52,165 nucleotides of DNA from Monosiga brevicollis MX1. Taxonomy: Eukaryota; Opisthokonta; Choanoflagellata; Craspedida; Salpingoecidae. Positions within the stretch are counted from its first letter, which is position 1. The number at the start of each line of letters is the position of its first letter. Where the stretch lies: the NCBI RefSeq assembly GCF_000002865.3, contig NW_001865056.1, forward strand, positions 5,303 to 57,467. Reading direction: 5' to 3'. Position numbers and translations under genes: made by a program. The notes under the pieces were generated by a model that ran no database searches, had not been told where the DNA came from, and saw only the letters and a program-made list of their open reading frames with translations. This document shows positions 1 through 52,165 of the stretch, piece by piece.

Positions 1-834
1 CGAACGATCAAGAAGCGTTTGAAATGTTTATGAATCAGGGTGGCTTTGACGTGGATGAGAACGGCGAACTTGTAGCGCTGGATGACGTCAACGTGGCTCT
101 AGATGAAGCTGAACACGAACCTGCTATGCCTCGCGGTCTGCCCGCCGGTGCCGACGATGACGATGATGATGACGACGACGAGGACTTTGTGCCGGGTGAT
201 GTGCGTTCTCTGCCTTGCTGGCGATCGATTCGCTGTCAATCACTTGCTATGTCCATATCAATGGTCTGACCTTCGCGCTTCTCCTCTCTTAGATGCCAGC
301 ATCGGGTGGGGCGGCACCCGGCGGCTTTGGCAGCAGCGGGTTTGGTGATGATTTCGACCCACGTACTGCTGGCGTGAGCACCGATGCCCCTACTGGTACG
401 TCCACGGCTGAACAAACTTCCGCCACTTGTACCCACTTCCCCCTTGGGGCACACCTGAATGTTTTTTGTTTGTTTGTGATGTGACGCTGATGGCACCTCT
501 CTTTGTGGATCTGGCATGATTGCTTGTTGTTTATCCAGAACACGCCACTCTGTCCGAGGTGGCCGAGGCCATTTTTTCAGAGTTGGCCGATGCTGTGGAC
601 GAGGAAGATTGTGTGGGTGGCAACGACGTGCGGCCCATCCTCTTACGCTCGGGCCTGGAGATTTCCATGCTGGGATCCATCTGGATGATGGTGGATGAGG
701 AGCGTCGGGGCAAGCTGGATCGGCAGCAGCTCATTCATGTCCTGGGACTCATAAGCCAGGCCCAGGAGGGCGCTGAGTTGGACGTTGGTACCGTGAAGGC
801 CACCGACCGTGCACCGGCCCTGGATGACCAGTAG
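1..834 (+). CDS. EH-domain-like protein, C-terminal part (5' end outside window)
   Basis: Partial gene with three visible exons: before 1 to 200, 293-395 and 539-834, ending in TAG. The introns 201-292 and 396-538 have GTGCGT and GTACGT donors and the frame is kept. The first exon encodes an acidic stretch with a run of nine Asp. The last exon reads like the second half of an EH domain, the EF-hand-like module that binds NPF peptides in endocytic adaptors: a short helix, then LGSIW, then MVDEERRGKLDRQQL and a terminal helix. EH domains normally show LG.IW followed by D..DG.LD, so the calcium-loop-like element is recognisable though degenerate. The protein stops about 30 residues after the domain. 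The family call rests on this C-terminal piece only; an ordinary degenerate EF-hand is the alternative. Confidence 0.6.
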
Positions 835-1590
835 AAACGAGAATGTGGTTGGAAACTGGGGGAACATTGATCTCTTCCAGATCCCATTATTCTACGAGGC
901 CTTGTGTATGCGTGTGTGTCTGATTGCCCTCGGAAAAGCTGGCTCGTGCTTCCGCTTTGTGTTTGTCAGCCATTCCTAGACTCGCTAGACAGAATAGTGT
1001 CGTGTCAGCTGCTTGGGCGTCCCTCATTTTGGTGTAGTTGTGCAGTAGGTTTACATTTGAGTGGAGTCCCCCGCGATTGTTTGCTTGCAACATCCGGTGC
1101 CCTTCCCCGCTCCCTTTTCCCTCCCCCGCACGCGTTCGTTCCCGGCAAAGGGATAGAATTGAGGCTTGCGTTGAAACAATTGTGTGCCATCTCATACCCA
1201 TCCCATCCAAGCGGGTGCAAACCACTGCGCGCGCGTAAAGAGTGACTTCTTGAAGAAGAAGAAACGGACAAATCGCAAATGCGAAGTGAGTGACAATAAA
1301 CTAATCGATCAGAGAAATGTCTGACAATTTGTGCACGCGGTGTGCACGCTTGTGTGCAACAGGTGTTTTCGATCAGTATTTCGCATCAACGTGAAGCGAG
1401 GTTTGAACCTTCTGGCACTTTTTTTTGCCTCTCAAAGGTACCGAACACCACCTGCTGCTTGGACAGAAAGGAAGAGTGAGAAAAAAAAAAAGTCGACGGC
1501 TTTGGCAGCGCTTCGGCGGCAGCCCTGCCAGGAAGCTCTTGGGTGAGGATTGACACTTATCTCTCTGCCTCATATCTGTGACAGGTCATC
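835..1590. other. Intergenic region upstream of RPS4
   Basis: No convincing coding exon on either strand. It holds the 3' flank of the EH gene and the presumed promoter and 5' UTR of RPS4. Pyrimidine-rich patches near 1100-1130 and just before the RPS4 start are the only notable texture. Confidence 0.6.
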
Positions 1591-2975
1591 ATGGCTCGTG
1601 GACCGAAGAAGCACTTGAAGCGCCTGGCCGCCCCCAAGCACTGGATGCTTGTGCGTAAAACCCTGTCTCCTTGCTAGTTCGGCTACCTGATGGCGGTGCA
1701 GCAGATGTGTGTGCGCCAGTCCAGATTCGCGCGACACATGTGTGGTCTTGGACTGGCGAGGCCATCTGCTACGTCTCTTCCGGTGCCTGCTGCCCTCCCC
1801 ACAGGTTGCCATGGCCGTCATTGCACTCATGTCTTCTCTTGGTGCGCTCTCGGGCTCGTGGTCCCTTCAACCATGTCGATGCGGCTGGTGGCGGTGTGGT
1901 TTGGGATCTTTTAGGACAAGCTGACCGGTCGCTATGCTCCCCGCCCGTCGACTGGTCCTCACAAGCTCCGTGAGTGCCTTCCTCTGGTCATCTTCCTCCG
2001 CAACCGCCTCAAATACGCCCTGACGTACCACGAGGTCAAGATGATCCTGAAGCAGCGCAAGGTATGATGACGAGTTGGTGGCCCGAAATTTTCCGGGCTT
2101 TGGGACGTCGAGCCCTGTACCATGCTATTGCGCTAGAAATGTGTTGTAGCGTGAACACACGTCGATGAATTGTGCTTGCTTTTCTTATCCACGCCCCAGG
2201 ACTCGTCCATGCTCACGTTACTTTGTTGCCTGCTGGTTGGTGATGCTTGATTTAGGTGTACGTTGATGGCAAGGCTCGCACCGACCTTACCTTCCCCACC
2301 GGTCTGATGGATGTCATCTCCATCCCCGACACCAACGAGCACTTCCGTCTCCTGTTCGACACTAAGGGTCGCTACACCGTCCACAAGATCCAGGATGACG
2401 AGGCCTCGGTACGTTGATTCTTTTCAATACGCCCAAAAAAAACGCTGCTCTCGTGGCGCGCAATGCTTGTCCTTTAGCTGCTGGTCATGTGTGTTGATCC
2501 TGACAATCTGGCGCGCATCTGTGTTGTTCGGCTTCTGTAGTTCAAGCTGTGCAAGGTCAAGCAGGCTGCCATTGGCCCCAACGCCGTCCCCTACGTTGTG
2601 ACCCACGATGGCCGCACCATCCGCTACCCTGACCCTCACATCAAGGTCAACGACACCGTCAAGGTTGACCTCGACAGCGGTCGCATCACCGATTTCATCA
2701 AGTTCGACATTGGCGTCCTTGTGCTTTGCACTGGCGGCCGTAACATGGGCCGTGTTGGTACGCTCATGTCGCGTGACAAGATGATGGGTGCCACCGACGT
2801 CGTCCACGTCCGTGACTCCGCTGGTCAGCAGTTCACCACTCTGCTCAGCAACGTCTTTGCTGTCGGCTCTGGCAAGAAGCCTGCCATCTCGCTTCCCCGC
2901 GGCAAGGGTGTCCGTCTCACCATTGCCGAGGAGCGCGATCGCCGCCTCAAGGACAAGGCCAAGGCCGCCGCGTAA
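1591..2975 (+). CDS. RPS4: 40S ribosomal protein eS4 (RPS4)
   Basis: Four exons: 1591-1650, 1915-2061, 2256-2408 and 2541-2975, giving 264 residues (human RPS4X has 263). The N-terminus [20 protein letters not shown], the [16 protein letters not shown] segment (S4-like RNA binding), the central [16 protein letters not shown] block, a KOW-type segment around GGRNMGRVG and the C-terminal [17 protein letters not shown] are all diagnostic of eS4. It is a core structural protein of the small cytosolic ribosomal subunit. Splice donors are GTGCGT, GTATGA and GTACGT, all in phase 0. Codon use is strongly C-ending at third positions, as expected for a highly expressed gene. The ATG follows a pyrimidine-rich leader. 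Nothing suggests truncation. Confidence 0.97.
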
Positions 2976-3664
2976 ATTTGCTCCCTTTTTCTTTGCTGTT
3001 TATTTTCGCGACGACCCCCTTAGCCAAAACGCGCGAGGTTTTGAAGTGCTTTATCGAGCAGCAAATCCCCAAAATCGAGCCATCAAAAAACCTCAGACAC
3101 TCCCTTGTTTCCTCGCTCTCCTTCAATCACGTCTGAGCTGAACGCGATGGTTCACCGGCCTTGAAAGCGCCTGCCACTTTGCTCACGCACATGTGACCTT
3201 CCACCCTCTTCCACTTGTCCTTTGCAGCTCCGATCTTATTGAGCGCAGGGTAGTTTGTCGTTCTATGACATTCTTCTTGTCGAGCTGAGATGGAAGCTGC
3301 TGGGTGCTTTGTTGGAACAAAGAGAAGAAGGAAAGACCTTTTCTCTCTCTCTCGAAAAACCTCTCAAACCTCTCTCAAACCTCTCTCCTCTCTTCTCTCT
3401 CTGAACTTTTTTCTGCTTTTTTTTTTGGTCGCAGGCGTTGTGGTGGTTGTGCAGAGGGAGGCGTTGCTGTACCTGCCTGCGTGGCGAGAGGAAGGTGGCT
3501 TGGTATTGGATGGGAGTAGCCTGGCCAAGGCGGGGCGGCGGCACCCAGCCGGCAAGGTTTTGAGTGCGCGTGCACACACGTTTTTATTATTATCCAGCAG
3601 GCTTGTTGTTTAGCCTCCTGACCTTCGCGTTGGTGGGCGTACAGTCGTGCCGTCCACGAGCACC
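2976..3664. other. Intergenic region with CT-rich patch
   Basis: Between RPS4 and the SH2 gene, both on +. A pyrimidine-rich segment at about 3338-3430 contains repeated CTCTCAAA units. No supportable gene seen. Confidence 0.6.
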
Positions 3665-4640
3665 ATGTCTGGTCGCATCTTCCCCTGGTTCCATGGCAAG
3701 CTGAGCCGGGACGAGGTCGAGAGCCGCCTCAAGGCTGTCTGTGCGGGTCGTGACTATGATGATGTCGTCTACCTCGTCCGCGAAAAATCCGATTCCGATC
3801 GGGTAGGGTCCGCCCCTTTTCGCCCGCCCCCTTTGCCTTTGGTGCCTCACAAACCTAACAGCCTCCCCTTTGCTTGACCCTGGACATAGGACCTGGTCCT
3901 TTCCTGGATGAATGTCAAAACCCAGAGTGCAACTCACTTTGTGGTCAAAATGATGGGCGCGGGCAGGTGCGTGCTCCGCCCAGCCACCCCGGGTGCGGTT
4001 TGGTGTGCGTGCTGTGATTTGTCAACCCCCTCCTTTGCTGTCCCACAGCGACAAGATGTACGTTCTGGACGCACAGGTGGAAGGGCGTACCAGCTACTTT
4101 TCCGAGATCCAAGAGCTTTTGGACCACTTTCACGTTCGTTCGTCGCCGCTCGTCCGTCACCATGACTTCTGGCACCATGACTTCTTTTGTCTCTCAACTT
4201 TGAGAGTAAAAACGACCTCGAGTTTAAAAAAAAACCCCTCGATTCAAATAACACCCCCGTCTCACGTCTGACCGTGTCGCCAATCTTTTCGGCGGTACCG
4301 CGCACCCGTGATGCAGAAGGAAGATGGAGGTTTTCCTGGTGGACCTCTCAGCTTTGCCGTGCCTTCGCCAGCCCCTTGCCCCTTGCCCGAGCCCGAGGGC
4401 ATCTCCATCCCTCCGCCGGAAACGGGTGGCCCCGCCCCCGACTTTGGCAATCTTCGTATCAACCCCAACAACTCACGTCGTGCTTCACAGCTCATGCAAG
4501 GTAGCTCCTCCAGCCCTGTGCCTGCCGCCGGTAGCCCCAATGCGCCGCCGCCCATTCCCACATCTCGTCGCCCACACGAAGCCGAAAGCTCCGATGCCCC
4601 CACCCCCGCACCCAAGAAGAAAGGCTGTATTCTGTTATGA
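3665..4640 (+). CDS. Single-SH2-domain protein with C-terminal CaaX box
   Basis: Four exons: 3665-3802, 3890-3966, 4049-4133 and 4317-4640, giving 207 residues. Residues 7-112 form an SH2 domain: it opens WFHGKLSRDEVESRL, has the phosphotyrosine-binding arginine in YLVRE (Arg39, the FLVRES position), then HFVVK, the YFSEIQELLDHF helix and a closing GPLSFAVP. The remaining ~95 residues are rich in Pro, Ser and Ala and look disordered. The protein ends in Lys-Lys-Lys-Gly-Cys-Ile-Leu-Leu. That is a polybasic stretch plus a CaaX box whose final Leu predicts geranylgeranylation, so membrane anchoring is inferred. No kinase, phosphatase or SH3 domain is present, so it looks like a membrane-tethered adaptor. 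Exon phases fit throughout. The SH2 call is firm; prenylation is a sequence prediction. Confidence 0.9.
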
Positions 4641-5472
4641 TGGAAATCCACCACCTGGAGACGAGGACAGGCGGTATTGCCCGAACCGTGCGAGTATCTC
4701 ACCCCCAGCTGGAATGACACCCCGACCCTTCCACGCACGCGCAAAGCGCACACACCGTGGCTTCTTCATGGGTGGATCTTCTCCCTCACGCCCCCACGCC
4801 ACCAAGTGGTATTTACCTCGCGTGCCTTTGTTCATGAGTCGACAAAAATATCCGTTGGCGCACGTTTGAGTTGCGGCAGCTCAACAATCTAGCACTGTAA
4901 TTATGACTCTGATGAGTAAGCTTTTCTACACTAGACTGGCAAGCTCAAGGCCTTGCCTCGGCTTTGTGCCCAACGTGTCAAAGAAGAGCATCGATTTTGG
5001 TGTGATTCTAGCATATTATGACAAGAGTGTGAGCAGAGGCTTGAGACCGCCTAGAGTGCACGCTTTTGTCGGACAAAACAAACAGGAAAGAGGGGGCACG
5101 AAGAGGTGTGTAAAGGTCAGTCAAGCGATGGCATAGCACATCATCAAAAGAAACTGGTGGTCTCGCTGAAACCGTGGCACAGGGCTTGATCCATCGTACT
5201 CGGATCCAATGGTTGACCAGTGCATAGTACAAGAAAGAGGAAACACGGGCCCATTCAACAAATGACCACAGCCAATCCATCTTCCCCCAACCACAGACGC
5301 GAGCCAAAACTCAAAGGGAGGAGAATGCGAGCGAGACGGGTGACGGCTGGTGTCGCGGGGCAGACACAGCTCAAAGACCAAAGCAAACAAGAAGCAAATC
5401 CGAAGCTAAACCCCAAATGCAAGTAGCTGCCTCAATGCTGACCCTTGCGGCAAGCCCTTAAGTGACGGGACT
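4641..5472. other. Convergent intergenic region (3' flanks)
   Basis: Lies between the 3' ends of the SH2 gene (+) and the ORP gene (-). No exon-like signal or RNA gene recognised. Confidence 0.6.
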
Positions 5473-7602
5473 TCACCACAAGGGGGGCAGGCTCTTGATC
5501 GACTGCTCCTTCTTCTGACGCCAAAAACCACCCTTGTACAGCCACTCGGCGCGCTCAGCCTCGCGAGAGAGTGCGGGAACACCCGAGGGGAGCTGCGCCG
5601 GCTTGGGGGCGGGGACACGACGATACTCGAAGAAACGAGGCTCGTGTTGTTTGCCCTCCGCCTCGAGCTCCTGTCGCCGCACCCGCTGCAGCTCTTCCAC
5701 GCGCAGTTTCTCTGCTCGTACAAGTTTGGATGGAGCGCATACATGAGAAGGAAGTGAAAGATGCGAGCCCAACCAGACATGCACATGCACATGCACTAGA
5801 CGCGGCGAGACAAAGGCAGCAGATGAGGACTCGTACCTTCGGCGGCAGCCTCTTCCTTGGCCTCTTCCCAAAGGCGCTGATCCGGGCGATTGCGCGAGTC
5901 GGTGGCCAGCAGCAAATCGCGTTGTCCATTGCCCTCGGGCGGCAGTTCATTCAGCTCCATGGCAAACTTTGTAAAGCCAAACTCGTGATCAATGGATTCT
6001 GTCGATGCGTGCCAAGTTGGGTGGGCGGTTGAGCAGAGGCGTGGGAATTGTTGGGCAGGCTTTGAAAATACATGAGAATACCTTGTTCAGGCACGGGATT
6101 GGTCCACAACTCCTCCTGGGTGTCATCGCGCACCAGCTGCACGAAAATTCATTTCAGCGCCAAGGGACCATGGTCCGCAAAGAAGAAGCGTAAGATAAAA
6201 ACCAAGCGCACCAACCAAGCGACGGGGACCTGACCACCGCAGCCACCATGATGACCCACCTTTTCGTTCCATTTGCCGGAAAAGGTGGCAAACGGCTTTT
6301 TAGGGTTAGCCACGTCAATGACCGTGCCCTTGACGGCATACTTTTGACTCTTCTTGAAGCGCGAGTACTGGAAGAGCTCGACCTTGCACGTATCACCCGT
6401 GCGACAGTTGACGACACACATCCGGCCGTGGTGGTCGACCCACTTGTTGCCTTGAAAGCAGACCAGGACAACCAAGCGCAGGGGAAGGATGAGGCCACAG
6501 GCCATACCAGACATGGGGGGGGGGGGGGGGGGGATGGAGAGGGCAGCCTGGTGAGGCAGCCCAGCCAGACCAGCCACCCAGCTCGAGTCGAGGAGCCCTG
6601 CATCTGCAAAGCAACAACATACCGGAAACAATGTCTTCCACGTGTGTCACCACTTTTTGCCACTCGTAGGTCTGAACACCGGGCATGATGGGTGGGTGAG
6701 TAAAATAGCAAAGCAAAGTGCGTGGCTGGCAAGGAAATCCCATTCATGGATATGTGCTCAGGGGATGGGGTTCATCAATCTCGGAAGTCGGGAGCGGATC
6801 GGGGCCGTCAGCGACGCACCTCATCGTACGCGGGAAAAGAGACACGAATAAAGCCCTGGGGAGTAACCTTGAGGCTGGAGGGACGGAGAGAGGACTTGAC
6901 ACCCGCCTCTTGATAAAAGGTCCAGAGGGAGGATTCGGCCACGCACACGCTAATGGGCGGGTGATGGCTAACTTGCTCCGCAAAAAAGCGAAAGCCGCGC
7001 TCGGGCCGGACTTCGTCAAAAGTCTCGCCAAGAATGGGATTGAAAGGTTTACGCCCGGAGCGAAAATGAGAGCTGCCGTACGAGGCAACGGCAAAAGCGC
7101 CCACCCACATGAGGCGCTCGCGAGGATCGGCAGCAGCCGCAGCATTGTCGAGGAGGTGGCTGTGCTCAAGCTCTTCGCAGAGGCGCTGCAGAGCGCTGAG
7201 GGGCTCGTTGAAGGTGACGGGCATGGCAATGTGGGAGAGTTTCTTGCCAATGTTCTTCTTCAAAACCCCCCAGAGGGAGTTGCTCTGCAGTGCATGGTCG
7301 TGCTTGACCGAGAGGTGGCTACGGCGCTCGTAATCGTTATCGGCAGCCCAGCGCAGGCTCTCGCCAACCGGCTCGTCCTCGGCCAGATCCAAGGCCCCCG
7401 CTTTGGCCTCGATACCGATTGACTCGTCCAGCTCGTCATCCTGTTCATCGTCCAACACGGCCACCTATCGGATTGACGCGGCCACTTTCAGTCAGTCTGC
7501 AGGCAGGTTGGCCAGTACGCGCAGGCTCAAAGAGCTCAACGGGGGTCGAGGAACGAGGCACCGTACGTCCGTGCTGGCCGCCAACACCTTGCTTTCCGCC
7601 AT
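5473..7602 (-). CDS. Oxysterol-binding protein-related protein (short ORP)
   Basis: Seven exons read on the minus strand: 7602-7567, 7464-6820, 6671-6623, 6450-6260, 6136-6082, 5998-5837 and 5711-5473, giving 458 residues. It is essentially a bare lipid-transfer (ORD) domain. The family signature EQVSHHPP is at about residues 175-182, preceded by KPFNPILGETF (the Lys/Asn loop that contacts PI4P headgroups) and by a short lid segment. Downstream are TYEWQKVVTHVEDIVSG and FSGKWNEKV, then the C-terminal TDSRNRPDQRLWEEAKEEA stretch typical of ORPs. There is no PH domain, ankyrin repeat or FFAT motif in the model, so it resembles the short ORPs that exchange sterol or phospholipid for PI4P between membranes. 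The first exon codes for only 12 residues and is the least certain part. Intron 3 contains a run of about 19 G. Confidence 0.92.
6515..6533. repeat. Poly-G run inside ORP intron 3
   Basis: About 19 consecutive G (on +), within the intron between exons ending 6623 and starting 6450 on the minus strand. Confidence 0.85.
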
Positions 7603-9056
7603 TGAATCCGGTGAGTATTGGGACACAAGGCTTGTGGGAGGTTGCAACTTTGAGGCTTGCGGTGGCACCAAAGATCAAGAAAAAAAAACACTCGCTGAGG
7701 CCTGGCCTAAAACAAAGATCGCACTCTTTGGACCTAGAGCTGCTGCGACAGACACACGACACACACCAAAAGTGAGACTTGCGCCTTCATGAGCAGAGCA
7801 TACCAAGAGACAGCACCAGACACGGCACAAGATAACACAGGCGGAGGGCGGGGGGCGGGCAGCCACAAGCTCGGGTGCCTCGCCATGATTTCTGCCGTAT
7901 CACGACTTCCGCCCCCCGTTCCGCCCTTGCTCTCCTGTATTCTCCAAGACTGCCCACCCCTGTCTAGCTCTCTCGTTAACTGAACCCAGCACGAGCCAAG
8001 CACACACACCACCACTGCCACTGCCACTGCCACCAGTCCCACTGCCTGGCTGTCCACTGAACCCCGACTGCCCTTTCACACACACACACACACGGAACGT
8101 GGAGGCGTTACCCGCACACACACACACACACACCAGCAGATTCAGTAAACTGCGATATCTGCCCAACTTTCTTCATAAAGTCAAACCAATTTGCTTAACA
8201 TATCTGCATAAAGTGTAACTGAAGTAACAAAAACTCATTGGAAAGCGCTCTGCCAAGGGAGACATTCTTTTTGTTGATGTTGTTGTTGGAGACGACCGTG
8301 CTACCAAGTGTCAGTGGTTCTTGATCATGCTGACATTTCGACGGCTGCTGCTACCAGATGCCAGTAAACAACCGGGAATTGTCAGCAGGCGTGAGCTTGC
8401 ATCAAATCTGACTGGTAAAGACTTGCAATGAGTGAGTTCGTGTTCAAGGGTGTGGGGATGCAATACCGCGAGTATGACACAGCCTGCACACATGTGTGGC
8501 TGCTACTACAACGATACCATTCAACCCACGCACCTGCGTATACCAAACCCTGTTTGCACGTGTGGTGGCAACATCCTGCAAGTGTGCGCACATGTCGAGT
8601 CTTAAGCAAACCATTTGTGTGAATTTTCTTTTTTTTTTTCTGGAGCTGCTGTGTGTGTGTGTGCGCGCGCTTCGAGTTGAGCTCGGCAGGATTTGATCGC
8701 AGCGGGCTGACGGCATCGCTGCTGTTGCGGGACTTGGGCACACGTCGCTGATTGACTTTGACTACTCCTTCTTTTGACAAGAGGGGGAGAGCTGCCAAGT
8801 TTAAGGTTGGTCAGCGGTGCGGCAGAGGGTTGGATGGTCAGCCAGTGCGCTTGACTGTCGGGTGTGTGCATCTGTGAAAGCTGGGACCGTGTCCAGTCGC
8901 CTTCTGGAGGAAGGGCTGGTCGTGCAGGCATGGTCGGTGTTGGGGCGAAGCTCCGACGGCGCATCGGTGCAGCTGGGTTCGTGTTGCAAAGGCACTCCCC
9001 CCATCTCATTGGCTGACATTTGGTCGTAGGAACCAGACAGTACGCAACCGCGCACA
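7603..9056. other. Divergent intergenic region with CA arrays and AT-rich patch
   Basis: Head-to-head gap between the ORP gene (-) and a membrane-protein gene (+). It contains two CA microsatellites (about 8077-8093 and 8115-8133) followed by an AT-richer patch (about 8140-8260), likely within a shared promoter region. No coding exon supported. Confidence 0.55.
8077..8133. repeat. CA dinucleotide microsatellites
   Basis: Two CA arrays of about 17-19 bases separated by about 20 bases. Confidence 0.85.
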
Positions 9057-10118
9057 ATGGCGGGTCCCTCGGATCGGGTGCCGCTGCTGGCCGGTCACGA
9101 CTATCCCTCGTATTTTTACCGCCGTCTGTTTGCCGGCTTTTCCGTGCTCGTGGGCGTTGCCGGCGCGGCCGCCTTTCTTCTCCAGTTTGGCCACCGCTGG
9201 CAGGTCCGAGCTCCTCCGCCTTTGAGTGTTCAAACTCCCCACTCGCTCCACCCCCCCCCCAGCCCTGGATGGGTCATTCAATCCCTGATGCCTCCATTCT
9301 GCACGCTGCTCGCCTTTCCAGGTTGCCGTGCTGGCCCTCATGCAGGGTGCTGTAGCTCTCATCAACTACATTGGTTTGTTGTGCCTGCCCTCGAACCGTG
9401 GCAACTTTGTTCCCTTGTCAAAGGCACAGCAGGCGCGCTCACTTCAGCAACGCTCGACTTGTCGGCTCGGTTCGTCCACAGAGGCGCACTACCGTAGCAA
9501 GTGCTTTCGTGACAACAAACTGCCCAACAACCATGCCATCGGCATGCGCAGCGTTGGTGCGTTTGGGTGCTTTTCGTAATCATAGTTGCCCCCGGGCCAC
9601 CCGCGCTACTGGTGGCCTTGATCCGACCCGCGGTCCGGATTCTCTTCCTCATCTTGCCTTGTTGGCCCCGTGCTTGGCCCTCCACGTTTTTGTCATCCCC
9701 TCGTTTGTCTACCCACAGGTGCTTTTGCGACGACGGTGGCGCTGCTGGTGGTGCTGACCTATCTCACTCTTGCCATCCAGCGCAAGGACCAGCTGACGGG
9801 CGAGAGCTACTGGATCAACGCGATCTGGGGCTTCCTCCTCGGCAAATGGGGCATTGTCACCTTTGCCTTTGGCGAGCACATCTCCACATATGATGCAGAA
9901 CTGGTGCGACCCAAGGCTAGCTGGCCCGACCTCTCTCCGCTGCACGTGCTGGTTGTCTTGCTGAATTGTTTTTTCGCCCGGACGTTGTTGTTGCTGCGTC
10001 GCTGCCTCACTCATGCGTCCAGTACCATTTGCAGCAAACGGACCCGCTTCACGTCAGTGTACAGGAGAATCGGGAAGATTTCGGCACTACGCACATTTAC
10101 TCGGGCCTCGAGGTCTAA
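9057..10118 (+). CDS. Predicted four-helix membrane protein, family not recognised
   Basis: Four exons: 9057-9203, 9322-9556, 9719-9903 and 10023-10118, giving 220 residues; all phases agree. I do not recognise the family. Four hydrophobic segments are visible: around residues 22-42, 50-72, 129-147 and 163-182 (the last includes WINAIWGFLLGKWGIVTFAF). A polar loop of about 50 residues between helices 2 and 3 is rich in Arg, Ser and Gln and has two Cys. The C-terminal tail of about 35 residues is polar and ends Ser-Gly-Leu-Glu-Val. A hydrophobic-x-hydrophobic end such as Leu-Glu-Val can bind class II PDZ domains, but that is speculation. The last exon was preferred over straight read-through because it removes a long Arg/Leu low-complexity run and has proper splice signals. 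Confidence 0.6.
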
Positions 10119-10502
10119 GCGTGCTCTTCCCTCCAACGCTTGGGGACTTGATAATCTCCGTAATCTGCAGCGCCATCCGCTTGTTACCTTGTCGAGCGTT
10201 CTTGTTTAATTGTTTGCGGGGCGAGGCTTGACTGTTTATGCCCTTTCAACCTCTGTGATTACACCATGTCGATTTGCGGTCTTGCTTGACCTTGTTTCCC
10301 GTTGGTGTCATGGCCAGACCGCCATCTGTACGCTCTCTGCCTTGCCCTTCCCCACTCTTCCCGCCTTAAGACGCGGCCCTTAGTCCGTGGCCATGACCAT
10401 TGTAATTCAACCCATATCTCCCCATCTCCCTCCCTCTCCCCGTCTCATCCGATGCCAACAGGACCCTCCGACAAACAACAGAAACGAGCGCGCGCGTGTG
10501 AA

Positions 10503-10592
<90 letters not shown>

Positions 10593-10653
10593 CTCTCTCT
10601 CTCTCTCAAACTCTCTCTCTCAAACTCTCTCTCAAACTCTCTTTCTCTCTCTT

Positions 10654-10707
<54 letters not shown>

Positions 10708-11341
10708 ACTTTTGCTGACAATTATTTCACAATTGGTCAAAAGCAACTGTCAACGTGTCACGCGAGATCCAGAATGTGATCACGTTTCATCTCTGATCCA
10801 AATTCATCGTGACAGTGTGTCTCTGAATGGGTCGTCCATGCCATACTTCCTCTCTGAAATCGTATGGCATGCTTCACTATTTTGAACACCTGTCCGGTTC
10901 GTCTCTCTGGAACAAACGTTGGTTTATACTCCTTTCTCTCAAAATTCGGTCAAGGCTCAACCAATCTCTCGCTACATCACATTTTGTCCCCTCGTGCTCT
11001 GCCGTCGCTGCCGTCGCTCGCTGCCGTCGCGTTTGCCATCTAGGTCAGTTACAATGCGCTCCGCTGCGACCAATTTGCGTCAAAACATGCGCTCTGGCTG
11101 AAAGTTTCCAGGCTGTCATCTTGTCTGGTTCAACGGCCACCCTCATCTTGTTTGTTGCTTGTGCGCTTTGCATCTCGTGCCAGAATACTCGAAACAGCGT
11201 CAAGGTCGGTTTGAGCCCCCCCCGGCTGGCGCCAAGCTCGCTACTTCTCTGAGCTTGTGTTGCTTGGCCACATCGTTACTGATTCACATCATCGCGTTAC
11301 GGTGCTCATCCGCACCTGCTTTGCTCAACGGCCCCGGCTAG
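10119..11341. other. Intergenic region with long CT microsatellite
   Basis: Between two + strand membrane-protein genes. The major feature is the CT array near 10506-10704. A hydrophobic stretch encoded near 11114-11203 could be an upstream exon of the TLC gene (acceptor before 11114, donor after 11203), but the family's usual start is satisfied without it. Confidence 0.5.
10506..10704. repeat. CT/TC microsatellite, about 200 bases
   Basis: Almost pure CT dinucleotides interrupted by a few CAAA and TTT units. It produces long Leu/Ser reading frames that are not genes. Confidence 0.95.
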
Positions 11342-12696
11342 ATGACCGCTCCAGACTTGGATGTCCTCAAGTGGTCTGCCATCACCATCTGGGTGGGCCA
11401 CTTCATCCTCGACTATGTCTTCCATCGCATCCCCGCCACAAAGGCCAAGTCTGGCATTATGGCCTTTGAGGTCATTGCTGGTAAGCAGGCTTGATCCCCA
11501 GCCCATGCGCATTTATTTCTCTGCGCCCCCCAGCCTCTGCTCGCTGCCCTTACCGCCAATCACGGTGCGTCAACGTGCCTCACAGGGCTCTCCGTGGCCT
11601 ACCTCTCCTGGCACGGCTTCATCGGCGAATACTTTGCTGCGGATGAAACCGTTGAAGACAAGGTTCGCTCGTTCTCTGGCCCAGGACACCCGATACTTCT
11701 TCCTGATATCACACTGCGAGACTGACTTAATCCGTGGTCGTGCTTGTTGGTCATGACTCACGCTCACTGTCGGGCTGGACAATGCACAATTGCCCTTTTC
11801 CGTTTTCGCCTAGGTGTATGGCTTTTTGCCCCGGGCTCAGCACATGGCTGAGGTAAGCCGCACAGCTCGCCCTTGTGTGCCATTGCGAAAGAGAATTGGC
11901 ACACTCACACAAGAATGACGCATCCGCCCGTCGCAGGTGATGATCATGTATCAGCTTTATGATCTCCTGGTCATGTTCATCTATCCCTCCCTTTTCACCA
12001 TGCCCATGCTGATTCACCATGTGCTTGCTGGTACCCTTGCCCTACTCGGCTCCTTTGGCTACATGCACGGTTCGAACTGCCTTCCTACCTTGTGGTTTTC
12101 CTGCCTCAGTGCCATCAATCTCCATACGAGCGTTGACTCTATCTGGTAACCTAATGATCCTTTTTCTCGTCTTTGGCACAGGCTTTTGCTTCTTCTTCTT
12201 TGGTGTGATCGAGTGCACCAACGTCCCGCTCACGGCAATCGACATTTTCAAGCAATTTCCCCAGCTCATCAAAGCCTATCCCTCGCAATACACGACCCTG
12301 CGCTTTGCCTTTGCCCTGAGCTTCATCGTGTTTCGCCTTATTATGTGGCCGACTTTTTGCTTCCAATTCTGGCAAGCGCTGTTCGCCACTTACAGTGACG
12401 GTTCCATCGCCGCAGGGCGCGCCTTTGGCAACCCCTACATTGAGGTATCGCCCGCACTCGCCCATGCCAGGTGCTCTCATGGCCACCGACCCGTGCCCGT
12501 TTTCTTTGCCTAATGCAACGTGCCGCCCATGCCCTTGACACTTTAGACCTTTGCTGCTGTAACATTCTTCCTCGCCAACCTCGCGCTTACCCTCCTTCAG
12601 CTCCTGTGGGGCCAGACCATCATCCGTGGCGTTCTCAAGCAAGTGGGTATCATCAAGCCCAAGCCCAAGACCAGCAAGCCCGCCAAGAGCGAGTAA
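11342..12696 (+). CDS. TLC-domain membrane protein (TLCD4/TMEM56-like)
   Basis: Six exons: 11342-11480, 11586-11662, 11814-11852, 11937-12069, 12182-12444 and 12547-12696, giving 266 residues. It has multiple hydrophobic helices. The pattern YQLYDLLVMFIYPSLF followed by IHHVLAGTLALLGSFGY matches the central TLC (TRAM-LAG1-CLN8) region, where a paired His follows an Asp-containing helix. A long later helix pair (FRLIMWPTFCFQFWQAL) and a Lys-rich cytoplasmic tail ending in KPKTSKPAKSE complete it. TLC proteins act in the ER or plasma membrane in ceramide synthesis, lipid sensing or lipid transport. The double-His Lag1p motif of true ceramide synthases with its Asp pair is not obvious, so the TLCD/TMEM56 branch is more likely. 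Whether an extra 5' exon exists is open. Confidence 0.8.
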
Positions 12697-13154
12697 CTCG
12701 CTTTCTCTTTTTCTCTCCCCCTCTCCCTCAAACTTTCAAACTCTTGGCCATGCCCTAAAGTTGGCCGGCTACGCTTCGGAAGCCCTTCCTGTCTTTCGTT
12801 GCTGTCGGTGGTTTTCGTCTGTTGTCGCGTTTTTATTGATTTTTTTTTTTTTTCCTTTTCTTTTTTTCCAACTCCCTTGCTCCTTGGTTGTTAATTTGTG
12901 ATTGTTACTCCAAAGTGAGTTGCAACTTTGGCTTTGCCCAATTTTGCTTCCTCTGATCTTGATACCTTAGAACATCCTTCGGGCTGCCTTGATCGTTCCC
13001 TGCGTTTTGGCAAGAGTGCCCACTTGCTCGATCGGCATACGCTGGCAATTGCATCATGGTTAGCCCTGAACCTTCGATTCTGTGCCGGTCTGGATATCTA
13101 CCTTTCACAGAGCAAAGCAAAGCAGTGGTTGCTGCGTGTCGGCCTCCTTTGGAT
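12697..13154. other. Convergent intergenic region
   Basis: 3' flanks of the TLC gene (+) and the glycosidase gene (-). It has T-rich runs near 12835-12875. No gene seen. Confidence 0.6.
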
Positions 13155-16100
13155 CTACTGCAAGATGGCCACGGCCGTGGCATAGGGACCGAGTGTCACC
13201 TGATTCTCATCGGACACATCCAGCTTGCGAGGCGGGCCATCTCCAGATATCTCATCGACCACGCGCACACTTGTCATGGTCTCGGCTGAATGTGAACAAG
13301 CGCCTGTGATGAGTGCACAGAGCAGCCCGAGCATTTCGTACAACTTTTGGGGCACATCATACCTGCAAGCTCTACGGAGACAGTACCAGGGGTCTTATTC
13401 ACCATCAACACCTGTCACACACACGCGCGTGCGCGCATGAGACTCTCGGCACCCAGCACGCCACTAGAAATGGGCCTCTCGTACCTTCTTGGTGCCGTCT
13501 ACCGTGAGGTATGCTTGCGCAAAGGCTGGGGTGTTGTCAGAGTCTGAGGGACGCGCCACACCTGGGCCCTGCGAGCACGTGGCCTGGATGACCAGATCCT
13601 TGTAGGTCTATCAAACAGGCCCAACATGGTTGATGACATGCACGAGCATTTTTCGCCGGCGCTGTTGCACCGTCATTGATGCAGTCAACCTACCCCATAA
13701 CATGGATCCCCAAAGGTGGCGTCGGACACAATTGTGCATTCACGCTGCCCAACGCACGCCTTTTGGACATAGCTCGTCACATTGGAGGCATCACAGGTGC
13801 TACCAGCCCCTCGCACCCAATGAAGAGCAACATAAAAAAATTATCAGACATCGCGATGGTACTGCCGAGGATTGAAGCCAGCCAGTCGCAAAGCGGTACG
13901 CAATCGGGCCAAACGTTTCAAAGGGAGGATGCACTCACCCATGTTGATAATTACCGCACGAGCCCGTTGGGGTGCCAAAAGCAGCAAACTGAACATCAGC
14001 AATCACAGCACCCTCGGCCAAACAAGCGAGGCTCAGGTTGCCGTATCCCAAGACACCTCGCACCTAACCGGATCCGTCAGGGTGGCCAAAGGGCTTCAGA
14101 CATAAGATAAAGTCAACCACTACTCCAAACATCAGATGGGACAGACGTACGCGCCCACAAAGAAGGTTGGAGGTGTTGGCGGTTTGAATTGGCGAGGTGT
14201 ACAAGAGCTGGTCTCCTGCTCCAAACTGTAGGCAAAACAAGGAGTATCCACCGGCGCGCATGTAATACATGAACTGCAAAAATCAAATTGCCAGATCGTC
14301 AAATGAATGAAAGCCGAGCCCCACCTCTTCCAGAAACATTTTGAGAACCCAATAGCGAGGATTGCCTGCCCGGTTGCATGTGACATGCGGAGCGTTAGAT
14401 ATGGCTTTGGGAACACGCCTCTACCAAAACACCCCAACGCCAATAAATTTCCAGCTACCTTGACCAGACGTCCAATTGACGAGCGTGACTGAGGGGTATT
14501 GGGGGTCAGGGATATCCCACTCTGGAATGGGCGGACTGCCTGCCAACTGACTTGCTCCCAGGACCTGGGACGAGAGAGGGCATGATCAATTCGAAATCAA
14601 CACATGGGTAAGATGCATCAAGCGCCTACTCAAGAAACCCATGAGCAAATTATGTGCCAGCAACGGGATGACGCACTTACGTTGACACCCAGTTTTGTCA
14701 TGTGAGGAACCAGGTAGGCGTACATGGCACCAGCCGCGACAAAATATATTTGCGGTGGGATGGCAGCGGTTGGATCGTTGTCATTGGGCAGAATGACCCC
14801 CATCTCATTACAGCTGAGCGCGGTCATCGGGTTGAGTTGGTCGCGCGCCGCAGCAATCTGCACCACCTCTTGCAAAAAGCCGTCGGCGTCCCTAAGAGCA
14901 TACAAAACAAAAATACACGCTTGAGGCCTCGAATGACCAAAATCGTTGAAATCGTCGTATACGCCAGCCAACTACAGGAAAAGAGTTGTCCACCGAACAT
15001 ACGAGAAGAACTGTTGATAGGCGTTTGGATCGGTGCGATTGGCGGAAGAAGCGTAAAAGTGAAAGGACACGAGGTCGATGGGCGTGTCCGGGGCGTGGTT
15101 GGAGGCGTTGAGGAAGGGCTGAATCCACTCCATGGAGCGGTCTTGCAACGCCAGGCCCACAAACTTGATGCGGTGTTCTGGATCGACTTTAGCCCGGATC
15201 CCATTGACAATGGCATCGTACTAGCGAGATGGTTTGAAAGAGCAAGAGATGAGTACTGCGTTATGCGGGTCACGCAACAGAGCATGGATGTCATTTGGCG
15301 CAGGGATTGATTCAAGCACGACATTGGAACGTTCAGACCTGAGCAATGTAGTCAAAGACGGTCGTCAAACCATGACAGTTTTCAGGCTCGTTGAACACCT
15401 GTTGGCGCAATGCCGTGGTGCATGAAACGGAGCATCCTCTTTGCGCGACTTGATATCCACATGTGGAGATGAGCGTGCCATTCCAGGCATACCTCCCAGT
15501 GAGTCAAATTGTAGCGAGGGCCGCCACCGATGACTTTGCCGTACTCATCGATCATTTCACCTGAGCAAGCGCGGGGCACTCGTCAGTATGTGATATTGTA
15601 CGCAAATTACAACCCAAGCACGAGTACCCATACCCGTGATCAGCCACGAAACAAGACGAACGTAGTAATCAACAAGCTGCACACGCGGAATGCGACATGG
15701 ACCAGATGAATGGGCATGGCCGGAAAAAAAAAAAAAAAACACCGACACCGACACCGACACCGATTTTGCGCGGGAAACTGTGAGAGCGAGACGCACAAGC
15801 TTGGTTGTGTTGGGCGTTGGATTGCCTCGAGCATAGCCAAAATCGACCGTATTGGGATCCTCGGGATAAGACCAATCATCAGTGTCATACTACCACGAGA
15901 CGAACAGTTGACGATGTGAATGGGAGCGAATGAATGAAAGGCTGAAGCCGCTGGTCGGCAAGCGAGCGCGAGGCATAGGGCATCGAGGAACAAACCATCC
16001 AAGTTGGTTTTGTGCTGAAGGTGGCGAGCACACGCTTGCCACGGGCATAGGTGGCGTTCATGAAAGGCTCGAACATGTCCATCAAGTTTGTAAAGTCCCA

Positions 16101-16639
16101 GCTGGTCGTGCGAGTGGTCGCATTGGGCGGGTCGAGCTCCGCCACGCTCAGCTTGGGGTAGGGATACCAGGCCGCTACAACAGCATCAATCCCCACCCAT
16201 CCCATTGGTACGACACAAGCCGAGGTCAGCTGATCGTGCTGGATCAGGCAGATGTGGGGCCAGACATAAGGCGGTCGCATGGGCTGGGATTACCATAGCG
16301 CACGAGATCTGCCTCAAGGGCGGCCAGGCTTTGGAAAAAAGCCGAGGCCACGGGTGATGTCTTGGTGTTGAGAAGCGGATTGGTGACCACCTGCAACCAC
16401 GCGCGTGATTGAGCAAAAGGCCTGCCCAGCCGCCGAGGGCAAGAAACTTGGCCAGTTCCGCACGATACCTGCAGCGTGGTGATGGTGTTGGAAACGACCT
16501 CTGTCCGTGTCCAATCCACTTCAAACACGGTAACCACCTCACCAGCCCGTGCCACCTGCACCCCTCCACACAGCAGCGCTGTCGCCACCACAACCAACCA
16601 CAAACCAGCCCGCGATCGCAATCGCGATCGCGATGCCAT
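13155..16639 (-). CDS. Secreted glycoside hydrolase (GH-A-like barrel) with SUEL lectin domain
   Basis: Seventeen exons on the minus strand give 647 residues: 16639-16469, 16390-16294, 16174-15996, 15889-15797, 15676-15634, 15560-15493, 15398-15339, 15220-15003, 14891-14681, 14564-14459, 14365-14325, 14273-14151, 14063-13939, 13799-13694, 13607-13485, 13411-13363 and 13285-13155. Residues 1-33 form a signal peptide (basic start, LWLVVVATALLCGG core). The catalytic part follows: VRYAAWYPYPKLSVAEL, then HWEVFNEPE with the likely acid/base Glu221, then SCNEMGV with the likely nucleophile Glu339. These are the strand 4 and strand 7 glutamates of clan GH-A. Residues ~478-558 are a SUEL/galactose-binding lectin domain (FGTPTGSCGNY, CVGQRECTI, FGDPCYG and a closing Cys). 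After it the enzyme's C-terminal beta domain resumes (KKVLMVNKTPG, DGPPRKLDVSD, ATAVAILQ). An alternative ATG lies 10 codons upstream. The exact GH family is not assigned. Confidence 0.85.
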
Positions 16640-17208
16640 CCTCCGCACCCCGCCTCGATCCCCTGCCATCGTGCTCCACTGAAGAAGAAGAAGATGAAAA
16701 CATAAACATGCTGACATTTTGTTTTTGTTGTTCTTGCTTTTTTCTTTGATCTGCTTGTGTCACTCCGTGTGTGTCTGTGTGTCGCTGTGTGTGTCTGTGT
16801 CGCCGTGTGTCTGTGTCGCTGTGTCGCTGTGGCGTTGTGGCGTTGTGTCGCTGTAGCCACATGAAACAGCCTGTGCGTGTGTGGCCTCTCAGCCCCAATG
16901 GCTCCCACCCCCTTTTCTTTCTCGACCCCTTCTGCTGCCGGCAGCTGTGACGGCCCACACAACATGTTCGATTCAAAGCATGCGGCAACTTGCAAGAGGA
17001 GAAACTGTTTTGATGCTGGATTGATACGCAAGACAGTCGACGCATCACATGATGTGCGCGGTGATCCCTCGGGGAGACACTTGGGACAGAAGAGGACTAA
17101 AAGAAAGAGCAACTCAAGCGGTGATACTCGCACATCCGGGGCACACACGCACCCAACAAACATGTGACTCCCAAATGAGAGAAAACGATTCATATCGATA
17201 TAGGGACA
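16640..17208. other. Intergenic region with GT-rich repeat
   Basis: Between the glycosidase start and the ammonium transporter stop, both on the minus strand. It contains a GTGTGTCT/GTCGCTGTG-type repeat at about 16762-16856. No exon supported. Confidence 0.6.
16762..16856. repeat. GT-rich tandem repeat (GTGTGTCT and GTCGCTGTGG-like units)
   Basis: Irregular tandem array mixing GTGTGTCT with GTCGCTGTG/GGCGTTGTG units. Confidence 0.75.
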
Positions 17209-18796
17209 TTAAACCGAGTCAGTGGCAAAGGCCCCGGTGGACTTGGCAGGAAACTGAGTCTCGGTCGGCTTGGCATCAACATCGTGGTGAGCCGAATGCT
17301 TCAAGGTGTAGGCGTAATCGTAGGCGGGATGGCCATGCTCCTTGTGGTCCAGGCCAGCCATTTCGGTCTCTTCGTCAACGCGCAGCATGTCGAGCTTGTC
17401 AATAACGTAGAACATGACAAGGCTGGTTCCGGTGGCCCAGACAAAGATGACGATGGAACCAGCCAGGTTCCAGCCCAGGCGGCGCCAGGCATCGGCGTCG
17501 CTACCATCATAGAAGATGCCAGTGCGATGGGCGAAGAGGGGCTGGGCGGCGAGACCCCACCAGCCAGCGCCGAGATGCACGGGAACGGCGTCGAGGGCGT
17601 CATCAATGCCAAAGCGCACGAGGGCCACGGACCAGGCAAGGTAGACAAAGCCGGCCACGACACCAATGATGAGTGCGGCCCACGGCATGACCGAGCCGGC
17701 ACCGGCACAGATGGCAACCATGCCCGCAATGATGCCGTTGGCGGTGATGGAGAGGCTGATGTGACCGGTGCGGAACTTGCCCACGAGGCCAGTGATGAGA
17801 CCACCACCGGCAGCAGCCATGATGGTGTTGGTGGCGGCAAGGCCAGCAACGGCACCGGTGGCACCAGTGGGATCCACGATACCCAGGGTGGAGCCAGCAT
17901 TAAAGGCGAAGAAGCCGAAAATGAGAATGAAGGTACCGAGGGCCACGAGCGGTGCCGAGTGAGGATAGAGATCGATGAGCTGGCCGTCGGCGCCCTTGCG
18001 ACGAAGGCGGGGGCCGAGCATGGCCGCGCAGACAAGGGCGCAGGCACCACCAGTCATGTGGACGACACCAGAGCCGGCAAAGTCCGTGTAGCCATTGCCA
18101 TCGCGACCAATCGTCAACCACGGGTTGCCAGACCAGGTCCAGTACACCACCACGGGGTAGATGAAGCCGGTAATGACGAGCGAATAGATAAAGTAGGCGG
18201 TGATGGAGACGCGCTCGGCAGCGGCACCACTCACAATGGTGGTGGCAGTAGCGGCAAAGGTGAATTGGAAGAAAAAGCCGGCATACTCGCAGATATCCAC
18301 GTCGTGAAGCGCAAAACCCACGCCTTCGTCGCCGCCAATGAAATCGTTGCCGCCAAAACCGCCATAGGAGAAGGCAAAGCCGACAAAGAAGTAGATCCAG
18401 GCTCCGACGATAAAATCGTAAAAGTTTTTGACCAAAATGTTGGTTGTGTCTGTCGCGTTTCAGGGTGAGACGACAACGCGCGCGCGCGCGTGAGTGATGT
18501 GATGCCAGCAGAGATGGTTGGGCATGGCGAAGCGCTGCCGGGCTCGTGGGACCAAATCGACATACTCTTCTCATGGACGGTACCCGCCTCCAGCATGGCA
18601 AAGCCTGTGACGGTTTCAGTTTGGAAGTTTGGAATGATTCAAGGCGGAGGGGGCAAGATACCAAAGCGCGGTGGACGCGTGGCAAGCGAGGCAGCGATAC
18701 AGCAAGTCCAACAAGGCACGTACCAGCCTGCAGGAAAAACACGAGGGCACCCATGATGACCAGATAAAACTGGTCGACCGAGTCGGCGCACGCCAT
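17209..18796 (-). CDS. Ammonium transporter (Amt/AMT1 type)
   Basis: Three exons on the minus strand: 18796-18724, 18604-18566 and 18449-17209, giving 450 residues. It is an integral membrane channel or transporter for ammonium. Recognisable blocks are FFLQAGFAMLEAG in the first helix, the FAGSGVVHMTGG segment (Asp and first pore His), FGFFAFNAGSTLG and VPVHLGAGWWG (second pore His of the twin-His pair). The C-terminal cytosolic tail begins after KLDMLRVDEETEMAGLDHKEHG, the regulatory region that couples subunits of the trimer in this family. The N-terminal extracellular extension is very short. The big third exon carries ten or so helices without introns. A dense antisense frame exists on the + strand but is a shadow caused by C/G-ending codons. 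Confidence 0.96.
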
Positions 18797-20237
18797 GCTG
18801 CCGGTGAATTATCGATGAAGCAACTCGCACACAGCTGCCAAATGGTCCAAAATCTTGCTTCTCTACATCCAGCCCACAAGACGCCGTGGCAAGATGAGCA
18901 AGCCCGCCGCCGAGCACGCGCAGTTTGATCTGGACGCCGCGATCCCGATCCTGATCTCGATCTCCAACCGTCCCTCAGCCCCGCCCTTTCATCAGACAAC
19001 CGTGCACATGCCCAGCCCAAGAGCAGAGGAGTGCCAAAGCCAAAGCCAGGCACCATCTGAATCACATGTACTCACTTGGCTCACGGAGCGTCTCGAAAAT
19101 GCCAACCACCGCCCGCTCCGCCCCCCGCCCCTTATCAACTTTGCCCTTTTTGAATTTGCTAGTCGTCCCTACTGAACGTTTGACTACTGGATCTCTTGAT
19201 CTCTCTCTCTGTGACTTCTCTCTCTCTCTCGATCTCTCTCTCTCGATCTCTCTCTCTCGATCTCTCTTTCTGCCTTTTCGCTTCTCGTAATTCTCTTCTC
19301 TCAAGGTCTCTCCTCTCTACTCTCTCTCCCTCCTCTCTCACAACAACAAATCCCAGAATCGCAGCTGCACATGTGGGCTTCTCTCTCCTCTCTCTCAAAA
19401 AAAAGCGCATTTTGCGCGTTTTTCACCAGATAGGTAAATGTCCAGATGCTGGACAGTCGTCACTCAAACGCATCACAGTGCCAAACCCCATCTAACCCCT
19501 GATCTGGTTTGATTCTGCACTTGGCATCAAAACGTAGTGTATTGAGCCTTTTGCTGTATGTGATTGACGACGACTGCCTTGGGCAAACCATGTCGCATGA
19601 TCTGGCCTTGGTCTACGCACAAGATGCTACAACTCGAATTGATACACCCGCTGGGGTCGTGTTGTATCTTGGCTCAGGCTGTGTCGACATACAGCGACCG
19701 GTCAACCTGGCGATGTTGCAATCGCCGATCGTCTCCCACTACAAACGCTGGCTGCGCTGGCCGGTGTTGGCACGCGGGAGCGGGAGGAGTGCTCTGCTCC
19801 TCGAGCAAGGCGATCGATCTCGATCAAAGGTGATGGCGTCACGGTGTTTCAAATATTACCGCCTTATAGTAACCTCCGTTTCGCTCAAGTGCATGCCTGG
19901 CCGCGAGAGGCGATCGCCGGTCCCGAGAAAAAATAAAAAAATAAAAAAATCAAGCAACAGTTGTCGGCGACCATCTCAAAGCTCCACCCATGCCTTAGAA
20001 CACCAAGAAATACTCAACACAAGAGCGGCTTCGAGCCCTCCTTTCAGCAGGATTCTAGACAATGCAACCATGCTGCCTGTAGGATCATCAATTGTCGGGT
20101 CAAGGCCTCAATCTCATCAAGGTTGTCCTGGCCCAACCCCGTGTCACATGACCCAGTCTTGGCAAAAAGGGCTGCCAGCAGTCCTTTCTAGCCCAGACTA
20201 GGGGCAGATGCAACCTGTCTCCCACCCCCTAAATGGG
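18797..20237. other. Intergenic region, promoter of the transporter plus CT repeats
   Basis: About 1.4 kb upstream of the ammonium transporter and downstream of the leucine-rich-repeat gene, both on the minus strand. It contains a CT array with GATC spacers (19195-19275). An open frame on + near 19509-20201 lacks family resemblance, splice logic and codon bias and is not called. Confidence 0.5.
19195..19275. repeat. CT array punctuated by GATC
   Basis: Tandem units of GATCTCTCTCTCTC alternate with pure CT. Confidence 0.85.
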
Positions 20238-22666
20238 CTAAGTGAGGCGGATATGGCAATCGGGATTGCTGGCGGTCAGCTGAGATAGACTCCGGTTCAC
20301 TCGTCCCATGTCCGTTAGCCTGTGGTTGTGCAAACTGAGTCCACAAGCCAATCGTGAGAGTAAATCGCACACACGCACGCACACACGCATATTCACTGCT
20401 CTGCAGCTGCAAAAAGACGGGTCTCCAATCACTAACTCGATCGAGAGTTGCGCGTTCCGAGTCGACAACAACACATCGATCATGGCATCGAAGCACGCTT
20501 GGTCAAAATCCGTGTCCGCAAGGCTACGCTCAACCCGGTCAAGAGAAAAATCGTTACCAGCCACCCATGCAGGGCCCCCACCAGCAACAGGCACAGAAAT
20601 GAGGAACAAAGCAACTCAAACCAAATCCCCGCGCTTTTTCCTGAGTCCATTTGTTCAACTCCCGTCACAAACCAGAGTGTGCACTTGTTTTGCCTCAGCG
20701 CATTAAAGACCAGCGTGCGCACGGCTTGGGGCGTCACCCGATTGTTGGCCAACCTAGCGTGGCGTCACCGCGTTGTCAAATCGCCTCCACGGTGCGGATC
20801 GCCCATATGGCCAGGTCTGAGTGCCTGCCATCATACAATGTTGTGCTGCCTCGCGCACTTACCCAAGATAGGTGAGGCGGGAACCGGGAATGCTATAAGC
20901 AAGCTCTGCCATGCCCGGCTCGCTGAGCTCATTGCCTTGAAGCCTGCAAAACCCATCCAGAAGCAGAAACTTTAGTTTGCAGGGATACACGCGCACGCGC
21001 TTGAACCAATGCACCCAGTCGTTGCACGTACTCGAGCTCAGTCACTGCCTTGTTGCGTAGCGCTGGACACAACAATTTAATGTCGGCGTTGCGAAGTTGA
21101 CAGCCCGATAAGCTAAGTGGGAAGCAGGAGTCATCACATGATGAACAAAAAAAAAAAAAAAAATGAATCAAAAAGCAGAGTGGGAAACGCTGGATCGTCC
21201 GCGTGACACTCGGCCCTCAACTCCACTGTCTCAAGCAAGGAAGCCAGGGCAAGGGTTCGGAATAAGGAAAGATGATTTACCCAATGCGCACAAGGCTATG
21301 GGCGCCGTCCCGGATGGCATCGACGAGATGACACCATTGTTCGTCTGAAAAGCACGTGTTGCCCAACCTGCCGTTCACATGTTCACAGGAGAGCCAGGCA
21401 TTGAAGTCAAGTGGGTCACCTTTCTCGCTGGTCTGCTGTGCGTCTGCCGCATGCCGCCCTTGCGCTGGCTGACAACAGCTACGTCGGAATCGGAACTTAC
21501 CAAATGGTGTGCAGGGTGCGGGATCGGGCCACCGCAAGAATTAAATTTTCCACCTCGGATGTCAGTGCGCGCACCAATTGAATCACCTCACGCCCCTACA
21601 CCGCAGATGAGAAACAAAAGCAACCAGTGTTTTTCGAGAAAGGGGCAAGAGGGCATGAAAAACAAGGACGAGCACAAGCCACGGCAACAGCGACATGAGA
21701 TTGTGTTGATTGTCATCGGCACCATGTGTACCAGGGGCTGTGGTCGTACCAGCATGTCGGCGAAGCTCGACGAGGTCACGGAAGTCAAGGCAGGGAGCTT
21801 CCCGGCGTCGGTGGCATAGCTATCGTCTATCTGCAGCTGAGCGCCGAATGATTGTGCCAGTGTATTGTGGGTGTTAGGGCGGCCATCGAGGGTGGAGTAG
21901 ACGTCGCCTGCGGCCTCGGCAGCGGCCACCCAGCTCGGTGGCGCCGAGGACGAGAAAACATAAATGTGTTCACGACCCAGGGTTGGATACCGTCGCCCTG
22001 GATGATCATAGTGCCCACGGCCATCCATGGGCATGTAGGCCGTGTCGGCCTCGCCAACCGTCCTTGTGGGCAGATCCATCGATGCGTAGACTGACTCCAT
22101 GGGTGTTGCATCCTTTCCTTGGTCGTGCACGGGAGGCCCAGTTTGAGGCTGGCGGGCTGGGGCAGGTGTGGCCGAGGTGACCACGCCGCGGACAGAGGGT
22201 CGCGCACGCAAGGTGTCATAGCCGCCACTGTCCTCGCGTGGAGGTAGGGTCGGCGGGGTCACGGTTTCGTAAGTGGCTTGCACAGGCATGTGAATGACGG
22301 GCGAGCCTACTGGCGAGCCGAATCCCGAGGCGGAGGGCGAGCCGTGGTTACTCGGAAAGGCGGGCTTGGCGCTGGAGCGAGCTGGCAGGGGTGAGGAAGA
22401 ACCAGCTGAGCTTCCTCCACTCAGCAACCGCTGCAGGCCCGTGCCCAGGTGCGTAGAGCCTTGCAATAGCCGCATTACGATGCATCATGGGATCAGATGA
22501 CGCGTGCGACGCATGAGCAGCAGAGGGGATAAACCATGGGGAGTAGGAGCCAGCAGGAAAGAGGTCTGGTCAACATACCGTTCACACTCGAGATACTGGA
22601 GCCATGGCCGCTGCCCGTTCGGCCGGGCTTGGTATCGCGTGGCGGACGCGGCGGCGGCGCAGCCAT
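20238..22666 (-). CDS. Tyrosine-motif scaffold with C-terminal leucine-rich repeats
   Basis: Nine exons on the minus strand: 22666-22579, 22459-21750, 21595-21501, 21367-21281, 21112-21032, 20943-20863, 20753-20669, 20528-20437 and 20334-20238, giving 471 residues. The start MAAPPPRPPR is a plausible SH3 ligand. Residues 30-266 are Pro/Ser/Ala-rich and hold nine tyrosines in SH2-docking-like settings: YETV (93), YDTL (110), YASM (154), YMPM (171), YDHP (180), YPTL (187), YVFS (196), YSTL (217) and YATD (244). Two of these fit YxxM and three fit YxxL. Residues ~267-471 are ribonuclease-inhibitor-like leucine-rich repeats, roughly one per exon (IWLGNTCFSD, IGLSGCQLRN, LELQGNELSE, LGLANNRVTP, RSLADTDFDQ, IDLHNHRLTD). 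I see no transmembrane helix or kinase domain. The exon 7 donor (GTGACG) is the weakest junction. The family is not one I know; the scaffold role is inferred. Confidence 0.78.
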
Positions 22667-22924
22667 GGTCGCCTGTCAACCGTCCGCCACAGGCACAGGC
22701 ACAGCGCAACGGAATACAAAAAAAAACTAAAACAAAAAAACGCGGCGCGTCAAGCTACCCTAGTGGTCGAAGGAACCGCAAGCAACGCCGATGAGATGAG
22801 CCCACCCAGTCACTGACGACGTACTTCCCCGCCACTGAACGGCCCTGCAGCAGCAGCATGAGTGCCACCCTTTCCCTTACCCGCTCCTGGCTCCTGGCCC
22901 GTGGCCCGGCGCCGCGCTGACCTG

Positions 22925-23080
22925 ATGATGTAGCTTGTTTTGAATTAACTACAATAACTAAACTATAATCGTCATAAACATGTTAGATCTCGGCGAAAAC
23001 TTGCATATAATATGTTAACAAATCTTCATTAACCTCTCTTTCTTCTTCGTATACATCAAATAGAGCCTCTATTTCCTTTG
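22925..23080. promoter_or_regulatory. AT-rich island, candidate promoter region
   Basis: A sharply AT-rich block with several TATAA/TTAA words in otherwise GC-rich surroundings, lying between two divergent genes. Promoter function is inferred only from composition and position. Confidence 0.35.
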
Positions 23081-23149
23081 TTTTATCTTCAACAACATCT
23101 TGCTCGGCGCACACCCACACACACACACCACACGCGCTTTGAGTCCTTC

Positions 23150-23290
23150 GGCTGCTACTATTACTACTACTACCTGCTACTGCTGCTACTACCTGCTGCT
23201 ACTACCTGCTGCTACTACCTGCTGCTACTGCTACTACCTGCTGCTGCTACCTGCTGCTACTACTGCTACAACCTGCTACTACTACTTCTG
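23150..23290. repeat. CTG/CTA triplet array
   Basis: Tandem triplets, mostly CTG, CTA and CCT with occasional TTA, arranged as ACCTGCTGCT-like higher units, about 140 bases. Frames read as poly-Leu, poly-Tyr/Cys or poly-Thr/Ala and are not called as coding. Confidence 0.85.
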
Positions 23291-24529
23291 TTACCCTCCT
23301 TGATCCTTGACTGCCCGCTTGCCATCTTCTCATGTCAACTGTTCATCATCATTACTAATATGCTCATCGTTTGCTTCACCCGGCTTCAACTCACGAATGA
23401 GGGATGGCACGCAAGCAGGGTGGCGCCCCGATCCTCAACAAGCCGTCCTCTGGCACTCCTCCCGCACGTCAAAACTCCAAGGACCCGAAAAAAAAAAAAA
23501 AGGGGTCGGCTGTCTTGCAACATTGGCTTGCCATGACCTGCCTTGCGTCAGAAGACAGCGCAAGCCTTCATAAGCCTGAACAATATTGCGAGCAGCCAGC
23601 CATCTCGTCGTATGCACCGGTGAGTTCATGAGACGCTTCAAGCAATCAATCGTCCCCATGGGCAGCTAGCTACCCATGGAGCATTGCAGAACCATACGAT
23701 CCTCCTCTGGTCGAGCTTGATGGACGAGCCGCATCGACATCCGTTCCCAACCCACCCATCCAACCCCTACACACATGTACATCCTCTCAGGATGCACGCT
23801 ACCACGCACGCAGCGCTCCTTCACTCGCTGCTGTCGATCTCGTGGCCACCAACTCCCGCTGCCGTTCCATGAGCCATGTCGCAATCAAAACCAATTTCCC
23901 ATACGAATGTTCATCAGAAAGGGAAACTGCAACAACTCCAAAAGTAGCTGCAGAAGCCTGGCATACAATCGTAAGCAAAAGCGTTAGGTGGCATCAATAT
24001 GTGTAGCATACACAACTAAAACTCGCCTCCACCTGCCCGGTATATTAGATAGTAGGGGTTTGTTTATTTTATTTCAAACTGTAATCTGTGTCACACTCTC
24101 GCGTTGTTTGTTGGGAGTCAAGTTGAGGAGTACATGTTCACGTCATCTCATCGTGTTGCATTCTCAATTCCTTGACGACGAGTGTGCCGGGCGTTTTCTC
24201 TCTGCTTTTGCTATTGGTGCGTGTGACGCTGAAACGGCAGCGCCCTCGCGCCTTTGCCCGCCAAGAGGTCCGAGAGGGAGGTTAGCTACAAGGAACTGGG
24301 AAGGTGGATTGAGCTGGATGAAGACAGGATAAGCGCCTGGACGACCATACAGGCCGGCTCACGCCATGCTTTCGCACGCCCAACCGCTTCGATCATCGCA
24401 GACTTGTCATCGCACGCGTGCCCGCGAGCCCTCGGCTCGCTCTCTGCCCTTGTCCATTCACACGACCACGGATCGCCTGTTCTCATTCCCATCAACAACA
24501 GCTGTTGATTTTGATTCACCATCGCCACC

Positions 24530-26887
24530 ATGGCCAAGCAGGTCCTTCAAGGTATGCCCCGCATCGCGCACGCCCCTTCCTTGCTGGCCAGCTTGGTGAG
24601 CCTTGTCTCGGCGCCTCATGGCCGTGTTGCTTCAGTCTTTGAGACATACCAAAAGGCTCGCACCAACTTTGTGCAGACCGTGGCCGAACTCTCTTCGCGA
24701 TCACAAAACATTGATGCCTTGCAGGACGCAGGTGTGGACTCTTTGATGATCGCCTGCTCGCCCGCCTCTGTCAGCGTTGACGTCCCTCGCCCATCCTTCT
24801 TGACCCTGGGTTTATTCGGCACAGGTGTCATGTCGCTCTTGCGACCTCTGTTGATCGACTCTGTCCCCACCATTCAGCAGGTGCGTGCTCCATGTCAGCC
24901 CCTTGAAAAACCGCTTCCCCGTGCTCCTTGTTCTCACCAAGGTGTTCTTTGCCGCCCTTGCCCTCTCGGTTTTTCTTCCAATGGCCAGAGCGCGGCTCTT
25001 GCCCTTGGTCGCCTGGCGAATCACAGCGATGAGCTGGCTGCAGCCGTCGTTACCGATGACATTCTCCCGCAGCTCGTTTACGGTTTGGCCGAGCAAAACA
25101 GGTACGGTCACTCCTCCCCCCGCTCCACCCTTCAACGTCTTTTACGAAAAGAATTTGCCATCCCTCACCGCTCGGCTTGCATGAATCAAACTGCCCCTTC
25201 TTCCAACCTTCCTCTCTCTTTCTCTCTCTCCCCTCTTTCTGTCTCTCTCACTCTCTGGTCAGGTTTTACAAAAAGGCAGCGGCCTTCGTCTTGCGTACCG
25301 TTGCCAAGCACAGCCCCGAGCTGGCGCAGGCCGTCGTCGACTCGGGGGCCGTGGATGCTCTCGTGATCTGCCTCGACGAATTTGATCCTGCCGTCAAAGA
25401 GGCCGCCGCCTGGGCCCTCGGCTACATTGCCCGCCACAACACGCAACTGGCCCAGGCCGTCGTCGACGCGGGTGCCGTCCCCCTGCTTATTTTATGCGTG
25501 CAGGAACCCGAAGTGGCGCTCAAGCGCATCGCTGCCTCGGCCCTGGCTGACATTAGCAAGCACACCCCAGAGCTTGCCCAAACCATTGTTGACAATGGTG
25601 CCATTGCTTATCTTGCACAGCTTCTCGAAGCACAGGACACCAAACTGAAGCGACAGGTCCTGGCCGCGTTGAGCCAAGTGGCCAAACACACCGTCGACCT
25701 TGCCGAGCTCGTGGTGGAAGCCTACATCTTCCCAGCAGTCTTGCCCTCACTCAAGGATCCGGATGAGTACGTGCGCAAGAACGTCGCTACCCTTGTCCGC
25801 GACGTGGCCAAACACTCCGCCGAACTCGCTCAGCTCATCGTCAACTCTGGTGGTGCGTGCTGACTGGTTTGGCACACATGGGCCATCTTACCCCAATGTC
25901 TTCTCCTTATTTTGCTTCTCAACCCCCTGCTTTCCTTTCCCACCCTGCTCATTTGATTAAACCTTCCCACCTTCTTTCTGGATACTGCTGCAGGTGTCAT
26001 GGCTCTGGTGGATTACATCAATGAGGCTCGAGGCAGCTCGCTGATGCCTGCCGTCATGGCTCTCGGCTACATTGCCGCCTTTTCCGAGCGCCTGGCCATG
26101 TCGGTCATTGTGTCGCACGGCGTTGACGCCCTCGCCACCGCGCTGCAAAATGAGGGTGAAGACCACATTCGTGCCGCCACTGCTTGGTCTCTTGGCCAAA
26201 TCGGTCGACATACCCCTCAACATGCACAACACGTCGCCGAGGCCTCCGTCCTGCCGATCCTCCTCGACATCAGCCTGGCTGAGAACGCCAGCCCTGAAGT
26301 GCAGAGCAAGGCGTCTCGTGCTCTGCGCAACATCCTGCAAAAATGTACCTATCTTCCCGCCTTGCAATCCTTGCTCTCCAAGGCTCCACCGGAGATTCTG
26401 GAGAATGTGGTGGGCCAGTTTGCCAAGATCCTGCCCTCCGATGCCAAGGCTCGGAAACAATTTGTTACCTCTGGGGGCCTCAAGAAGGTCCGTTCCTTGC
26501 TTATGGCGCGCCCTTGGTCTGATAGCGTGCTGGCCGTCGCTTGACATTGCCTCACACCTTTTTGTTGCGTTGATACCCTCCTCCCCCCCCCAGATCCAAG
26601 AGATCAAGGCAGATCCAGAGACAGAACTGGGTGACGCAATCATGACCATCAACGAGTGCTTTCCCGAGGAAATTGTTCGATACTACTCACCAGGTTTGTT
26701 CACCCTTGGCGCACCACGCATGCCCCCAAGCATCATGAAACTCTTTGCACGTACACGCAACGTACCCGCTGATTTTTCAATGCCCCTGACTGACACCGTC
26801 CATGCATGTGTTTCCTTAGGCTATTCCAAGACCTTGTTGGAACGACTGGACGATCATACACCAGCCAGCCAGAAGGCGGCGGCCTAA
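24530..26887 (+). CDS. SPAG6: SPAG6/PF16 ciliary central-apparatus armadillo protein
   Basis: Eight exons: 24530-24551, 24636-24731, 24825-24880, 24989-25101, 25263-25852, 25994-26487, 26594-26693 and 26820-26887, giving 512 residues (human SPAG6 about 509). Close resemblance runs end to end: QVLQVFETYQKARTNFVQ at the start, PTIQQSAALALGRLANHSDE, FYKKAAAFVLRTVAKHSPEL, VKEAAAWALGYIARHNTQLA, the NILQKCTYLPALQSLL block and the terminal CFPEEIVRYYSPGYS. The body is a chain of armadillo repeats. SPAG6 (Chlamydomonas PF16) sits on the C1 microtubule of the axonemal central pair and is needed for flagellar beating, which fits a flagellate. Donors include GTGCGT and GTCCGT. Fully intact. Confidence 0.97.
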
Positions 26888-27633
26888 GGCGGACATCCTG
26901 TTGCCATGACCTGCCATCTTTTTTTTTAAAAAAAAAACTTTGGAACAATCCACTGATGCCGCTGGTTGCGACCGTGGCCAGACTGCAGGCTACTCGTGGG
27001 GCGGGCTGGCCCTGCCGCTTCTTCTCGTCTAGGACCCGCTGTACTGACATCCTGGCCGAGGCGAGGTCATTGTGTTTTCCTCCTTTATTGTCTTCTTCTT
27101 GATGCACCGGCGTGGCTCTCTGCTCGCGTCGCCTCCTTTTTATTGTTAAACGATTTGTTCATCTCTTGGAAAGGGGTGGGACGGAAACTGGGTCAGCATC
27201 TCCCCCTCCAAGCGTTTTGACACACAGTGATGTGCTGAGTTTGTTTGTTCGTTTTCTTTTGAATCATGTGCAGCTGGTGGCATGGTTGGCTGCCCGTCTT
27301 GTGCTGATCCTGCATTTCGATGACCCCCCTTGCTGGCCTATGTTGCCACCCACGTTTCAAATTCGATTGCACGTCAAAACAATAATGATTTTTAACTCTT
27401 GTGTCCCGAGGGAAACAATTCACTCAAACGGGTGCAAAATCAAGGTGGACCGGACGCTGATTACACGCGCAGTCCATGAAACCAAAGAGCCACCTTGGTG
27501 CTGCACCAAGATGGAAAGGAGCCAAGCTCAGCTTGGCTCAAGACTTGCCCACAAAGAGGAGGCCAGGCTTTTTACCGCTTCCTGTGGGTCAAGGTCAAGC
27601 ACTCACCCTCAACTGGGCAATTCTCCGAATGCC
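26888..27633. other. Convergent intergenic region
   Basis: 3' flanks of SPAG6 (+) and the kinase gene (-), with a T7/A9 tract near 26921-26937. No gene seen. Confidence 0.6.
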
Positions 27634-29364
27634 CTAGCAGGTGCAGACTCGAATAGCCTCTAGAGCAGCTGCCGAAAGCCATGGCTCATCGCATGGAGGC
27701 TTGGCCTCCGTGACCCCATTCGACAGATCAGCATACGCTGCCAGAGGCGGGAGTGGCAAGTGAGGGTTGGAGCCTCGCTCACTCCTATGATGAAGCAATG
27801 CGAGTGAGAGCTGGGCAAGGCTTAGGCTGTTGATCGGGGAACACATTTCCGCAAGCTGTGCCGATCGCAAAGCAAGGTGTGGCGTTTGAGGCAGAAAAAC
27901 CAACTTGGGCACGCCAGAGTGATACAGCGCATGTGCCTTGAGGCAGTTGTAGGCCGCAAACAAGTCATCATGCTTACGCTGCGACACAGGTAAGAGTGCC
28001 AGACCCAAACGCAGGCATCAGTTTGACCAGCAACTGTCAGCCAAAGGCCTGAAAACGCGCTGCTGGGCACCTGAGATAGATAGGCCGATATTCCTGCCTC
28101 GTCGACACCGCACAACTCGCCAAGTCGTCGCGTCGCCTGGGCGCGGGCAGCGCAGAGCTAAGCATGCGGGTGCGTGCACGGACCAGATCGTCGAGGAGGA
28201 GTGAGGTCCGCCGTGTTGAAAGAGGCCATAACCGGCATGCCGGCATCCAACCAACCTGCTTGTCCCAGGCAGCCTCTTGCAGATCAATCTCTTTGCGACA
28301 CCAGACGTGTTCACAGACAACGTCGATCGTTGGTCGAGCCTCGGGTTGAAACTGTCATCACAAGGGATGGGCATCAGTGACCAAAGTCAACAGGCACTGG
28401 TATGTCTGACCCTAATCCCGTAACGCGTCGATGTGCGCCACGCTTTCCCCCCTCTCCCTATCTGATCCCACCCCAGCCGTCCCTGGACATCTTGTGTTCT
28501 CTCCTGTGAACAGCCGCCTTCCACTGCGCCTCCAAAGCGACGGACCTCGAGCATTTGCCGTAAGAGGCGCTCCAGGTCGACGGAGATCCACGGCGGAAAT
28601 TGCACATGTAGGCGACGCCGAGCCCGCCGCATCTTAGCATCCCGCTGCTCCAACTCATCGCGTTGAAGGGAAGTGAGCGAGGCCTGATCCTCGTCTTCGC
28701 CCGCCAAGTCAAAGGGAAAATCGCCCGCGACCATGAGGAAGAGTATGACCCCGAGACTATAGACATCAGCCTTGCGAGGGTTGTAAGTGGAATTGTAGCT
28801 GACTTCTGGAGCACTGTAGCTGCGCGTACCACAACCGGTAGCACTGACAGGCGCGCTGTCATCGGCACTGGGCGCAGCCAGGCCAAAATCAATGAGACAG
28901 CAGTTATCGCCGTGCAGAAGAACGTTGTCAGCCTTGAGATCACGGAGCGCCAAGCCAGCGCGGTGGAATCCCTGCACGGCCAGGGCCAACTGGGCAAAGA
29001 GACGGCGGGCGTCTTTTTCGCGCAGGCGGTGGACTTCGTCAAGGCGGGTGGCGAGGTCGCCACCGGGTGCAAGCTGAAGCACAAAGAAGACGTGAAAATC
29101 ATCCTCGAGCCACTCGATCAGACGAATGGCAAAGGGAACGTGAGTGCCGACGCGCAGGCAGTAGGCCTCGAGGGCAGCGCTGCGGATCTCATCATCGGCG
29201 CGCAACCTGGCCTTGTTAAGAACCTTGATGGCCACAGGACACCGAGTCAGGCGGTGCACTGCTGGGTAAACGGTGGCGAAAGCACCTTCTCCGAGTTGAC
29301 CTTGAGCGCGACTGATCTCATACTTGCGGCTGAGCACCGGGCTGACCCAAGTCGAAGTGGCCAT
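27634..29364 (-). CDS. Serine/threonine protein kinase with uncharacterised C-terminal region
   Basis: Four exons on the minus strand: 29364-28546, 28351-28256, 28157-28071 and 27978-27634, giving 448 residues. The kinase domain spans about 14-305: Gly loop LGEGAFATVYPA (24-35), VAIK lysine 47, catalytic loop LRDLKADN with Asp142, Lys144 and Asn147, DFG at 159-161, and GTRSYSAPE closing the activation segment. The His of the usual HRD is Leu140. The DLKADN loop and small activation segment suggest a CAMK/ULK-like Ser/Thr kinase. About 140 residues follow, predicted mostly helical and without a domain I recognise (DLFAAYNCLKAHALYHSG, then Leu-rich helices). All catalytic residues except the HRD His are present, so activity is expected. 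Start: the ATG at 29364 gives MATSTW; an in-frame GTG just upstream is not a likely start. Confidence 0.88.
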
Positions 29365-30031
29365 AATCACCCAACCCCGATGGTTCCTGACCCGCTCACC
29401 TGTCTCACTCCAGCCAAACGGCTCGTCCCATCCAGCTTCCGGCTACCAGAAGAGGCATGTCACGACCTCACACGCACACACACGCACACACGCACACACG
29501 CACACACGCGCACACACACGTTCGTCTGCCACCCCCTGCCCTTAGATCAGTGGCAATGGAAACGTCAATGTGAATATGGTGAATGCTTCTCTCTTTAAAA
29601 AAAAAATAAAAAATCTGCAAGGGGCTAGGCCCCTCTGTGACGGTATCTTGCTAGGGCCATCGAATGAAGCAAGTCGGCTAACAAGAGTCAAAAGTAAATC
29701 GACGCCCAGGGCTTTGACCAGGGCTTTGACAGGCAGTTGGGTTGTGATGGTTTCGGGTCGGATAGACTGGATGTGAGCAACGCGTTGAATTGGGTTTTGG
29801 AGAAATCGTTGCGCTCAAACGGGGCTGATTCCGAGAGCTGGTAACTAGGTTTACCAATTCACCAAGCACCAAGCCCGAACAAGAACAACCAAGAAGAGAA
29901 ACAACAACGCCAACGCGGCAGGTGGTCTGTGCATAGAGCCCATCGCGCCGATGTAACGGCTCGCGTCCAGGCCGGCAATCGACGGGACATCCACACACAG
30001 GGCCAGTCTGGCTTTGTTGGGGAAGCAGGTC
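29365..30031. other. Intergenic region with CA-type microsatellite
   Basis: Upstream flank of the kinase gene and downstream flank of RPS18. It contains a CACG/CACA array (about 29468-29520) and an A-rich tract near 29596-29612. Confidence 0.6.
29468..29520. repeat. CACACG microsatellite
   Basis: Tandem CACACG/CACACA units, just upstream of the kinase start. Confidence 0.85.
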
Positions 30032-30679
30032 TTAACCTCCTTTCTTCTTGGAGACACCGACGGTGCGGCCGCGACGGCCAGTGGTCTTGGTGTGCTGGCC
30101 GCGGACGCGGACACCCCAGTAGTGGCGGATACCACGGTGGAGGCGGATCTTCTTCATGCGCTCAAGATCGTCACGGAGCTTGACGTTGAGGTCGCTGGCC
30201 AGAAGCTGGGAGTAGGTGCCGTCCTTGATGTCTTTCTTGCGGTTAAGGAACCAGTCAGGGATCTTGTACTGGCGGGGGTTCTGCATGATGGTCACCACGC
30301 GGCGCACATCGTCCTCGGTCTGCTCGACGCCAATCACAAAAAAAAAGGCACCAGACGTGAGTCGGCGAGAAAAAAAACGACAGAAACATCCTCAGACCCT
30401 GGCCTGCATGCTTCACTGCACCCTCGCCAAGACACTGTTTGCCCGAGCCCACAGCGGCATGCCCGGCTGCATTGTTCATTGACATCTCGACAAATGCTAC
30501 GCACCAGTTCACCGGCACGGCGGCGGGTGCTGATTTCGGCCTTCTTGAGGCAGAGGTTGGAGTAGCGACGACCAACACCCTTGATGGCGGTCATGGCGTA
30601 CATGATGTTGCGGTCACCAGCAATGTTGGTGTTCATCACACGCAAGATGTGCTGAAAGTTTTCGGGCATTACCATCGAC
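30032..30679 (-). CDS. RPS18: 40S ribosomal protein uS13 (RPS18)
   Basis: Two clear exons on the minus strand, 30679-30505 and 30319-30032, encode all but the first codon of uS13. The block [14 protein letters not shown], the helix-turn [38 protein letters not shown] and the C-terminal [20 protein letters not shown] are near-identical to RPS18. The protein lies in the small-subunit head next to tRNA. By homology the protein begins Met-Ser, and the Ser codon follows a TAG/G acceptor at 30680. The initiator Met codon therefore appears to be split, with AT in a separate upstream exon that I could not place. An in-frame ATG at 30675 would otherwise start the protein two residues late. C-terminal Gly-Gly extends past the usual end. 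Confidence 0.94.
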
Positions 30680-31591
30680 CTACGAGCAAGAAGCAAACCA
30701 TGGCAAACCATGAGCATCAAAGCTGAAAGAGGGCAGACTCATGATGCGCGCCGGAAAGCGTTTCCAAGCCCAGCAGATAAATGAAGGAGACAACGTTGCA
30801 CGCAGCAGAGGTAGACCGGTTGCGATGAAAACAGATGATGGATGGTGTGCAGGCGCACAAGGGGGGCCACCAAAGGTCTCGGTCTCGCAGGCCCTCTTCG
30901 ACACACGACGAGGCGCGATTCCGGACCACAGCCCGGGCAGGCGTCACACGCGCTAGCCTCAAGACATGACCCACACCACGCTCTGACTTCATCCCCTCTT
31001 TTGGAATGATCGATCCGAGCGCCAATGCAGGCCGCCGCCCATGTCCACGAGGCAAGCCATCACAAGACCCAATGCCCCGGCGAGCAGCGTTGACCCACGC
31101 GTAGCCCCCCGCGATTGCTTCAAACAGATGCACACATCGTCGCCCACTTGAACAAGCTTTCAACACACACACGCACACTCACACGCACACACACGCACAC
31201 ACAGACGGCCCTGTTCATCCATCCATCATTCACAAACAGGCAGCAATGGCGCTGCCATTTGAACCCGCGCCGCGGGCCAGAAACACAACAAAGGGGGAAG
31301 CAAGGTTACCGACATGGCTGGTGGTTATGCTGTTGAAGTCGCCGTCCGCCTTCAACACGAGCCAGAGAAAAGTAATAGTTTTGACGATGATTTTCCGCAT
31401 CAACCCGATACAAATTTCCGCCCACGAGAAGCTTGCTCAGTCTTCTAGTCTCCGCTAGTATCTCATGAGACTCGTAAATTTTAGAAGTGTGATGGATTAC
31501 ACGCTTCCGCTTATACCTGTTTTTTCACTGCTTTCGTCGGCAGTTTCTTGCGCCGAGCCGTTCTGGGGGCGACGACGACGACGACGACACG
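30680..31591. other. Divergent intergenic region with CA array
   Basis: Head-to-head gap between RPS18 (-) and the CLPTM1 gene (+). It should contain the missing first exon of RPS18. A CA-type microsatellite lies at 31163-31203 and an AT-richer stretch at about 31370-31500. Confidence 0.55.
31163..31203. repeat. CA-rich microsatellite
   Basis: CACACACGCACACTCACACG-type units. Confidence 0.8.
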
Positions 31592-34538
31592 ATGGGCCGG
31601 CCTGGGTGTTGCACGACCGTGCTGGGCCTCATCGCCTTGGCCTACGTGGGCGTAATGGTGGTCAATATTGCCGTCATCTGGTTCCCAACCACGTGTAGCC
31701 TGCCGGACAAGTGTTTGCAGCCGGCCTTTGATTGTGATCAGGCCTTGGATCTATACGTAGGTTCTTCCGCCCCCCCCCCTGCTCGTGTCCCGGCATTGCT
31801 GGTGGGCCGACTCCCAGTGTCCCCGTATTCGTCTGCCAATCATGTTTTGACTTGGTGGATACCCGAACCACAGCTGTACACGGGGCTCCGCGATCGCTTT
31901 TCTTTCAAGAAAATGGCTGAAACCGAGCCTGACCTGAGCATCTTCAATGTTCATCTGAATGAGTCCCGCACTTGGTCTGCGCTGCCCCCGCCTGCTCGAA
32001 TCAACAGACACTGCCACACCTTAGATGCCCCGCCCGACATCCTCTCACCATACCCGTTATCCCACCTCATCTCTGATCTCACGTTCCGGGCCCGTCAGGT
32101 CGGTGAGCCTTGCAGNNNNNNNNNNNNNNNNNNNNNNNNNNNNNNNNNNNNNNNNNNNNNNNNNNTAAAGGGGGGGGCCCCCCAAAAAGGTTTTTTCCCG
32201 GGCCCCGGGGGTTTTCCCCCATGTTTTTTTTCCCCCCCCCCCCCCCCCCCCCCCCCACTCTCAATCTGCCTAGCGTGCTTTGATATGCTGCCAATTTGGA
32301 TGACCACTGACTGACTCGGGCCCTTGCGCCCATGCACGCAAGGCTTTAAAGTGGAAGCTCAACCTGATTACTACGGCCAGATGAAGACGGTCTCTGTGGT
32401 CACACGGCTCACCAAGCGGCGCGTGCGCCAGGATCTCAACAAATCCATGCTTGTGGGCAGCGGTCAGGAAGCAACGGAAGTACAAGCCACAGCTGATCAA
32501 TTGACCGGCATTGATGGACAACCCGTCAATCACTGGCGCCTGCGTGCCCGCATGGAGCTTGTGACGGATGCCAAGGTGCGCTCATGGGCGGGCCGCACGC
32601 ACGGCTGTGCCTCACAGCACAGCTGGACCAGACCTCCTCACCCACATTTTGTGTCACGACATTTGCTGTTCCGATGGTGCCCATAGCTCTATCCGCGATC
32701 ACACAAGGAATGGCCTGTCAACCTGTTTTCGAGCCACGGCCAGTATCGCCCCCCTGCCCACATCAATGAGCTGGCTGCCTCCGAGTTCGATTGGCAGGTA
32801 TAGTCATGCAATGTGGTGGATTGACCAGCCAAACAACAAGGGAGGTCGCAGAAGCGTTGGCACATGTCCCCGTCAACCTAACGTGGCGTGTGGCTTCTCG
32901 TAATCTGGATGAATATGCCTGCAGCTCTTAAGCAGCAACGTGAGCCGCGGCAACGCCACCTTGGAGTTTGAGCTGCGGTGCGTCGTATGCATGGCCTTAC
33001 GCCATACCTATGGCCGGCACTCATGGTGTGCGGCTCGCTGCCGCTGTGATTGCTGATGCCACCTGATAGACCCATCAGCATGGGCCATTTGCGCTTCATG
33101 ACCACCATGGCCGATGCTTTGACCATGCTTCAAGACAACTATGGTTTCTCAGACAAGGTACTGGTCTAGCGCCGTCCAAGATCAGCCAGCCTCGGTTCAG
33201 GGCCACCAGCCTGGTTGCTTGCTCCCTGCCACCTCGTGACCTCTTATCTCCTCATGTCGGAACGTGCCGCTGCATATAGGATCTTGATGACGTCAAAGCC
33301 ATCTTTATCAACACCAACCTCCAGCTCCTTGCCCTCACCTATGCCGTTACCATTCTGCACCTGGTCTTTGATTACTTGGCCTTCAAAGTAGGTTGAGGCT
33401 GCACGCTTCCCCTTGCTCCTGCTTCGGTGGGCCCATCTTGCCTTCACCTTCTCGCTTCTCCGTTTGTGCCCATGCTCAGAACGACATTGGCTTTTGGAAA
33501 GGCCGCAAGGTAGGCCGTGCACGCATGTTTCAAGACCAGTAGCATCCGATGCCCAAGTCGCCGTAGCTTACGCTATGAAACCGTGCCTGCGCGACGATAC
33601 CGGGCCCCTCTATGGGCTCCTTCCAGGATTTGGCTGGCCTCTCGCGTCGTACAATTCTCTTCAACTTTGTTTGTACCCTCATCATCTTTCTCTACTTGCT
33701 GGATAACGACAGCACCAGCATGCTGGTGCTGCTCAGCGTCGGTGTGTCGGTCCTGGTCGACTTTTGGAAGGTATGTACCCCAGCTTGCTGATCAGGGAAG
33801 CTGAATGCAGCTCACGGGCTTTGTGTTGGCGGCTTATAGGTGACCAAAGTTCTTCGTACACAGATCGAATTCAATGGCCTGTTGCCTACCATCAAGTTTG
33901 AAGCTGGTTTGTCCGAGCCTGCTCAAATTCACGCGCCACCCTCTGTATTGAGACTCATCGCTGCTTCGTGAGGAATGGATAGTGCGTAGCCAAGCCGAGG
34001 ATGAAACAGAACAATTCGATGCCACCGCCATGGTCTACTTGGGCTGGGTCAGTACTCAGTCGCTGCCGACGAGCGCGCGCCGTGGCCGAGTCTTGTCAGT
34101 GAGGCGTATCTGACCCATTTGGCTCAAATTGGCTGGTTTAGGTATTGTTGCCCCTGGTGATGGGTGGAGCGCTGTACAACCTCGTGTACACCCCCCACAA
34201 GAGTTGGTACTCCTGGCTTTTGCAAAGCCTTGCCAACGGTAAGTCGCGCGAGTGCCAATACCTGCATGCCACGTGTCGGGTCACCATACTTGGGGCTTGA
34301 AACGCGCGCCCTCTTTTGAAAGGCCGTAGTTGCTTGCTGTTTTGACTCTGACCAGGCCAACATGGCATCCATGCGTGCGCAGGTGTCTATGCCTTTGGCT
34401 TTGTACTCATGACTCCGCAGCTTTTCATCAACTATCGGCTCAAAAGCGTCGCTCATCTCCCTTGGCGTGTCCTCATGTACAAAGTGCGTCCAGTTTTTGA
34501 GCAAAAGTGTTCCCACTACCGCCGGCGCCTCCACTCGT

Positions 34539-34585
<47 letters not shown>

Positions 34586-34996
34586 TGCCTGAAACCCGCT
34601 TTCAATGTCGGGCGGGTCTCGTTATCCGGTTCACGCTCTTATTTCATTCATTTTTCCTTTGCTAGGCGTTCAACACCTTTATTGATGACGTCTTCAGCTT
34701 TATCGTGACCATGCCGACGGCGCATCGACTCGCTTGCCTTCGAGATGACCTCGTCTTTGTGGTTTACCTCTACCAGCGCTGGTAGGAATGACACCCGCCA
34801 TTTTGAATTCTTCGGTGTGCCACCCGCGCTTGCAGACAAAGTGGCTGACACGCGCTGGGTTTGTGTTAGGCAATATCCGGTCGACAAGGCGCGTGTCAAC
34901 GAGTATGGATTTAGCTATGAGAAGGACGATGGCACGCCCGACGTGGCTGCCGTGGACCAAGCGCCCACGTCAGCGGCTGAAAAGAAAGAACAATAG
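31592..34996 (+). CDS. CLPTM1: CLPTM1 family transmembrane protein (interrupted by assembly gap)
   Basis: Fifteen exons seen: 31592-31756, 31874-31974, [gap], 32343-32575, 32708-32797, 32925-32977, 33070-33157, 33280-33387, 33480-33509, 33627-33770, 33840-33906, 33983-34047, 34142-34238, 34383-34483, 34666-34781 and 34870-34996. The C-terminal half matches CLPTM1 strongly: FDYLAFKNDIGFWKGRKDLAGLS, LDNDSTSMLVLLSVGV, WYSWLLQSLANGVYAFGF, MTPQLFINYRLKSVAHLPWR and FNTFIDDVFSFIV. The N-terminus is a signal-anchor helix followed by a luminal region. CLPTM1 and CLPTM1L are multi-pass ER membrane proteins; CLPTM1 retains GABA-A receptors and CLPTM1L scrambles glucosaminyl-PI for GPI synthesis. The 101-base second exon ends in phase 2 while the first exon after the gap needs phase 1, so at least one exon lies in or beside the N run. 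Confidence 0.92.
32116..32165. other. Assembly gap (50 N) with poor-quality flank
   Basis: Fifty N followed by a stretch of long G, C and T homopolymers up to about 32257, including about 27 C in a row. This looks like low-quality read ends rather than genomic sequence. It removes at least one exon of the CLPTM1 gene. Confidence 0.9.
34541..34582. repeat. Poly-T tract, 42 bases
   Basis: Homopolymer inside the intron before the fourteenth exon of the CLPTM1 gene. Confidence 0.9.
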
Positions 34997-35859
34997 GCAG
35001 CCTTCAACGTTGACTCCAGCGAGTGAGATCGCCTCAAAGAACATTGCAGATTTGTGCATGGCGTGTCAGACATACCTGCGTGAGAGACCGCCAACATCAA
35101 CGGCCCCGAGTGTGCCCGCCAATTCAAGCGCCGAGCGTACATTCAAATAGATACCGTATTCGAAACCCTCCTTGTAACCTGGTCTCAATTTTCAGTTATG
35201 CTCATTATCGCCCCAAAGGATCAGTCCCGATTGAGGGCTTGGTTGCACGCGTTGCGTTAGCAACCTCGACCCAATTAAGGAGAAGACCGACTGACAGAGA
35301 GCGTCCATTTGTCGATTTCGCCACAAGTAGAGCTCTCAGATTCTCCAGATGGGAGCGCACAGCAATTCCAGTGGGGCTCAGTGTGTAGAAAAGAGCATGT
35401 GTTGCGAGTGCCACTCGATGCAAATGCATCCTCTTCGGCTGCTGCTGAGCGGCGGCAGGTGATACGTCGACCAGCGGCAACCTGCGCTTGCAAAAACAAC
35501 CCTGCGTCATGTTGCTCAGCCTTTGACGGCCACGATTGGAGACGATGCTCGAGGACATGTTGGTGACACTCGCCAACACATCCTCTTCCGTGGTCACAAA
35601 GAGATGAGATGTGTTGGTAATCAGGTCACACATCTCGCTCATCAGTCCATCATCTCCGCCATCGGATCCTCCCCCCTTACCGGCCGCAGCACCGCAAGTA
35701 CCGACACCGCGAGGCCGTCATACTCCCTTCGTGTGTGCATGTGTGTGTCACACAAAATCAAAATAAAACATGACACACCCCTACTGATCGAACCTTCCTC
35801 TTCAAGGTGCATTTTTATGAAAACTGGTTTTATATACACATTTTACACTCTTAAATATC
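34997..35859. other. Region between CLPTM1 gene and 5S rRNA
   Basis: 3' flank of CLPTM1 plus one weak open frame on the minus strand (listed separately). Otherwise nothing recognised. A TATATACA word lies about 28 bases upstream of the 5S gene. Confidence 0.5.
35205..35642 (-). CDS. Possible small protein or orphan exon (uncertain)
   Basis: A 145-residue frame opening with ATG at 35642. The first ~47 residues look protein-like (amphipathic, starting MSEMCDLITNTSHLF, with several Ser, Thr and Val), whereas the rest is less convincing. I recognise no family. It could be an isolated exon of a gene whose other parts I cannot place, a degenerating gene, or chance. The frame remains open upstream as far as a TGA near 35706, so the start is not certain. 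It sits between CLPTM1 and the 5S gene, opposite to both. Confidence 0.22.
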   Translation of the reverse strand: MSEMCDLITNTSHLFVTTEEDVLASVTNMSSSIVSNRGRQRLSNMTQGCFCKRRLPLVDVSPAAAQQQPKRMHLHRVALATHALFYTLSPTGIAVRSHLENLRALLVAKSTNGRSLSVGLLLNWVEVANATRATKPSIGTDPLGR

Positions 35860-35978
35860 GCCAACGGTCATACCACATGGAATACACCGGCTCTCGTCCG
35901 ATCGCCGCAGTTAAGCCATGTTGGGCCATGCTAGTACTATCGTGGGTGACCAGATGGGAATACATGGTGCTGTTGGCC
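35860..35978 (+). rRNA. 5S ribosomal RNA
   Basis: About 119 bases. The 5' GCCAACGG pairs with the 3' TGTTGGC to form helix I. Conserved eukaryotic 5S elements follow in order: GTCATACCAC in helix II, TCTCGTCCGATC in loop/helix III, GTTAAGC (box A of the internal promoter), TTAGTACT-like AGTACTATCGTGGGTGACCA (box C region) and GGGAATACATGGTGCTGT near the end. It is transcribed by RNA polymerase III from the internal control region. A T-run terminator follows immediately. Only one copy is in the window; it is not part of a visible tandem array. Confidence 0.95.
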
Positions 35979-35995
35979 TTATCTTTTTTTTTCCC
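35979..35995 (+). terminator. RNA polymerase III terminator of the 5S gene
   Basis: A run of nine T (about 35984-35992) a few bases after the 5S 3' end, the standard Pol III stop signal. Confidence 0.85.
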
Positions 35996-36601
35996 TGTTT
36001 TAAAGGCCGGCTGCGGATGGGCACAACTACCTTGTCCAAACCACTGAGGCATGTGATTGTAGGAGGCGTTTCCGGTGCAGACGCTTGATCCTCCGACCTC
36101 CACCGTACGCTGTTGCTCATGTGCCTCCTCATCGATGACTTCGTTGACCTGACGATGGCAAGAACTCACAAGTCAATTTGTGTCTTCGCAAGTTTTCAGC
36201 TAATTTTTTCATAATTTCCCTTTTTTCCTTTAGACTTCCCTTTGACAAAAGCGTCTGGTGTGCACTGGCTGGTGTAAATGCTCAACAATCCCGAACTCTT
36301 TGCACTACGCTATGCTTGACCTTTTTTTTGCTCGGTCCGGTTACAAGACGCCAGGCACTGGAAAAGTTCAATATGCTAGAGCGTCGATAGCATGGATCCA
36401 AAACAGATACGCGTGTGAATCGGTCCATCACTCCCATTCCATCCCTATAGTCTCAATCCAACCACATCCACAACATGTCTTAGCATTTCAAAAGTAGTCG
36501 AAATAAGAGAGCTGTCGATTTATGGAAAGTTGCAACTGCTGGACAAGCACGACAGGGGTGCAGGGGTGGCAATGAACGGGGCACGATTGGCATAGTGCAC
36601 G
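35996..36601. other. Region between 5S rRNA and ankyrin-Ig gene
   Basis: No supported gene. Moderately AT-rich with several pyrimidine runs (36207-36232, 36320-36328). Confidence 0.5.
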
Positions 36602-40117
<3,516 letters not shown>

Positions 40118-40540
40118 GATGCCCACACCAGCGCGCGCGTGCGCGCTGCAATGCAGGCTGTGTGCCACTGCAAGGCCAGGGCGTCTCCCACGCCTGCCGA
40201 CCCAACAGCCACGTTTTAAAGACAATCACTGGCGTAAGCTTCCAGCTTCAAGTCCCTCGCAGCGCTCGGTGGCTGCTGCTTACCCGGATCAACGCAGACC
40301 AGACCTCGTTTCTCTCGAACAAAATTTGAACAGTTGCAGCACAAAATGAAGAAGATGCAGATGCATATCAGGAAATATACGATAAAATAGTGGAAATTGC
40401 AGCAAATATCTGATGACAACGAAAACTAACGGGTAGATGTGCGAACAAAATGAAGATACATACAAGGATATTGAAGCGTACTTATTAGCTTGGGAAGAGT
40501 AAAACGAACAAGAGTGCAGCGGTCTCGTTTGAGCGCCATT

Positions 40541-40573
<33 letters not shown>

Positions 40574-40670
40574 TTGTCGGTGGCAGCGACAGCGGACTGT
40601 GCCCGTGGAAGAGACGCTTGCGCGCGCCGGGCAGGGTGGGGCAGGAGAGTGTGTGCACGTTACCGCTGAA
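40118..40670. promoter_or_regulatory. Divergent intergenic region with AT-rich island
   Basis: Head-to-head gap of about 550 bases between the ankyrin-Ig gene (-) and ZDHHC6 (+). The stretch 40318-40500 is clearly AT-richer than its surroundings and a CT array follows at 40541-40574. A shared promoter is inferred from position and composition. Confidence 0.4.
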
Positions 40671-43051
40671 ATGCGGGTGTTTGGGAACGGGACCATTTTC
40701 AACTGGGGCCCGCTGATTGCCATTGGACTCATCAGCTTCATTTCCTACGCCACCGTTCTGGTTCATCCCGTGACGGTGCTCTTTCCCGGTGCCTGGCTCC
40801 TCTTTCTGGCCTGGGCACTCGTGGTCGTGGCCATTGTCATATCATTCCTGGCAAGCATTTACGTTGGTCCGGGCTATGTCAAGCTCAAATGGGTCAGTGT
40901 CACGTTGCATTCTTTTGATGTGCAGCGCCGGCCGAGCAGCCATCATGGCTGGCAGCCAGCCAGTCAGCGTCGGTCACTAATGCCGGGATGCATCCTCATC
41001 CTGGTCAACTGAATGGGCATCATTGAACAGGAACCGCCAAACCCAGATAATTTGAAGAAGGTCCAGTGGTGCAAGCATTGCCATGGCTACAAGGCGCCAC
41101 GCTCCCATCATTGCAAGGACTGGTCGGTCTTGCTTTGCGAACAGATGGCTCTCGCTCACCATTGATTTGTGGCGGTACCGCCCTTCACGCCTCACTCCAT
41201 CCGCCCCGCCTACGCCGTCATGATATACCCTGTAGCGGTCGCTGCGTCAAGATGCTGGACCACCACTGGTAGGTCGCGCCCGGCACTGGTGACGGTCGAT
41301 GACCGCCCGACTGATGCGCTCTCGTTGGCTTGCGTGCAGTCCTTGGATCAACAATTGCGTGGGCAATGACAACAAGGTCTACTTTATTGCCTTCACCACC
41401 TCGGTACCCATTGGTGCGTCTTGTTGCGTCTTGCCACGGCCCGGCTGGCTTGCGCCGTCGATTCCATGCCACGCTCATCCCGTTTGGGTCGTATTGCGCG
41501 ACAGGCTGCCTTTATTCGGCATCCGTGCTAGGCACCTTTCTGTGGCGCTATTGGCCATTGCTGCTGCGCTCGCGCCGCAACATGCCCTCACGCGAGTTTC
41601 TCGATTCTTTGCCACGCATCGTTTTTGCCAACCAAGGGCTCTTCAATGGTGCGAGGTCTTCCATCTTCGTGAAGCGCGACAGTGACGCTCATGTGCAAAC
41701 CGTATTCTCACCATGACGCTCGTGACGGCGATCATGGAATCCATTCGGCAGTTTACTCTTTCTTGATGGTACTTGCTGCGTTTGCCTTTGCCATCGGTGT
41801 GGCCTTGGCCGTTGCGGGGCTAGGCGGTGTTCAGTGTCACTCTGTCATCAAGTAGGTCTTCGCGCGCTTCTTGATGCATCAGCCAAACGTGCAGCGGGCA
41901 ATGTTGAGGATTGATTTCCAGGTTTTCTCACGCTTCAACGGGCTTTCTCTTTGCATGGCGCGGTGGTGATGTCGGCTGATAATTTTTCTCAGGAACAAGA
42001 CAGGGATTGAAAACTGGATTCTGAAAAAGGCACGCCACCGTCGTGGAGCCGATAATCCCTTCAAGTATCCATTTGACATGGGCTGGTGGCAAAACATCAA
42101 GTTAGACATCCGGCCCTACGCAAGAGTGTTTCTTCGATGCTATAGCTTGTTCTTAAGCCCCTTCTTGACGACGTTGATGCCGCTCATTGGTTGTCTCATT
42201 ACGCCCACAACAGAAACGCGGTCGACCAGAGCCTGAACGGCGATGGCATTCACTGGCCTGTGCTAGACGGTTTGTCCCGACGCTGGCAGGCAATCGCGGC
42301 ACGCGCCCCTCCACTGCAGTTTCACTTGGCTGTTTCGGGATGGCGCAGGAACGAGCCCATATGATCTTACGGCAGAGCAGGTCGCTCAGAAAGCTGTCAA
42401 GCACAACAGCCGCAGCACCATGCGTGGCGAACAGGACACCGGCTTTTTGGGTACGTTGCACGGTGTGATGCGAGGGGTACCGCATGAGCCGCAGCACGAG
42501 CCATGATGTGTGCGCAATGTCGGCCAGCGAATCGATTGTTTAACGCTTGAACACATGAATGTCTCACGGTATTGTACTTCGGGTAGCCTGGCGTGCCGGA
42601 TTCATGACGATGTTGCGCTGTCCGTGGGAATCCCACATCCGCGTGCGGGTACGTGTTGTTTTGCGTTGGGCTCGCTTGTCGACCAGGGCCTGGCCGGGAC
42701 CTGAAAGACGTGTTGTGACCTGCTCTTTTTCCCACTGCCATTCATGTTTCAGCCTGGAGCCACGTATCAAGTTTGGCGAGGCAATTCTTTGTGGTGGTAT
42801 GGTGAGGCGGTAAGTTTATTCGGGTGGGTGATGGGTTCATCCAGGATCATCAGCTCACATGTGCATGCGTGTTCGCACGTGTCTTGCGTGTCTCTATGCG
42901 TATGTCACTTTCTGGCATCTTTGTTGGGTAGGTGGAGGTGCTGGATAATGGTGTGTGCACAAGCAGCACCCCGCTGGAGCGTGGGTGGTTTCCCAAGACG
43001 GCCGTGTCGGAGGCAGAGCAACAGTTGCGCTACGTGGAAGTACGGCGATGA
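40671..43051 (+). CDS. ZDHHC6: DHHC palmitoyltransferase, ZDHHC6 type
   Basis: Twelve exons: 40671-40892, 41031-41122, 41236-41268, 41340-41413, 41505-41648, 41752-41851, 41993-42100, 42214-42269, 42349-42450, 42587-42648, 42753-42809 and 42932-43051, giving 389 residues (human ZDHHC6 413). Two N-terminal helices follow FNWGPLIAIGLISF. The cysteine-rich domain reads WCKHC.GYKAPRSHHC then [21 protein letters not shown], with catalytic Cys116 in DHHC. Two more helices come next, then NKTGIENW, PFDMGWWQNIK and GDGIHWPV. The C-terminal SH3-like segment (YQVWRGNSLWWYGEA ... ERGWFPK) is specific to ZDHHC6. ZDHHC6 S-acylates ER proteins such as calnexin. Zinc-binding Cys/His positions appear intact. 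An upstream in-frame GTG is not used as start. Confidence 0.95.
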
Positions 43052-43329
43052 TAACCTGGCCCGGACGCAACAAGGATCGGGATGCTCAATTGACTTGCTA
43101 CAGGCAGACATCGACAAGTTTAACAATGAAAAGCAAGAAGAGAGAGGGAAAGAAAAATTAAGACAAGGTGCACTATCGCCAGAAGGTCAGACATGGGGCG
43201 GGAGGGGAGACGCGTGCCGTGCGCGCAAGTGTGGCACAGCCAATGCACGGAAGAAGGGCAGGGCGGCTCTTGGAGCTCTCAGCAGAGACTGTCGTCTCTT
43301 CAGATAACGAGCAACAGAAAAAAAAAAGT

Positions 43330-44662
43330 CTAGAGGCGGCGTTGCTTCTTAGGGCGGCAGCCATTGTGGGGCACGGGGGTCAGATCACTGATTGAGCTGA
43401 TACGCAGGCCACCTGCTTGCAAGCCCTTGAGCACATTCTACATCGCAGGTATGGCGGTCCAGTGAGTGGAGCTCGGTCTGCACGGCGGTGAACTGGGGTG
43501 GGTTCATTGTCGAGGGGGTCAAGGAGCAGTAACCTAACCCCAAGAAGCAGCGTCCACAACTTACCGGTCGCGCAGGTCCAATGCCTTTGAAGAGAACACG
43601 CACTTGGCGCACACCTCGATCACGAGCCGCCTGGCAAGGGCATGGCAGGGAGATGCATGTTGTGAGCTGTCATCACCTGCCTGCTGGCCTTGACGATTGG
43701 GTTGGGATGAGGGGGTAGGGGGGCGCAGTCTAGCTGACCTCCGCGGCGCGTTGGCTGGCAACTTGGGCGGCATATGTTGTGCTGCGACGTGCGCCCTTGA
43801 AGCCACACGATCCCTGCAAGGACAACGAGTGCAATTCAGACGCGGACACGGTGATGAGGGGTGTTGATGCGAAAGGCCGCACGCCGAAGGGCGCACGCGT
43901 GCGCGCGATACGAGCCCACATACCGCTGAGGCCCAGTTGAGGGAGTTGCCTGGAGGATTGCAGGTGGCAGAGGTGGGGAGGGAGGGAGGGAGGGGACGGG
44001 GCAGTGATGATGATGAGATTTGATACGAGCAGGTGGGGTTATGCCATCATGACAGAATGCACGCCAGGGTGAAGAGGAAGGGTGGGGCGTGCGCGCGCGT
44101 GTGTGGAGAGGTTGATGGGGAGTCGGCACGGACCGTCGCGGCGGCTGATGGTGACAATGGTGTTGTTGGCAGTCATTTTGACGTGTGCCAGGCAGCTCTC
44201 GAGGTCTTCTTCACGCTCGGCACTCTTGCGACGCTGGCGCAGGGATACCTGGCGCATCCAGTCAGCTGCATCAGCCTCGGACATGCCAGCAATATTGTAT
44301 TGGTTGGTCGGGTTGGCGGTTTTCCCCGTCTCGGGCTGCTCTGTTTTGCTGTCAGAGCTGGCAGCGGCCTCGGGTGACGGCACAGCTTCTTCCACCGGTG
44401 CCGCTGCCGCGGGTGGCTCCTGAGACGCATCACTCGGGCGCTCCTCCTCGGCCCAGACGGGCTGCGCCGTATGCAACGCCGCACTAAGTTGCGGCCGCGT
44501 GAGGCGAGCGGCCTGGTTGGCAGCCGCACTGATGCCACTCCAGCTCCGCATCGACCACACACTCGGCCCTCGAGCAGCAGCGAAGCCCCGCACGGACCCA
44601 GCCGCGAGCACAGGGCTGCCAAATCGCAGCGCCGTGCGCATCACCACCTGCAGCGCCCGCAT
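43330..44662 (-). CDS. MRPS11: Mitochondrial ribosomal protein uS11m (MRPS11)
   Basis: Four exons on the minus strand: 44662-44134, 43813-43739, 43630-43565 and 43437-43330, about 258 residues. The first ~65 residues are Arg/Ala/Ser-rich without acids, a typical mitochondrial presequence, followed by an Ala/Pro/Glu-rich linker. The uS11 core follows: [56 protein letters not shown] and the diagnostic end [19 protein letters not shown]. uS11 binds 16S-type rRNA at the platform of the small subunit. Oddity: exon 1 ends in phase 1 at its GTCCGT donor, but exon 2 reads correctly only in phase 0 after its CAG acceptor, so the junction is off by one base. Other junctions are clean. Confidence 0.9.
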
Positions 44663-45550
44663 CGTGAGCCGGTCGGACGTTGACAACACGTGTTGTTCGA
44701 TAAATCCAACTCGCTCGCTACGACAGTCTGATGGTTTTTACACTTTAATGTGTTGAAGCTGACCGTTGCGAGCTGCTACCAATTGTAACAGGCAGAGGGC
44801 AAGGCAGGGTTGTGTGACTGATGAGAGGGTTGATGCCATGGGTCAGGGAAGTACAGAGACATGAGGTGTTCAAGGAGAATGGGCAAGAGGGTGTCACAAA
44901 AATCAATTTCGCGTAAGCTTGGAATCTATGCAAAAACCAGAGGTAAAGCTGAGGACGTCATCTTTCTCCAGAGGCTGACTCTAGCCAGTCCCAAAATTCA
45001 GAGAGTCCTTGAATGTTCTTTCTTCTATCCAGAGGTTTGGCTAACGGTCCTCAAGATCCTTTGTCTCTCGGAAAAAAAGATGAGAGAGGAAGAACGGCAA
45101 AGCGACAACCAGAGAGGTACAGCCGTCTGCATGCGTACTATCCAGAGAGATAATCCCCCCAACGAATAAAGAAATAATTTTACACTAGCAAACTACACTT
45201 ATCCAGAGAGAAGCCATCTCAGCAGCGCTCGATCCAGAGATTCGTCCCCCTCGAGAACCTTTTTTAGAGAGTGCGAGAGCAGAGATTCAACAACACATTA
45301 TCAAGAGCGAGAGGACGACGACGACGACGACGACACAGAAACGGCAGCGCGGGAGCACTTACGCGTGAAAGACGTCTCTCTGATCGACGCGTCTACTTGC
45401 CAGAGCATCTCTTGTATTTGGTGAGGGTAAGTGAACGAGTGGGGCAATGATCCACGCCCCCGCCACCCATCGCCTGTCGGCCTTGCGCCTTGATTCACGC
45501 TTCAGACACACAGACACCGACACGAACACCGACACAGAGACACCGAGCCA
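44663..45550. promoter_or_regulatory. Divergent intergenic region with repeated CCAGAG words
   Basis: Head-to-head gap between uS11m (-) and the BICRA-like gene (+). Between 44965 and 45240 the word CCAGAG, often as TATCCAGAGAG, recurs about six times, and related AGAGAG/CTCTC words surround it. A GACGAC tract lies at 45314-45333. Promoter function is inferred. Confidence 0.4.
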
Positions 45551-50608
<5,058 letters not shown>

Positions 50609-51154
50609 ACTTGCAGAAAGTAGTCTGTGCATGATGTTGCGCTGACCTCGCCCGCTTCAAAATTCTTTTCAACTTTTCTTGGCCCAGCTCTTGAACGAGT
50701 GCATTATTTGCTTGTGGCCTTTGCATCATGAACACGGAGGAGAAGCGGGCGTTTGTGTGTTTACTTTTGTTCTGGACGAGTGCCTTCCAGGTGTCTTTTT
50801 GTTAACTACTCACACGGTTGCTAGTTTCTCGCACCACAGCCTATCTTGTGATCGTCGTGCGCTGGAGTGGTGCCTGCTTGCTTTTTTTTCTTTCTGTTCA
50901 ATTTTTTTTTTTGGATTGTTGTTGTGTTACGCTGAGTCCCATTGAGTTTGTGAAACCTGACGACAACTTTGTATCGCTAAGCCTGGGCGAAGTGGCCTGA
51001 GGCTGGGAGTAAAAGAACTTGTTTATTGTAGGCAATGTCGATTGCTAATTTCTGGGGGTCGGTCGCCACGCAGCACGCTCAGCGTGTCAAGCAGGGTCGA
51101 GGAAGCACAATTGCCATCGTTGGAAATATGGGTTCGTTTACGAGGGGACGAAGT
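50609..51154. other. Convergent intergenic region
   Basis: 3' flanks of the BICRA-like gene (+) and the TRIM37-like gene (-). T-rich runs near 50882-50912. No gene seen. Confidence 0.6.
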
Positions 51155-52021
51155 TCATGGGGATGACGGAACTCCCGCACCCGAGCCATAAAGGGGCAAT
51201 TGGCGTAGGGATTGATGCAGTTCTTCCATGATGGCAAGGTCTTCCTCTGCAAGCACTTGGGCATTCTCAGAGACATCGTGGGTTATCAAGTCAGAAACAC
51301 GGAGCGGGGAGCCTGGCATGGCAGCTGGGTGGTCAGATGCCAAATTGGTCAAGGTTGGGGCTTCATTGGTGCGTGGGGGAATTCTCCATGTAGGCTGCAT
51401 GGGCGCGTGAGGGGTGGCACCGGCACGACCCCGATCACTCCGCAGGCGCGCCGAGGAAGCAGGCTCGATCGCTGCAGGTTGCGTATTGAGCGTAACGGGT
51501 CGGGTTTGGTTGATGGGCCCAGCCGGATTCGCGGTGGATCCAGAGCTTGGATGGGATGATATGGGCGAGGCTTCGGAACCAAGACCACTATGCACTCGCT
51601 CGTGTGCCGACCGTGGGCCATGGCCGGGGCTGGTAGTGACGTGGCGGGTGGGCGGTGACGTGTTGGCCGAAGGTGTGATGGATGGGGTCAAGTTGAGGGC
51701 GGGATTGGGCGTGGAGCTGCTGCCTGTGTCCGTTTTGCCACTTGTGCGGCGCACTTGAGCTAGTTCGAGCTGTAGCGCTCGAGCCTGAGTGGCATGCATG
51801 GCGGCAAGCACGCGAAAGGAATGGGGGCGTAGGCGAAAGCGAAAGCGCAGCTCCTTGCGATCCGATTGCAGAAAGCCCTCCGCCTCCAAGTCGTCACGCT
51901 GATAAAACTTATCAAAGCCCCAACACTCGTGCAGCGCAAAAATGTTACTTCCCTGCCGCTGAACGGGCCGCGCAGAAGAGGATTCCTGTGGCAACAGCTC
52001 AATGCTCCAGTCGATAAGCAA
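51155..52021 (-). CDS. TRIM37-like protein, MATH-domain C-terminal part (5' exons outside window)
   Basis: One long terminal exon on the minus strand, 52021-51155 (288 residues plus stop), opening after a TAG acceptor at 52022. It begins with the second half of a MATH (TRAF-like) domain: DWSIELLPQ, then the hallmark HECWGFDKFYQRDDLEAEGFL and LRFRFRLRPHSF. This order, with an E-C-W-G-x-x-x-F motif and a conserved GFL/GYL turn, resembles the MATH domain of TRIM37, an E3 ubiquitin ligase with RING, B-box, coiled-coil and MATH. The following 200 residues are Ser/Thr/Pro-rich and disordered, ending in a short helix EEDLAIMEELHQSLRQL. The RING part would lie beyond the right edge, so the E3 assignment is by analogy only. 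Bases 52022-52165 probably hold the preceding intron and a piece of upstream MATH-coding exon. Confidence 0.68.
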   Translation of the reverse strand: MLIDWSIELLPQESSSARPVQRQGSNIFALHECWGFDKFYQRDDLEAEGFLQSDRKELRFRFRLRPHSFRVLAAMHATQARALQLELAQVRRTSGKTDTGSSSTPNPALNLTPSITPSANTSPPTRHVTTSPGHGPRSAHERVHSGLGSEASPISSHPSSGSTANPAGPINQTRPVTLNTQPAAIEPASSARLRSDRGRAGATPHAPMQPTWRIPPRTNEAPTLTNLASDHPAAMPGSPLRVSDLITHDVSENAQVLAEEDLAIMEELHQSLRQLPLYGSGAGVPSSP

Positions 52022-52165
52022 CTACCGAAGCGCGGATCGAGGCATGTACAGAGAAGAGGCGAGTGATGTTCATGCGTCATGGTGGGGGAGGTAGCAAGAG
52101 TAGAACGAGCCAGCGGCATGGCGCACCGGAACGTCAGGGTCGCCATGAGGACAGGCGCGCAGCTC

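Follow-up and report, generated by a model that had tools for sequence, protein, structure and literature searches.

Does the choanoflagellate Monosiga brevicollis encode a phosphotyrosine reader that carries its own signal for lipid attachment? The question is raised by a small gene in a stretch of 52,165 bp (the window, contig C39 positions 5303-57467; the genome comprises 39.47 Mb in 57 contigs), whose predicted product has a single SH2 domain and ends in a polybasic CaaX sequence. Coordinates are those of the window unless a contig is given. Four exons are predicted, which total 624 nt when spliced and encode 207 amino acids plus a stop codon; all three introns have GT..AG borders, and an in-frame stop codon at 3611-3613 lies upstream of the ATG at 3665. 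The features of the gene are as follows.

3665..3802, plus strand: exon 1, residues 1-46, with the start Met, the SH2 alpha-A Arg15 and the beta-B Arg39
3803..3889, plus strand: intron 1, 87 nt, GT..AG
3890..3966, plus strand: exon 2, core of the SH2 domain including the beta-D His (THF)
3967..4048, plus strand: intron 2, 82 nt, GT..AG
4049..4133, plus strand: exon 3, region of the SH2 C-terminal helix, to residue 100
4134..4316, plus strand: intron 3, 183 nt, GT..AG; its retention would bring an in-frame stop at 4269-4271, short of the tail
4317..4640, plus strand: exon 4, residues 101-207 and stop, with the end of the SH2 domain (KEDGGFPGGPLSFAVP), the linker and the CaaX tail
4365..4613, plus strand: Pro/Ser-rich linker, residues 117-199, without tyrosine
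4614..4640, plus strand: polybasic CaaX tail KKKGCILL and stop, the only exact pattern match in the genome

The first-pass annotation had described a protein of 207 residues with one SH2 domain, an intact binding Arg39, a Pro/Ser-rich linker and a KKKGCILL end, and the rebuilt gene, in which Arg39 falls within YLVRE, together with a Pfam search bears this description out; the gene is very probably real. An additional intron within exon 4 (for example with a GTAGCT donor near 4501) was rejected by eye, as position +5 is not G. The Pfam SH2 model (PF00017) matches residues 8-99 over its full length (1-77 of 77) with an E-value of 8.1e-8 and 32.7 bits against a cut-off of 21. It is the sole match above cut-off among Pfam matches with E-values up to 1, none of which is to a Ras-type GTPase domain, and a weak match to DUF1707 (14.6 bits) was discarded as falling below its cut-off of 27.6; an NCBIfam search of the protein gave no match. 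The closest PDB sequences are the RasGAP and Grb14 SH2 domains, with E-values of 1.6e-5 to 2.1e-4 that point to a diverged SH2 domain lacking a clear orthologue among solved structures.

Alignment with SH2 domains from the same genome (14 rows, one of which, L001, is unusable, its match being on the minus strand) shows that Trp8, Arg15, Arg39 and the beta-D His of THF are kept. We take Arg39 to be the beta-B binding Arg of the FLVRES motif, and Arg15 and the THF His to be the supporting alpha-A Arg and beta-D His. The beta-D6 position is occupied by Val; Src-type SH2 domains have Lys here. The junction of exons 3 and 4 (4133/4317) falls at the C-terminal end of the domain.

The CaaX tail lies in exon 4, and of the alternatives considered the one that survives best is that this exon is not used, or not always, intron 3 being retained or another exon spliced in instead; the product would then be soluble, its SH2 domain truncated at the end. 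At 183 nt intron 3 exceeds the other two in length, its donor (GTTCGT) appears weak and less typical by eye, and the frame that reads through it stays open as far as the stop at 4269-4271. Against this, the start of exon 4 (KEDGGFPGGPLSFAVP) looks like the usual end of an SH2 domain, and codon usage favours the modelled frame. A codon-usage score was derived from the 16,491 codons of 29 long frames at loci in the genome; these were picked by open length alone and some are common to several loci, so the score is support and not proof. In the model frame exon 4 reaches +0.092 per codon, the only positive score of the six, the other five lying between -0.08 and -0.22, and the linker and tail alone also score +0.092 versus -0.045 to -0.211 in the other frames. 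Intron 3, by comparison, scores -0.168 in the frame that reads through it; another of its frames reaches +0.045. The model frame also ranks first of six for exons 1 and 3; for exon 2 (25 codons) it is not at the top, one reverse frame scoring 0.095 versus 0.065. A control exon in the neighbouring gene (2541-2975) scores +0.255. We regard loss of exon 4 from the message as unlikely; retention of intron 3 might also serve the cell as a natural means of switching between a soluble and a membrane-bound form.

If exon 4 is used as modelled, what kind of end does it supply? The KKKGCILL codons occupy 4614-4637 and are followed by a stop codon at 4638-4640, such that Cys204 (4626-4628) begins a C-terminal Cys-aliphatic-aliphatic-Leu sequence, CILL, which together with the stop spans 4626-4640. 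Twenty GTPase loci of the same genome were examined for C-terminal Cys ends, and a basic end followed by Cys-a-a-Leu is present in five of them: KKKGGCIIL (QKKKGGCIIL) in a Ras-type GTPase with R-Ras2 as its best match (L037), KKRSGCMIL (TKKRSGCMIL) in a GTPase identified by search as Rac (L040), KKRGCVLL (EKKRGCVLL) in one identified by search as Cdc42 (L042), and KSKSGCVLL and KKKAGPCVLL at two further GTPase loci (L039 and L045). Six of the 20 have Rab-like CC ends (L029, L030, L033, L041, L044 and L047), L043 ends in GGGCCLLM and L046 in CAC, and no clear Cys end was found at the remaining seven (L028, L031, L032, L034, L035, L036 and L038), although L036 has an SLCTVL end in a frame without an established tie to its GTPase. 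On contig C56 a Ras-family match is followed, some 0.4 kb on, by a KKKCVIL end. By sequence, KKKGCILL is thus the same kind of end as those of this organism's Ras and Rho GTPases.

Genes for the enzymes that would process such an end are present in the same genome. The gene at L017 encodes a GGTase-I beta subunit, with a best PDB match at an E-value of 8.5e-35 versus 1.1e-17 for the best FTase beta, and there is a Rab GGTase beta gene (L019), an ICMT gene and an RCE1-like gene; two further prenyltransferase-family matches are on contigs C55 (L018) and C32 (L020/L022/L024). GGTase-I is described as targeting CaaL/I/M ends (PMC11152559), and a paper cited there reports, in its title, that dual specificity is enhanced by a polybasic region upstream. 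The same source describes a yeast assay in which human FTase was the main enzyme to modify several CxxL ends (e.g. CLLL and CLVL), which bears on the kind of lipid. The lipid predicted for the tail is therefore likely, but not certain, to be geranylgeranyl. The first-pass annotation had read the tail as a prenylation signal that would give a constitutive geranylgeranyl anchor, and this reading is supported in part: the in-frame polybasic CaaX, its terminal Leu and the intact SH2 domain are as it proposed, and the sequence context, with prenylation genes present and similar ends on the organism's own Cdc42, Rac and Ras-type proteins, agrees with prenylation.

How often would such a tail arise by chance? 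A strict nucleotide pattern, [K/R]3-x-Cys-(NTN)-(NTN)-(Leu/Phe)-TRR, in which TRR covers the three stop codons and TGG, matches once in both strands of the 39.47 Mb, at the SH2-CaaX gene, and the reversed control gives no match. With residue frequencies taken from the 29 long frames (Lys being 2.9% of residues) and positions treated as independent, 100 proteins should contain about 2.5e-5 ends of the form [K/R]3xCaaX (X = L/M/I/F). A looser pattern, with two basic residues and any last residue, gives 39 matches versus 30 in the reversed control when the spacing is one residue and 41 versus 24 when it is two, so most of the looser matches are probably due to chance. Three basic residues, one spacer, NTN-NTN and a stop, with any last residue, occur at four places, namely the SH2-CaaX gene, C36:163405, C40:539509 and C56:2861635, each present in both looser lists with an offset of three bases. 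Searched at the protein level, the genome shows no paralogue of the tail apart from the gene itself, the three further matches having E-values of 0.07-0.38.

These figures bear on a second alternative, in which the tail is a chance ending of a weakly constrained linker and stays unmodified. The linker is of low complexity and no such end turned up in the 20 other SH2 regions read, yet the small expectation, the single exact match and the scarcity of Lys all argue the other way, and an end born by chance might still be a substrate; we think this somewhat less probable than loss of exon 4. Class II PDZ ligands end in hydrophobic-x-hydrophobic, and -ILL fits this form. It is nevertheless improbable, even counting the more than 150 PDZ domains given for M. 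brevicollis (PMC8512817), that the end of a real SH2 protein serves as such a ligand, linking phosphotyrosine proteins to PDZ scaffolds without a lipid, as the Cys at -4, the aliphatic residues, the Leu and the three Lys together suit a GGTase-I substrate, the organism's own Cdc42, Rac and Ras-type GTPases have similar ends, and the last three residues would be lost in prenyl processing.

Whether other SH2 genes in the genome share this organization was approached through 114 SH2 profile matches, which form 91 clusters. Twenty of these regions were read downstream of the SH2 domain in the three frames of the match strand, and the other 71 were covered by the pattern searches alone, in one of which 100 of 146 places were listed. 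No instance of three consecutive basic residues before a Cys was found in the 20 of 91 regions read, which contain 14 loose CaaX-like ends, 13 of them distinct. Two of these, RRPRAWCFIF at L055 and RRSTRCCCVC (one end shared by L062 and L063), carry three Arg in the stretch of eight residues that precedes the Cys and were set aside as chance, having neither consecutive basic residues adjacent to the Cys nor an aliphatic pair, their CaaX positions holding aromatic or other non-aliphatic residues. In two SH2 regions, L064 (FSNPMYA) and L066, SNPMYA occurs just after the SH2 domain; a similar motif is reported for an M. brevicollis cadherin-SH2 protein. The SH2-CaaX gene is itself missing from the 114 matches because its SH2 domain is split over exons, and other split SH2 genes were probably missed as well.

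Comparison by eye of the looser-pattern places with the 114 matches shows just one within 6 kb downstream of an SH2 match on the same strand, on contig C36; the next-nearest are 14 kb (C56) and 19 kb (C55) away. A [K/R]3xCxxx place on C43, which lies 6.6 kb beyond an SH2 match, was rejected as too distant (among the 100 of 146 matches listed). The C36 sequence at 163408-163431, AAG AAG GGT TGC CTC GTC ATG TAG, encodes KKGCLVM and a stop and is preceded by a Lys/Arg codon; this [K/R]KKGCLVM end (C36:163405-163431) is 1.37 kb downstream of an SH2 match on the same (plus) strand at C36:161849-162037 (30.3 bits, model positions 1-62 of 77). The two are in different frames, so an intron would be needed to join them. 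Among the matches listed there is no kinase match at this place (135 of 686 candidates scored), and the closest listed Ras-family match upstream on the same strand ends 10.3 kb before it. Chance alone would give 0.0055 such pairings if just the other three places with [K/R]3xC-aliphatic-aliphatic are counted and the reach is 1.6 kb, 0.14 with 78 other matches (some places being counted twice) at 1.6 kb, and 0.54 and 0.72 with 78 matches at 6 or 8 kb. We note this place on C36 as a possible second SH2-CaaX gene and a lead. A more speculative extension, which we put forward as doubtful, is that prenylated SH2 readers with Rho-GTPase-like tails form a class in choanoflagellates, comprising the SH2-CaaX protein and at least one more (C36); phosphotyrosine readers would then be placed on membranes in a way that is absent from animals or was lost in them.

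The most plausible scenario for the SH2-CaaX gene, and one that we consider probable as a prediction from the gene, is that its product, a small SH2 adaptor with no enzymatic activity, is prenylated and membrane-anchored through Cys204. Cys204 would be prenylated, most likely by GGTase-I, after which RCE1 would clip and ICMT would methylate the tail. As with Cdc42 and Rac, the lipid and the lysines would then hold the protein on negatively charged cytoplasmic membranes, where the SH2 domain would read phosphotyrosine on receptors or scaffolds. The Pro/Ser-rich linker would act as a tether and possibly as a docking site, with an adaptor role if it binds SH3-type partners; alternatively the protein could cap phosphotyrosines close to the membrane and so shield them. 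Lacking tyrosine, the linker would offer no docking site of its own to other SH2 proteins; its residues 154-157 are RRAS, which we presume to be a PKA-type motif. Transcription and splicing as modelled, all of the modification steps, membrane binding, phosphotyrosine binding and recruitment of partners are steps that we infer. The gene model, the SH2 domain (Pfam match and PDB relatives), its binding residues, the frame of exon 4, the GTPase ends, the enzyme genes and the uniqueness of the pattern speak for the anchored adaptor; the absence of a tail paralogue, the lack of a [K/R]3 tail in the 20 of 91 SH2 regions read, Val at beta-D6, the weak-looking donor of intron 3 and the frame of exon 2 speak against it.

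Comparison with familiar systems places the predicted protein between several of them. Like the Rho/Ras-family GTPases (Cdc42, Rac and Ras) it has a basic stretch immediately before CaaL, KKKGCILL compared with KKRGCVLL of the organism's own Cdc42, but it would anchor an SH2 module in place of a GTPase domain. SAP/SH2D1A similarly consists of a single SH2 domain with a short additional region and lacks an enzyme domain, although it differs in having neither a linker of about 80 residues nor a CaaX tail, and it is not known to carry a lipid. Src-family kinases share the feature of an SH2 domain held at the membrane by a lipid and basic residues; in Src this is an N-terminal myristate on Gly2, and SH3 and kinase domains are present too. 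N-myristoylation of this type needs a Gly directly after the start Met, whereas the SH2-CaaX protein begins MSGR, with Ser as its second residue, and its lipid signal lies at the C-terminus. CAAX ends have also been grafted onto engineered signalling modules to hold them at the membrane, but the SH2-CaaX protein is a natural one.

The combination of an SH2 domain with a polybasic CaaX end, in a gene known as a prediction, is well supported as an unusual one. To our knowledge, how M. brevicollis phosphotyrosine readers find membranes has been little studied. Tyrosine kinases, phosphatases and SH2 domains are described there in numbers comparable to or above those of mammals (PMC3507883). In the literature listings and abstracts searched, which lay outside the main choanoflagellate SH2 and kinase surveys, no naturally occurring SH2 protein that ends in CaaX came up; a search combining SH2, CaaX and choanoflagellate gave no match, and no word beginning with prenyl- occurs in the portions of the tyrosine-signalling literature examined. 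If the tail is prenylated, an SH2 protein would be placed on membranes awaiting tyrosine signals, and Rho-type lipid anchors and tyrosine kinase signalling would be joined in one small protein.

Among the other contents of the window, the SH2-CaaX gene is preceded by what we take, by eye, to be a ribosomal protein S4-like gene (1591-2975, plus strand) and followed by what is presumably, also by eye, an oxysterol-binding-protein-like gene (5400-7600, minus strand). Further along, an open frame at 28390-29442 on the minus strand has a protein kinase domain (Pfam Pkinase, E-value 8.5e-43), and another at 48604-49875 on the plus strand starts with a long polyglutamine run.
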